Shown here piece by piece: positions 1 through 51,566 of a DNA stretch of 51,566 nt (its first letter is position 1; each line of letters opens with the position of its first letter). The notes under the pieces were generated by a model. That model was not told the DNA's origin. It ran no database searches and saw only the letters and a program-made list of their open reading frames with translations. The translations under genes and the position numbers were made by a program. The stretch lies in assembly GCA_031286285.1 (NCBI GenBank), contig JAITUN010000245.1, positions 1 to 51,566 on the forward strand, written 5' to 3'. Origin of the DNA: Bacteroidales bacterium. Its GTDB lineage: Bacteria; Bacteroidota; Bacteroidia; Bacteroidales; WCHB1-69.

Positions 1-1107
1 AATTTCGTCTAACAACTCATTATTTTTAAACAGTTTGTATGAAGTAGATTCATTATCTTTATCCCAACTTATTGTAATCTTATCTATTCCTGAGCAGGCG
101 CTGAGGTTTTGCGGGGGCAACCAGGCGTTTGCCAACTCGGCTGTAGCTGCTAAAACAGCCTGTATAAAGGCTTGTACTAAATCCAATCTGTTTACACCGC
201 AATTATCACTGCCATGTACTCCAATAGTGTCGCATGGCTTATGATAGCAAGGGTTTTGTTTTTGATATTGCATATCGCTAATAAACAATGATGGGTATTC
301 ATAAATATTAAATGGCATGTGGTCGCCGCCATATACATCGCCATAACTATAGCTATCACTAAAACGGATAGTGGGAATAGAAGGCATATAGGTGTTTGCT
401 GTTTGTTGGTAATATTCAAAAAGCGCTTGAGAGATATAGGAATATCCTGAAGCCATTATGGTATTTGTACTATCCGGCGGAAACCAGCCAATCATATCCA
501 TATTAAAATGAGCAATAATGTTCATGTGTTCTGATGCACATTTTTCTGCAAAAGGCAAACTGCCTTGCAGCCAATACTCTTCTGCATTAAAGGGGACAAA
601 CATGATAGAACGTTTGGTCGGAAAATTTTTGAGTAATCGTGAACATTCTAAGACACCTGAAGTTCCTGAGGCATTGTCGTCAGCGCCCGGACCACTGGGA
701 GTGTCATAAGTTGAATGGTCATAATGAGAGGTTATCATAATATACTCATCGGGAAATTCGGTTCCTTTTTTTACTACCACCACATTACCCGCATCTAAAA
801 GTTGAGAATTAATATAAAACTTATGAATAGAAATATCCTCATATCCGTAAGATTCGAAATTGTCAACCAACCAATTTTGCACAATTAGCGCTTCCGGAGA
901 GGTTGCCTTTCGAATAAAACCCTGCATGTAGCGAATGTGAGCTTCAATACTGTCTTGCGAAACCTGATTGATGAGATTTACTACCTCCGGTTTGGTTTCT
1001 GTAATTATCGGATAGGATTGGTTTCTATTTCCTTTATTGTCAATTAATTGCTGGGCAGATAAAGAAAAACAAAAAAAAGCAAAAAAAAGAAGAGTGGTTT
1101 TTTTCAT
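1..1107 (-). CDS. M28 family zinc aminopeptidase, secreted; C-terminus cut by window edge
   Basis: The minus-strand frame is open from ATG at 1107 to base 1 (369 codons) and is missing from the ORF track because its stop lies outside the window. It begins with a signal peptide (MKKTTLLFFAFFCFSLSAQ). The M28 zinc-peptidase signature is complete: SHYDH (first zinc His), GADDNASG (bridging Asp), NAEE (catalytic Glu and zinc Glu), NMDMIG (zinc Asp) and GGDHMPF (last His). After the catalytic domain the chain reaches ITISWD and YKLFKNNELL, which looks like the beginning of a fibronectin type III-like domain, common in secreted Bacteroidota peptidases. Expected role: di-zinc exopeptidase in the periplasm or outside the cell, releasing N-terminal amino acids. 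The gene is divergent from ackA. Family call is firm; substrate is unknown. Confidence 0.9.
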   Translation of the reverse strand, partial: MKKTTLLFFAFFCFSLSAQQLIDNKGNRNQSYPIITETKPEVVNLINQVSQDSIEAHIRYMQGFIRKATSPEALIVQNWLVDNFESYGYEDISIHKFYINSQLLDAGNVVVVKKGTEFPDEYIMITSHYDHSTYDTPSGPGADDNASGTSGVLECSRLLKNFPTKRSIMFVPFNAEEYWLQGSLPFAEKCASEHMNIIAHFNMDMIGWFPPDSTNTIMASGYSYISQALFEYYQQTANTYMPSIPTIRFSDSYSYGDVYGGDHMPFNIYEYPSLFISDMQYQKQNPCYHKPCDTIGVHGSDNCGVNRLDLVQAFIQAVLAATAELANAWLPPQNLSACSGIDKITISWDKDNESTSYKLFKNNELLDEI

Positions 1108-1181
1108 AAAGTGGTTAGTTAATATTATAATTATTAATTACAAGGATTACAAAATAAAAATAAAAATACAAAAATAAAAAA

Positions 1182-1219
1182 TTTGAATAACAAAACACAT
1201 AAATATTTATTTACTTTTG
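1182..1219 (+). promoter_or_regulatory. Putative promoter of ackA (TTTG ... TACTTTTG)
   Basis: TACTTTTG at 1212-1219 matches the Bacteroidota -7 consensus TAnnTTTG and lies 43 bases before the ackA ATG. A TTTG at 1182-1185 could be the -33 box, but the 26-base spacing is longer than usual, so only the -7 element is convincing. Confidence 0.5.
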
Positions 1220-1262
1220 CAGCCGTTAAAAAAAATCACAAATTATTATAAATCATTATTCT

Positions 1263-2459
1263 ATGAAAATTTTAGTATTAAATTGTGGGAGTTCTTCCAT
1301 CAAATATCAACTCATTGATATGGAACAAGCATCCTATGTACTAGCAAAAGGTATAGTTGAGCGTATCGGTTTGGAAATTGGAGAGTTTACCCATAAACCG
1401 GTTTCAGGCAGCAAATATTATGTTCAAATTCCGATAAAAGATCATGAGATAGGCATTAAGTTAGTTTTAGAAGCGCTTTTAGACAACAATCATGGAGTAA
1501 TTACTTCATTAGATGAGATTATAGCTGTTGGGCATCGCGTAGCTCATGGAGGTGAATATTTCAAGCACAGTATGGTATTGGGAGATAAAGAGTTGATAGA
1601 AATCAGAAATCTTTGTGAATTAGCTCCGCTACACAACCCTGCCAATTTGCTTGGTATTGAAGTAATGCTTAAAATGTTGCCAAAAGTGAAACAGATAGGT
1701 GTTTTTGATACCTCTTTTCACCAAACCATACCCATGGAAGCGTTTTTATATGGAATCCCATTTAAATATTACGAAGAAAACAAGGTTCGCAGATATGGAT
1801 TTCATGGTACTAGTCATAAATATGTAGCCCCTAAAGCAGCAAAACTATTGGGAAGAAACTATGAAGATTTGAAGATTATTGTTTGCCATTTGGGAAATGG
1901 AGCTTCTGTATGCGCCATCAAAAATGGAAAATCGGTGGATACTTCAATGGGATTTACACCGGTAGAGGGTTTAATTATGGGTACTCGTTGCGGTGACTTA
2001 GATTTGGGTGCATTGCTTTACATTGGCGAAAAAGAAGGAATGGATTTCAAGGCTATGAACACATTTGTTAATAAAAAATCCGGAGTAGCCGGAATTACAG
2101 GCGGAAGTTCAGATATGCGTGATATAGAAGCCGGAGTTGAGGTTGGTGATGAACGCAGCATTATAGCTCTTAAATGCTACTGTTATCGTGTAAAAAAATA
2201 TATTGGTGCTTATATAGCAGCTATGGATGGCGTGGACCTAATTGTGATGACCGGAGGAATTGGCGAAAACGATAAAAATGTAAGAGCAGAAATTCTCGGA
2301 AATCTTAAATTCTTTGGCGTTGATTTTAATCCTGATGCTAATTATGTAAGAGGAGAAGACAAACTACTTACCAAACCCGGTAGTAAAACCGCAGCTATGG
2401 TTATTACTACAAACGAGGAGTTGGTGATTGCAACTGATACATTGGAATTGATAAAGTAA
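1263..2459 (+). CDS. ackA: Acetate kinase
   Basis: A 398-residue protein with every acetate kinase landmark: the N-terminal ASKHA phosphate motif NCGSSS (residues 7-12), GHRVAHGG (around 90-97, including the acetate-binding Arg92), VFDTSFH (catalytic Asp149), RYGFHGTSH (His181) and the adenosine/phosphate motif CHLGNGAS. Length is normal for the family. It converts acetyl phosphate and ADP to acetate and ATP in the cytoplasm, the energy-conserving step of acetate fermentation. The usual partner pta is not adjacent; the next gene, 22 bases downstream on the same strand, is apt, so these two may be co-transcribed. Start ATG 1263 sits 43 bases after a TAnnTTTG promoter. Call is near certain. Confidence 0.97.
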   Translation: MKILVLNCGSSSIKYQLIDMEQASYVLAKGIVERIGLEIGEFTHKPVSGSKYYVQIPIKDHEIGIKLVLEALLDNNHGVITSLDEIIAVGHRVAHGGEYFKHSMVLGDKELIEIRNLCELAPLHNPANLLGIEVMLKMLPKVKQIGVFDTSFHQTIPMEAFLYGIPFKYYEENKVRRYGFHGTSHKYVAPKAAKLLGRNYEDLKIIVCHLGNGASVCAIKNGKSVDTSMGFTPVEGLIMGTRCGDLDLGALLYIGEKEGMDFKAMNTFVNKKSGVAGITGGSSDMRDIEAGVEVGDERSIIALKCYCYRVKKYIGAYIAAMDGVDLIVMTGGIGENDKNVRAEILGNLKFFGVDFNPDANYVRGEDKLLTKPGSKTAAMVITTNEELVIATDTLELIK

Positions 2460-2481
2460 TTTTTTATAATAATAACTGTTT

Positions 2482-2994
2482 ATGTTCGATATTTCCAAAA
2501 TTAGAACAGTAGATGATTTTCCCAAAAAGGGAATTAAATTTTATGATATTACAACGGTATTAAATGATACCGAATCTTTTCAAAAACTTTTTAAAGAAAT
2601 GCTGGAAAAAGCGCGAAAGTTAAAACCAGATGTGATTGTAGCATTAGAAGCGAGGGGTTACATCTTTGCACCCGCATTGGCATTAGCATTAAATATTCCT
2701 TTTGTCCCGCTTCGTAAAAAAGGAAAACTTCCTTATAAAACATTTTCCGAACAGTATAACTTAGAATATGGATGTGAAACAATTGAAGTTCACCAAGATG
2801 CTATGAAACCCAATCAACACATTTTAATTTGCGACGATATTTTAGCCACCGGAGGAACCGCAGAAGCAGCGGCAAAATTGATGCAACATTTTAACCCAAA
2901 ATCTATTGTTTTTCTATTCTTGATGGAATTGTCGTTTTTGAAAGGAAGAGATAGAATTGTAGATTTTATTGTGGAAAGTTTAATAATAGTATAA
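2482..2994 (+). CDS. apt: Adenine phosphoribosyltransferase
   Basis: 170 residues, the usual size for bacterial Apt. N-terminal residues 10-26 (DDFPKKGIKFYDIT) are the typical Apt opening that binds adenine. ALEARGYIF (55-62) and the basic flexible loop PLRKKGKLPYKT (77-87) are family signatures, and the PRPP-binding motif ILICDDILATGGTA lies at 114-127. It salvages adenine with PRPP to AMP in the cytoplasm. It follows ackA by 22 bases. The C-terminus (GRDRIVDFIVESLI) matches the family end, so the gene is complete. Confidence 0.96.
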   Translation: MFDISKIRTVDDFPKKGIKFYDITTVLNDTESFQKLFKEMLEKARKLKPDVIVALEARGYIFAPALALALNIPFVPLRKKGKLPYKTFSEQYNLEYGCETIEVHQDAMKPNQHILICDDILATGGTAEAAAKLMQHFNPKSIVFLFLMELSFLKGRDRIVDFIVESLIIV

Positions 2995-3019
2995 GTTTTT
3001 ATTATAATCAAAAATAATA

Positions 3020-3027
3020 TATTTTTG
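3020..3027 (+). promoter_or_regulatory. Putative -7 box TATTTTTG upstream of the barrel gene at 3120
   Basis: TATTTTTG fits TAnnTTTG and lies about 90 bases before the ATG at 3120. No convincing -33 box was found at the expected distance. Confidence 0.4.
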
Positions 3028-3119
3028 CACCAATTTTTAAAAAGCAGAAATAGTAAAGCATGTTATAGTATAAACCATTTTTTATCAATTTAATATTCAT
3101 TTTTTAAACACAAACGCTT

Positions 3120-3788
3120 ATGAAAAAAATTTTTATGATTCTTGCAATTTTATTTGTTGCAGTAACTTTAAACGCCCAATTTTTTATTGGAGGCGAATTC
3201 AAAATTGACGTAGAAGGAAATCGAGCAAAACTTGACGCTGATAAAAATTTACAAAGAAATGTAACCAATTTTGAGTTTCTACTTGCACCTAAATTCGGCT
3301 ACTATTTTAATGATAAATTAGCAGTCGGATTGAAATTAGGTTTAGGTCCTAAATGTGAATTTGATAATACGAATAAGGATAATAAGAGTACCAAAACAGA
3401 ATTTAGTTGGGGTATTTATCCTTTTGTAAGATATTCCGTTTTTACGTATAAAAAATTTGCAATCATAATGGAGGGATCTATTGGCTTTGGAGGCACACAT
3501 GAGTTTGCAAAATATGGAAAAGAAAAGCAAAAAAACCTTCCCTATACAATAAATATTCAAGTGTTTAACATTACACCTGTACTCTCTTTTAACTTATCAG
3601 ATCATTGGCAATTAGAAGCAGGACTTAACTTCCTTGATATTGGATATGGTATTGACGTAAGAAAATCTTCAACACTAAGTGATAAGAAGTATAATAGTAC
3701 AGAAACTTCCCATAAGTTTAAGTTTATTGTTAACTCAAATACTATTATCAATACCGCATTTACAATAGGGGCTTCATATAAATTTTAG
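3120..3788 (+). CDS. Outer-membrane beta-barrel protein (porin/OmpW-like family), small
   Basis: 222 residues with a clear signal peptide (MKKIFMILAILFVAVTLNAQ, cleavage after NAQ). The mature part has alternating hydrophobic and polar residues and glycine-rich strand ends (FGYYFNDKLAVGLKLGLG, YPFVRYSV), and ends in Phe (GASYKF), as expected for a BAM-folded barrel of about eight strands. No catalytic motif is seen. It would sit in the outer membrane; function is unknown. It is 19 bases upstream of the acyl-CoA ligase and possibly co-transcribed with it, although that may be coincidental. Confidence 0.8.
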   Translation: MKKIFMILAILFVAVTLNAQFFIGGEFKIDVEGNRAKLDADKNLQRNVTNFEFLLAPKFGYYFNDKLAVGLKLGLGPKCEFDNTNKDNKSTKTEFSWGIYPFVRYSVFTYKKFAIIMEGSIGFGGTHEFAKYGKEKQKNLPYTINIQVFNITPVLSFNLSDHWQLEAGLNFLDIGYGIDVRKSSTLSDKKYNSTETSHKFKFIVNSNTIINTAFTIGASYKF

Positions 3789-3807
3789 TTTTATTTGTGC
3801 CTGATTT

Positions 3808-5586
3808 ATGGCAGCTACTCGTATTTTCGATATTTTAGAAGAGCAAAAAAAATATCCGAAATCTGATATTTTTGCAAATAGACTGGGTGATGAATGGCGT
3901 ACTTTCAGCACCCAGTTTTATTATGAGATTTCACATACCATTGCCTACGCCCTCTTAGAAATGGGACTACAAAAAGGAGATAAAATTTCTACTATTATGA
4001 ATAATAGAGCCGAATGGAATTTTATGGATATGGGAATTACTTTAGCTAATATGGTACATGTTCCCATATATTCTACCCTGAATGAAAACGAATATCAATA
4101 TATTCTAAATCACTGTGATTGTAAAATTGTGGTTATTGGAATCGAAGCAATTTATAAGCGTGTGGAACCAATCTTAAACATTGTAGCTCAAAAACCTGAA
4201 ATCTTTACTATTGATGTCATTGAGAATAGACGGAGTTTTCAAGAAATAATAGATCTTGGTAAGCTTTTTGCTTCAAAATGGTATGATACTGTTGAAGAAA
4301 ACAAAAGAAATATTTCTACAGAAGAGATTGCTACCATAATTTATACTTCAGGAACTACCGGAAATCAGAAAGGGGTAATGTTGTCGCATAAAAATTTATG
4401 TAGCAACTTTATGCCTTTGACCAATTTACAACTTTTAAATCATACACACAAACTTTTAAGTTTTCTACCTCTATGCCATGTATATGAAAGAACAGTGATG
4501 TATCATTACCAATTTTTAGGTGCAAGTTATTATTATGCGGGGGGGGTGGGAACAATTGCCAAAGATATTCATGATATGAAAGCTGATGGCTTTTGTGCAG
4601 TACCCCGAGTTCTCGAAATGATGTTTGATAAACTTTATTCTGTTGGAAAAGATTTAAAAGGAATTAAAAGAATACTCTATTTTTGGGCATTTAAGTTGGC
4701 AACAAAATTTGACAACTATAATACAAACCCGTTTTATTTGTTGAAAATAAAGATTGCTGATAAGTTGATCTATTCAAAATGGCGGGAAAAGATGTCGGGA
4801 AAAGAAATGACAGTTGTTTCTGGAGGTTCTGCTATCCAAGAACGGATAATACGTTTGTTTACTGCTGCACAAATACGAGTTTATGAAGGATATGGTTTAA
4901 CAGAAACTTCTCCGGTAATTGCAGTGAATAATCCAAAAAAACGTATTCTTAAGCCTGGAACTGTAGGCGAAATTTTGAATGGAATAGAGTTTAAACTTGC
5001 TGACGACGGCGAGATCCTAACCAAAGGAAATTGCCTCATGATGGGATACTACAAAGATCCGGAATACACTAAACAAGTAATTGACGAAGAAGGATGGTTT
5101 CACACAGGAGATATTGGCGCTTTAGTTGAAAGCAGATTCTTAAAAATTACAGATAGAAAAAAAGAGATTTTTAAACTCTCACTGGGAAAATATATTGCGC
5201 CACAATTGATTGAAAATAAACTCAAAGAATCATCGTTTATTAGCAATGTGATGGTAATTGGCGAAAATGAAAAGTTTACTTCTGCAATTATTGTTCCAAA
5301 TATGAATGCTCTGCATTTTTGGTGTGCAAAACATCGCGTGCATTTTCATAACAATATTGAAATGATATCAATACCTGAAGTTACAAAACGCGTTCAAAAA
5401 GAAGTAGATAGAATAAACTCGCAACTCTCTGAACATGAACAGATTAAAAGGTTTCGTTTAGTTGCAGATGAGTGGAGTCCGATGTCGGGTGAACTCTCGC
5501 AAACTCTTAAACTTAAACGTGCTGTGATTTATAAAAAGTACGATGCTTTATGTCGAGAAATATACAACTATGATTTAAAGGTGTAA
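3808..5586 (+). CDS. Long-chain fatty-acid--CoA ligase (AMP-forming), paralogue 1
   Basis: 592 residues, the usual length for the FAA1-type acyl-CoA synthetases of Bacteroidota. ANL-superfamily motifs are present: P-loop IIYTSGTTGNQKGV (177-190), LPLCHVYER, the A5 motif YEGYGLTETSPV, HTGDIG, and the hinge TDRKKEIFKLSLGKYIAP (family form of DRxK..K..GK). It activates fatty acids to acyl-AMP and then acyl-CoA at the cytoplasmic side of the membrane, for recycling or import of lipids. A second, similar gene lies at 25574-27340. The tRNA-Leu gene begins 27 bases after the stop. Chain-length preference cannot be read from the sequence. Confidence 0.93.
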   Translation: MAATRIFDILEEQKKYPKSDIFANRLGDEWRTFSTQFYYEISHTIAYALLEMGLQKGDKISTIMNNRAEWNFMDMGITLANMVHVPIYSTLNENEYQYILNHCDCKIVVIGIEAIYKRVEPILNIVAQKPEIFTIDVIENRRSFQEIIDLGKLFASKWYDTVEENKRNISTEEIATIIYTSGTTGNQKGVMLSHKNLCSNFMPLTNLQLLNHTHKLLSFLPLCHVYERTVMYHYQFLGASYYYAGGVGTIAKDIHDMKADGFCAVPRVLEMMFDKLYSVGKDLKGIKRILYFWAFKLATKFDNYNTNPFYLLKIKIADKLIYSKWREKMSGKEMTVVSGGSAIQERIIRLFTAAQIRVYEGYGLTETSPVIAVNNPKKRILKPGTVGEILNGIEFKLADDGEILTKGNCLMMGYYKDPEYTKQVIDEEGWFHTGDIGALVESRFLKITDRKKEIFKLSLGKYIAPQLIENKLKESSFISNVMVIGENEKFTSAIIVPNMNALHFWCAKHRVHFHNNIEMISIPEVTKRVQKEVDRINSQLSEHEQIKRFRLVADEWSPMSGELSQTLKLKRAVIYKKYDALCREIYNYDLKV

Positions 5587-5595
5587 ATAATTTTA

Positions 5596-5603
5596 TATTT
5601 TTG
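5596..5603 (+). promoter_or_regulatory. -7 box TATTTTTG of the tRNA-Leu gene
   Basis: TATTTTTG matches TAnnTTTG and ends ten bases before the tRNA 5' end, in the 26-base gap after the acyl-CoA ligase stop, so the tRNA can be transcribed independently. Confidence 0.55.
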
Positions 5604-5612
5604 CCGCAAATT

Positions 5613-5696
5613 GCCATGGTGGCGGAATTGGTAGACGCGCCGGTCTCAAAAACCGGTGAGGTAACACTCGTGCCGGTTCGATCCCGGCCCGTGGTA
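5613..5696 (+). tRNA. tRNA-Leu (anticodon CAA)
   Basis: A full class II tRNA folds by hand: acceptor GCCATGG pairs with CCGTGGT (5689-5695), D-stem GCG/CGC, anticodon stem CCGGT/ACCGG with loop CTCAAAA (anticodon CAA at 5647-5649), a long variable arm (GAG...CTC), and T-arm GCCGG-TTCGATC-CCGGC. Discriminator is A5696; CCA is not encoded (CGA follows). The long variable arm and CAA anticodon identify leucine, UUG codons. The acceptor closes with a G1-U72 wobble and contains U5-G68, slightly unusual. The last bases of the gene are the integration site of the mobile element that follows; the insertion leaves the tRNA intact. Confidence 0.95.
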
Positions 5697-5697
5697 C
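5684..5697 (+). repeat. Left attachment core (att) of the integrated element
   Basis: CCGGCCCGTGGTAC, the T-stem/acceptor end of tRNA-Leu, is repeated exactly at 14383-14396. The sequence differs immediately outside the 14 bases on both sides, as expected for site-specific recombination in a tRNA gene. Confidence 0.88.
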
Positions 5698-5702
5698 GAA
5701 AG

Positions 5703-5746
5703 AAAACGCTAATCGTTTAAAAATAAAATGGTTGGCGTTTTTGCTT
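5703..5746 (+). terminator. Rho-independent terminator just after tRNA-Leu, supplied by the element
   Basis: Stem AAAACGCTAA (5703-5712) pairs with TTGGCGTTTT (5732-5741), ten base pairs including one T-G, with a 19-base loop and a T-rich tail. It lies seven bases after the tRNA end and inside the element, so it replaces the chromosomal terminator now stranded at 14402-14428. Confidence 0.65.
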
Positions 5747-5791
5747 TTATTGTTTTGGCACGTGTTTGGCATTTTATCAGAAAATAATGTA

Positions 5792-5832
5792 AAAAGCACC
5801 CAAAAAATCGTGTTTTTCAAGGTGCTTTTCGT
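5792..5832. terminator. Inverted repeat, possible terminator for the minus-strand element operon
   Basis: AAAAGCACC (5792-5800) and GGTGCTTTT (5821-5829) form a nine-base-pair stem with a 20-base loop. It lies downstream of the last minus-strand gene (5903) and could end that transcript or rightward readthrough from the tRNA. A second small hairpin, AATGCC-ttgc-GGCATT, is at 5846-5861. Confidence 0.45.
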
Positions 5833-5902
5833 TTGCATTAAAACAATGCCTTGCGGCATTAATTTCAAGTGCGAAGATATACTTTTTTACATAATGTAAA
5901 AT

Positions 5903-6103
5903 TCAATACGACATTCCATAATAAACAACTTCGTCAAAATAATCATTGAAAATGTTAGTGGCATCTCCTTCTTGAATTTCCATTCTTGTGTAAGTAATAT
6001 GCGTTAAATCGGGTTTTTCCGCAGTGTACTTGCCATCTTTTGTATCAGAAATAAAGTTTATTACTCTATCTGCTTCTTTGCTATAAGGTGCTGTATTTAA
6101 CAT
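5903..6103 (-). CDS. Small acidic protein of unknown function, last gene of the protease operon
   Basis: 66 residues (MLNTAPYSKEADRVINF...), acidic, soluble, with no signal peptide or membrane segment. I do not recognise a family. It is probably real because its ATG is only seven bases after the stop of the protease gene on the same strand and the frame is free of low-complexity sequence. Its position suggests it is made together with the protease, as a partner, regulator or substrate, but this is inference from spacing only. It is the last gene before the left end of the element. A chance ORF cannot be excluded. Confidence 0.55.
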   Translation of the reverse strand: MLNTAPYSKEADRVINFISDTKDGKYTAEKPDLTHITYTRMEIQEGDATNIFNDYFDEVVYYGMSY

Positions 6104-6110
6104 AGTTATA

Positions 6111-7325
6111 TTATTTAAAAGTTATTTTTCTTTTCGATTGCGTTTCAATTTGATTTTTTATTGGCTTCAAATCAATTTCAAAGTTACAACCTAACCCATC
6201 ACATATTAAAACGTCGTTGTCTTGTATTTTATTATTTACTGGCAGTTGTAACTGTTTAATTTTATTACTGTCAATATCAACATAACCAGGTATTTCGTGT
6301 TTCTTACCACATTTAGGACAAGTAATGTTTAGTACGGTATAATCTATTGTATTTTGTTTATTTGGCATTGGAAAAGGGGCAGGAGCTGGCATATTTGCAT
6401 TTGCAACTGTTGCAGTTCTTGTCAATTGAAAATCTTCCCAAAAATATAATTTGTAATCAGTAGAAAAATCAAAAATCAATCTAATAATAGTTTTGATACG
6501 ATAGACAATATCTGCAAGTAATGGATTTTCATCAATATTTTCAATTATTAACACATCTTTCAAGTCGTCTATTTTTAAAGACCTACCGTGTGTCCGCCAA
6601 TTCATGTGGTCGCATAATTTATTGGCTACGTCTTCTGCTCGCTGTCTTCTCATTTCGGGAGTAACTGCTTGCTGTGTTGTTCGTGTGATAGTCCAATTCT
6701 TGAATTTATATTTTTCCAACCACTCTTTTACAAGGTCTTTGGCAAATTCCAAAGAATTGATAACTCCGTAAATTTCACCAGGAGATATTTGGGCAACCAT
6801 TATAGCGTCAAATGGATTTAATCGCCCGTTGATAGTCGCTTCACTTCTTTTTTGGTCAACCCATTCTTTATAGTCGTGTGCAGAAACTATAGAACGACCA
6901 ATTTTAATTTGTGCATCTATCGGTCCCAAACTCCCTGTTTCACACATATAGATGTTATCCCCCGACAATGCCAAAATAGTTCCTGCACTTTTTGCTTCCC
7001 CTGCAATTACAAAATTAACTTCTTCAAATTTTTTCCGTAGAAATTTTGCAATTTCTTCAGCAGCCTCACCACTACCACCTGGAGTTTCAAGATAAACATC
7101 TATTTGTTTTTTATCGGATTCTCGTAAAATATCTTGAATGGTATAAAAATCATCTTGCATAAGGCTTACATCTATACCTCGTCTTGCTTTGTTAAAATCA
7201 GCAGCATAGACAAAAAGGTTACGATTGGTCAAACCGTTATATTTTTCAATCAATACTTTAAGTTCGGCTTTCAATTCAAGCACCCCCCATCGTTTCGATA
7301 TATATTCATTCAATATACTTGCCAT
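6111..7325 (-). CDS. SDH_sah/ClpP-superfamily serine protease with C-terminal zinc ribbon
   Basis: 404 residues. The core (about 40-180) has the ClpP/crotonase-fold signatures of the SDH_sah (serine dehydrogenase proteinase-like) family: ETPGGSGEAAEEIAKFL (80-96, oxyanion region), AGEAKSAGTILAL (108-120, Ser113 as probable nucleophile) and GSLGPIDAQI (131-140). No signal peptide or transmembrane helix is seen, so it should act in the cytoplasm, unlike SppA. A C-terminal four-cysteine ribbon is visible: CPKC (336-339) and CDGLGC (375-380). It has its own -7 box at 7349-7356 and is separated from the upstream nuclease gene by a terminator. Proteases of this family occur in mobile islands, but the substrate here is unknown. 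Confidence 0.8.
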   Translation of the reverse strand: MASILNEYISKRWGVLELKAELKVLIEKYNGLTNRNLFVYAADFNKARRGIDVSLMQDDFYTIQDILRESDKKQIDVYLETPGGSGEAAEEIAKFLRKKFEEVNFVIAGEAKSAGTILALSGDNIYMCETGSLGPIDAQIKIGRSIVSAHDYKEWVDQKRSEATINGRLNPFDAIMVAQISPGEIYGVINSLEFAKDLVKEWLEKYKFKNWTITRTTQQAVTPEMRRQRAEDVANKLCDHMNWRTHGRSLKIDDLKDVLIIENIDENPLLADIVYRIKTIIRLIFDFSTDYKLYFWEDFQLTRTATVANANMPAPAPFPMPNKQNTIDYTVLNITCPKCGKKHEIPGYVDIDSNKIKQLQLPVNNKIQDNDVLICDGLGCNFEIDLKPIKNQIETQSKRKITFK

Positions 7326-7348
7326 AATATTTTTTCATTATTGACGGG

Positions 7349-7356
7349 CAAAAATA
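7349..7356 (-). promoter_or_regulatory. -7 box TATTTTTG of the protease gene
   Basis: On the minus strand TATTTTTG lies 23 bases before the protease ATG (7325), inside the 100-base gap and downstream of the nuclease gene's terminator. This suggests separate transcription of the protease and its small partner. Confidence 0.5.
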
Positions 7357-7374
7357 TTAAAAAATCAAACACTT

Positions 7375-7399
7375 AAAAAAGGGCGATAAAAAATCGCCC
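7375..7399 (-). terminator. Rho-independent terminator of the HsdR-N-like gene
   Basis: Perfect seven-base-pair stem GGGCGAT/ATCGCCC with a five-base loop; on the minus strand it is followed by a run of six T. It sits 27 bases after the stop codon of the nuclease-like gene. Confidence 0.8.
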
Positions 7400-7425
7400 A
7401 AAAATTGGTTCTTTCTTCATAATGA

Positions 7426-8520
7426 TTATTTCACATATTTTTGTATAGCAATAGAAAATTCATTTGAATATTTGAAAATATCATCAACACTATCTATGTC
7501 GTACTTGGTATAACTCCTGTCCTCGTTTTGTATTTCAATTTGTTTCTTTTCAGGATTATTTAAGTATAGACGACACGGACATTGACGCTGTGAGTCATCA
7601 ATCAATATAGAAAAGAATCTTTGAAAATCACGGTGCACAATTCTTTTTTGGTCAATATGGCTTCTTAATATTGATTTAACAATATAAAACCCCTCTATTT
7701 CTTCTTTTGTCGTTATCGTTCCGTCTTCATTAATTGCAACAATTCCTTCCGGCAGTTCTTTTGTTATTGGTGTTGATTTAGCCTCTTCGGTTGGCTCTTT
7801 TGCTTTTTCCTGTTTCTCAATAGCAGATTTCAGCCGTTCTGTTATCATGTCATTTATATACACCACGATAGAATGTTTTGTGAGTTCTGTAAATTGAGCG
7901 AGTATTTTTTCCGTAATTTTTCCATCGTAAATTTCTCTTGCTATCATCTTAACAAATTCAACTGACGGGGTCTCAAATTCTCGTTTCAATATTGCTTTTA
8001 TTTCTCCTGTATATTTAAGTTCACTTGCCGAGTTTATAATACTTTCAACATCAAAATAGGATTTGTGAAACTTTTTCAATTCTTCAATATGCTGTTCCTT
8101 CAAATCTGTTAAATTAACCTCTAAAAATGGCTTTTCATCCATTTTGTTATTCTCTTTTAAATCAGTGTAAAAACGGTAAATAATTCCATTTGTAAGAACG
8201 CCGAATTTTGCAGTTGATACATTGAAATAGCGCAATAATTGGTTATCGTGTAAATCTAATTCCTGCATCCAATGTTTACACTCCATTAAAATAACGGGCT
8301 TTTCATCTTTTAAAATAGCATAGTCTATTTTTTCACCTTTCTTTGTGCCTATATCACATGTAAATTCAGGAACAACTTCAAGTGGGTTAAATACATCGTA
8401 TCCTAATGCTTGAATAAACGGCATTATAAAAGCATTTTTTGTCGCTTCTTCTGTGCCGATATTGTTTTTCAGTTTTTCTATTCTCTCTGATAACTGTTTG
8501 ATTTGGTCTTTTAAGTCCAT
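7426..8520 (-). CDS. PD-(D/E)XK nuclease-like protein with type I restriction HsdR N-terminal domain
   Basis: 364 residues. Residues 1-130 match the HsdR N-terminal (HSDR_N_2) nuclease fold: a helical start, EEATKNAFIMPFIQALGYD (24-42), catalytic KIDYAIL (Asp66), ILMECKHW (Glu80, Lys82) and the QxxxY motif QLLRY (94-98) typical of type I restriction nucleases. It has no helicase motifs, so it is not a full HsdR; similar stand-alone proteins form the COG4748 group. The middle (about 130-230) is helical, followed by a charged linker (AIEKQEKAKEPTEEAK) and a C-terminal domain (about 250-364) I do not recognise. No HsdM or HsdS is nearby. A DNA-targeting defence role is plausible but unproven. 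The upstream 560-base noncoding region is highly structured. Confidence 0.82.
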   Translation of the reverse strand: MDLKDQIKQLSERIEKLKNNIGTEEATKNAFIMPFIQALGYDVFNPLEVVPEFTCDIGTKKGEKIDYAILKDEKPVILMECKHWMQELDLHDNQLLRYFNVSTAKFGVLTNGIIYRFYTDLKENNKMDEKPFLEVNLTDLKEQHIEELKKFHKSYFDVESIINSASELKYTGEIKAILKREFETPSVEFVKMIAREIYDGKITEKILAQFTELTKHSIVVYINDMITERLKSAIEKQEKAKEPTEEAKSTPITKELPEGIVAINEDGTITTKEEIEGFYIVKSILRSHIDQKRIVHRDFQRFFSILIDDSQRQCPCRLYLNNPEKKQIEIQNEDRSYTKYDIDSVDDIFKYSNEFSIAIQKYVK

Positions 8521-8605
8521 AGTTTATTGATTTTTTTGGTTAATAATTTATTGATTTATAATATGTTTAAAGTTTTTAGCACAAATGTCCTAACGCTATG
8601 TAATA

Positions 8606-8801
8606 CAAAACGTTTCCTACTGTTTTGAAAGATTACTGCGAGATATAAGCGCAGACCCCCTATTAGTGCATAGGTATTGCCTTACCTTAATCCAAATAAG
8701 TAAAGTCCGCGCGAAATGCACGATTCACTTATTGCTTGTTGGATTAATAAGAATGGCAATTTTATGCACCCAAACAATAGCAAACGCTATCTAAGATAGC
8801 G
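8606..8801 (-). ncRNA. Candidate structured RNA or origin: four stem-loops including a 104-base nested rod
   Basis: Core rod: GTGCATA (8666-8672) pairs TATGCAC (8763-8769); ATTGCC (8676-8681) pairs GGCAAT (8755-8760); TTAATCCAA (8687-8695) pairs TTGGATTAA (8739-8747); ATAAGT (8696-8701) pairs ACTTAT (8727-8732). The apical stem CGTGC/GCGCG forms only on the minus strand, through a G-U pair, which favours a minus-strand RNA. Flanking hairpins: CAAAAC/GTTTTG (8606-8627), CTGCG/CGCAG (8636-8654) and the perfect CGCTATC-taa-GATAGCG (8785-8801). As an RNA it would be the leader of, or lie just upstream of, the nuclease-like gene. As DNA it could be a replication origin. No known RNA family is recognised. 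Confidence 0.5.
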
Positions 8802-8846
8802 GCGCGAAAATAGCAAATTTTCATCTTTAAAAAAACGACCAAAAAA

Positions 8847-8869
8847 TGACGTTGATATTGACGTTGATA
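8847..8869. repeat. Tandem 11-bp repeat TGACGTTGATA, period 12
   Basis: Two exact copies at 8847-8857 and 8859-8869, in the noncoding region of the element. Possible protein-binding iterons; two copies only. Confidence 0.6.
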
Positions 8870-9082
8870 ATTCCACATTTATCTGCAAAATTAACGATTA
8901 TCTTTAATAAAAACTCATTGTTCTTTCAGTGTTTTACAATAGAAAGGAGATTAATTTTATGCCAAAATTTGCCGCTTTTCACTTTCTTTTGCCATTTTTG
9001 TCAATTCTTGTATTTTTTTGCCGTTTTTTTTCGTATTTTATACTTTATTTTTCGTTCCAAATTGTCGCAAAATGTCATATTT

Positions 9083-10348
9083 TTATTTCTGAAAATATCT
9101 TTTAAAATCCTGTAAATGTTTAAGGTATGGTAGATACGCTTTGTTTGTATAGTGCGCACGTAAGCAAGTCAAACTATTGTCAACAAAAAGTCGTGCATCG
9201 TTTATTGTTGTCCATGCGTTTAATTTAATTGGAACGGTTGGGAGCGTTGCTGTGCTAAAAAATCTTTCAAGTTCTAAAACATCCTCTTCAAAATTTACTG
9301 TTTCTTTTTTGACGGGTAAAACTTCTTCAACAAGTTGTTTGGGTTGCCCTATTATTGGTTCTGTAATACTTTTATTTTCGGGTTGAGGTGTTTGTGTTGG
9401 TTGAGGGTCGGGCAATTTTATTTGACCTTTGCGTAGCATTGTTTCTAAATAATCTGCTAAGTCATAACCTTTTTTGCGTTCTTCTTCGGTTGCATTGTTC
9501 TCTATCAAAGAAGAAACATCTACTTTACAGATTTTTTTTAACTCTTTGGCTTTTTCACTCCATTTGTCAAATAAAGTTTTTCCTTCTTTGTCGGGAGTTT
9601 TTGCATCGGGATATAAAATTACGTTACGCCCTTGTAAACATCGGCACTTGTCAATATTAATTCCTCCACTTCCACCACTTGCAAGCCATATTGTATCGGG
9701 GAAACAAACACTCGCTAAAATGGCTGTTTTTTCGCTTTCCACAATTGCAATGGGTTTGGTAGTGTCTTTCAAAAGATGTTCGCCAAAAAAGCATTGAAAT
9801 AGATTAAAAGAAGGTATTTCTATAAGTTTGTGTATCCACTGTACCGGTGGCATTATATTTTGATTTCTGTGTCCATCGTCTTTGAAAACAATAACCTTTC
9901 CGGCTCTAATTTTATATTTCATATCTACTTGCCAAAATACTGTCGCACCACCAGAATATTTTGATGTTCCTACAAAATAGCGTTCTATTGCTTTGGAGGC
10001 GATCGCCTCCCCAACAATGTCCACCAACCACATAGCAAAATTGTTTTGTTCGTAATGTTTCATAGATTGTTTCAATAGTTTGGCATCGTGGAAAGTGGGA
10101 AGAAGCGGAGGGGTTGGGTTCGGGATAGGTGCCAAAGTCGCTTTTTTCTCAGGAGAAATATTGTTGTCCTTAAAATACTGTCTTGGGGTGTAATGATGGG
10201 CGCAATTATCGACACGGTCACATTTTCCAACGGCTGAATTTAACGGCTCACCTGTTTCGTTATCAATGTATAAAACAAACCTCTTTTTTCCACACGCGGG
10301 ACAAATATGCTTTCCTTTTTTTGCTAAACTATATTTGTGTTCTGTCAT
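9083..10348 (-). CDS. Toprim/primase-like replication protein with N-terminal zinc finger (DUF6371-like)
   Basis: 421 residues. The N-terminus has a CHC2-like zinc finger: CPACGKKRF (C16, C19) with CDRVDNCAHHY (C43, C49). The middle has a Toprim-like segment, AIVESEKTAILAS, followed by LASGGSGGI and the acidic motif VILYPDAKTPD. The arrangement matches Bacteroidota mobile-element proteins commonly labelled DUF6371, thought to be primase-related. Residues about 320-370 are a proline/glutamine-rich linker (PQPTQTPQPEN). It follows the RepA-like ATPase gene, separated by the TGTCCCA repeat cluster. Expected role: priming or initiating replication of the excised element. The family assignment is from memory of motifs, not from a search. 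Confidence 0.72.
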   Translation of the reverse strand: MTEHKYSLAKKGKHICPACGKKRFVLYIDNETGEPLNSAVGKCDRVDNCAHHYTPRQYFKDNNISPEKKATLAPIPNPTPPLLPTFHDAKLLKQSMKHYEQNNFAMWLVDIVGEAIASKAIERYFVGTSKYSGGATVFWQVDMKYKIRAGKVIVFKDDGHRNQNIMPPVQWIHKLIEIPSFNLFQCFFGEHLLKDTTKPIAIVESEKTAILASVCFPDTIWLASGGSGGINIDKCRCLQGRNVILYPDAKTPDKEGKTLFDKWSEKAKELKKICKVDVSSLIENNATEEERKKGYDLADYLETMLRKGQIKLPDPQPTQTPQPENKSITEPIIGQPKQLVEEVLPVKKETVNFEEDVLELERFFSTATLPTVPIKLNAWTTINDARLFVDNSLTCLRAHYTNKAYLPYLKHLQDFKRYFQK

Positions 10349-10389
10349 AAATAATTTGTTTTTAAAACTTTATATTTATTTCGCTTACT

Positions 10390-10442
10390 TGTCCCATATT
10401 GTCCCACTGTCCCATATTTATAAATGTGGGACACTTGGGACA
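10390..10442. repeat. TGTCCCA iteron cluster with central palindrome; putative origin or operator
   Basis: Five copies of a heptamer in 53 bases: TGTCCCA at 10390-10396, 10400-10406 and 10408-10414, then the inverse TGGGACA at 10427-10433 and 10436-10442. The inner pair frames an almost perfect 26-base palindrome with the AT-rich centre ATTTATAAAT. It lies between the RepA-like ATPase and the primase-like gene. There is no T-run after the hairpin, so it does not look like a terminator. An initiator-binding origin or an operator controlling the primase gene fits best. Confidence 0.75.
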
Positions 10443-10449
10443 AACCCAT

Positions 10450-11490
10450 TTATTTTTTTAATATCCTTTCAACTGTACTTTTTGAGGTGTGCAATTCATC
10501 GGCAATTTCGCGGTAACTTTTTCCCTCTGTTTTTAATCTCTTTATGTTGGCTTCTAACTCTGCCTTGTCATTTTCGCTTTGTTGCTTTAAGTGGTTTAAT
10601 TCCGTGTCAAAACCAATGTGTTTAAGGTGTAAAAATGAATTTTCCTTAACTTTTTCATAAATTGGCACGTGTTCACTATCATAAACAACGTCGCCTGACC
10701 GTACTTTCAATTGTTTGATATATCTTAAATTTTTATCTTTTGCACTTTTACCTATTGAAAAAACAGCATCGGCAAAATTTGCTTTATGCTTGCTCCCTTG
10801 TAAATCATTCAAACTTATGGGACGGCTTTCATCGGTTTTGCGGTTGTGCTCCAAAAGCAATAATGTTAAATTATATTCAAACTTCAAATCCTGCAATTTA
10901 TCCATTAAAGGTTTGGCAGTTCTTGCATTATCCGTATCACTACTAACTAACTTTGTCATATTGTCAATAATAACAATTCTTGCACCAGTTGAAATTACCA
11001 ATTCTTTAAGACTATCAATGAAATATGTATCGTAATCCACTCCATTTGGTACGCGAAAAGGTCGGATAAAGTCGGGGCGGATAAGGTTTTCTTTAAAAAC
11101 ATATTCGCTTTGATATTCTTCTGAATATCTGCCCTGAAACTGTTTGTCTGACAACTCCAAATCAATATATAAGACTTTATCGGTTTTACTGATTTCATTT
11201 GCCATTTGCACGGCGAAAATTGATTTTCCTAAGCCGGTATCTGCAAATAATATCGTGATTTCTTCTTCTAATAAAAGGTCATCATATAGTTTTCGTGGTA
11301 TTGGTTGCGTTTTTGCATCATTTATACATTGGTTTGCTGTACGAACACGAAAAAGCCCAACCTGTGAGGGCGATTTGTTTAATAACTGTTTCTTTTCTGT
11401 ATCAATAGCATCGAACGTTATGGCTGTGCCCTCATCGGGTTTTTGATTATCAAAAATAGAAAAATCGGGTTTTACATTAGTCATAATCAT
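10450..11490 (-). CDS. RepA-like RecA-fold AAA ATPase with C-terminal helix-turn-helix
   Basis: 346 residues. Walker A is ADTGLGKS (83-90, Lys89) and Walker B RIVIID (171-176); LLLLEHNRK and NDLQGSKHKANFADAVFSI match the RecA-like hexameric helicase family (RepA of plasmid RSF1010 type, AAA_25). The last 32 residues (about 315-346: GKSYREIADELHTSKSTVERILKK) form a Hin/resolvase-like HTH that is an addition to the helicase core. It probably loads on, or unwinds, the element's origin; the HTH could bind the TGTCCCA repeats just downstream of its own stop. Its start ATG overlaps the stop of the HTH gene by four bases (ATGA); an alternative ATG lies two codons later. Confidence 0.83.
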   Translation of the reverse strand: MIMTNVKPDFSIFDNQKPDEGTAITFDAIDTEKKQLLNKSPSQVGLFRVRTANQCINDAKTQPIPRKLYDDLLLEEEITILFADTGLGKSIFAVQMANEISKTDKVLYIDLELSDKQFQGRYSEEYQSEYVFKENLIRPDFIRPFRVPNGVDYDTYFIDSLKELVISTGARIVIIDNMTKLVSSDTDNARTAKPLMDKLQDLKFEYNLTLLLLEHNRKTDESRPISLNDLQGSKHKANFADAVFSIGKSAKDKNLRYIKQLKVRSGDVVYDSEHVPIYEKVKENSFLHLKHIGFDTELNHLKQQSENDKAELEANIKRLKTEGKSYREIADELHTSKSTVERILKK

Positions 11491-11795
11491 TTTTCCTTTC
11501 CTAAAATTTTGTTTATATCACTCATACGATAGCGGCGTTTACCACCAATCTCAATGGTTTTTAGATAGTTCGCCTTATTCCACCTCCACAAAGTTGCGGG
11601 GGAAACATTTAGAATTTTCGCCACCTGTGCAGGGCTTGGATAGGTTTCGGTGTTGGCATCGGTAATTTGTTGCTCTAACTCTTTGCGAGTTCTATTTATA
11701 CAAAATTCCGTTGCTTCAATAAGTTCTCCCAACTTTACACTGATAGTTACTTCGGGACAGGTTCGTGCAAGTTCTGCAATGTTATTATAATTCAT
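11487..11795 (-). CDS. Small helix-turn-helix protein, MerR/excisionase-like
   Basis: The ORF track starts at 11927, but the first 44 residues are low in family character; the internal ATG at 11795 (MNYNNIAELARTC) gives a normal 102-residue protein. The C-terminal 50 residues form an HTH_17/excisionase-type domain: YPSPAQVAKILNVSPATLWRWNKANYLKTIEIGGKRRYRMSDINKIL, quoted in part as SPATLWRWNKANYL. Such proteins direct excision or regulate the replication genes in Bacteroidota elements. The stop overlaps the ATPase start by four bases, indicating translational coupling. A hairpin (11814-11834) lies just upstream of the chosen start. The longer start cannot be formally excluded. Confidence 0.8.
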   Translation of the reverse strand: MNYNNIAELARTCPEVTISVKLGELIEATEFCINRTRKELEQQITDANTETYPSPAQVAKILNVSPATLWRWNKANYLKTIEIGGKRRYRMSDINKILGKEK

Positions 11796-11813
11796 AATTG
11801 AAAAATTTAAGTT

Positions 11814-11834
11814 CCGCCTTTCCCCGAAAGGTGG
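11814..11834 (-). promoter_or_regulatory. GC-rich hairpin in the leader of the HTH gene
   Basis: CCGCCTTTC-ccc-GAAAGGTGG is a nine-base-pair stem with a three-base loop, 19 bases upstream of the ATG at 11795. It may be an operator, an attenuator or a ribosome-access control. Confidence 0.5.
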
Positions 11835-11997
11835 CCACACTTTCGGTTGTTTTGACTGCTGCAATAATAATGCGTTTTTTGCGGGGGCAATGGGGGTACT
11901 GCGGGAAAAATAAAAAAAGAAAGACATTAATTTGATTAAAAATCAACGTCTTATAAAATATTGAAAGAGAATGTTTGGGTATGAGTGGGGGTAACTA

Positions 11998-12786
11998 TTA
12001 TTTATACATAGATTTTAGTTCATTGTGCTCGGAAAAGTCCGTTTTTGATTGGCATTCTTCAAGTGATTTTCCGAGTTTTTGCGCAGCTCTTTCGCCCCAT
12101 TCTTTACCTAAAAATAGTAAGCGAGATAAAACACAAATATTATATCGTACTCTTTGCGCTTTCCCCTCTTTGTGTATTTCGGAAAAATCGGCAGTTCGTA
12201 CCATTTCAATAAATCGGTGTTGTGAAATATCTTTGAAAATGTTTTTGTAATAACGTTCATCCAAACCGTTCCAAAAATTAAAATTTTCCAAAAGTTTGAT
12301 TTCTTGTGCTTTGGAAAATTCAAGTTTGGTAGTAGTAGGCGCATAAATATTATTGCTTTCAGATGTTTGTTTTCCTGTGGTTTGTTCAACTTTAATATTC
12401 AAAAGTTCTATAATTCTGAAACAACGATAAATTTCATTAAAGGAACAATAAACAATATCATCATCAATACATTTTAAATCTATTTGTTTTTCAGCAAAAT
12501 GGGCAGCAATAAATTCTGTAAAACTTTCCGTCTCAATGTTTGGATTTTCAAATTTACATTTTCTTATTGCTTCAATAAATTCTCTTATTATGCTGTTATT
12601 ACAGTTATAGTATTTTTCAATATCATTTTTACATTTTGTTCTAAGTGCTTCTGTACGACTTTCTTTATCTTTGTAAAAATCTCCCTCGTTAAATGTTATA
12701 TTGACTTCACTTATCACATCGTCTTGGTTGGCTATAATAATTGTTGCCAAATCATACCTGAATTTATTGTAATCACTTTTTTTCAT
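11998..12786 (-). CDS. Unknown protein translationally coupled to the recombinase
   Basis: 262 residues, charged, cysteine-containing and soluble; no signal peptide, membrane helix or known motif is recognised. Its ATG overlaps the recombinase TAA by one base (TAATG), a strong coupling signal, so the two are made together. Residues about 145-165 (NNIYAPTTTKLEFSK) look like a linker between an N-terminal half and a C-terminal helical half. Such coupled genes next to tyrosine recombinases can be accessory factors for integration or excision, but nothing in the sequence proves this. Confidence 0.75.
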   Translation of the reverse strand: MKKSDYNKFRYDLATIIIANQDDVISEVNITFNEGDFYKDKESRTEALRTKCKNDIEKYYNCNNSIIREFIEAIRKCKFENPNIETESFTEFIAAHFAEKQIDLKCIDDDIVYCSFNEIYRCFRIIELLNIKVEQTTGKQTSESNNIYAPTTTKLEFSKAQEIKLLENFNFWNGLDERYYKNIFKDISQHRFIEMVRTADFSEIHKEGKAQRVRYNICVLSRLLFLGKEWGERAAQKLGKSLEECQSKTDFSEHNELKSMYK

Positions 12787-14177
12787 TATTCTAACATTTT
12801 AACAAGTTCATTTTTCAAATCTTCGTCAATTTCACGATAACGCGCAAAGGCTCTACTTCCCTCTTTGTGCCCCGAAAGTGCGCCCACTAAGTTAGGGTCT
12901 TTCACTTGTTTGTAAAGATTGCCAACAAAGCAACGGCGGGCAAGGTGTGATGATGCTATTTCGTTCATGGGGCGGATTACACTTTCGCGTGTAAGAGGGT
13001 CAAGGGTAACAACTGGGCGGGTTATCCCTGCGACTGTAAATGCTGATTTGATTGCGTAGTTATATTTTTGTTCAGATATGTAGGGGAATAATGTTTTTCC
13101 CTCAAAATCGGCGTATTTCTCTAAAATTGCCTTTGATATAGTGTTCAGAGGCACGCGCACTGTTACAGGTCGCCCATCTTTCGTTTTTCGGGCAATATAT
13201 TCTATGGCACCATTAATAACATTCTGTTTTGTGAATTTATAAAGGTCAGCAATACGGCAACCTATCAAACATTGAAAAATGAATATATCCCTTTGTACTT
13301 CCAAAGTGGGACGGTGCGAAAGGTCGGTATTATAAAGGCGGTTTCTTTCTTCAATGGTAATATAATAGGGTGTGCCATAAACACATTCTTCTACTGAATA
13401 TTTTTTGAAAGGGTTGTTTTGGGTTTTCTCATTATCTACTGCCCATAAAAAGAAAGTTCTTAGCCTTTTCATTACGTCATTGATTGTATTTTGACCGCGT
13501 GGCTTCGGATTGTGAAACTGTGGACATTTCTCGTATATTTCGGGATATTCCACGCAAATTTCGTGTTCTCTCCGCAAAAACTTTGACAAATCTTGTAAGG
13601 TTTCAGAGGTAATATTATCCAACTGTAAAGTAAAATCCTGTTTTTCTTTTACAGATAGGCGAATATAAAGTTCATACCTCCGCATTGTCCTAACAACAAC
13701 ACGATAATTTTTTTTCCTAACTTCGGATTGATTGTATTTCTCTAAAAATTCATCACAAGCATCAAAGAATGATTGATTTTGTTCTGTTTCTTTTTTCGGG
13801 GCGTATTCGCCGCGTTGGTAAAATTTATCAATGCTATTCACTAACCAATCGGATACGATGTTTTTGTCCTTTGGGTCAAACAAATTGCCTATTGAATTGG
13901 TGAGGCTTTTTAATTTGTCGCTTTGTTCTGTAAGATACTGTTTTAATGCTTTTTTCTCATTATTCCAAACGCGAAAGTTAGGGATAACGATTTTGTCCTC
14001 TTTGGCTTCGAAATCCCAAATATTCCATTTCTTTCCATTCTCATCTACAAATACTGCGGGAATAAAAATTCCTGTTTTTGCGAATTGGTCTATTTTCCCG
14101 TGAGAAAATCTAATTAAGATTTCTTGTTTTTTCGTTGTATCTACTTTCGTAGATAGTCTCAAATAAATTGTTGCCAT
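12786..14177 (-). CDS. Tyrosine recombinase (integrase) of the element
   Basis: 463 residues. The N-terminus (about 1-90) is the arm-type DNA-binding domain usual in Bacteroidota integrases, 130-260 is the SAM-like core-binding domain, and 275-463 the catalytic domain. The active site is complete: Arg308 (LIGCRIADLY), Lys331 (ARKTKDGR), His411 and Arg414 (HLARR), His437 (LSGHKEG) and Tyr447 (FARYREI). It catalyses integration and excision at the tRNA-Leu att sites. It lies about 205 bases from the right att core, with repeat sequences between. A minus-strand box TATTTTCG precedes it and resembles a weak TAnnTTTG promoter. Confidence 0.95.
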   Translation of the reverse strand: MATIYLRLSTKVDTTKKQEILIRFSHGKIDQFAKTGIFIPAVFVDENGKKWNIWDFEAKEDKIVIPNFRVWNNEKKALKQYLTEQSDKLKSLTNSIGNLFDPKDKNIVSDWLVNSIDKFYQRGEYAPKKETEQNQSFFDACDEFLEKYNQSEVRKKNYRVVVRTMRRYELYIRLSVKEKQDFTLQLDNITSETLQDLSKFLRREHEICVEYPEIYEKCPQFHNPKPRGQNTINDVMKRLRTFFLWAVDNEKTQNNPFKKYSVEECVYGTPYYITIEERNRLYNTDLSHRPTLEVQRDIFIFQCLIGCRIADLYKFTKQNVINGAIEYIARKTKDGRPVTVRVPLNTISKAILEKYADFEGKTLFPYISEQKYNYAIKSAFTVAGITRPVVTLDPLTRESVIRPMNEIASSHLARRCFVGNLYKQVKDPNLVGALSGHKEGSRAFARYREIDEDLKNELVKMLE

Positions 14178-14220
14178 AAGTATATTGTTTAATGCGTGGC
14201 GAAAATATACTTATTTTTCA

Positions 14221-14242
14221 TTTTTCCCGACTTTTTCCCGAC
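14221..14242. repeat. Perfect tandem repeat TTTTTCCCGAC x2, possible integrase arm sites
   Basis: Copies at 14221-14231 and 14232-14242, in the 205 bases between the recombinase start and the right att core. Position and direct orientation fit arm-type recombinase or excisionase sites. Confidence 0.6.
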
Positions 14243-14382
14243 TTTTTTGAAAATAAATGATATTTTATGAAAGTGTATGATGAGATGTTTACGCTTATAA
14301 TTCGCTCTTTATCATATCATTTTGTATGATTTTTCGCAGTTTTTCAATAGATGCGAAAATGGCATTATTTCATAGATTAAAT

Positions 14383-14396
14383 CCGGCCCGTGGTAC
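14383..14396 (+). repeat. Right attachment core (att), duplicated 3' end of tRNA-Leu
   Basis: Exact copy of 5684-5697 (CCGGCCCGTGGTAC). The following sequence AACTT and the terminator are the chromosomal continuation of the tRNA gene before insertion. Confidence 0.88.
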
Positions 14397-14401
14397 AACT
14401 T

Positions 14402-14428
14402 AAAACTGCTCAAAAGGGCAGTTTTTTT
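14402..14428 (+). terminator. Original tRNA-Leu terminator, separated from its gene by the insertion
   Basis: AAAACTGCTC (14402-14411), loop AAAA, GGGCAGTTTT (14416-14425) and a T-run; ten base pairs with one T-G. It lies directly after the right att core, where the native tRNA terminator should be. Confidence 0.8.
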
Positions 14429-14475
14429 ATGATTTAAGAAAAGTAGAAACCTGTCTGTTTTTTGCACAAAAAAAT

Positions 14476-14483
14476 TATTTTTG
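14476..14483 (+). promoter_or_regulatory. -7 box TATTTTTG of the YfhO-like gene
   Basis: TATTTTTG matches TAnnTTTG and ends 17 bases before the ATG at 14501, giving a short leader. Confidence 0.55.
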
Positions 14484-14500
14484 CACCCTAAAAAATTCAC

Positions 14501-16966
14501 ATGAAAGATTTATTAAAAAGAGGGCTCCCATTTTTTGTAGCCATCATTGTTTTTATTCTGTTTACACTTATCTATTGTTCTCCGGTATTTGAAGGAAAAA
14601 TTGTTCAAGGTGGAGATATTTTAAGTTGGAAAGGAATGTATCAGGAAGCAAAATTGTATAATGAAAAAACAGGGAACAATACTTTTTGGACCGGTTCCAT
14701 GTTTTCAGGAATGCCTAATTATCAAATTGGCGGCGGGAAAATTTTTTCTGATTCTCTCTTGGCTCCTATAAATAGAATTTCTTCTCTTGGATTTAAACAT
14801 GTTTTGAGATTGTTGATTTGGTATTTGATTGGTTTTTTTATTTTATTAAGGTCTTTCAAGATAAATAAATGGCTATGTATCATAGGGGCTATGGCTATAA
14901 CACTATCTTCCTATTTCTTTATCATTATTCAAGCTGGACATGTTACTAAAGCACAAACCATTGCCCTAATGGCGCCTGTTATTGCGGGCTTTTTTCTCAT
15001 TTACAACAAAAAATATATTTGGGGACTCCTTTTTACAATTACGTATTGCGCCTTAGGAGTACTTCCGCACCCACAAATGTCTTACTATTTCTTTCTCTTA
15101 ATAGGTTGTCTATTTTTTGCTGAGCTATTTATACATATTAAAGAAAAAAGAATAAAAGAGTTTTTAATTGCTACACTTCTTTTTGGAGCAGCTGTTGGAG
15201 TTGGTTTGGGAACCTGTTATACTAGAGTTTCTTTGAATCAGGAGTATGTTAATGAAACGATGCGTGGCGGGCATTCCGAATTGGTAAAAGAGGGAGACGA
15301 TCAAAATAAAACAGACGGATTAGACTTAGATTATGCAACTAATTGGAGTTATGGAATTGATGAAACCATGACTCTTCTTATCCCAAATTTTATGGGAGCA
15401 TCTTCTTATTATAATGTAGGTACAAACTCGAAAGTGTATGAAGAGTTGATAAAAAACTACGTTCCTAAGAAAAATTCAGCAGGCTTTTGTAATAATGTAC
15501 CAACTTATTGGGGAAAACAACCCTTTACGGCTGGCCCAGTTTATATAGGAGCTATTATCTGCTTCCTGTTTGTATTAGGATTATGTATTGTGAAAGGTCC
15601 TTATAAATGGGCGCTTTTGGTAGCCACTCTCTTTTCAATTTTGCTTTCTTGGGGAAAAAACTTCATGCCTCTCACGGAATTCTTTTTTAACTATTTTCCG
15701 CTTTATAATAAGTTCAGAACTGTCTCTTCTATTTTGGTTGTAGCTGAAATTACCATGCCGTTATTGGGATTTCTTGCAATTAAAACAATTATGGACAAAC
15801 AGATTACAAATAAACGGATTATTATAAGTATTTATATTTCAGCAGGAATAACTGCTGGATTATGCCTGTTTTATGCTCTGTTTGGAAGTATAATTTATGA
15901 CTTTAAATCTCCGTTTGACGAAATTAATTTTTCTCAAATGCAGATTCCAGAATGGTTAGGAGATGCTATTATTGCTGAAAGAGAATCTATGTTCATTAAT
16001 GATGCCCTTCGTTCTTGCGCATTTATTCTTTTGGGAGCAGGAACGCTGTGGTTATTTGTGGTTCACCCTCTCAAAGAGAAAATAAAAATACCTCTCTTTT
16101 TAGCTGCCTTAGGTGTACTGATTTTGGCAGATATGTGGACCGTAAGTCAACGTTTCTTTAATGATAACCATTTCGTTGATTCAAAAAAAGAAACTAATTA
16201 TTTTAAAAAACAACCCTACGAAGAATATATATTAAGAGATTCCTCCCATTTTAGAGTATTGAATAGGACTACAGATACTTTTAATGAATCAAGAACATCC
16301 TATTATTTGAAATCTATTGGTGGATATCATGCTGCAAAATTGCGCAGGTATCAAGATTTAATTTCTGAACATATTTCTAAAAGAAATATGAAAGTTCTTA
16401 ACATGCTAAATGCTAAATATTTCATAGTACCTGGGTACAATAATGAACCGATTGTGCAGCAAAACCCCGAAGCTATGGGAAATGCTTGGTATATTGACTC
16501 TATACTCGTTGTGAATACAACAAACGAAGAATGTGATGCCCTCAATGAAATTGACCCTAAAACAACCGCCGTTTTAGATGCTAAATTTGCCGATTTTGTG
16601 AAAGATTTTGTTCCCGTAAAAGATTCTGCTGCTCACGTGAAGTTTCTTTCTTATGCGCCGAATGCTCTTGAATACCAAACTTATTCTAACTATGACGGAA
16701 TTGTTGTATTCTCCGAAATTTATTATCCTTATGGATGGAAAGCGTATATTGATGCTAATCCGATTGAGCATTTCCGTGTAAACTACATATTAAGAGCACT
16801 TAACGTCCCAGCCGGTGAGCATCATATCCGTTTTGAGTTTAAACCTGATGCCATTAAAAAGTATGAACCTATTTCTATTTTGTGTATTTTTATCTTGTAT
16901 GGAATCATCATTGGTGGAATTGTGTATTATTTTGTGAGAAAAAAGAAAAAAGTGGAAATAAAGTAA
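14501..16966 (+). CDS. YfhO-family polytopic membrane protein
   Basis: 821 residues. A first transmembrane helix (about 10-28) is followed by a periplasmic loop with FEGKIVQGGDILSWKG and FWTGSMFSGMPNYQIGG, then about ten further helices up to about residue 560, and a long C-terminal extracytoplasmic domain (about 580-790) closing with FSEIYYPYGWKAYID and a final helix plus KKKKVEIK tail. This matches YfhO-like proteins, which have a GT-C-type architecture and in Firmicutes take part in glycosylation of cell-surface polymers. In Bacteroidota the function is not established. The gene stands alone: it follows the mobile element and precedes a convergent gene. Confidence 0.82.
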   Translation: MKDLLKRGLPFFVAIIVFILFTLIYCSPVFEGKIVQGGDILSWKGMYQEAKLYNEKTGNNTFWTGSMFSGMPNYQIGGGKIFSDSLLAPINRISSLGFKHVLRLLIWYLIGFFILLRSFKINKWLCIIGAMAITLSSYFFIIIQAGHVTKAQTIALMAPVIAGFFLIYNKKYIWGLLFTITYCALGVLPHPQMSYYFFLLIGCLFFAELFIHIKEKRIKEFLIATLLFGAAVGVGLGTCYTRVSLNQEYVNETMRGGHSELVKEGDDQNKTDGLDLDYATNWSYGIDETMTLLIPNFMGASSYYNVGTNSKVYEELIKNYVPKKNSAGFCNNVPTYWGKQPFTAGPVYIGAIICFLFVLGLCIVKGPYKWALLVATLFSILLSWGKNFMPLTEFFFNYFPLYNKFRTVSSILVVAEITMPLLGFLAIKTIMDKQITNKRIIISIYISAGITAGLCLFYALFGSIIYDFKSPFDEINFSQMQIPEWLGDAIIAERESMFINDALRSCAFILLGAGTLWLFVVHPLKEKIKIPLFLAALGVLILADMWTVSQRFFNDNHFVDSKKETNYFKKQPYEEYILRDSSHFRVLNRTTDTFNESRTSYYLKSIGGYHAAKLRRYQDLISEHISKRNMKVLNMLNAKYFIVPGYNNEPIVQQNPEAMGNAWYIDSILVVNTTNEECDALNEIDPKTTAVLDAKFADFVKDFVPVKDSAAHVKFLSYAPNALEYQTYSNYDGIVVFSEIYYPYGWKAYIDANPIEHFRVNYILRALNVPAGEHHIRFEFKPDAIKKYEPISILCIFILYGIIIGGIVYYFVRKKKKVEIK

Positions 16967-17068
16967 TTGCTGTCAATTGAATTGAACTCTTAATTGACAA
17001 ATAAGTATTCCGGATTTTTCGAAATGAAAGTACCGTGAATCTGAAAATAATATATCAATAACCCCTAA

Positions 17069-18694
17069 TTACTCCTCATAATTCCAATCAGAATCATTTA
17101 AAAATTCCTGTAATTCACTTTTACTGAAACCTACATAAAAGTAAACGCTATAATCTGTGTACTCAATCACAAAACTAAATCCATTATCTTGAAACAAATA
17201 ATATTTTCCTTTTTTGCTCTCCATTTGTAGTTTTTGATTTTGCTCGATTTCTGTTTTTATTGCATTTGCAACAGCACCCGCTTTTCTGTAAGCTTTTCCG
17301 GAAAGGTCAAATTCATATTTTATTGCAAAGGGTTTTGCATCAAAATCATATTCTTTTTTTGTACCTGATTGATACGAATATCCCCAATAATAATCATAAG
17401 TAGCCACTTCTTTATAAATAGCTTCATCGAAATGAAAAGAAACTTTATAAAGAGAAATATCTTTTGTAATATCTGTTCTAGGATAACACGATACAGTATA
17501 TTTATCTACTGCATTCAAATCATCTCCATAATTAGAGTTATTTGACAAATCATTTAAGGTGGAAGATTCATTAAAACCATCGAAAAGAGACCCTGTATTT
17601 TTTTTGAAAAAAATGTTTATAAATGAGGTAGCATCGTAATAATCGCTTTTAACGTTGGTAAATAAATTCGTAGCAATTGACCATAAAAATTTATGATATA
17701 ATTTAACACTTTCAAATTGTGGGTTGATAACATATTTTCCTTTTTTATCAATAAATCCCCATTTATCAGCACTTTCCACAGGAGCAATATCTCCATAAAA
17801 AAACCAAACATCATCAAATTGCGGATTAATCTCATATTTTCCTTGTTTGTTAAGGTAGCCTGAAGTTTTACCCTGTTTCACTGGAGATAGTCCATTTAAG
17901 AAAAACAAAACATCATCAAATTGCGGATTTATTTCAAATTCTCCTTTTGTGTTTATAAATCCATATTTATCTCCTTGTTCAACTCTTGCCAATCCCTCGC
18001 TGAATGAAAAGACGTCACTATATTGCGGATTGATAACATAAGCACCCTTAGTGTCAATAAATCCCCATTTTTTGCCATCATAAAAAGCCGCTTTTCCTTC
18101 TTTGAAATTAAGGACTCTCTCAAATTGTGGATTAATTAATAATTTTCCATCCTTACCAATAAATCCCCATTTTTTATTTTGTTTCACTGCAGCAAATCCT
18201 TCAAAGAAAGGAATTGCTTCTTCAAATTGAGGATTAATTGCCACGTTTCCATTTTTGTCAACGAATCCATATTTATCATCTGAATTAATAAATAATGCTA
18301 ATCCTTCGCTGAAAGCAAAAACCCTTTCGGCTTCTTTTAAAACAAATTTAACATTACCTTTTTTATCAATACAGGTAGGAGGACCGCCATCTGAAACAAC
18401 AAAAGCAAATCCTTCACAAAAAGCAGTACCATATTTGTAGATTGCTGCTATTTCAAACTTCCCGCTTTTGTTGATGTACCCTGTTTTTCCTTCTGAATTT
18501 TCAACCCTTGCTAAGCCATCATAGAAAAAATCAGCATCTTCAAATTGGGGATTAACAACAAAGAGGCCCTTAGGGTTAATATACCCCCATTTGTCAGCTT
18601 GTTGAACCGGAATTAACGCAAAATCTTGTTGATTTGAACAAGAAAATAATAAACTTACCATTATAGTAAGCAAACAAAAAATAAAGTTTTTCAT
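17069..18694 (-). CDS. WG-repeat lipoprotein
   Basis: 541 residues. A lipoprotein signal peptide ends in the lipobox LLFSC (Cys19). Residues about 25-340 hold nine WG/KWG-type repeats of about 35 residues with the pattern DKWGFIDKKGKYVINPQF...EGLA; the third is degenerate (GGPPTCIDKKGN). Residues about 350-541 form a separate domain with no family I recognise, rich in Tyr and Lys. The protein is probably anchored in the outer membrane or periplasm; WG-repeat proteins have no settled biochemical role. It is convergent with YfhO and divergent from the MoxR gene. Confidence 0.88.
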   Translation of the reverse strand: MKNFIFCLLTIMVSLLFSCSNQQDFALIPVQQADKWGYINPKGLFVVNPQFEDADFFYDGLARVENSEGKTGYINKSGKFEIAAIYKYGTAFCEGFAFVVSDGGPPTCIDKKGNVKFVLKEAERVFAFSEGLALFINSDDKYGFVDKNGNVAINPQFEEAIPFFEGFAAVKQNKKWGFIGKDGKLLINPQFERVLNFKEGKAAFYDGKKWGFIDTKGAYVINPQYSDVFSFSEGLARVEQGDKYGFINTKGEFEINPQFDDVLFFLNGLSPVKQGKTSGYLNKQGKYEINPQFDDVWFFYGDIAPVESADKWGFIDKKGKYVINPQFESVKLYHKFLWSIATNLFTNVKSDYYDATSFINIFFKKNTGSLFDGFNESSTLNDLSNNSNYGDDLNAVDKYTVSCYPRTDITKDISLYKVSFHFDEAIYKEVATYDYYWGYSYQSGTKKEYDFDAKPFAIKYEFDLSGKAYRKAGAVANAIKTEIEQNQKLQMESKKGKYYLFQDNGFSFVIEYTDYSVYFYVGFSKSELQEFLNDSDWNYEE

Positions 18695-18915
18695 AATTAT
18701 TTTTAAGGATAAAATTGTACCTCCACTTTAAGGCTATCGGCTTCTCCTATTCTATATTCCAAACAATCATATCTATTAAAATACTTCATTTAGAATAAAG
18801 TGCAAAAATATAATATTTTTTCATTTTTTATTTATTTATATTTTTTTTCCAAAACGATGGTACAATAATTATTATAGAATATCGTTTTTTTCAGGCATTA
18901 CAAAAAAAATATTTT

Positions 18916-19911
18916 ATGAATACACAAATTGATATTCGAGAATTAAATGAACGCATTCAGCGTGAAAGTTCTTTCGTTGATCTAATCACTTTGGAGATGA
19001 ACAAGGTGATTATTGGCCAAAAAAACATGGTTGAGCGGTTGCTCATTGGCTTGTTGGCAAATGGACATATTTTGTTAGAAGGTGTACCCGGTTTAGCAAA
19101 AACACTCGCTATCAAATCGCTTGCCAACACTATTGATGCCAAATTCAGTCGTATCCAATTTACTCCTGACCTACTTCCCGCTGACCTGCTGGGTACAATG
19201 ATTTATAGTCAAAAAAGGGAAGAGTTTTTGGTGAAGAAAGGACCTATTTTTGCCAATTTTATATTAGCTGATGAGATTAACCGTGCGCCGGCAAAAGTTC
19301 AAAGCGCGTTGTTAGAAGCAATGCAAGAACGTCAAGTAACCATAGGTGAGCAAACGTACAAATTGGATGAACCTTTTTTGGTAATGGCAACTCAAAACCC
19401 TATCGAACAAGAAGGTACCTATCCCTTACCCGAAGCTCAAGTAGACAGATTTTTAATGAAAGTAGTAATCCAATATCCAAGTAAGGAAGAAGAAAAACAG
19501 ATTCTTCGCCAACAAATAGATGAAAATATTCCTACTACTAACACTGTGTTAAAACCTCAAGATATTGTTACTGCAAGAAAAGTAGTGAAAGATGTATATG
19601 TGGACGAGAAAATAGAAAACTATATCACTGATATTGTGTTTGCTACACGTTTTCCTGGAGAATTTAAGTTAGATCAATTCAAAACCATGATTAATTATGG
19701 CGCATCCCCACGTGCTACTATTAACCTTGCATTAACCGCACAAGCTTTCGCATTTATTAAACGACGAGGTTATGTTATCCCGGAAGATATCAGAGCTATT
19801 GCTCATGATGTACTCCGTCACCGTATAGGACTAACCTATGAAGCAGAAGCAGAAAATATTACCTCAACAGATATTATTAATGAAATACTTAATACAGTGG
19901 AAGTGCCTTAA
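18916..19911 (+). CDS. MoxR-family AAA+ ATPase
   Basis: 331 residues. Walker A GVPGLAKT (56-63, Lys62), Walker B ILADEINRAP (about 115-124), the MoxR signature QNPIEQEGTYPLPEAQVDRF and the C-terminal helical lid complete the family pattern. It is a cytoplasmic chaperone-like ATPase thought to act on proteins with von Willebrand (MIDAS) domains. The DUF58 gene follows 74 bases downstream and BatD is close by, the usual MoxR/Bat neighbourhood, but BatA, BatB, BatC and BatE are not here. The 74-base gap holds a small hairpin (GTATAA-gt-TTATAC, 19927-19940). Confidence 0.95.
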   Translation: MNTQIDIRELNERIQRESSFVDLITLEMNKVIIGQKNMVERLLIGLLANGHILLEGVPGLAKTLAIKSLANTIDAKFSRIQFTPDLLPADLLGTMIYSQKREEFLVKKGPIFANFILADEINRAPAKVQSALLEAMQERQVTIGEQTYKLDEPFLVMATQNPIEQEGTYPLPEAQVDRFLMKVVIQYPSKEEEKQILRQQIDENIPTTNTVLKPQDIVTARKVVKDVYVDEKIENYITDIVFATRFPGEFKLDQFKTMINYGASPRATINLALTAQAFAFIKRRGYVIPEDIRAIAHDVLRHRIGLTYEAEAENITSTDIINEILNTVEVP

Positions 19912-19985
19912 TGAGTGGATGGGGATGTATAAGTTTATACGTTAAATCTATACCCCCATAGATTCATACATTCATATACAAAATT

Positions 19986-20855
19986 ATGGATTCAACCGAA
20001 CTATTAAAAAAAGTCAGAAAAATAGAAATCAGAACGCGTGCATTGTCTCATCAAATCTTTTCTGGGCAATATCACAGTGCGTTTAAAGGTCGTGGAATGG
20101 CGTTTAGTGAAGTACGTGAGTATCAATATGGAGATGATATTAGAAATATTGATTGGAATGTTACTGCACGTTTTAACCATCCTTATATCAAAATATTTGA
20201 AGAAGAGCGCGAACTTACAGTAATGTTACTCATTGATGTGAGTGGTTCAACGCAATTCGGCACAAAACAACGATTCAAATCGGATTTAATAATAGAAATT
20301 TCTGCTGTTTTATCTTTTTCAGCCATCAATAATAATGATAAGGTGGGTGTGATTTTCTTTAGCAATCAAGTAGAAAAATTTATACCGCCTAAAAAGGGCC
20401 GTTCTCATATTTTAAGAATTATCAGAGAATTAGTAGATTATAAATCGCAGCAAGTACAAACCAACATGTCTGAAGCATTACGTTATTTAACTAATGCTAT
20501 TAAGAAAAAATGTACGGCGTTTATTCTTTCCGATTTTGTAAATTGCGATTGTGAACAAGCATTGAGAATTGCAGCAAACAAACACGATGTAGTTGCCTTA
20601 CAGATAACTGATAGAGGCGACACTCTACTTCCTTGTTTGGGATTAGTGAAAATTCATGACCCCGAAACAGGAAAAAATTATCTTGCCGATACATCAAATT
20701 TCAGAGTTCAAAAAGAATATGCGCGTTGGTGGCACGAGCAACATAAGAAAAATATTGAGAATTTTAAGAAGTCCGGAGTAGATCTGGCACAACTTTATAC
20801 AGATCAAGATTACGTACAAGCCCTTACAGAATTGTTTCATCGCAGAAGGGCTTAA
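19986..20855 (+). CDS. DUF58 (von Willebrand-like) protein
   Basis: 289 residues. The DUF58 hallmark FSEVREYQYGDDIRNIDWNVTAR (about 40-62) is followed by a vWA-like fold with the MIDAS-type DVSGST (84-89). It pairs with MoxR in almost all Bacteroidota and is thought to be its client or partner, in aerotolerance or envelope stress. Same strand as moxR, 74 bases apart. Its stop faces the batD stop across a 12-bp inverted repeat (20858-20869/20907-20918). Confidence 0.93.
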   Translation: MDSTELLKKVRKIEIRTRALSHQIFSGQYHSAFKGRGMAFSEVREYQYGDDIRNIDWNVTARFNHPYIKIFEEERELTVMLLIDVSGSTQFGTKQRFKSDLIIEISAVLSFSAINNNDKVGVIFFSNQVEKFIPPKKGRSHILRIIRELVDYKSQQVQTNMSEALRYLTNAIKKKCTAFILSDFVNCDCEQALRIAANKHDVVALQITDRGDTLLPCLGLVKIHDPETGKNYLADTSNFRVQKEYARWWHEQHKKNIENFKKSGVDLAQLYTDQDYVQALTELFHRRRA

Positions 20856-20857
20856 AA

Positions 20858-20918
20858 ATTTCAATTTTACACTTTTATTCTAATTGTTGTTGGGTGATTA
20901 TTATAATAAAATTGAAAT
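20858..20918. terminator. Inverted repeat between convergent DUF58 and BatD genes
   Basis: ATTTCAATTTTA (20858-20869) and TAAAATTGAAAT (20907-20918) are perfect complements separated by 37 bases. The AT-rich arms and position between two stop codons suggest a bidirectional terminator, though the long loop makes it weak. Confidence 0.45.
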
Positions 20919-20935
20919 CTAGTTAAAGATTCGAT

Positions 20936-22777
20936 TTAAATATCATGAAACAAAGATGTTGCTTTTCTATACATCTCTTGCATGATATCTGAATTGTCGC
21001 CGGGTGCAAACCTTGCAAATTCACATTGTTGCAATGTTTCAACAAACCGAACAATGGTTTGTTCGGCTATCCCTAATTGCATGAGTTTAGTAGTAACGTT
21101 TTCCATGGAGAGTTGTGAAATAGGAATATGATACTTATCACTTAAATATCCCCATAAAGCACGAGATATTTCAATATAAAACATCTCTTTATTATTTTCT
21201 TCAAAAAGTTTTTTAGCTGTTTTCAAAGTTTTTCGTGCAACTTTGTTTGCCTTTTTATGTTTCATTAACGCTATATTACTTCTTATTTCAATCTGTTTTC
21301 TCCAAATAATAATGAAAATAAATAAAAGTAATATTGGTAATATTAATGCAGTATAATAATGAAGCGATCCAAAAATAGCATCTCTTTTGGGCTTTAAGTT
21401 GAAATTGGAGGTGCGAATAAAACGAATATCATTACCTAATACTTTAATATCTTTTTGTAATGACGTTGTTGAAACGGATAATTGACCTGAGCCTTTCTCA
21501 ATTTCTAATTTATATTCTTGTGTTGAAAGAGTTTTATATGAATTTGTTTGATTATCGAAAAATGAAAAGAGAGCTTGAGGAATAGTAAAAGTGCCTTCAT
21601 TCCGAGGAATGATAACATATTCAAAATTTCGTGAACCTGTAATAGTATTACCTTTTGTATTAATATTATCAGATACTCTAGGCTCTGTTACGTCAAAATC
21701 TGTCGGAAACTCAATATTTAAAGCATCAATATGTTGAAGATTTCCAGAACCACTAATTGTAATCGTTAGGTTGGTAGCGTCATTTGCTTTGAGTTGTGAT
21801 CTGCTTAGCGATGAGGTTAAAGTAAAATTTCCTACCAAATTGCTAAAGTCATTGGGTCTATTGTTTTGAGGTAGTGGTTTTACATTAAGCTTAATAGCAT
21901 TAGACTTAATATCAAGGTTGTAATTTTGGGAATTTTGCCTGCCACCAAAAAACCTATCATAAAAAGGGTCACCGGTACTTTGTTGGGTTATAACATTAGC
22001 AGTAAAATCCAATTCCATAGGAGTTATTGTAACCTCTCCTGTTTTTTGAGGAAAGACCGCAGTTTTTCTAATTTCATGAACAACATACTTTTTCCCATTA
22101 TAGGTCTCTTGTTTTGCAACATTTTCTGTATTTTGGTCTCCCAAAGTGTATGACCATAATCCACTCTGTGTGGGCATAGTAGCGCTATTTACCCTATACC
22201 CGCCATTCACGCTCAGACCAATATATAATTTATGTGTTATTATAACTTGTTCTCCTTGGTAAGGATTTGTTTTAGAGGCAGAAGCAAGGACAAACACATC
22301 ATTTTTATCAAAAGTTTGGGCAACTTGCTGGTTTCGAGTTCCTTGCTGCTGTTGTTGTGTTGTTTGAGGTGTTCCAGCCTGTTGAGAAGCAAGAACTTTA
22401 ATTTGAACACTATTAGACTTTACTTGATTACCATCTACTACAAATGTAGCAGCCGGAATATTGAAAGTTCCCTCTTTTTGCGCCCGAAGTGTATATGAAT
22501 AAGAAAACGAATTGCTTTGTGTTGTCTGTCCATTTATTATAGTCATTGAAGTAGAAGAGCTTTGGTTTGGACCACTCAACATCTCAAACCCCGGAAATTG
22601 CATTTGGGTTACCTGTTGTGCACGCTGATTGAGAGTAAAAGTAATAGTAAGTGTCTGTCCCGCTGCAACTTGTGGTGGAGCGCTCGCAGTACATGTTATT
22701 TGAGAATAAAGAAATTGAATATTTCCGATGAAAAACAATAAAAAACTAATTATAAGAATTTTACGAACATCATTCAT
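20936..22777 (-). CDS. BatD protein
   Basis: I prefer ATG 22777 (613 residues) to the track start at 22882, because a minus-strand -7 box (22807-22814) lies between them and a signal peptide begins there (MNDVRKILIISFLLFFIGN...YSQ). The protein has the BatD layout: Ig-like extracytoplasmic domains (about 30-430, including the stretch FTLTSSLSRSQLKANDATNL), a Gln-rich segment (TPQTTQQQQQGTRNQQ), one transmembrane helix (YTALILPILLLFIFIIIW) and a cytoplasmic helical tail. It works with MoxR and BatA/B proteins at the inner membrane. It is convergent to DUF58 rather than in line with it, and its usual partner genes are absent. Confidence 0.9.
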   Translation of the reverse strand: MNDVRKILIISFLLFFIGNIQFLYSQITCTASAPPQVAAGQTLTITFTLNQRAQQVTQMQFPGFEMLSGPNQSSSTSMTIINGQTTQSNSFSYSYTLRAQKEGTFNIPAATFVVDGNQVKSNSVQIKVLASQQAGTPQTTQQQQQGTRNQQVAQTFDKNDVFVLASASKTNPYQGEQVIITHKLYIGLSVNGGYRVNSATMPTQSGLWSYTLGDQNTENVAKQETYNGKKYVVHEIRKTAVFPQKTGEVTITPMELDFTANVITQQSTGDPFYDRFFGGRQNSQNYNLDIKSNAIKLNVKPLPQNNRPNDFSNLVGNFTLTSSLSRSQLKANDATNLTITISGSGNLQHIDALNIEFPTDFDVTEPRVSDNINTKGNTITGSRNFEYVIIPRNEGTFTIPQALFSFFDNQTNSYKTLSTQEYKLEIEKGSGQLSVSTTSLQKDIKVLGNDIRFIRTSNFNLKPKRDAIFGSLHYYTALILPILLLFIFIIIWRKQIEIRSNIALMKHKKANKVARKTLKTAKKLFEENNKEMFYIEISRALWGYLSDKYHIPISQLSMENVTTKLMQLGIAEQTIVRFVETLQQCEFARFAPGDNSDIMQEMYRKATSLFHDI

Positions 22778-22806
22778 TATTAAATTTTTTAAAACAACTA
22801 ACGAAA

Positions 22807-22814
22807 CAAAAGTA
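22807..22814 (-). promoter_or_regulatory. -7 box TACTTTTG of batD (minus strand)
   Basis: TACTTTTG on the minus strand is 29 bases before ATG 22777. It is divergent from the lon promoter 39 bases away. Confidence 0.5.
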
Positions 22815-22852
22815 AAATTATTACTTAATTTTTTTTTCAATGAAAAATAGTA

Positions 22853-22860
22853 TAATTTTG
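22853..22860 (+). promoter_or_regulatory. -7 box TAATTTTG of lon
   Basis: TAATTTTG matches TAnnTTTG and is 120 bases before the lon ATG. No heat-shock-type operator was recognised. Confidence 0.45.
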
Positions 22861-22980
22861 CGACGTTTAACCAGTAAGGCATTATGGAAGAATAATTATC
22901 ATATTGGATTACTAAAAAAAAAGACCCATCAAGAGTACAAATATTCTTGTTTATAAAGATGCTATAACCTTATTAATATT

Positions 22981-25380
22981 ATGAACGAAATTATTGCAAA
23001 CGAAGTAAATTTTATTCCTCTTTTTTCTTTGGAAGATGAAGAAAAACTTAATAAAGAATTGGTAAGTGAACTGATTCCCATTCTTCCTTTAATGAATACT
23101 GTTCTTTTTCCCGGAATGGTAATTCCAATCACTGTTGGCAGAAGTAAATCCATAAAACTAACACAGGAACATTCTCGGAGTAACCAACCTATCGGTGTTA
23201 TTACTCATAAAGATAATGAGTTGGAAGAGCCGACCAAAGCAGATTTATATACTGTAGGAACATTAGCCCGTATTATCAAGTTTTTGTCTATGCCGGATGG
23301 CAGCGTTACGATTATAGTACAAGGTCTCAAGCGTTTTGAGCTGCTGGATATTGTAGAAACAGAACCTTACTACAAAGCTCGCGTTTGTGAATATATTACG
23401 AATGAATATACCCCCGAACTGAAAGGTAATTCCGATTTCGAAGCACTCATAGGCTCTATTAGAGATACTGCAATTTCAATGATACGGTTGTCGCCCAATC
23501 TCCCAAGAGAAGCCACTTACATGCTTCAAAACATCGAAAGTCCATCTTTTTTAATGAGTTTCATTGCATCTAATTTGTCGGTATCTGTGGAAGAACGACA
23601 ATCAATTTTGGAAATTCGCGATATTGAAGAGCGAGGAAAAGTAGTGTTAAAACTCTTGAATAAGGATCTACAAATGTCGGAGTTGAAGAATCAAATCCAA
23701 AACAAATCACGTCAAGAGATGGACAAGCAATCACGTGAATATATGCTACATCAGCAAATGAAAGCAATCCAGCAAGAACTAGGTGGTTCGCCTGCTGAAA
23801 AGGATACAAAGCAGTTGGAAGAAAGAGCAAAAGAAAAAAAATGGAACTAAGAAACAAAATTACTTTTTGAACGAGAACTAAAGAAACTACAACGTACTAA
23901 TCCTATGTCGCCCGATTACTCTATTCAACTCAATTATTTAGAACTGATGATGGATTTACCTTGGAACGAATTTGGCGAAGATAACTTTGATTTAGCCAGG
24001 GCTGCTGAGGTATTAGACAGAGATCATTTTGGTTTGGAGAAAGTGAAAGAGCGGATAATTGAATATTTGGCTGTGTTGAAGTTAAAAGGGGATATGAAAT
24101 CTCCTATTTTGTGTTTGGCAGGACCTCCCGGGGTGGGCAAAACATCGTTAGGAAAATCAATAGCAGAAGCAATTAACAGAAAATATATCCGCATCTCTTT
24201 AGGAGGTTTGCGCGATGAATCTGAGATTCGCGGACACAGAAAAACTTACATTGGCGCTATGCCGGGACGGATTATACAAAGCATGCGTAAAGCAAGACAG
24301 GCAAATCCGGTGTTTGTGTTAGATGAAATTGACAAAGTACTTGGAATGAATGTGCAGGGCGACCCCTCCGCTGCACTCTTGGAAGTTCTCGATCCGGAAC
24401 AAAATTCGACGTTTTACGATAACTATTTAGAAACTACCTTCGACTTGTCAAAAGTACTCTTTATTGCAACGGCAAACAATTTGGGAAATATCCATCCTGC
24501 GCTGTTAGACAGAATGGAAGTGATAGACATAGCAGGATATTTAATTGAAGAAAAGTTGAATATTGCCAAAAAACATTTAATTCCACGCCAACTGAAAGAG
24601 CACGGCATGGAAGAAAACGGGCTGCAATTTTCCGATGAAATATTAGAGCGCATCATCTCCGATTATACGCGAGAATCGGGTGTGCGAAATTTAGAGAAGT
24701 TGGTTGCCAAAATGATTCGGAAACGCGCCTCTCAATATGTGCGGGATGGAAAATTAGAAAAGGAAATCAAAATTTCCGATTTGTCAAAAACGTACGGCGC
24801 GCCCATCTTTCAAAAAGAGCGCTCGTTAGATAACAGCGTGCCGGGCGTGGCTATCGGCTTGGCGTGGACTGCCACGGGCGGCGAAATACTCTTTGTTGAA
24901 TCGGTAATCAATCCTGGTAAAAACGGTTTGACAATGACCGGTAATTTAGGCGATGTGATGAAAGAATCGGCCACAATTGCCTTTGAGTATCTGAAAACTT
25001 ATGCCAAAGAGTTCGGGATTGATGATACAATTTTTGAAAATACCCACATCCATTTGCATGTGCCGGAAGGGGCAACACCAAAAGATGGTCCCTCTGCAGG
25101 AATTACTATATTAACTTCAATGATTTCAGCGTTTACGAAGAAAACGGTGCGCCCGAAAATCGCCATGACGGGAGAGATTACTCTGCGAGGAAAGTTATTG
25201 CCCGTGGGCGGCATCAAAGAGAAGATATTAGCCGCCAAACGCTCCGGCATCTTCGACATCCTGTTATCTTCCGAAAACAAAAAAGATGTGGAAGATATTA
25301 AAGAACATTTTATTGAAGGAATGACGTTTCACTATTTCAGCGAGATGAAAGAAACAATGGGGTTTACAGAAGTGGTTTAA
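22981..25380 (+). pseudogene. lon: ATP-dependent Lon protease interrupted by one in-frame TAA (codon 290)
   Basis: The track shows two ORFs, 22981-23850 and 23905-25380. They are in the same frame, and between them the frame continues past TAA (23848-23850) as [17 protein letters not shown], exactly the expected Lon coiled coil. The whole reading has 799 sense-or-stop codons, a normal Lon length. First part: substrate-binding LON domain and helical region. Second part: Walker A GPPGVGKT, Walker [10 protein letters not shown], protease Ser in PKDGPSAG and Lys in [14 protein letters not shown], all intact. Options: a recent nonsense mutation, a base-calling error, or two polypeptides made by restart at ATG 23905. 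The absence of other decay argues for a very recent event or an error. Confidence 0.9.
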
Positions 25381-25573
25381 GTAATTGATTCATGAGAGGA
25401 TTTGAGCGCGCTTCTCCTATTTTTTTATTATGTAATAATTATCATCTTTTTTTTTACCCCACCAATGAACCTTTTGCCCCTTAATTATAATTTTAGCTAT
25501 TTTTGAGTTAGGCATATATTAATAATTATTATTTAGCAGACTATTCATACTTAATTCGCAAAAATTTATATTT

Positions 25574-27340
25574 ATGGAACCTAAAAGAATTTTCGACATC
25601 TTGTCTCATTATCAAAGCAGATATCCCAATCAAGAAGTAGCCTTAGCAGGAAAAATTGGAAAACAATGGAAAAAATATTCTATTGCTGAATATGTTGAGT
25701 TTACAAACAATCTATCTTTTGGCATGATAAAATTGGGTATTAACCCCGGTGATAAAGTAGGTGTTATCTCAACAAACAGACCCGAATGGAATATGCTGGA
25801 TATGGCTATTATGCAAATAGGGGCAATAACTGTGCCTATTTACCCTACTTTAGCAGGCCATGAATATAAATACATATTAAATCATGCAGAAATAAAGTTG
25901 GTCTTTTTAGAAGGGGCAGAACTAATGGAAAAAATATCTTTAATAGTCTCAGATATTGTTGAATTAAAACATATTTACACTTTTGTTGATAGAAAAAAAT
26001 ACCCTTATTTTCAACAACTTGTAGATTTTGGCAAGGAAAATCCTAACATAGATGAATTAGAAAAACGAAAAACTGAAGTAAATTCTTCAGAATGCTCAAC
26101 AATTATTTATACTTCCGGGACAACAGGTGTGCCCAAGGGAGTAATGTTATCACACGACAATCTAATGGGACAGGTTTTAAATTTACGTCAAATTCCTGAG
26201 CCATGGTCCAATATTGCATTTAGCTTTTTACCTTTGTGCCATGCTTATGAGCGGATGTTGGTACTTCTCTACCAATATCTCGGAATGTCGGTGTATTATG
26301 CTCAAAATTTGGGTACAATTGCCGAAAACATTAAAGAGGTTAAACCCACAATGATGTCAACTGTGCCAAGAATGTTGGAAAAAATTTATGACAAAATATA
26401 TGTTTCAAGCAATAGTATGCCCTGGCTAACAAAAACTATTTTCCGTTGGGCGGTGCGCCTTGCTTGCGAATACAAAATTCAGTCTCATGACCGTACCTGG
26501 TGGTATAATCAAAAACACCGAATCGCAGATAAGTTGGTTTACAGTAAGATTCGCAATAATATTGGCGGCAATTTCGATATTGTGGTTTCGGGAGCTGCAA
26601 GCATTCAACCTCGGCTGGCGTCATTTTTTTCTGCTATAGGGATGCCTGTTTTTGAAGGATACGGGTTAACGGAAACATCACCTGTTGTTGCTGTAAGTTG
26701 CAGAGAAATTAATGGAAGAGAAGCAGGAACAGTGGGATTCCCGCTGCCAGGCGTTGAAGTAAAAATTGCTGAAAATAGCGAAGTTTGCTGCCGCGGACAC
26801 AATGTGATGATGGGATATTATAAAGATGAAACTCTAACCAAAACTGTAATAGATGAAGAAGGTTGGTTTCATTCGGGTGATCTAGGTAAAATTAACGAAA
26901 AAGGACAACTAATTTTAACCGGAAGAATGAAAAATTTGTTCAAAACATCTTTAGGAAAATATATTAACCCTCAATTGGTAGAAGAGAAATTTTCAGAATC
27001 ACCTTTTATTGAAAATATTGTAGTGATGGGCGAAGGACAAAAATTCGCTATTGCGCTCGTTTCTCCCGATTTTAATTTTCTACAAGGATGGTGCTTACGT
27101 CACAATATTGAGTATAAAAACCCTCAACAAATTGTGAATGTCCCAGAAATTATTAAGCGTTATAATCGAGAAATGGTGAAATACAACTCCCATTTTGGAG
27201 ATACAGAACAAATTAAAAAATTTAAACTTATTCCTGATGAGTGGTCACAATTTACTGAAATCCTTACTCCCACACTTAAAGTGAAACGAAATTTAGTTCA
27301 GGAAAGATATAAAGATGTTATTGAAAAGTTGTTTCAATAA
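25574..27340 (+). CDS. Long-chain fatty-acid--CoA ligase (AMP-forming), paralogue 2
   Basis: 588 residues, same family and layout as the gene at 3808: P-loop IIYTSGTTGVPKGV (177-190), LPLCHAYER, FEGYGLTETSPVVAV, HSGDLG and TGRMKNLFKTSLGKYINP. It makes acyl-CoA from fatty acid, ATP and CoA in the cytoplasm. It is a diverged paralogue: the region after the P-loop and the C-terminal third differ clearly from copy 1, so the two probably differ in chain length or expression. It stands alone, between lon and a convergent DUF2795 gene ten bases away. Confidence 0.93.
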   Translation: MEPKRIFDILSHYQSRYPNQEVALAGKIGKQWKKYSIAEYVEFTNNLSFGMIKLGINPGDKVGVISTNRPEWNMLDMAIMQIGAITVPIYPTLAGHEYKYILNHAEIKLVFLEGAELMEKISLIVSDIVELKHIYTFVDRKKYPYFQQLVDFGKENPNIDELEKRKTEVNSSECSTIIYTSGTTGVPKGVMLSHDNLMGQVLNLRQIPEPWSNIAFSFLPLCHAYERMLVLLYQYLGMSVYYAQNLGTIAENIKEVKPTMMSTVPRMLEKIYDKIYVSSNSMPWLTKTIFRWAVRLACEYKIQSHDRTWWYNQKHRIADKLVYSKIRNNIGGNFDIVVSGAASIQPRLASFFSAIGMPVFEGYGLTETSPVVAVSCREINGREAGTVGFPLPGVEVKIAENSEVCCRGHNVMMGYYKDETLTKTVIDEEGWFHSGDLGKINEKGQLILTGRMKNLFKTSLGKYINPQLVEEKFSESPFIENIVVMGEGQKFAIALVSPDFNFLQGWCLRHNIEYKNPQQIVNVPEIIKRYNREMVKYNSHFGDTEQIKKFKLIPDEWSQFTEILTPTLKVKRNLVQERYKDVIEKLFQ

Positions 27341-27350
27341 AAAAAGATGA

Positions 27351-27572
27351 TTAAGATTCATCTTCTGGGAAAAAAAAGTCGTCTTTGGTAGGATAATCTG
27401 GCCATAAATCTTCAATATTATCATACACCTCACCCTCATCTTCAATCTCTTTTAAGTTTTCAATAACAGCCATGGGAGTTCCTGAACGCAGTGCATAATC
27501 AATCAATTCTTCTTTGGTTGCCGGCCAGGGGGCATCTTCTAATTTTGAGGCTAATTCTAACGTCCAATACAT
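27351..27572 (-). CDS. DUF2795 family small acidic protein
   Basis: 73 residues. LEDAPWPATKEELIDYALRSG followed by PMAVIENLKEIEDEGEVYDNIEDLWPDYP is the DUF2795 pattern common in Bacteroidota; the tail is very acidic (DDFFFPEDES). Cytoplasmic, function unknown. It is convergent with the acyl-CoA ligase, with ten bases between stops. Confidence 0.85.
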   Translation of the reverse strand: MYWTLELASKLEDAPWPATKEELIDYALRSGTPMAVIENLKEIEDEGEVYDNIEDLWPDYPTKDDFFFPEDES

Positions 27573-27658
27573 AAAAAAACTATTTTAAAATTCTTTTTTA
27601 ATGGGGCGCAAAAATATACTTTTACAAATAGGATAATATAGCTTATACAAATTTTTAT

Positions 27659-28198
27659 TTATCTCATTTTTAAATACTTCTCTGGAATATATTTTTTTTT
27701 ATGTAGAAATCGTGCTAAAATAAAGAAGTAATCCGAAAGTCTATTGGTTATCTGAAGCAGAAGTAAAAAATAATTGTTTTGTGTACAAAAGTGTGATATT
27801 TTTCTCTCTAATTTCCTACAAACTGTACGACAAATATGAGCCTGAGCTATAGCAAGTGAACCCTGTGGCAGTAAAAAACTTTGTATGGGATTTAAGTCAT
27901 TATTCATTATATCTATTTCTTTTTCAATAGTTTTTAGAAATGGTTCCCACAAAATTTCATTCCAATATTGTTCATATTTTTCTTTTGGAGTTGCTAAAAT
28001 TGCACCCATGATAAATAATTTTTCCTGAATTTCTGAAAGAAACGGATTTGTTTCTATAGCCATCAACATTCCAATGTGTGCATTCAATTCATCGCATGTG
28101 CCATAAACATCAAGAATGGGTTCAGATTTACTTATTCTATCTCCGCCCAACAAAGAAGTGGTGCCGTCATCTCCGGTTTTGGTATAAATTTTGTTCAT
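27659..28198 (-). CDS. Cob(I)alamin adenosyltransferase, PduO type
   Basis: The track begins at a TTG (28207); ATG 28198 (MNKIYTKTGDDGTTSLLGG) is the typical PduO-type start and gives 179 residues. Family residues: TKTGDDG (ATP loop), YGTCDELNAHIG, RTVCRKLERKI (the conserved R-x-V-C-R-R-x-E-R with one Arg replaced by Lys) and TNRLSDYFFILAR. It transfers adenosyl from ATP to cob(I)alamin, giving coenzyme B12 for enzymes such as methylmalonyl-CoA mutase. It lies alone, divergent from bamA. The Arg-to-Lys change is conservative and activity is likely. Confidence 0.92.
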   Translation of the reverse strand: MNKIYTKTGDDGTTSLLGGDRISKSEPILDVYGTCDELNAHIGMLMAIETNPFLSEIQEKLFIMGAILATPKEKYEQYWNEILWEPFLKTIEKEIDIMNNDLNPIQSFLLPQGSLAIAQAHICRTVCRKLERKISHFCTQNNYFLLLLQITNRLSDYFFILARFLHKKKYIPEKYLKMR

Positions 28199-28399
28199 AC
28201 AGGGCAAGTTATTAATAATAAAAATAAACGGAAATATACCCTATGTTATTGTAACTCCCTACTTCCATTCATAATACTTTTACTTTTAGACATTACAATT
28301 TCTGGGGTTGTTTCAACTTGCTTATACATTTCAAACCATAAGAAAGCGAAAAGATCTATTTATAAATCCTCCTAATCTATTTGTAGTTGCTATTTTTTC

Positions 28400-28407
28400 T
28401 ATATTTG
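28400..28407 (+). promoter_or_regulatory. -7 box TATATTTG of bamA
   Basis: TATATTTG matches TAnnTTTG exactly, 23 bases before the bamA ATG. A TTTG at 28380-28383 could be the -33 box at a short spacing of 16. Confidence 0.6.
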
Positions 28408-28430
28408 CCGACTAATTTTTTACCCTGTAA

Positions 28431-31049
28431 ATGACTTGTTTTTTCCGTAAGTTACTTTTCTTTATTATTCTGTTAAGAGTTTGTGGATTATTTTGTTACA
28501 GTCAAGTACAACTACCTGCTGAAGATGAAAACATAGATCAGATACTAAATTTTTCTGCGCCAAAAACTTATGAAGTGGGGGGAATAACTTATTCAGGAGT
28601 TGTCAATTTCGACACACGACTTCTCTTTTTTAAAGTAGGTGACTTTATTGAAATACCCGGAGAACAAATTTCAAAGTCTATTAAAAATATTTGGAAATCA
28701 GGACTATATGAAGATATTGATATTACTCTTTCTAAAGTAGTAGATGATGTAGCTTTTATTAATGTGCATGTAACTGAACGAAATCGTTTGGTTGCTTTTG
28801 GATTTAGAGGAATAAAAAAGAATCAGGAAACCGACCTTAGAGACAAAATTAAATTAGCCCAAGGAAATATTGTTAACGAAAATATGATACAAACTTGTAT
28901 CAATGTAATAAAAAAATACTATATCGAAAAAGGATTCTATAATTGTGAAGTAAAAACAGATATTAATCCTGACCAAAAAGTCAGCAACGGAGTAAGTATA
29001 ATTTTTAACATTAATAAAGGAAAGAAAGTTAAAATTGATCGTATTTATATAACAGGCATCAGTGTCCCTCAAGGAAAATTAACGAAGGTAATGAAAGGAA
29101 CAAAAGAAAGAACACGTTTTGAAATCATTTCTAAAGCAGATACTGTTTTCTTGTTTATGATTAAGAATTTAGATTATTATAAGTCAAAAGATTTATTGGA
29201 ACATTTGGATGACTATTTTTCCGAGCGCGTAAAATTTAGAATTGCAAAATCATCAAAATTTATACGAGATTCCTACGAGGGTGATAAAGTAAGTATAATC
29301 AATAAATTAAATGACTTTGGTTATCGAGACGCCTTTTTACAATTTGATACTGTAGTATTTGAAGATAGTTATGCAAATATTTTCATAGATGTTCACCAAG
29401 GTAATAAATATTTCTTTAGGAATATTGATTTTGTGGGAAATACAAAATATTCGACCCACATATTAAAAGAGATTCTTAATATTGAGAAAGGAGATGTATA
29501 TAACCAATCTTTATTGAATGAAAGATTGTTACAAGATAAAAACGGTAATGATTTAGCTTCATTGTATATGAATGACGGCTACTTATTTTTCAATGCCATC
29601 CCTGTAGAAATAAGAATAGATAAAGATTCAATTGATTTGGAAATTCGTATTAGAGAGGGTAAACAAGCCACATACAATAATATAACAGTATCGGGTAATA
29701 ATAAAACTAGTGATAGGGTAATTATACGAGAAGTAGCTACAATTCCTGGGCAAATGTTTAATAGACAAGACTTAATTCGTTCTCAGCAAATGTTGCTTTC
29801 TATGCAATATTTTAATCAAGAATCTATTAATGTGATACCTAAACCGAACGAGACAGATGGAACAGTAGATTTAGAATATGTTGTAGAGGAAGCGTCTTCA
29901 GACCAATTGGAGCTATCGCTGGGATATGGAGCAACGGGTTTGGTATTGAGTGCGGGAGTTTCATTTAATAACTTTTCATTCAAAAAATTCTTTAAAAAAG
30001 AAGCATGGAACCCTATTCCATCCGGAGATGGACAGAAACTAGCATTCAGAGCTTCTACCAATGCTATTTGGTATCAATATTATTCAGTATCGTTTACTGA
30101 ACCTTGGGTGGGGGGTACAAAACCAAACTCTTTATCTGCTGCTTTAAGCTATCAAATACAAACCAATGGTTATAAAAAATCAGATAACAGATACGCTTTT
30201 ATTAAAATATTGGGTTTTTCTATAAGTTACGGACAAAAACTTCAATGGCCGGATGACTATTTCCAAATGTCTCATACACTTTTATATCAACGTTATAATG
30301 TTAGTAATTACGGTTCTGTTTTCGTTTTCGCTAATGGGTTTTCTAACAATATAAGCTATATTTTAACTATAGGACGAAATTCTGTTGATGCACCTATATA
30401 TCCTCGTCAAGGATCAGAAATAATGTTTTCAGTACAACTTACTCCACCTTATTCGCTCTTTTCAAAGACAGATTATGCTAATGCTCCTCCACAAGTTAAA
30501 TATCGTTGGTTAGAGATGCATAAATGGAAATTTAATATTTCATGGTTCACACGTATTGTGGAAAATTTTGTTGTTAACTTACGCTTAAAATCTGGATTTA
30601 TGGGTTGTTATAACAAAAAAATCGGCATCTCTCCTTTCGAACGTTTCTATTTGGGGGGTGACGGATTGTCAAATTATGCTTTAGATGGAAGAGAAGTAAT
30701 TGGTATGAGGGGGTATGATGATTCTTCATTAACACCTTTTAATTTTGGAGAACCTATAGGGGGTGCAATCTATAATAAGTTCACAGCCGAATTAAGATAC
30801 CCTATCACACTAAACCCAAGCGCTACTATTTATCTGTTAGGGTTTGTAGAGGCAGGAAACTGTTGGTTGGATAAACGTCAATTCTCATCATTTAAACTCT
30901 ATAAATCAGCCGGAGTGGGTGTTAGAGTATTCCTGCCCATGTTCGGATTGCTTGGGTTTGATTGGGGATACGGATTTGATGAGATTCCCGGAAGAATTGG
31001 GGCGCATAAAGGACACTTTCATATCTCTATTAACTCTTCTATTGATTAA
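28431..31049 (+). CDS. bamA: BamA, outer-membrane protein assembly factor (Omp85)
   Basis: 872 residues. An N-terminal signal region (FFIILLRVCGLFCYSQ) is followed by POTRA domains, for example ITYSGVVNFDTRLLFFKVGD, GFRGIKKNQETDLRDKI, IYITGISVPQGKL, IDFVGNTKYSTHILKEIL and ITVSGNNKTSDRVIIREV. The C-terminal barrel contains the Omp85 signature LGGDGLSNYALDGREVIGMRGYDD. Length and order match Bacteroidota BamA. It inserts beta-barrel proteins into the outer membrane. The ompH/skp-like gene follows 49 bases downstream, the typical pairing; uppS, often upstream, is not present. Confidence 0.95.
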   Translation: MTCFFRKLLFFIILLRVCGLFCYSQVQLPAEDENIDQILNFSAPKTYEVGGITYSGVVNFDTRLLFFKVGDFIEIPGEQISKSIKNIWKSGLYEDIDITLSKVVDDVAFINVHVTERNRLVAFGFRGIKKNQETDLRDKIKLAQGNIVNENMIQTCINVIKKYYIEKGFYNCEVKTDINPDQKVSNGVSIIFNINKGKKVKIDRIYITGISVPQGKLTKVMKGTKERTRFEIISKADTVFLFMIKNLDYYKSKDLLEHLDDYFSERVKFRIAKSSKFIRDSYEGDKVSIINKLNDFGYRDAFLQFDTVVFEDSYANIFIDVHQGNKYFFRNIDFVGNTKYSTHILKEILNIEKGDVYNQSLLNERLLQDKNGNDLASLYMNDGYLFFNAIPVEIRIDKDSIDLEIRIREGKQATYNNITVSGNNKTSDRVIIREVATIPGQMFNRQDLIRSQQMLLSMQYFNQESINVIPKPNETDGTVDLEYVVEEASSDQLELSLGYGATGLVLSAGVSFNNFSFKKFFKKEAWNPIPSGDGQKLAFRASTNAIWYQYYSVSFTEPWVGGTKPNSLSAALSYQIQTNGYKKSDNRYAFIKILGFSISYGQKLQWPDDYFQMSHTLLYQRYNVSNYGSVFVFANGFSNNISYILTIGRNSVDAPIYPRQGSEIMFSVQLTPPYSLFSKTDYANAPPQVKYRWLEMHKWKFNISWFTRIVENFVVNLRLKSGFMGCYNKKIGISPFERFYLGGDGLSNYALDGREVIGMRGYDDSSLTPFNFGEPIGGAIYNKFTAELRYPITLNPSATIYLLGFVEAGNCWLDKRQFSSFKLYKSAGVGVRVFLPMFGLLGFDWGYGFDEIPGRIGAHKGHFHISINSSID

Positions 31050-31098
31050 TAGTTAATAATAATCATTTAAAAAACACGTTACATTCAAAAATTATTTT

Positions 31099-31620
31099 AT
31101 GAAAAAATTCCTCTTTTTATTAACCTTGGTTTTTATTTTGTCGTTTACGGCATTCTCTCAAAAATATGGATATATAGACTCTGAATATATTTTAGGAAAT
31201 ATTCCGGAATATAAAGAAGCTCAAAAAGAGTTGGATAGAATTGCTGCAAACTGGCAAAAAGATATTGAAAAAAAATTCTCTTCTATTGATTCTATGTATA
31301 AAAAATATCAGGTAGAAGCTATTACATTACCTGAAAATCTTAAACAAAAAAGGGAAGAAGCCATAATAAAAGCAGAACAAGAAGCAAAAGAGCTACAAAA
31401 AAAACGATTCGGAAAAGATGGAGACTTGTTTAAGAAAAGAGAAGAGTTGGTTAAACCCATCCAAGATAGAGTTTTTAATGCTATAGAATCATTCGCAAAA
31501 GATAGAGGTTATGCTTTTGTTTTTGACGTAGCAGGCTCTATGACAATAGTTTACGCTGACTCTAAATTTGATTTAAATGAACAAGTGATGCAACGGCTTG
31601 GGATCTCGGTAAAAGAATAG
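31099..31620 (+). CDS. OmpH/Skp-family periplasmic chaperone
   Basis: 173 residues: signal peptide (MKKFLFLLTLVFILSFTAFSQ), the Skp opening KYGYIDSEYILGNIPEYKEAQKELD, a long charged coiled coil (about 45-120) and the closing VVDVAG-like FVFDVAGSMTIVYAD. Skp trimers hold unfolded barrels in the periplasm and deliver them to BamA. It follows bamA closely, consistent with one operon. Confidence 0.93.
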   Translation: MKKFLFLLTLVFILSFTAFSQKYGYIDSEYILGNIPEYKEAQKELDRIAANWQKDIEKKFSSIDSMYKKYQVEAITLPENLKQKREEAIIKAEQEAKELQKKRFGKDGDLFKKREELVKPIQDRVFNAIESFAKDRGYAFVFDVAGSMTIVYADSKFDLNEQVMQRLGISVKE

Positions 31621-31700
31621 TTTTTAAATATTATATACACAAATAGTTAAGACTGTACCTGTTGCGTATACCATTTATCTATATATTTTTAATAAAACTA

Positions 31701-32330
31701 ATGTCTAAAGCTATTTCTTTTCTGTTTTCTGCTTTCTGCTTTCTGATTATTCTATACATTAGCATAGAGGGATGTTTTGCGCAAGCAAAGAAAGCACCCA
31801 AAGATTCTCCTCATTTTGTATATCAATCCTCACTTTCATTAGCTTATGGAATTGGAAAGAATTATAATGGAACAAGTACTCTTCCTAACGGCAATCTCTC
31901 TTTTGAAATTCAACAAATAATAGCTTATCAATTTAACAATTACTTCTTTACAGGGGTTGGTACTGGGCTTGATTTTTGGTTTTGTGAAAAAAAAACATCC
32001 ACTTTTATTCCGATCTATGCTAATGCTACTGCCAAATTTATGGATAAGAAAACGGCGCCTTTTCTCTTTGTTAATTTAGGGTATGCTTTCAAATGGCAAG
32101 TAGAGAAAAAAATAGAAGAAAATATTTTTTATGGAACCAAAGCCGGGATCTTTTTCCAAACCGGTCTTGGATTGAATTTGAAATTTTCTGAGAAATTGTC
32201 TCTTCTTTTTTCAGCCTACTATAAAATGCAGCAATCTGCAATTCAATTCAGAGAAAGTCCGCTTTTATTAGCGGAAACAAAAAACCAGCTTTTTCATTTT
32301 ATAGGAATAAAAATTGGGGTTTTATATTAG
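31701..32330 (+). CDS. Outer-membrane beta-barrel protein, unknown function
   Basis: The track starts at TTG 31662; ATG 31701 is preferred because it begins a clean signal peptide (MSKAISFLFSAFCFLIILYIS...FAQ). That gives 209 residues. The mature part has barrel-type alternation: SLSLAYGIGKNYNG, FFTGVGTGLDFWF, APFLFVNLGYAF, FQTGLGLNLKFSEKLSLLFSAYY, ending in GIKIGVLY. It is 18 bases upstream of the HdrC-like gene, possibly just by position. No more precise family can be supported. Confidence 0.78.
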   Translation: MSKAISFLFSAFCFLIILYISIEGCFAQAKKAPKDSPHFVYQSSLSLAYGIGKNYNGTSTLPNGNLSFEIQQIIAYQFNNYFFTGVGTGLDFWFCEKKTSTFIPIYANATAKFMDKKTAPFLFVNLGYAFKWQVEKKIEENIFYGTKAGIFFQTGLGLNLKFSEKLSLLFSAYYKMQQSAIQFRESPLLLAETKNQLFHFIGIKIGVLY

Positions 32331-32348
32331 TTTTTAGTTGTTAAAAAC

Positions 32349-33044
32349 ATGGGCAATCTTACCACTTTACTTTTACAGGATGTACGTTTTCAGGAAGCGC
32401 TAAATGCGTGTATGAATTGCGGAGTTTGCACTGCCATTTGTCCTTCTGCCGAATTTTATAATTATGACCCTCGGAAAATTTGCGATATTGTACAACGCGA
32501 AGAGGACTCTGAAATTGAAAAGTTATTACGTTCAGAAACAATTTGGTATTGTGGCGAATGTATGTCTTGTGCCACACGGTGTCCAAGAGGTAATACGCCC
32601 GGTTTGGTCATTATTGCTTTGCGGAAAATTGCACAACAACTTGGCTATTTCGTTAATAGTGAGAAAGGACGACAACAATACTTCATTAAGAAAGTGATAG
32701 GGGGTTCTATTTTAGATAGCGGATATTGTGTACACCCCGATATTGTTGTTCCTGAATTGCACCCCGAACAAGGTCCAATTTGGAAATGGTATCGTGATAA
32801 TATTAAAGAGATTGCCCCTAAGGTTGGCGCTAACTATCATGGCGAAGGTGCCGGTGCATTGAAAAGATTAGATGAAAAAAGTCTGCAAGAGATTAAAGAA
32901 ATTTTTGAGGCTACAGGCGCACTCGATTTTCACAATAACATTGATTGGTTTTCAACTGAAAAAAGAGGCGCTACTTCAGAAGAAGATTATTTAAACGAAA
33001 TTTATACTTCTAATAATAAAACACATAATCGTAGAGAATTATGA
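32349..33044 (+). CDS. HdrC-like 4Fe-4S protein (heterodisulfide reductase subunit C family)
   Basis: 231 residues. Two complete cubane-cluster motifs: CMNCGVCTAICP (C21, C24, C27, C31) and CGECMSCATRCP (C68, C71, C74, C78), then the HdrC-typical RGNTPGLVIIALRKIA. After about residue 120 the protein continues with GGSILDSGYCVHPDIVVPELHP, longer than methanogen HdrC. It passes electrons to its partner HdrB-like protein in an electron-bifurcating or thiol/disulfide-related complex. The stop overlaps the HdrB-like ATG by four bases. No HdrA-like flavoprotein is in the window. Confidence 0.9.
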   Translation: MGNLTTLLLQDVRFQEALNACMNCGVCTAICPSAEFYNYDPRKICDIVQREEDSEIEKLLRSETIWYCGECMSCATRCPRGNTPGLVIIALRKIAQQLGYFVNSEKGRQQYFIKKVIGGSILDSGYCVHPDIVVPELHPEQGPIWKWYRDNIKEIAPKVGANYHGEGAGALKRLDEKSLQEIKEIFEATGALDFHNNIDWFSTEKRGATSEEDYLNEIYTSNNKTHNRREL

Positions 33045-34096
33045 AGAAACATTTTTGGAACGAATATCAAAAAGAGATCGCAGATGATCATTATTTCTAT
33101 GGCAGAAGTTGTATCCGACAAACTTTTTTTCCGGGTTCAGAAACTACTTTCTTGAAAATAATGCGAGATGAATTAGAAAAAGATATTCATGACAATGAAA
33201 ATACACACTCATGTACCGGCATTGGATACCACAGTGATATTGTTCCTTTGGAAACGACTATGGCTGTGATTGCAAGAATGTTTGCATTAATGACCGAGCA
33301 GGGATATGAAAACTTTGCCACTTCTTGTATTACCTCTTTTGGACTTTATAATGAGATTATTGAAACATGGAAACACCATCCCGAATTATTGGATAGAACT
33401 CGAGAAACACTGAAAAAAGCTACAGGGAGAGAGTTTCAAATTCCTAAAAATGTTACACACCCTTCCGATATTATCTATAAATTTAGATTAGCGTTGAAAG
33501 AAAAGATGAAGTATCAGTTGATCAATCGTTTTACCGGAAAGCCATTACGTGTAGTGGAACACATTGGTTGTCATTATGCAAAAATGTTCCCTGAAACCGG
33601 AGTGGGAAAAGCTGAATTTCCTTATGTGTTAGCTGGAATGATTGAAGCATGGGGCGGTGAAGTAGTAGATTATCCTGAACGACGGCATTGTTGTGGATTC
33701 GGATTTAGACAATATTTGGTACAAGCAAATCGAGGTTTTTCTATTGCGAATACTAAGAAAAAATTTGAATCAATGGAACCGTACGAACCTGATTTTATTG
33801 TGTGTAACTGCCCCGGATGTCCTATGTTTTTAGATAGATGGCAATATACAATAGCTGAATTGGAAAACAAAACTTACGATAAGGAAGGCTATGGAATCCC
33901 TGTGCTAACTTACGAAGAGATGACCGGAATGTTGTTGGGATACAATCCATGGGAGATGGGATTACAACTACATCAGGTGCAAGCAGACCGACTTTTGAAT
34001 AAAATTGGAATTCCTTTTGATAAAGACGATAAATATCGTGGAGTAAACGGGAAAATTTTGCCTACACCCAATAAACCAAATGTGCTAAAAGTATAA
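33041..34096 (+). CDS. HdrB-like protein with two CCG domains, the first degenerate
   Basis: 351 residues, the size of HdrB. The second CCG domain is complete: C177 (HIGCHY), CC217-218 (RRHCCGFGF) and C257/C260 (CNCPGC). In the first domain the equivalent positions keep only single cysteines: C24 (RSCIRQTFFPGSE), C58 (HSCTG, where canonical HdrB has CC) and C96 (TSCITS, where it has CNGC). So the first non-cubane cluster is probably absent or altered. It is translationally coupled to the HdrC-like gene (ATGA overlap). Known HdrB reduces a disulfide; the substrate here is unknown. Confidence 0.88.
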   Translation: MKKHFWNEYQKEIADDHYFYGRSCIRQTFFPGSETTFLKIMRDELEKDIHDNENTHSCTGIGYHSDIVPLETTMAVIARMFALMTEQGYENFATSCITSFGLYNEIIETWKHHPELLDRTRETLKKATGREFQIPKNVTHPSDIIYKFRLALKEKMKYQLINRFTGKPLRVVEHIGCHYAKMFPETGVGKAEFPYVLAGMIEAWGGEVVDYPERRHCCGFGFRQYLVQANRGFSIANTKKKFESMEPYEPDFIVCNCPGCPMFLDRWQYTIAELENKTYDKEGYGIPVLTYEEMTGMLLGYNPWEMGLQLHQVQADRLLNKIGIPFDKDDKYRGVNGKILPTPNKPNVLKV

Positions 34097-34168
34097 CTTG
34101 GGTTGTCTTAAAGTTAAGTTTTAAATATAATCGAAGTTCTTTTGCTATTTATTCTTTTTTTAAAATCA

Positions 34169-34200
34169 ATCTATTTTTTTCCTTTAATTTAAAAATAGAT
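34169..34200. terminator. AT-rich inverted repeat after the HdrBC genes
   Basis: ATCTATTTTT (34169-34178) and AAAAATAGAT (34191-34200) are perfect complements with a 12-base loop, in the 171-base gap before the kinase gene. It may end the HdrBC transcript, but it has no GC stem. Confidence 0.4.
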
Positions 34201-34201
34201 A

Positions 34202-34209
34202 TACATTTG
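34202..34209 (+). promoter_or_regulatory. -7 box TACATTTG of the deoxynucleoside kinase gene
   Basis: TACATTTG matches TAnnTTTG, 58 bases before the ATG at 34268. Confidence 0.45.
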
Positions 34210-34267
34210 CGCCATAAATATATGGTTCTTTAAATCTTTAAATTATAAATCATTAACAAATTAATAT

Positions 34268-34882
34268 ATGCATATAGCAGTAGCGGGAAATATCGGTTCC
34301 GGTAAAACAACCTTAACCGGAATGCTTGCCAAACATTTTGGTTGGGAACCTCTTTATGAAAGTGTAGAAAACAATCCCTATTTAGTAAGTTTTTACGAAG
34401 ATATGCAACGTTGGTCATTTAATCTTCAAGTCTATTTTTTAAACAGCCGTTTTCGTCAGGTGATAGAGATTCGACAAAAGAAAAAAGATGTAATCCAAGA
34501 CCGTACTATTTACGAAGATGCACGTATCTTTGCCCCAAACTTGCACGCCATGGGCTTAATGCCTACCCGTGATTTTGAAAACTATTCTTCGCTCTTTGAA
34601 TTGATGATGCAATTTCTACAACCACCCGATTTGTTGATATATCTAAAAGCAGATGTATCTACTTTAGTATCACAAATTCAAAAAAGAGGAAGAGAATATG
34701 AAACCTCTATTCGTTTGGATTATCTTAACTCTCTTAATGAAAGATATGAAGAGTGGATTTCTAATTATAAGGATGGAAAATTATTAGTTGTTGATGTTAA
34801 TACTATCAAATTTGCTGAAATTCCGGAAGATTTCGGAAGTGTAATTGAAATGGTAAATGCAGAACTGTTTGGGTTGTTTTAA
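34268..34882 (+). CDS. Deoxynucleoside kinase
   Basis: 204 residues. P-loop GNIGSGKTT (7-15), the substrate-site stretch ESVENNPYLVSFYEDMQRW with FNLQVYFLNSRF, the DRTIYEDA motif (family DRS/ERS) and a lid with arginines (KRGREYETSIRLDYL). This is the dGK/dCK-like family found in Bacteroidota and lactobacilli. It phosphorylates deoxynucleosides (dA, dG or dC) with ATP for salvage in the cytoplasm; the preferred base cannot be read reliably. It stands alone with its own promoter. Confidence 0.92.
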   Translation: MHIAVAGNIGSGKTTLTGMLAKHFGWEPLYESVENNPYLVSFYEDMQRWSFNLQVYFLNSRFRQVIEIRQKKKDVIQDRTIYEDARIFAPNLHAMGLMPTRDFENYSSLFELMMQFLQPPDLLIYLKADVSTLVSQIQKRGREYETSIRLDYLNSLNERYEEWISNYKDGKLLVVDVNTIKFAEIPEDFGSVIEMVNAELFGLF

Positions 34883-34943
34883 GCTACAGATTATACTGAT
34901 TTATTGGTCGTTTTCTATTTAATTTTTTTGCTGTTGCTCAGTA

Positions 34944-37619
34944 TCAATCGGCAATTGGAATATCTCCAGTATCCACATCGTGAGGTTGTTCTCTTCGTTG
35001 TTTGTAATTATTAAGTCTGTAAGTTAAAGTTATGTTCACTTGAAACACGCTGCGCCAACGGGTACTTGAAGAGTTGTATCCACTTGTTGCTTTTGTATAA
35101 TCGTACGAATTAATGATGGTTTTTGGATTATAAACCAAATCTCTGATATTGAGACTAATCGACATGGCGTTGTTTTTCAGGAAAGATTTTTTGATTCCTA
35201 AGTTCATTGAATATTGTGCATTACGTCTTCCTTGTCCTACGCTGCCCCCGTGCCAGCCCATACTTCCCGTAGTAATTGAACGAGAGCGAAAACGGAAATT
35301 TAATTGAATATCCCAGTTTTTTGGCAAATTAAATGTTTGATTTAGTCTGAACCCAAACGCCCAATCATCAGAAAGATTTGGGTCAATTAAATCTTTGCTG
35401 TTAATTTTAACATAATAAAAATCCCCACTTAAGTTGATACGCCAAAAATTCCATAATTTTTGACCATAAACAAGTTCTAATCCAACACTTTGGCTCCTAT
35501 TCAAATTTTGAGAAGAGTTTAAAGTATAGGTAAATGTGTCTGTTCCCAAATAGTTTTCATCAATAGGTAAAGTATATATTTCATTATCAATAAGCGTATA
35601 GTATATCAGCCCATCTTTTATATAGGCTTGTCGCATCTCTGTATACCTTGTTATCAAGTCGGTGCGGTGGCGATAAAAAAGAGTAGCGTTAAAAGATGAT
35701 TTTTTAATATTCATAGAATACCCTAGCTCCAAATTATTTGCAAATTCAGGACCTAAATTTGAATTTCCCATACGTAAGTTTTGTTTGTCGGAAACATCCA
35801 CAAAAGGATTTAAACTCCAAAAACCGGGTCGGGTAACACGCCTGGAAAAACTTAGTTGCAAAGAATGATAATTATTGATATCGTACCGAATGTGAATCGT
35901 TGGGTAAAGGATATTTTCTGGGCGTAAGTAGTTTTTAGTAAATGTTTTAGCTTCCAAAAGTTGCGACCATGTATTGGCAAACTCTGCACGTAATCCTATT
36001 TGTATTTTTAATACTTTCCAAAACGAATTTGAATAGATGAAATAAACAGCATTTATTAATTCTTGATATTGAAATTTATTTCGTTGTTGAGTATTTTCTT
36101 CAAAGGTGCTATAAGAATCTCCATAAAATAGGCGATAATCTTGCCAAATAGAACGATAAGATGTTTTAAAACCGGTTTCAATTCTTCCGCCGTTTCCCAC
36201 AGGCGTTATAAAATCGACTTGTCCGGTAGTTGTTCGGTTTCTCATATCTGTGTTCGTTTTTTGAAAATAGAATAGTGTATCGGGAAACCAGATTTTCTGC
36301 ATGTATTGACTCTTTGAGTTTCCAAATATTTCCGTATAATACACATCGGAGGTTAACTCCATTCCTTGTTTATTAAATAATTTTTTATAAGTAATATTTC
36401 CGGAAAAATTATTTCCAAACCTACTGCCTCTACCATCTTGACGGTAAGTATTAAATGGTAGTTTTTCATTATTTAACCAATGCAAATTGTTGGCAGTTAA
36501 ATTGCTTGTATCTTTAGAATCGTTTCTGTTATAGCCAAATGTAAACGATAACGTATTTTGTTTGTTAATAAAATAATCTAATCCTGCACGAATGTTATTC
36601 CCAAAATATTGAGAACAATTATCACTGTTTTGTTTCAAAAAGGTTGTATCTGCAGATGAGATTGAATCTTTTTGAAACCAGGTAGTGCGCTCTAAGTTTC
36701 CTGCATTTCTCCAATTTCCGCTTCTGAAGTTGTAAGTTAAATACATAGAGACTTTGTTGTAGGTATAATTCAGATTGGCGGACAGGTTTCCACCGTCAAC
36801 GTAGAATTTATTTTTAAAGATAGAAGTGAACATACCTCCACTGAAAAAAGCATTAAAACCGGATTGTTTTTTCTTTTTAAGAATAACGTTGATGATACCA
36901 CCCATACCATCTGGATCAAACCGGGCTGATGGATTAGTAATCACTTCAATACTTTCAATTTCTGAGGCAGGGATTTGTTCCAAAGTAAGGTTTGTAGGTC
37001 TTCCGTCAACTAAAATGGTAACATTACCTGTTCCTCGCAGGGATACATTGCCTTCAATATCCACATCTACCGAAGGAATCTCGGCTAATGCTTGCACAGC
37101 GGTAGCGCCTTCCGTAACGATGCTGTTTTCTACATTGTAAACTTTCTTGTCTAAATTTTGTTGGAGCATCTCTTTTTGTGTAGTAATTTCAACTGATTTA
37201 AGTTGTTGCGGACGTTGTGTAATAGCAAACTGACGCATCATGTAACGTGGGTTACTTTGCGACAAAGTAAATTCGGGTGTAAAATGTTTGCTGTATCCCA
37301 TGGCATTTACTTGAACAAAATAGGTTCCCCAGGGAATATCAATAATGATAATTCTCCCCATCTCGTCCGTAATTCCACCTGTTACAGTTGTAGAATCCAA
37401 AGCATTTTGCACAAAAACGGTTGCATATTGAATGGGGGTTTTATTTTCATCAACAATTACACCAACCACAGCTCCAAGAGAGCCAAGATCGGGCATTTGA
37501 CCACTTTGTCCGCTTGCACGGTTGCCTCCGGATTGTTGTGCGAAAGAAGAGAGAAATGAGAAAGAAGAAAAGTGAAAGAAGAATAAAAAGATGATTAATA
37601 GATGGATTTTATTGTTCAT
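34944..37619 (-). CDS. Outer-membrane beta-barrel family protein (TonB-dependent receptor-like, CarboxypepD + plug)
   Basis: 891 residues. Signal peptide (about 1-27, ending SSFAQ), a carboxypeptidase-like regulatory domain (GAVVGVIVDENKTPIQYATVFV, about 49-125), a plug-like domain (VQALAEIPSVDVDIEGNVSLRG and ILVDGRPTNLT) and a long barrel from about 260 ending with TYRLNNYKQRREQPHD. This is the OMP_b-brl_3 type. A recognisable TonB box is not evident, so energised transport is not certain. Possible substrates (peptides, metals or sugars) cannot be told; no SusD partner is adjacent. Its start is 77 bases from the ComF gene's stop on the same strand. Confidence 0.88.
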   Translation of the reverse strand: MNNKIHLLIIFLFFFHFSSFSFLSSFAQQSGGNRASGQSGQMPDLGSLGAVVGVIVDENKTPIQYATVFVQNALDSTTVTGGITDEMGRIIIIDIPWGTYFVQVNAMGYSKHFTPEFTLSQSNPRYMMRQFAITQRPQQLKSVEITTQKEMLQQNLDKKVYNVENSIVTEGATAVQALAEIPSVDVDIEGNVSLRGTGNVTILVDGRPTNLTLEQIPASEIESIEVITNPSARFDPDGMGGIINVILKKKKQSGFNAFFSGGMFTSIFKNKFYVDGGNLSANLNYTYNKVSMYLTYNFRSGNWRNAGNLERTTWFQKDSISSADTTFLKQNSDNCSQYFGNNIRAGLDYFINKQNTLSFTFGYNRNDSKDTSNLTANNLHWLNNEKLPFNTYRQDGRGSRFGNNFSGNITYKKLFNKQGMELTSDVYYTEIFGNSKSQYMQKIWFPDTLFYFQKTNTDMRNRTTTGQVDFITPVGNGGRIETGFKTSYRSIWQDYRLFYGDSYSTFEENTQQRNKFQYQELINAVYFIYSNSFWKVLKIQIGLRAEFANTWSQLLEAKTFTKNYLRPENILYPTIHIRYDINNYHSLQLSFSRRVTRPGFWSLNPFVDVSDKQNLRMGNSNLGPEFANNLELGYSMNIKKSSFNATLFYRHRTDLITRYTEMRQAYIKDGLIYYTLIDNEIYTLPIDENYLGTDTFTYTLNSSQNLNRSQSVGLELVYGQKLWNFWRINLSGDFYYVKINSKDLIDPNLSDDWAFGFRLNQTFNLPKNWDIQLNFRFRSRSITTGSMGWHGGSVGQGRRNAQYSMNLGIKKSFLKNNAMSISLNIRDLVYNPKTIINSYDYTKATSGYNSSSTRWRSVFQVNITLTYRLNNYKQRREQPHDVDTGDIPIAD

Positions 37620-37695
37620 AAAAGATTAAATAAAAAAAACGTTGCCTTTGACTATAAATTATAGTGAGGAGTTTAATGAAAATTGATTAGTAGTA

Positions 37696-38376
37696 TTAAT
37701 ATGCTGTAGCAAGTGTTATTATGCTAATCTTAATAGATGAAACTATCGCTAATTTATTGATTGCTGCCTCAATTGTAGCTCCCGTTGTCAATACATCATC
37801 ACATATTATGATATGTTTGTTTTTTAATATTTCAATATCAGTAAGTTGAAAAACATCCTTAACATTTTCCCAACGTTGAAAACGACTCTTTTTTGTTTGT
37901 GTTTCCGTAAAATCAGAACGTATGAGCAAATTATTATTATAAGGAATTTTCATCCCGGCGCTCAATCCTTTGGCAATCCATTCACTTTGGTTATAACCTC
38001 TCTTCTTTTCTTTCTTTTTGTGTAAAGGAATCGGAATGATTAAGTCTACGGTTTTCCATTTTTCATTTTGAATAAGTTGGTTTCCATAAATATTTCCTAA
38101 AAAAACTCCAATCTCTTTTCCGGCATTATATTTTAAATGATGCAAAATTTTTTGTACCTGATTTCCTTTTTTATAAAACAAAAATGACCCTATATTTTCT
38201 ATTTGCACTCGCCCTAAAAAAAGTTGCGACAACGGAGAATCATTAAACTCATGATATCGTGTCTCCGGTAAATTATGTAAACAGTGTAAGCAAAAAAATT
38301 GTTCGTGCTGCAACAGAATTTTTCCGCAGGAGATACAGGAGCGAGGATAGAAGAAATTTAATAGGTGTGTAAACAT
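37696..38376 (-). CDS. ComF-family phosphoribosyltransferase-like protein
   Basis: The track start is ATG 38394, but a -7 box covers 38384-38391, so ATG 38376 (MFTHLLNFFYPRSCISCG) is the likely start, giving 226 residues. N-terminal double zinc pair CISCG...CLHCL, the segment IPIPLHKKKEKKRGYNQSE, and the PRPP-binding motif IIICDDVLTTGATIEAA near the C-terminus are all ComF features. The role is in DNA uptake or processing of incoming DNA in competent bacteria; in others it is unclear. It is divergent from glmM. Confidence 0.9.
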   Translation of the reverse strand: MFTHLLNFFYPRSCISCGKILLQHEQFFCLHCLHNLPETRYHEFNDSPLSQLFLGRVQIENIGSFLFYKKGNQVQKILHHLKYNAGKEIGVFLGNIYGNQLIQNEKWKTVDLIIPIPLHKKKEKKRGYNQSEWIAKGLSAGMKIPYNNNLLIRSDFTETQTKKSRFQRWENVKDVFQLTDIEILKNKHIIICDDVLTTGATIEAAINKLAIVSSIKISIITLATAY

Positions 38377-38383
38377 TGCACCG

Positions 38384-38414
38384 CAAATATACATTCCAAA
38401 AAACTCTTTGTCAA
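38384..38414 (-). promoter_or_regulatory. Promoter of comF: TTG -N20- TATATTTG, nearly leaderless
   Basis: Minus strand: TATATTTG at 38391-38384 and TTG at 38414-38412, a 20-base spacing that fits the Bacteroidota -33/-7 layout. The -7 box ends seven bases before ATG 38376, so the transcript would have almost no leader. Confidence 0.65.
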
Positions 38415-38461
38415 GAGGGATAATTATTTTTTTTATTCTTTTGCACGTTTAAAATAAAATT

Positions 38462-39883
38462 ATGCCCTTAATCAAATCTATTTCAGGTATTCGTGGAACT
38501 ATCGGCGACACTCCTGGCGAAGACTTAACCCCTACTGAGGTGGTAAAATTTACTTTTGCCTTTGTGCAATTGATAAAATCTAAGCAAAATTCAAAATTAA
38601 AAATTCTTGTCGGTCGTGATGCCCGTGTCTCCGGAGAAGTTCTTAATTATTTGGTATGTAACATATTGCTAAATATTGGTGTTGATGTAATTGATGTAGG
38701 GTTCTCCACTACCCCTTCCGTTGAAATGGCAGTGGTTAAACACAAAGCAGATGGCGGAATTATCCTCACAGCAAGCCATAACCCAATGGAATGGAACGCG
38801 TTGAAATTACTAAACGAAAAAGGAGAGTTTATTTCTGCAGCAGAAGGACAATTATTGTTGAAAATTGCGGAAAATATTGATGGGTGTGTAATACGTGAAT
38901 TAACTAACCCCAAAGGACGCAAAATGTTTGCACAAAAAACGCTGGATATAGAATCCGGAAGCTACACCCGATACCACTTTGCCATTGAAGACCACATTGA
39001 TGAGATTTTGAAATTGGAATTTGTAAATGTGAAAGCAATTCGTAGTGCCTGTTTTTCTGTTGTTATTGATGCGATTAACTCTACCGGAGGAATTGCCATT
39101 CCTCTATTATTAGAAAAATTAGGTGTTGAAAAAGTGAAAGTACTAAACGCTGAACCCACCGGGATTTTTTCCCACAACCCTGAACCACTTCCTGAACATT
39201 TGCACGAAATCTCTTCAATAATGAATTCTCAAGACTTTGATGTAGGTTTTGTGGTTGATCCTGATGTAGATAGGTTGGCAATTGTTATGGAAAACGGTGA
39301 GATGTTCGGCGAGGAATATACCCTGGTTGCTATTGCTGATTATGTGCTGCAACACAAAAAGGGGAATACAGTTTCCAATCTTTCTTCTACAAGAGCATTA
39401 TGTGACGTAAGTAAAAAACATGGCGTTGCCTATTCTGCTTCTGCTGTTGGCGAAGTAAATGTGGTAGAAAAAATGAAAGAGACGAATGCTATTATTGGTG
39501 GCGAGGGAAACGGAGGTATTATCTTTCCTGAATTGCATTATGGAAGAGACGCATTGGTGGGTATCGCACTTTTTTTGACATTTATGGCAAAAACGAAAAA
39601 AAAATGTTCAGAAATTAAAAAAATGTATCCTAACTATTATATTTCCAAAAATAGAATTGAGATCACAAAAACTACAAATGTGCAAGAAATATTGCAAAAA
39701 GTAACAAAAAAGTTTGCAAATAATAATCCTATTATAATTGATGGAGTAAAGATAGATTTTGAGCAAGGTTGGGTACATCTTCGCCCATCAAATACAGAAC
39801 CAATTATTAGAATCTACGCAGAGGCAAAAAATGAAACAGAAACGGAAAATTTGATTAATGAGGTGAAAAATTGTTTTTTGTAA
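38462..39883 (+). CDS. glmM: Phosphoglucosamine mutase
   Basis: 473 residues. The N-terminus LIKSISGIRGTIGDTPGEDLTP is the Bacteroidota GlmM opening. The active-site phosphoserine motif is TASHNPMEWNALK (Ser105), the metal loop is DPDVDRLA, the sugar-ring loop GEGNGGIIF and the phosphate-binding loop RPSNTEPIIRIYAE. It converts glucosamine-6-phosphate to glucosamine-1-phosphate for peptidoglycan and LPS precursors. A phosphomannomutase/phosphoglucomutase role is possible but the start and GEGNGG loop favour GlmM. Divergent from comF, 85 bases between starts. Confidence 0.9.
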   Translation: MPLIKSISGIRGTIGDTPGEDLTPTEVVKFTFAFVQLIKSKQNSKLKILVGRDARVSGEVLNYLVCNILLNIGVDVIDVGFSTTPSVEMAVVKHKADGGIILTASHNPMEWNALKLLNEKGEFISAAEGQLLLKIAENIDGCVIRELTNPKGRKMFAQKTLDIESGSYTRYHFAIEDHIDEILKLEFVNVKAIRSACFSVVIDAINSTGGIAIPLLLEKLGVEKVKVLNAEPTGIFSHNPEPLPEHLHEISSIMNSQDFDVGFVVDPDVDRLAIVMENGEMFGEEYTLVAIADYVLQHKKGNTVSNLSSTRALCDVSKKHGVAYSASAVGEVNVVEKMKETNAIIGGEGNGGIIFPELHYGRDALVGIALFLTFMAKTKKKCSEIKKMYPNYYISKNRIEITKTTNVQEILQKVTKKFANNNPIIIDGVKIDFEQGWVHLRPSNTEPIIRIYAEAKNETETENLINEVKNCFL

Positions 39884-39923
39884 GTTGTTGATGCAGATTT
39901 TTAGAGTTTACACAACAAAAGTA

Positions 39924-41195
39924 CTATGTGACTTTATTACATAATTTCACTTCGCTTTCAATATTGCCCTCAAATAGTTTTGTAATAATCAAATCACCCG
40001 GATTTAACTCATCCACACTTCGAATTGCCTTATCATTCTTCATCGTAATACTATACCCGCGCTTTAGAATATTATCTGGATGTAATAGTTCTATTATTAT
40101 TTCTGCCTGATTTAGTGCGTTTTGTTGTTTTAACAAATACTGAAGAATCGCATTTTTAAAACGCTGCTCAAATATTTGAATCTCTTTTTCTTTCTTATGG
40201 TTATATTTTTCAATGTGCATCAATAGATGTTGGTGAATTTTGGAAAAATAAAACTCTTTCTCCTGTAATATGTCTTTAACATATTTTATTAGTGTATCTC
40301 TACATTCTTCCACTTTTATTGAAAAGTTATGAAATTGTTGGAGCAAAAAGTATGCAACTTCAGTAGGGGTAATCTTATTGGCAAATGCCACCATATCGGT
40401 AATGGTTTCGTTTGTAGAGTGCCCAATACCTGTGATTACCGGCAGTGGAAAAGTTGCCACTGCGGCGGCGAGCGTATAGTCGTCGTAACAACTCATGCCG
40501 ACATCGCCGCCGCCGCCGCGTACAATCACCATACAGTCAAACTCCTGCTGGCGTTTTGCAATTTGCGACATCTGATAAGGCATTGAAACTAATGCTTTCT
40601 CGCCCTGCAAAATAGAAGGAAATAGTGTACATTGAAACCGATATTGCCAACTGTTTTGTTGTAGGGTTATCATAAAATCGCTGTACCCCTTGCTGGTTTC
40701 CACAGAAATAACAGCAACCCGCTGAGGAAGAAGTGGTAATATTTTTTGCTTATTCAGAAAGAAGATCTCCTCTTTTTTTAATTTTTCTATCACTTCTCGT
40801 TTATTTCGCGCCATTTCGCCCAAGGTGTAAATCGGCTCAATATCTTGAATATGCAAAGATAAACCGTGCTGTGCGCTAAACTCAACCGTAGCCAAACACA
40901 AGATGGTAATATCCTCTTTCAGAGGCTCTCCGGTAATTGCTACAAATCTTTCGTTGATGCTACGAAACTGTGTGGACCAAATTATGCCGCGCAGTTGTGC
41001 CTTGATTTTTCCGTCTTCTTTCTCCATCAATTCAGGATAACAATGACCGGAATGGGGATAATGGTTGAGTTTTAATACTTCTGCCTTAATATAATAGGCA
41101 CGGTTGTAATTCTTGGCAATCACACTTTCCAAACTATTAGTTATTTCGGAAAGTGTATAAACAGGGCGGTCTTGAAAGGTTTCTCTGGGTTCCAA
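39924..41195 (-). CDS. xseA: Exodeoxyribonuclease VII large subunit, TTG start
   Basis: 423 residues. N-terminal OB-fold (YTLSEITNSLESVI, YYIKAEVLKLNHYPHSGHCYPEL), then the conserved catalytic core: ILPLLPQRVAVISVETSKGYSDF, QFCTLFPSILQGEKA-type segment, MVIVRGGGGDVGMSCYDDY, GIGHSTNETITDMVA, and a coiled coil before the C-terminal LKRGYSITMK. It degrades single-stranded DNA with XseB. The only possible start is TTG 41195, because a stop lies six bases upstream in frame and no ATG, GTG or other TTG lies nearby. It begins three bases after the peptidase stop, so translation is probably coupled. No xseB is adjacent in the window. Confidence 0.92.
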   Translation of the reverse strand: MEPRETFQDRPVYTLSEITNSLESVIAKNYNRAYYIKAEVLKLNHYPHSGHCYPELMEKEDGKIKAQLRGIIWSTQFRSINERFVAITGEPLKEDITILCLATVEFSAQHGLSLHIQDIEPIYTLGEMARNKREVIEKLKKEEIFFLNKQKILPLLPQRVAVISVETSKGYSDFMITLQQNSWQYRFQCTLFPSILQGEKALVSMPYQMSQIAKRQQEFDCMVIVRGGGGDVGMSCYDDYTLAAAVATFPLPVITGIGHSTNETITDMVAFANKITPTEVAYFLLQQFHNFSIKVEECRDTLIKYVKDILQEKEFYFSKIHQHLLMHIEKYNHKKEKEIQIFEQRFKNAILQYLLKQQNALNQAEIIIELLHPDNILKRGYSITMKNDKAIRSVDELNPGDLIITKLFEGNIESEVKLCNKVT

Positions 41196-41198
41196 AAC

Positions 41199-43358
41199 TT
41201 AATCGTTTACCAAATTCATTTCATCAATCAGGTGTTTGGCATCTCCAAACTTGTCAATAACAAATAGAATATAGCGAATATCCACATTGATACATCTTTG
41301 CAGGATATGCTCAAAGAAGATGTCTCCGCTCATAGCCTCCCAATTGCCATCAAATGCACAGCCAATCAGTTGCCCTTTTCCGTTGATTACAGGTGAGCCG
41401 GAGTTTCCGCCGGTAATGTCGTTGTTTGTCAAAAAATTAACCCGTATTTGTCCATCTTCTGCATAGAGTCCATAATCTTTGTTTTGTTGCAATATTTTTA
41501 GTTTTTCCGGAATAATAAATTCGTAACTATCCGGATCTTCTTTTGCCAAAACGCCCTCTAAGGTTGTATAATGCTTCGCATATAGACCATCTTTTATAGG
41601 GTAACCCCCTACTTTTCCATAAGTTAAACGAATTTGACTATTGGCATTAGGCGCATACAATTTATGGGGATTCATTTCTAACAATCCTCTTACAAACAAA
41701 CGATTGGCTTTGGTAAGTATTTCTATTTGTTCTGATAAGGGTTCTCTTTTTTCTTGATATAGATCAGAAAATTTAGTGTACAAAGAAAATGCAATGTCAT
41801 TATCTAATAACTTCGCACTTGGATTTTGTAGAAATGTTTCAATGGCTCTTTTGTCTGCAAAAATGGTGTTATTAAACAGATTTTCAGTGAGTTTTTCAAA
41901 GTTGTTGTTGAATTTTTGGACGGCTTCATTAAAATCCTGTGGGCGTTGGTCGAGAGTCGTTTCATTATAAAAGAGTTCAAACAGTTTTGCGGTTGTCGCT
42001 TTATCAACATTCAGATTATAATTTTTGAAATAGTTCTCTATCCTTGATTGCAAGGATTTTAAGCGTGATTCCAATTGGTTGGCTTCCTTCTCTGAAATTG
42101 TTTGTTCATCTTTTTTTTTCAATAAATCATAAACCTGTCTGAATTGACTTGCTAAGGAGAAGATCTCTGGTCCTCCAAAAATAGCTTGACTATACAGATT
42201 GTTAAATTTTTCTTGTTTTGATATTTCGGTGTATGCGCTTGCTATATTCGCAAGTACATTTGTATACTCTTTTTTGTTGTTTTTATTTATCCAATTTTGA
42301 AAATCGTCTTCAATTTTTTTCTTTTTTTCAAACACATTATTATTTTTAAGTTGTTGTGTTTGACCAATATAATATTTCCAATAATTAGAAATTCCTGCAT
42401 ATTTTGAGGCATATTGTAAATTAATTACCGGGTCGGCTCTTCTAAATTCACGCCATGAAGAAAGTTTTATATCTCTCACATTGACTATGGTTGGGTTTTT
42501 TTCTTCTATTGCCATCTTCACACCATAAGAAGATAGAAATCTGTCTGTAGAACCCGGAAAACCCATAATCATTGCAAAATCTCCCTCTTTAACCCCCGTT
42601 GTTGAAACCGGAAAATACCATTTAGGAACTAAGGGGATATTTTCTTCCGAATAAGCAGCAGGATCTCCTTCTTTATCGGTATAAACTCTAAATAAAGAGA
42701 AATCTGCTGTATGACGTGGCCATGTCCAGTTGTCGGTATCGCCACCAAACTTGCCCATTGCTTCTGGAGGAACTCCCACTAAACGCACATCACGATATAC
42801 TTGATAAATAAACATATAGTACGTATTTCCATTAAACATACTTACAATTCGCACAAGAAATTTGTTGTTTTCACTATATTCGTCTTCTAGTTCTTGTCTT
42901 CGTTTTGAAATTGAATCATTGCGTTGTTGTTCAGACATATCATCATTTAGTTCTGAAAGAATGATATTTGTAACCTCTTCCATTCGAATAAAAAAGGTAA
43001 CATTTAGTCCGGGGCAGGGTAGTTCATCGGCGAATGTTGTTGCCCAAAAGCCATTAGTAAGTATGTTATTTTCAGGCGTTGAGAGGGCTTGCACTGTACT
43101 ATAACCGCAATGATGGTTGGTTAATAATAGTCCTTTTCCGGAAATAATCTCGCCGGTACAACCGCCTCCAAAGATCACTACCGCATCTTTCATAGAAGCG
43201 TTGTTAATGCTGTAAATTTCTTCCACAGAAAGCGTTAACCCCATTTTTTGCATAGTTGAATAGTTATTTTCTAACAAAGATAACAACCACATCCCCTCGT
43301 CGGCTTTAGTAGATAATAATGATAAATAAATGATGATAGACAGGATAATTTTTTTCAT
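41199..43358 (-). CDS. S46 family dipeptidyl-peptidase, DPP7-like
   Basis: 719 residues with signal peptide (MKKIILSIIIYLSLLSTKA) followed by the DPP7/11 mature start DEGMWLLSLL. Catalytic triad positions: His83 (LLTNHHCGY), Asp in GGDTDNWTWPRHTADFSLF, and Ser653 (GGNSGSPV). Downstream, CAFDGNWEA has Gly671 where acidic-specific DPP11 has Arg, so it should prefer hydrophobic P1 residues as DPP7 does. It removes dipeptides in the periplasm, feeding amino-acid fermentation. It is directly upstream of xseA, three bases apart. Confidence 0.93.
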   Translation of the reverse strand: MKKIILSIIIYLSLLSTKADEGMWLLSLLENNYSTMQKMGLTLSVEEIYSINNASMKDAVVIFGGGCTGEIISGKGLLLTNHHCGYSTVQALSTPENNILTNGFWATTFADELPCPGLNVTFFIRMEEVTNIILSELNDDMSEQQRNDSISKRRQELEDEYSENNKFLVRIVSMFNGNTYYMFIYQVYRDVRLVGVPPEAMGKFGGDTDNWTWPRHTADFSLFRVYTDKEGDPAAYSEENIPLVPKWYFPVSTTGVKEGDFAMIMGFPGSTDRFLSSYGVKMAIEEKNPTIVNVRDIKLSSWREFRRADPVINLQYASKYAGISNYWKYYIGQTQQLKNNNVFEKKKKIEDDFQNWINKNNKKEYTNVLANIASAYTEISKQEKFNNLYSQAIFGGPEIFSLASQFRQVYDLLKKKDEQTISEKEANQLESRLKSLQSRIENYFKNYNLNVDKATTAKLFELFYNETTLDQRPQDFNEAVQKFNNNFEKLTENLFNNTIFADKRAIETFLQNPSAKLLDNDIAFSLYTKFSDLYQEKREPLSEQIEILTKANRLFVRGLLEMNPHKLYAPNANSQIRLTYGKVGGYPIKDGLYAKHYTTLEGVLAKEDPDSYEFIIPEKLKILQQNKDYGLYAEDGQIRVNFLTNNDITGGNSGSPVINGKGQLIGCAFDGNWEAMSGDIFFEHILQRCINVDIRYILFVIDKFGDAKHLIDEMNLVND

Positions 43359-43449
43359 ATTATAAATGTTTTAATACTATTATTCCTTTGCTCAAAAATC
43401 TATTGTACAAAAATTAATAATTTGGGCAAAATGGCAGAAATCGGTGGAC

Positions 43450-44178
43450 TTAAAACAACGACAATGAAATTCCTAACGACATTGGATTCACAGCCGGTCC
43501 TTTGCCTTCATTAAACAATTTGGTTACTTGATATGAATAATAAATCGCAACAAACTTCCAACCACATTTGAAATATGTATCAAAACTCACTGATTGACGA
43601 CCTGATTTTAAAAAGTACTTATAATTGTCGGTTGTTCCGTTTCCTTCAATATTATTACCTTTATAGCGCTGTGAAATTTCTGCAACTATCCCGAGACGTG
43701 CACCTAAGGTAACTTTAAATCCACATTTATGACGATATCTTATTTCAAAAGGGATATTACAGTTAATAAGCGTCATTCTGTTTAATTTCATACTATCTTT
43801 TTGTGCAATAGTTTCAGGAAGTACAAAAAATTTTGTAGTTTGTGTTGTGTTATCGTATCTCAATTGTGCATTAGAAAATTGTGTTATGTATAGACATCCT
43901 AATCCTAAACCAAAAGAGATGGGACCTTTTTTGGTAACTTTAAAATCCCACAAAACAGAAACATTAAAACCCGGATTAAACTTTTGAGTTACTGTATTCG
44001 GCATTTTTAACCAAAAGGAGTGAAAAACATCAACAATTAGTCGGTCTCTAAATGCTTCAACAGCCTCTTTTTGTATTTTAGTTTGAATATCTGACACTCT
44101 TTTTTGTTGCTCCTGTGAAAAAGAGAAAAATACCGAAAAACAGAAGATGGAAATCAGGATTATTTTTGAAAATTTCAT
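43450..44178 (-). CDS. Outer-membrane beta-barrel protein (porin family), unknown function
   Basis: The track begins with GTG 44247; ATG 44178 starts a proper signal peptide (MKFSKIILISIFCFSVFFSFSQ), giving 242 residues. The mature protein alternates hydrophobic and polar residues (FNVSVLWDFKVTKKGPISFGLGLGCLY, KVTLGARLGIVAEIS) and ends in LGISLSLF, a C-terminal Phe typical of BAM substrates. No enzymatic motif is seen. Divergent from the small remnant/regulator pair at 44248-44680. Confidence 0.8.
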   Translation of the reverse strand: MKFSKIILISIFCFSVFFSFSQEQQKRVSDIQTKIQKEAVEAFRDRLIVDVFHSFWLKMPNTVTQKFNPGFNVSVLWDFKVTKKGPISFGLGLGCLYITQFSNAQLRYDNTTQTTKFFVLPETIAQKDSMKLNRMTLINCNIPFEIRYRHKCGFKVTLGARLGIVAEISQRYKGNNIEGNGTTDNYKYFLKSGRQSVSFDTYFKCGWKFVAIYYSYQVTKLFNEGKGPAVNPMSLGISLSLF

Positions 44179-44247
44179 TCTTTTTAAATTAGTCTGCAAA
44201 TAAACAGTTTTTTCTTTTTTGTCCGCAGAAAAAAAAATTTCAATCAC

Positions 44248-44403
44248 GAAGAGAGCTTATCGCTCATTAACGAAATGATCAGTCAGGCAAGAAACAATGT
44301 TAAAGTGGGTATTCAATTTATTATTTTTGCCGCCTGTATGTTGCTCGGTTTTGTGGTTCCCGGACATATTTTAAATCATCAAGTAAAGAAAAGTCATGTT
44401 TAA
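44248..44403 (+). pseudogene. Remnant of a small membrane protein gene upstream of the winged-helix regulator
   Basis: The frame from 44248 reads EESLSLINEMISQARNNVKVG, then a hydrophobic stretch (IQFIIFAACMLLGFVVPGHIL) and NHQVKKSHV, stop at 44401-44403. The first part is the well-known N-terminus of Bacteroidota membrane proteins that accompany such regulators, but the start codon is missing and the middle helices of the expected protein are absent, as if deleted in frame. An internal ATG (44275) could give a 42-residue single-span peptide. It overlaps the regulator start by eight bases. Too short for the ORF track. Confidence 0.6.
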
Positions 44404-44680
44404 AGAACTCTATCCTTTATTACATTCGCAATTACGGCTGGCGGTAATTTCTATTCTCATTAGTGTGGAAGAGGCTGACTTTGTTTTTCTTCAAGAACAA
44501 ACGGGCGCCACTTCGGGTAATTTGAGCGTGCAGATAGAAAAACTAAGCGAAGCCGGTTATATCAGTATCAATAAAACTTTCAGGGGCAAAATTCCACGAA
44601 CTGTTTGCAAAATCACCCAAAAAGGAGTTTCTGCCTTTGAAGAATATGTGCAAGTGTTGCAGGGGTATATTGGGAAGTAG
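44396..44680 (+). CDS. Winged-helix transcriptional regulator
   Basis: 94 residues. QLRLAVISILISVEEADFVFLQEQTGATSGNLSVQIEKLSEAGYISINKTF is a MarR/ArsR-type winged helix, with the recognition helix around TSGNLSVQIEKL; the tail KITQKGVSAFEEYVQVL is the dimer helix. It belongs to the small regulators usually paired with a multi-span membrane protein in Bacteroidota; here that partner is reduced to a remnant overlapping its start. Target unknown, probably its own operon. Confidence 0.85.
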   Translation: MFKELYPLLHSQLRLAVISILISVEEADFVFLQEQTGATSGNLSVQIEKLSEAGYISINKTFRGKIPRTVCKITQKGVSAFEEYVQVLQGYIGK

Positions 44681-44710
44681 GTGTTTGTGTACAGTATATT
44701 AACCTAATAT

Positions 44711-45970
44711 TTAGGATTGCTTTTCAAGTAACCATTTCCATGTCGGAATAATTGTGATTTTTTTGTCATTAACAAAAAATTCCTCTTCTGTATCGTCGGT
44801 AATTATTAGCCCGGATTGCAAATTATATTCGTTCATAGCATCAAGTAAACCATCAATTTCTCGCTTTCTTGTTTTTTCGGAAGAAAAGAGATAACAAACT
44901 TGGATAGCCGAAGTAACAGTATTGTTTTCAACTAAAACAAAGTCACATTCTTGATTTTTTTTGTGATAAAAAATTCTTTTATTACGTCTTAGTAATTCAA
45001 TAAAAACCAGATTTTCAAGTAAATATCCCAAGTTTCCGGAAAAACTGAAACCGACACGTCTTACTAAGCCATTATCAATAAAATAGGATTTTTTAGGATT
45101 TAATATTTGCTTGGATACAGAATAATCATACTTATATGTTTGAAAAACCAAATAACTATCGGCAAGAAAACTGATATATTTTTTTACTGTTGAAGCGTTT
45201 TTGACACCAATAATTTCTACTAATTCACTATTTGTTGATAATCTTGCATAATTTCCTGCAAGATATGATACTAATTCTTTGATTTCTCTTTCATTAGTAA
45301 TATTATTTCTTACCATAACATCGCGGTAAAGAATATTTTCAAAAAGTGTTTTTAAAGCCAATTCATCTTTAGTTATTATGAAATTTGGAAAACCTCCGTT
45401 GTTAAAATAATCGTGAAAAAGTGATAAGATTTCAGCTTTCACACTTGTTTTGAAAAAGTTTTTTTTAAGTAATTCCGGATTTTTTAAAACAATAAATTCA
45501 TTGAAAGAGAAAGGATAAAGTTCAAACGACAAATAGCGACCTGTGAGGTGAGTGCCAAGTTCGCGACTTAACATTTGTGCGTTGGAACCCGTAATATAAA
45601 TCTTGTTTCCGGTATCATGTAAGCGGCGAACAAATCGTTCCCATTGTTCAATATTTTGAATTTCATCAAAGTAAAAAGTTTTTTGTTCACCAAAAAGTTC
45701 GCAAAAAACTTCCAATAACATTTGAAAATCTTCTACCTTGAAACTAACCAATCGTTCATCGTCAAAATTGATATAATAATCTTTTTCTGATTGAACGGTA
45801 CGAATTTGCTGTAATAATGTTGATTTTCCACAACGACGTATACCTGTAATTATCACTATTTCAGGTGAAAGACAAAAGTTGTTGGAAAATTCACGCTTTA
45901 TACTATTTTTTGCTTGCTCAAAATAATATTCTTGGTCTGCAATAACAGTTTTTAATAAATCTTTTGTCAT
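44711..45970 (-). CDS. AAA ATPase with DUF4143 domain (COG1373)
   Basis: ATG 45970 (MTKDLLKTVIADQ) is preferred to TTG 45994, because a -7 box (45984-45991) lies between; this gives 419 residues. Walker A GIRRCGKST, Walker B-like TFYFDEIQN, sensor YITGSNAQML and the ELYPFSFNEF segment define AAA_14; the C-terminal half (about 200-400) with YFIDNGLVRR and NKRIFYHKKNQECDFVL is DUF4143, which has a degenerate nuclease-like fold. These proteins are common, mobile and of unknown function. It is a single gene, opposite the regulator. Confidence 0.88.
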   Translation of the reverse strand: MTKDLLKTVIADQEYYFEQAKNSIKREFSNNFCLSPEIVIITGIRRCGKSTLLQQIRTVQSEKDYYINFDDERLVSFKVEDFQMLLEVFCELFGEQKTFYFDEIQNIEQWERFVRRLHDTGNKIYITGSNAQMLSRELGTHLTGRYLSFELYPFSFNEFIVLKNPELLKKNFFKTSVKAEILSLFHDYFNNGGFPNFIITKDELALKTLFENILYRDVMVRNNITNEREIKELVSYLAGNYARLSTNSELVEIIGVKNASTVKKYISFLADSYLVFQTYKYDYSVSKQILNPKKSYFIDNGLVRRVGFSFSGNLGYLLENLVFIELLRRNKRIFYHKKNQECDFVLVENNTVTSAIQVCYLFSSEKTRKREIDGLLDAMNEYNLQSGLIITDDTEEEFFVNDKKITIIPTWKWLLEKQS

Positions 45971-45983
45971 AAAAATTTTTCGG

Positions 45984-45991
45984 CAAAAATA
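45984..45991 (-). promoter_or_regulatory. -7 box TATTTTTG of the AAA/DUF4143 gene
   Basis: On the minus strand TATTTTTG ends 13 bases before ATG 45970; it decides against the TTG start at 45994. Confidence 0.55.
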
Positions 45992-46057
45992 CAACTTCTT
46001 TTTGAAATAGAAGTATATTTCTGCTTTTTTCTATTTAAAATAGAGGTTATCGGTATT

Positions 46058-46104
46058 AAAATCTGCGCTTATCCGTAAAATCTGTGTCATCTGTGTGCTA
46101 AAAT
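46058..46104. repeat. Imperfect tandem repeat, AAAATCTG(C/T)G... type, in intergenic DNA
   Basis: Two adjacent units begin AAAATCTG at 46058 and 46077 (GCGCTTATCCGT, then TGTCATCTGTGTGC). The last 28 bases match 21 of 28 with 51392-51419. This looks like a dispersed intergenic repeat. Confidence 0.5.
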
Positions 46105-46108
46105 TGGG

Positions 46109-47359
46109 TTACCCCAACTCATGTATCACTAACCCCGACCGTAGTTTTGGTTCAAACCAGGTTGTTTTCGGGGGCATAATGTTTCCGGTGTCGGCAATAT
46201 CAATCAGTTGTTTCATAGAAACCGGATAGAGGGCAAAGGCAACTGCCATTTCTCCGTTATCCACACGTCTTTTCAGTTCGCCCAAGCCGCGAATACCTCC
46301 CACAAAATCTATTCGTTTATCGGTGCGCAGGTCTTTAATTCCCAGTATTTTATCTAACACCAAGTTTGAAAGGATAGTTACGTCCAACACGCCAATAGGA
46401 TCATGATCATTGTAAGCGCCGGCTTTGGCATTTAGTTTGTACCATTTACCGTCTAAATACATACTAAATTCATGTAATTTGGCAGGAGTGTAAATACCGA
46501 TGCCTTTTTCTTCCACCTCAAAAGTTTCTTTCAGCGCACCTAATAATTGTTCTTTGGTTAGTCCGTTTAGGTCTTTTATAACACGGTTATAGTCAATAAT
46601 TTTCAATTGATTATCAGGGAAAAGCACCGCCATAAAGTAGTTGTACTCTTCTTTTCCGGTGTGGTTTGGATTTTTGGCTCGTTTCTCGCCACCTACCAAA
46701 GCTGCGGCTGCGGTTCTGTGGTGTCCATCGGCAACATATAATGCGGGTATCTCTTTTGCAAAAATCTCTGCTATCTGTTTGTTGATCGCCGCATCATTAA
46801 TAACCCAAAAATGATGGCCAAAACCCTCATCTGCTACAAAATCGTATTCGGGTGTCTGTTCTTTCACTATTTTGTTTACAATGGCGTCAATTTTCGGATT
46901 AGCCGGATAGGAGAAAAATACCGGTTCCACATTTGCATTTGTGATCCGCACATGAATCATACGATCCTCCTCTTTATCTTTGCGGGTAAGTTCATGTTTT
47001 TTGATGTTATTGTTCATATAATCATCGGTGTGTGCACAACCCACAATACCGTATTGGGTTCTGTCGTCCATGGTTTGCGCATAGATGTAGAATTTCTCGG
47101 TTTCTTCCTGCACTAACCACTTTTTCTCTTTGAACATATTAAAGTTTTCAACTACTTTGTCATACACTTCTTGCGAGTGCTCGTCAATCCCTTTGGGAAG
47201 GTCTATCTCTGCTTTGGTTACGCGAAGCAAGGAGTAAGGGTTTCCTTCCGCTTCTTTGCGGGCTTCTTCTGAATTTATTACATCATAAGGACGTGATGCT
47301 AATTGTTTTACAATTTCTTTTGGTGGACGGAGTCCCCTGAATGGTTTTACGATTGCCAT
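46109..47359 (-). CDS. DUF1015 family protein
   Basis: 416 residues. The N-terminus IVKPFRGLRPPKEIVKQLASRPYDVI and later LYVADGHHRTAAAALVGGEKR are the DUF1015 hallmark (HHR motif), with ILSNLVLDKILGIKDLRTDKRIDFVGG in the C-terminal part. The protein is cytoplasmic and its biochemical role is not established; in some genomes it sits near serine-biosynthesis genes. Here it follows the LUD/ferredoxin gene on the same strand, 32 bases from its stop, so the two may be co-transcribed. Confidence 0.92.
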   Translation of the reverse strand: MAIVKPFRGLRPPKEIVKQLASRPYDVINSEEARKEAEGNPYSLLRVTKAEIDLPKGIDEHSQEVYDKVVENFNMFKEKKWLVQEETEKFYIYAQTMDDRTQYGIVGCAHTDDYMNNNIKKHELTRKDKEEDRMIHVRITNANVEPVFFSYPANPKIDAIVNKIVKEQTPEYDFVADEGFGHHFWVINDAAINKQIAEIFAKEIPALYVADGHHRTAAAALVGGEKRAKNPNHTGKEEYNYFMAVLFPDNQLKIIDYNRVIKDLNGLTKEQLLGALKETFEVEEKGIGIYTPAKLHEFSMYLDGKWYKLNAKAGAYNDHDPIGVLDVTILSNLVLDKILGIKDLRTDKRIDFVGGIRGLGELKRRVDNGEMAVAFALYPVSMKQLIDIADTGNIMPPKTTWFEPKLRSGLVIHELG

Positions 47360-47391
47360 AGTGTTTTTTTTAATTTGGGAAAAATGATTGA

Positions 47392-48471
47392 TTATTGTTG
47401 AGTAATTTTTTTTGTTATATTAAAAAAATCTTCTTTATTGTTTAAAAAATAGTTTGTTAATTTCTTATTCTTTCCAAAATATTTTTTTATAAAGAAATAA
47501 CGACGAAATTTTGAGTTTACTTTATTCATTTTATGTCGCTTTGAAAATATCTTGAAAAGATCAATATTTTTTTCATGGTTATTGTTTCTTTTCGCAAACT
47601 TTTGCTTTTGATATATTATTAATTGGGTGAAATTTATTTGTACCGGACAAACTTCATTACAATTTCCACAAAGGGTTGTGTTTTCAAATAATTTAAGAGA
47701 CTTTTTATTTTCTTCTTTACAATGGTATTTTATTAATTCTATTGGTGAAAATTCTTTTGTTTGTTGATAAACCGGACAAACTTCTTTACACTTACCACAA
47801 TTAATACAATATAATGTTTCTCTTAATACATTGTCTCCCAACATTTGTGTTATATCATTATCGTACAGAAGTAAAAAGATTTCTATTTTTTCCGAAGAGT
47901 AATTGTCTTCATTAGATAATTGAAATTTTTTAGAAATAATTCTAGATGGGGGTGAAGAGATTATTTTTATATCACTACATATTAATGACGTGTCTATTTC
48001 TTTTTGAATGTATAACAATAATTCTAAATCACATTGTCTAACAACTAAATCATTTATATTTAATATAACAAATATTTTTTCGAGATTATTAAAGCAATTT
48101 TTGCTGAGTTTATTTATAAAAACAATTGAACCATTTTCAATAACACCAAAGTTGGCTTGAATTACTAGATTTTCTGCTGTATCGTTATTATTTTCAAAAG
48201 AATCAATGCTTATTTTTTTTATAAAGTTTTTCTTTTCAAAAAAACTGTCTGATATTTTTGGAATATCAAAACAAACTTTATTATAATTATTTTTAGGTAA
48301 AGATTTGCAAATAAAATCTACTAATTCTGTTTCTTCACTCATCCATCTAACTTTAATATTTTTTGAAGATAATCTGCTCTCAAAAGCCAATAAATATTTT
48401 TCCATTTCTTCAATGTAAGAAAAACGAATAAAGTTTGCTCTCGTCTTTAAAAATTGTAAATCTTTTTGCAT
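47392..48471 (-). CDS. LUD-domain protein with 4Fe-4S ferredoxin domain (LutB-like)
   Basis: 359 residues, shorter than LutB (about 460). The N-terminal half (about 20-180) is LUD-like, with ANFGVIENGSIVFINK as its core motif. Residues about 220-290 hold two iron-sulfur motifs: CINCGKCKEVCPVY and LCGNCNEVCPVQI, both in LutB form. The C-terminus is lysine-rich and without motif. LutB acts in L-lactate oxidation with LutA and LutC; neither is here, so the role as a lactate enzyme is unproved. The coding is notably AT-rich compared with DUF1015 next to it. Confidence 0.85.
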   Translation of the reverse strand: MQKDLQFLKTRANFIRFSYIEEMEKYLLAFESRLSSKNIKVRWMSEETELVDFICKSLPKNNYNKVCFDIPKISDSFFEKKNFIKKISIDSFENNNDTAENLVIQANFGVIENGSIVFINKLSKNCFNNLEKIFVILNINDLVVRQCDLELLLYIQKEIDTSLICSDIKIISSPPSRIISKKFQLSNEDNYSSEKIEIFLLLYDNDITQMLGDNVLRETLYCINCGKCKEVCPVYQQTKEFSPIELIKYHCKEENKKSLKLFENTTLCGNCNEVCPVQINFTQLIIYQKQKFAKRNNNHEKNIDLFKIFSKRHKMNKVNSKFRRYFFIKKYFGKNKKLTNYFLNNKEDFFNITKKITQQ

Positions 48472-48732
48472 ATTCTGTTTATAAGGTGTTAATAATTATT
48501 TATTTCATTGTTCATATTTTTTATAAAAATATTTATCGACAAAAAAACAAATTTTTTCTATACTTTTTCAACATATCTTTTATTTTTTTTCGTTTATAAT
48601 AATCTAATACGTAACAACTAAAAAAATATCAACACTATTAACATCACTTATTATATCTTTTTTTTCTTTAATTTATTTTGATTATTATTAAAATTACAAA
48701 TTCTTGTGTTAGTTAAATGTTAGTTTTGCATT
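48472..48732. other. 261-base AT-rich divergent intergenic region
   Basis: Between the LUD gene and the secreted protein gene. Only A/T tracts and the -7 box TAGTTTTG (48721-48728) are visible; no hairpin, RNA or short gene is supported. Confidence 0.7.
48721..48728 (+). promoter_or_regulatory. -7 box TAGTTTTG directly before the gene at 48733
   Basis: TAGTTTTG matches TAnnTTTG and ends four bases before the ATG, so transcription would begin at or very near the start codon (leaderless). Confidence 0.5.
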
Positions 48733-49515
48733 ATGAAAAATAAGTTACTTCTTCTGTTTCTTTTTCTACCTTTTATTTCTTTTTCACAAGAGGATATCTT
48801 ATTAAAAGGCAATGTTTTTGATGGTGTTTCTTTTTTCCCAATAGCCGAAGCAAATATCTATAATTTTAATATAAAAAAATACAGTTTTACCGACAAAGAA
48901 GGAAATTTTGATATTTTAACACATTTAGGAGATACAATTATTATTTCAAAATCAATTTATAAACCCATTTTAATAAAAATAACTGAGGAAATTATTAAAA
49001 AAGGAATTATTGAAATACCTCTTTATTTTAAGGTTATTGTTTTGAAAGAAGTTAGTGTTTATGCATTACCTTCTACATATGAAGGATTTAAAAAAGATTT
49101 TATTAATATAGTATTTACTGACATTTTTAAAAAAATAGAAAACACTAATTTAACCCAGCTAGATTTAATAAATGCAGAATATAAAGCACGCGGTGGACCA
49201 AATATACTAAGGAATACAGGATTTGCTAATCCAATTTCTTGGCTTTACGACAGATTTAGTAAAAAGAAAAAAATGGAACGTTTATATCAAGAATTAGTTG
49301 AAAACCAAAACGATGTAGATAATTTACATTTAAAATATAACCGAGAGATAGTCACATCTTTAACAGGATTAGAAGGAGAAGAATTATTAGATTTTATGAC
49401 ATTTTGTAAATTTAGTTATTATGATTTAGTAAGATGGGAGCCAGAATTTATTATTTCTAAGATAAAAACAAGATTTAATGATTATGAATTTTATAAGGCA
49501 TTAGAAGATTATTAA
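48733..49515 (+). CDS. Secreted CarboxypepD-regulatory-like protein
   Basis: 260 residues. Signal peptide MKNKLLLLFLFLPFISFSQ, then LLKGNVFDGVSFFPIAEANIYN...YSFTDKEGNFDI, the CarboxypepD_reg-like (CNA-B-type) fold found in Bacteroidota surface proteins (about 22-110). The remainder (about 115-260) is helical and charged, with the basic stretch FSKKKKMERLY, and has no family I recognise. Located in the periplasm or at the surface. It is 30 bases upstream of the MFS gene and may share its transcript. Very AT-rich, like the LUD gene. Confidence 0.8.
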   Translation: MKNKLLLLFLFLPFISFSQEDILLKGNVFDGVSFFPIAEANIYNFNIKKYSFTDKEGNFDILTHLGDTIIISKSIYKPILIKITEEIIKKGIIEIPLYFKVIVLKEVSVYALPSTYEGFKKDFINIVFTDIFKKIENTNLTQLDLINAEYKARGGPNILRNTGFANPISWLYDRFSKKKKMERLYQELVENQNDVDNLHLKYNREIVTSLTGLEGEELLDFMTFCKFSYYDLVRWEPEFIISKIKTRFNDYEFYKALEDY

Positions 49516-49545
49516 TAGTATAATATTAACCAATAAATATTTTTT

Positions 49546-51369
49546 ATGACAGAAAAAATTACAAAATTAATGAAAGACGTTCCGGCAGTTCGCTGGACCG
49601 CACTTGTATTCTTGGCGTTTGCCATGTTTTGCGCTTATATCTTTATGGATATTTTGTCGCCAATAAAAGATTTAATGCAAACCACACTCCAGTGGGACTC
49701 CTCTGCTTTTGGTACCATGCAAGGTTCTGAAACGTTTTTAAATGTATTTATTTTCTTCCTGATATTTGCAGGTATTATTCTTGACAAAATGGGAGTACGT
49801 TTTACGGCAATTTTGTCCGGTTTTGTAATGCTTGTTGGTGCAGCCATAAATTGGTATGCAGTTACAAAAGGTGCAGATTGGTCGTTTGCCGGCTCCGGTT
49901 TAGAGGTTTGGTTCACCCAAAATTTAAACTATATTCCCGGTTTTCACGAATTAGATATCTCTCCGTTTTTTGGGGATAAATTAATTGTTTTAGTCGACGG
50001 TGCAGAAAAGACAATAAAAGCTTGTGATTTTACTAACGGAATGATAATAAAAGAATATATTAATACTATGCCGGCGTCTGCAAAATTTGCTTCTGTTGGA
50101 TTTATGATTTTTGGTTGTGGCGTTGAGATGGCGGGTATTACCGTATCACGTGGAATTGTCAAATGGTTTAAAGGTAAAGAAATGGCTATGGCTATGGGTT
50201 CTGAAATGGCTATTGCGCGTTTAGGAGTGGCTACTTGTATGATTTTTTCTCCTGTTTTTGCTAAATGGGGAGGAGTTATTGATGTTTCTCGTTCTGTAGC
50301 TTTCGGTGTAATTCTTCTAATGATTGCTTTGATTATGTTTATAGCATATTTCTTTATGGATAAAAAATTGGATGCCCAGTTAGGTGAAGCAGAAGAAAAA
50401 GATGACCCCTTTAAAATCAGCGATATTGGTAAAATATTCTCAAGTGTTGGTTTTTGGTTGGTGGCATTGCTTTGTGTATTGTATTATTCTGCAATTTTCC
50501 CATTCCAAAAATATGCCGTAAATATGTTACAATGTAATCTAACACTTATAAAACCGGCCGAAACCTCTTTTTGGGCAACAAATACTTGCATATTAATTCA
50601 ATATGGTATTTTATTAGTGGTTGCCGGAACAGCTTTTATTAGTAATTTTCGTAAAGAAAAAACAATAAAAGCTACTTTGTTGACAATTTCAGTATTGTTT
50701 TTAGTAATCTTTTGTTTCATGGGATATAAACGCCAATCAGCCGAAACTATTTTTGCGGTGTTCCCGGTGTTGGCAATGGGTATTACCCCAATACTCGGTA
50801 AGTATGTAGATACTAAAGGAAAAGCGGCCTCTATGTTAATGATTGGTTCTATCTTACTAATAGTATGCCATTTAACATTTGCTTTTGTTTTGCCGCAGTT
50901 TGCAGGAAATGCAATAGGAGGTGTAGTAGTTGCTTATATAACTATTCTTGTACTTGGTTCTTCGTTCTCATTAGTTCCTGCTTCATTGTGGCCATCGGTT
51001 CCAAAGTTGGTTGATAACAAGGTAATAGGATCAGCGTATGCATTGATATTTTGGATTCAAAATATTGGTTTATGGCTGTTTCCATTATTAATAGGAAAAA
51101 TATTAGATAAAACAAATCCTGATATAAACGAAGCTGTTAAAAATAAAACATTAGAAATAACAGATGTAAATATTCTTGAAAAAATTAATAACGGCTTGAT
51201 AACAACAAAAGATGCTATGCAAGAACAAGCAGCAATTTTATATAATTATAAATGGCCACTTGTTATGCTGGCTTGCCTTGGAGTAGCAGCATTGTTTTTA
51301 GGAATTATTCTTAAAAGAGTTGATAAAAAGAAAGGACTCGGATTGGAATTGCCAAATATAAAATCATAA
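49546..51369 (+). CDS. Major facilitator superfamily transporter
   Basis: 607 residues, long for an MFS protein. Twelve hydrophobic helices are seen, with the MFS motif A-like FAGIILDKMGVRF after helix 2, a second GKYVDTKGKAASML in the matching position of the C-terminal half, and a large extracytoplasmic insert (about 95-170, with NYIPGFHELDISPFF). EMAIARLGVATCMIFSPVFAKWGG is a typical helix 5 region. The substrate cannot be read. It is 30 bases after the secreted protein gene. The long insert is unusual for the family. Confidence 0.88.
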   Translation: MTEKITKLMKDVPAVRWTALVFLAFAMFCAYIFMDILSPIKDLMQTTLQWDSSAFGTMQGSETFLNVFIFFLIFAGIILDKMGVRFTAILSGFVMLVGAAINWYAVTKGADWSFAGSGLEVWFTQNLNYIPGFHELDISPFFGDKLIVLVDGAEKTIKACDFTNGMIIKEYINTMPASAKFASVGFMIFGCGVEMAGITVSRGIVKWFKGKEMAMAMGSEMAIARLGVATCMIFSPVFAKWGGVIDVSRSVAFGVILLMIALIMFIAYFFMDKKLDAQLGEAEEKDDPFKISDIGKIFSSVGFWLVALLCVLYYSAIFPFQKYAVNMLQCNLTLIKPAETSFWATNTCILIQYGILLVVAGTAFISNFRKEKTIKATLLTISVLFLVIFCFMGYKRQSAETIFAVFPVLAMGITPILGKYVDTKGKAASMLMIGSILLIVCHLTFAFVLPQFAGNAIGGVVVAYITILVLGSSFSLVPASLWPSVPKLVDNKVIGSAYALIFWIQNIGLWLFPLLIGKILDKTNPDINEAVKNKTLEITDVNILEKINNGLITTKDAMQEQAAILYNYKWPLVMLACLGVAALFLGIILKRVDKKKGLGLELPNIKS

Positions 51370-51462
51370 CAAAGAAATTCTGCTAAATCCATGTTACCTA
51401 TGTGCTAAAAAATTTTATAATAAAAAAAAACACTAATCCTACATATCGTATAAAAAAAATTA

Positions 51463-51470
51463 TATTTTTG
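51463..51470 (+). promoter_or_regulatory. Promoter -7 box TATTTTTG, probably of an rRNA operon
   Basis: TATTTTTG is followed by a leader with hairpin CCCATTT (51475-51481)/AAATGGG (51505-51511) and a boxA-like site. No ORF follows in the last 96 bases. Confidence 0.5.
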
Positions 51471-51516
51471 CCGCCCCATTTGGGAGGATATGTAAATGAT
51501 CGATAAATGGGATAAC

Positions 51517-51527
51517 GCTCTTTGAAA
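51517..51527 (+). promoter_or_regulatory. boxA-like antitermination site GCTCTTTGAAA
   Basis: GCTCTTTGAAA, followed by GATTGGAATGAATG, resembles the boxA (GCTCTTT) and the leader text found ahead of 16S rRNA in Bacteroidota. The window ends 39 bases later, before any rRNA sequence. Confidence 0.5.
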
Positions 51528-51566
51528 GATTGGAATGAATGTAGCAAACAAAATAACTCGGAAATT

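Follow-up and report, generated by a model that had tools for sequence, protein, structure and literature searches.

A knotted RNA family of Bacteroidota, apparently undescribed, with a probable cis-acting leader upstream of a nuclease-protease cargo operon

Several transcription-terminating riboswitches and attenuators, such as those of the preQ1, fluoride and THF classes, contain a pseudoknotted aptamer, and the put RNA of phage HK022 and the EAR leaders promote read-through. In Bacteroidota, where transcription and translation signals are unusual, few leader-RNA regulators are known to us. The FopS sRNAs are 65-70 nt long, use a seed for their action in trans, and have intergenic, antisense or 3' UTR origins (PMC11697453), and Rfp18 has been described as a trans-acting sRNA (PMC9723704). 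The Bacteroidetes candidates of Fremin and Bhatt (2021) are palindromic and 80-132 bp long, and the parts of that paper cited here mention no pseudoknot (PMC8040213).

The window, i.e. the whole 51,566-nt stretch of DNA analyzed here, contains an integrative element of ~8.7 kb inserted in tRNA-Leu, whose ends are the 14-bp direct repeats CCGGCCCGTGGTAC at 5684-5697 and 14383-14396; the left repeat is the 3' end of the tRNA-Leu (CAA). The element encodes an integrase, an HTH protein, an AAA helicase, a DUF6371 primase, an HSDR_N nuclease-like protein (7426..8520, minus strand; PF04313, E 2e-15) and, as the next gene, a ClpP-like SDH-type protease (6111..7325, minus strand; PF01972, E 1.5e-12). 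A structured RNA on the minus strand (8640..8793) ends 119 nt before the start codon of the nuclease-like gene. With a probability of roughly two in three, we interpret this RNA as a cis-acting 5' leader of the nuclease-protease cargo operon, which belongs to an undescribed Bacteroidota family and works as a transcription attenuator or riboswitch-like element. The window element has no reverse transcriptase gene, so the adjacent reverse transcriptase expected of a retron ncRNA is missing.

The minus strand of 8600-8810 folds as RNA at -66.1 kcal/mol, compared with -45.2 (sd 4.3) for 200 dinucleotide shuffles, none of which is as low (z -4.9). The strongly folded region with a rod of stems that the initial annotation placed at 8606-8801 is thereby confirmed, and the shuffle control that it called for is significant. 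Folding energy alone cannot choose the strand or the molecule, because folding the plus strand as DNA gives a stable structure as well (z -4.5). The rod of the window copy consists of the stems GUGCAUA/UAUGCAC, AUUGCC/GGCAAU, AAUCCA/UGGAUU and AAUAAGUGAA/UUUACUUAUU, with hairpins flanking it on both sides. An apical stem, as the same annotation had noted from a G-U pair, and a pairing between the apical GCGCGGAC and the 3' GUCUGCGC can form on the minus strand only, and the family agrees: G-U cells outnumber A-C cells by 84 to 16 among 49 distinct members, which identifies the gene-sense strand as the functional RNA.

A DNA search of the window's own genome revealed a second, 76% identical copy (C311:18098-18300), which lies in another integrative element before a different gene, encoding a Cro/C1-type HTH protein. 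Comparison of the two copies shows seven compensatory pairs in P1 and P2, in which both bases differ and still pair, and the mutually complementary apical and 3' arms are identical. The same contig has two minus-strand copies (L006:7041-7203 and L006:10131-10281) flanking four genes: the Cro/C1-type HTH gene, a 172-aa gene, and two short genes that, by sequence look only, resemble an MNT nucleotidyltransferase/HEPN toxin-antitoxin pair. BLAST of the region against 295 genomes of the order recovered the in-genome copy alone, two other matches (L004, L005) being due to chance.

Covariance models were built from the window and C311 copies (R1) and from 14 copies (R2). Counted as lower bounds because stricter filters were used, R1 matches occur in 13 of 345 genomes of the class and R2 matches (E<=0.01, down to 1e-25) in 69 of 396 Bacteroidota genomes. 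The window copy matches R2 over positions 1-162 of 162 (107 bits, E 7.9e-23), being itself one of the 14 sequences used to build the model. Up to seven copies are present among the matches listed for a single genome, and an eighth copy in the window's genome lies in L006, which makes up to eight copies per genome. Together with a plasmid (pB3-10 of Rhizosphaericola mali, found by BLAST of a named collection in which no phage record matched), integrative elements and about ten IMG/VR contigs with an R2 match, the family comprises more than 140 copies, a count that overstates independence because the copies are related to each other. Pattern scans gave true members, confirmed by R2; exact-motif scans of IMG/VR and a pseudoknot-arm scan of the genome contigs yielded chance matches only. 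One further R1 match (L081, 890-1003) was rejected as a simple hairpin.

In the specificity control of 12 non-Bacteroidota genomes, one marginal match and one weak R2 match (G1034:C240:452-612, 35 bits) in an Akkermansia-labelled MAG were observed; the latter possibly reflects contamination or rare spread outside the phylum. One viral contig has tandem copies (L104:4445-4597 and L104:4734-4892) between the integrase region and a phage-repressor-like gene. At another locus, an rteR sRNA (L137:39-121; RF04181, 79.6 bits) adjoins the family RNA and a RibD_C/DHFR-like gene; rteR is typical of CTnDOT-like elements, which suggests a CTnDOT-type conjugative element. No family member reaches the gathering threshold of any Rfam 15 family and the window copy has no credible match up to E=10, in line with the initial statement that no known RNA family was recognized; 6S RNA was dropped since neither the 6S nor the 6S-Flavo family of Rfam matched. 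Our literature search found no description of the family, and an unpublished or supplementary one is possible, such as within the Bacteroidetes set of PMC8040213, a source used here in part. Thus, this ~160-nt knotted RNA family, Bacteroidota-wide and absent from Rfam 15, is apparently undescribed.

The common architecture is a 5' hairpin, a rod of four stems (P1-P4) and an apical hairpin, in ~160 nt of gene-sense RNA. In 51 copies aligned to R2, 94.5% of the cells of P1-P4 and the apical-to-3' helix are standard pairs, compared with 67.2% for shuffled partners and at most 44.3% for slid ones, with both partners substituted in 26 of the 30 pairs. Since the alignment was fitted to the nested stems, it favors them, while pseudoknot 2 is not part of the model. 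An independent MAFFT alignment of 14 copies gives the same picture (24 of 32 pairs). The covariation that had been named as a check on the RNA is thus present across the family.

On the minus strand of the window, the elements follow each other from a predicted 5' hairpin AUAGC-GUUU-GCUAU (8777..8790; family consensus AGCGUU(A/C)GCU) inward. P1 is formed by GUGCAUA (8763..8769) and UAUGCAC (8666..8672), with 7 of 8 pairs changing on both sides; P2 by AUUGCC (8755..8760) and GGCAAU (8676..8681), the latter followed by a conserved UACC, with 99.7% of cells paired and 6/6 pairs covarying; P3 by AAUCCA (8740..8745) and UGGAUU (8689..8694), with 86% paired and 5/5 covarying; and P4 by its 5' strand at 8724..8733 and its 3' strand at 8695..8704, with 88.5% paired and 6/6 covarying. 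The most invariant unpaired bases, AAA and UACC, lie opposite each other between P1 and P2.

Two pseudoknots are supported. In pseudoknot 1, a UCUCG-like strand 5' of P1 (UAUUGUUUG in the window, 8771..8779) pairs with a CGAGA-like bulge between P3 and P4 (CAAGCAAUA, 8730..8738); over 131 copies, this complementarity scores 15.2, far above the 11.66 (sd 0.22) of shuffled partners. In pseudoknot 2, the apical strand GCGYGG (window arm at 8705..8712) pairs with the 3' arm (8649..8656) in 99.6% of cells, with a score of 21.1 against 17.6 (sd 0.22). At least four U residues occur within 10 nt after this 3' arm in 121 of 128 copies. The apical strand can also form a local hairpin (GUGC-AUUUC-GCGC in the window, 8709..8721), which is paired in 92% of family cells with weak covariation. 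Because both use the same apical strand, the local hairpin and pseudoknot 2 are mutually exclusive.

In the window copy, the family U-run is represented by a degenerate counterpart, UUAUAU (8643..8648), with only UUAUAUCUCG. Further downstream, the arm AAAACAGUAGGAAAC (8612..8626) can pair with GUUUGCUAUUGUUU (8772-8785) in competition with pseudoknot 1; this pairing, seen in a two-sequence comparison, is limited to the window copy and its sister in the same genome. Given the degenerate U-run and a downstream arm that can compete with pseudoknot 1, the output step of the window copy may differ from that of the family, and the alternative pairing may represent a different output switch.

The position of the RNA relative to genes is strongly biased. 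Among 128 loci, with neighbor genes called by longest open frames rather than taken from curated annotation, 112 have their next downstream gene on the strand of the RNA and 12 on the opposite one (112/124, p=1.7e-21). Upstream genes are unbiased or divergent (50 same strand, 76 opposite). The bias in orientation toward the downstream gene led us to drop the attC-like and REP/MITE readings. Of 127 loci, 84 have a Bacteroidota -7 promoter box (TAnnTTTG) at a distance of 10-80 nt upstream of the RNA, compared with ~13 in shuffles of the whole 130-nt stretch. Where the gap between RNA and gene is 150-450 nt long (47 loci), the box occurs in just 2, fewer than the 5.5 obtained from shuffles. The window has a probable box of this type, TAATTTTG, at 8886..8893 on the minus strand (a motif match only), ~93 nt upstream of the model start. 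Since the box occurs upstream of the RNA and is rare in long gaps, RNA and gene most likely share one promoter, which would make the RNA a 5' leader, although one third of the loci lack the box in the upstream stretch. Thus, both the same-strand 5' leader position and the conserved, covarying structure of a riboswitch or attenuator were found.

These results also bear on the reading as a free-standing, multicopy sRNA that acts in trans on mRNAs or protein and ends in the pseudoknot and U-run. It would account for an own promoter with a terminator-like end and for several copies per genome, and multicopy sRNA families such as FopS do occur in Bacteroides (PMC11697453). Same-strand placement would then reflect insertion history or a processed 5' UTR. 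However, the same-strand bias is strong downstream and missing upstream, long RNA-to-gene gaps lack a promoter, and conservation falls on helices and internal loops, without an evident unpaired seed. We regard this reading as rather unlikely.

The downstream genes are diverse. The 101 downstream proteins include 27 SusC-type TonB receptors, 4 ECF sigma factors, 4 RibD_C-like proteins, 3 response regulators and a single reverse transcriptase (L136), the remainder being mostly unique. The SusC set is dominated by genomes of one family (f173) that is probably Flavobacteriaceae-like. By a rough hydrophobicity criterion, signal-peptide-like N-termini are enriched among the downstream proteins (58 of 107, versus 92 of 435 neighbors). 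Mobile cargo behind the RNA includes the HSDR_N protein of the window, a GmrSD_N protein and a retron-type reverse transcriptase. The GmrSD-type (PF03235) restriction-like gene follows a copy in the window's genome (L142:2817-2981) after 85 nt, and the reverse transcriptase gene, Ec107-like, lies 447 nt downstream of its copy.

The initial annotation had offered two functions for the RNA, a regulator or partner of the nuclease in an RNA-controlled defense module and the DNA origin of the element. An RNA that regulates or guides the HsdR-N nuclease specifically would fit the adjoining nuclease gene in the window, the GmrSD-type gene behind another copy in the same genome, and the L237 locus, where the RNA and an HsdR-N homolog appear to belong to one operon; there the RNA is followed after 34 nt by a lipoprotein gene, which in turn lies upstream of the nuclease gene. 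However, L237 is the only one of 29 loci of homologous nucleases in 295 Bacteroidales genomes with the RNA nearby, the other 28 having none; most copies precede non-nuclease genes, with dozens of unrelated genes following the RNA elsewhere; and PADLOC recognizes neither the nuclease-like nor the protease-like protein. This function is therefore hardly credible. The second proposal, a replication origin, single-strand initiator or transfer origin of the integrative element, draws on the neighboring primase and AAA helicase and on the stability of the region as single-stranded DNA. Against it, none of 29 loci of DUF6371 primase homologs has the RNA, which excludes an element-specific origin; most copies have no adjoining replication gene, and copies occur at chromosomal loci with neither replication nor transfer genes nearby; and the G-U bias fixes the RNA strand. 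Its probability is close to nil. Thus, the RNA has no fixed link to either the nuclease or the replication module. What stands of the earlier interpretation is a structured, probably regulatory minus-strand RNA of ~160-200 nt in line with the genes; the nuclease link and the DNA origin do not.

Judged from sequence, the RNA probably acts as an on/off switch for the following gene. Leader position, fold and mutual exclusivity were computed, and from them we infer termination, switching and a signal. The pseudoknot 2 helix and the U-run would form an intrinsic terminator, at which transcription would stop 40-60 nt short of many genes. The remainder of the RNA would sense a metabolite, a protein or a cellular state and choose between this terminator and the local hairpin; the signal would shift the apical strand to the hairpin and thereby switch the downstream gene. 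Several observations count against a leader switch: in the SusC group, the largest one, the gene starts ~200-400 nt after the RNA; the downstream genes share no common function, unlike those of most metabolite riboswitches; 12 copies have a neighbor on the opposite strand; the promoter box is missing from one third of the loci; covariation of the local apical hairpin is weak; and the U-run of the window copy is poor.

Two other activities of a leader RNA were considered. A processive antitermination RNA, put- or EAR-like, would modify RNA polymerase to read through later terminators. It would be in keeping with the leader position and pseudoknotted fold, the occurrence in phage-like contigs beside a repressor gene, and the long operons behind some copies, yet the RNA ends in its own U-run, the opposite of an antiterminator, and many copies precede single small genes; we find it improbable. 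A self-cleaving ribozyme in the leader would be consistent with two pseudoknots, conserved internal-loop bases and spread with mobile elements. Rfam ribozyme families gave no match, and attenuation accounts better for the U-run at the end and for the leader position on the strand of the gene, which makes self-cleavage very improbable.

Tentatively, and at slightly less than even odds, we propose a phylum-wide, riboswitch-like class of switches, built around a double-pseudoknot core with an apical loop supplying the terminator arm and responsive to some general signal of the cell, which mobile elements, plasmids and phages have adopted for control of their cargo. A Bacteroidota leader in about one sixth of the sampled genomes, often in several copies, would amount to a sizeable unannotated layer of gene control over SusC, ECF sigma factor, secreted protein and mobile cargo genes. 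Should it act as a switch, the ligand would disclose a signal common to host and mobile genes, and the family offers a covariance-defined target for direct testing.

Comparison with described systems places the family as follows. It shares with put and EAR the character of a structured leader RNA in phage or operon 5' regions, and differs in carrying its own U-run, whereas put and EAR promote read-through. Rfp18 and other unassigned flavobacterial RNAs are likewise structured, occur in Flavobacterium and have no Rfam match (PMC9723704); Rfp18 is set apart here by its description as acting in trans. The candidates of Fremin and Bhatt are also RNAs with a predicted structure, of which some lie close to phage integrase or TonB genes and some resemble terminators (PMC8040213); as described in the parts of the paper cited here, they are distinct from a ~160-nt double-pseudoknot RNA, with overlap possible. 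FopS and GibS of Bacteroides are, similarly, multicopy structured Bacteroidota RNAs linked to SusC genes, and FopS has also been seen in a phage (PMC11697453). The family RNA differs from these 65-70 nt RNAs with an R1 seed in its length of ~160 nt, its two pseudoknots and its position before a gene, a distinction drawn on length and architecture and not on the R1 seed sequence. From the terminating riboswitches, it differs in having no Rfam match, in a putative terminator arm whose partner is the apical loop in a long rod, and in unrelated downstream genes; it shares with them the 5' leader position before a same-strand gene, a pseudoknot, helices that are predicted to be mutually exclusive, and, in most copies, a 3' arm followed by a U-run.
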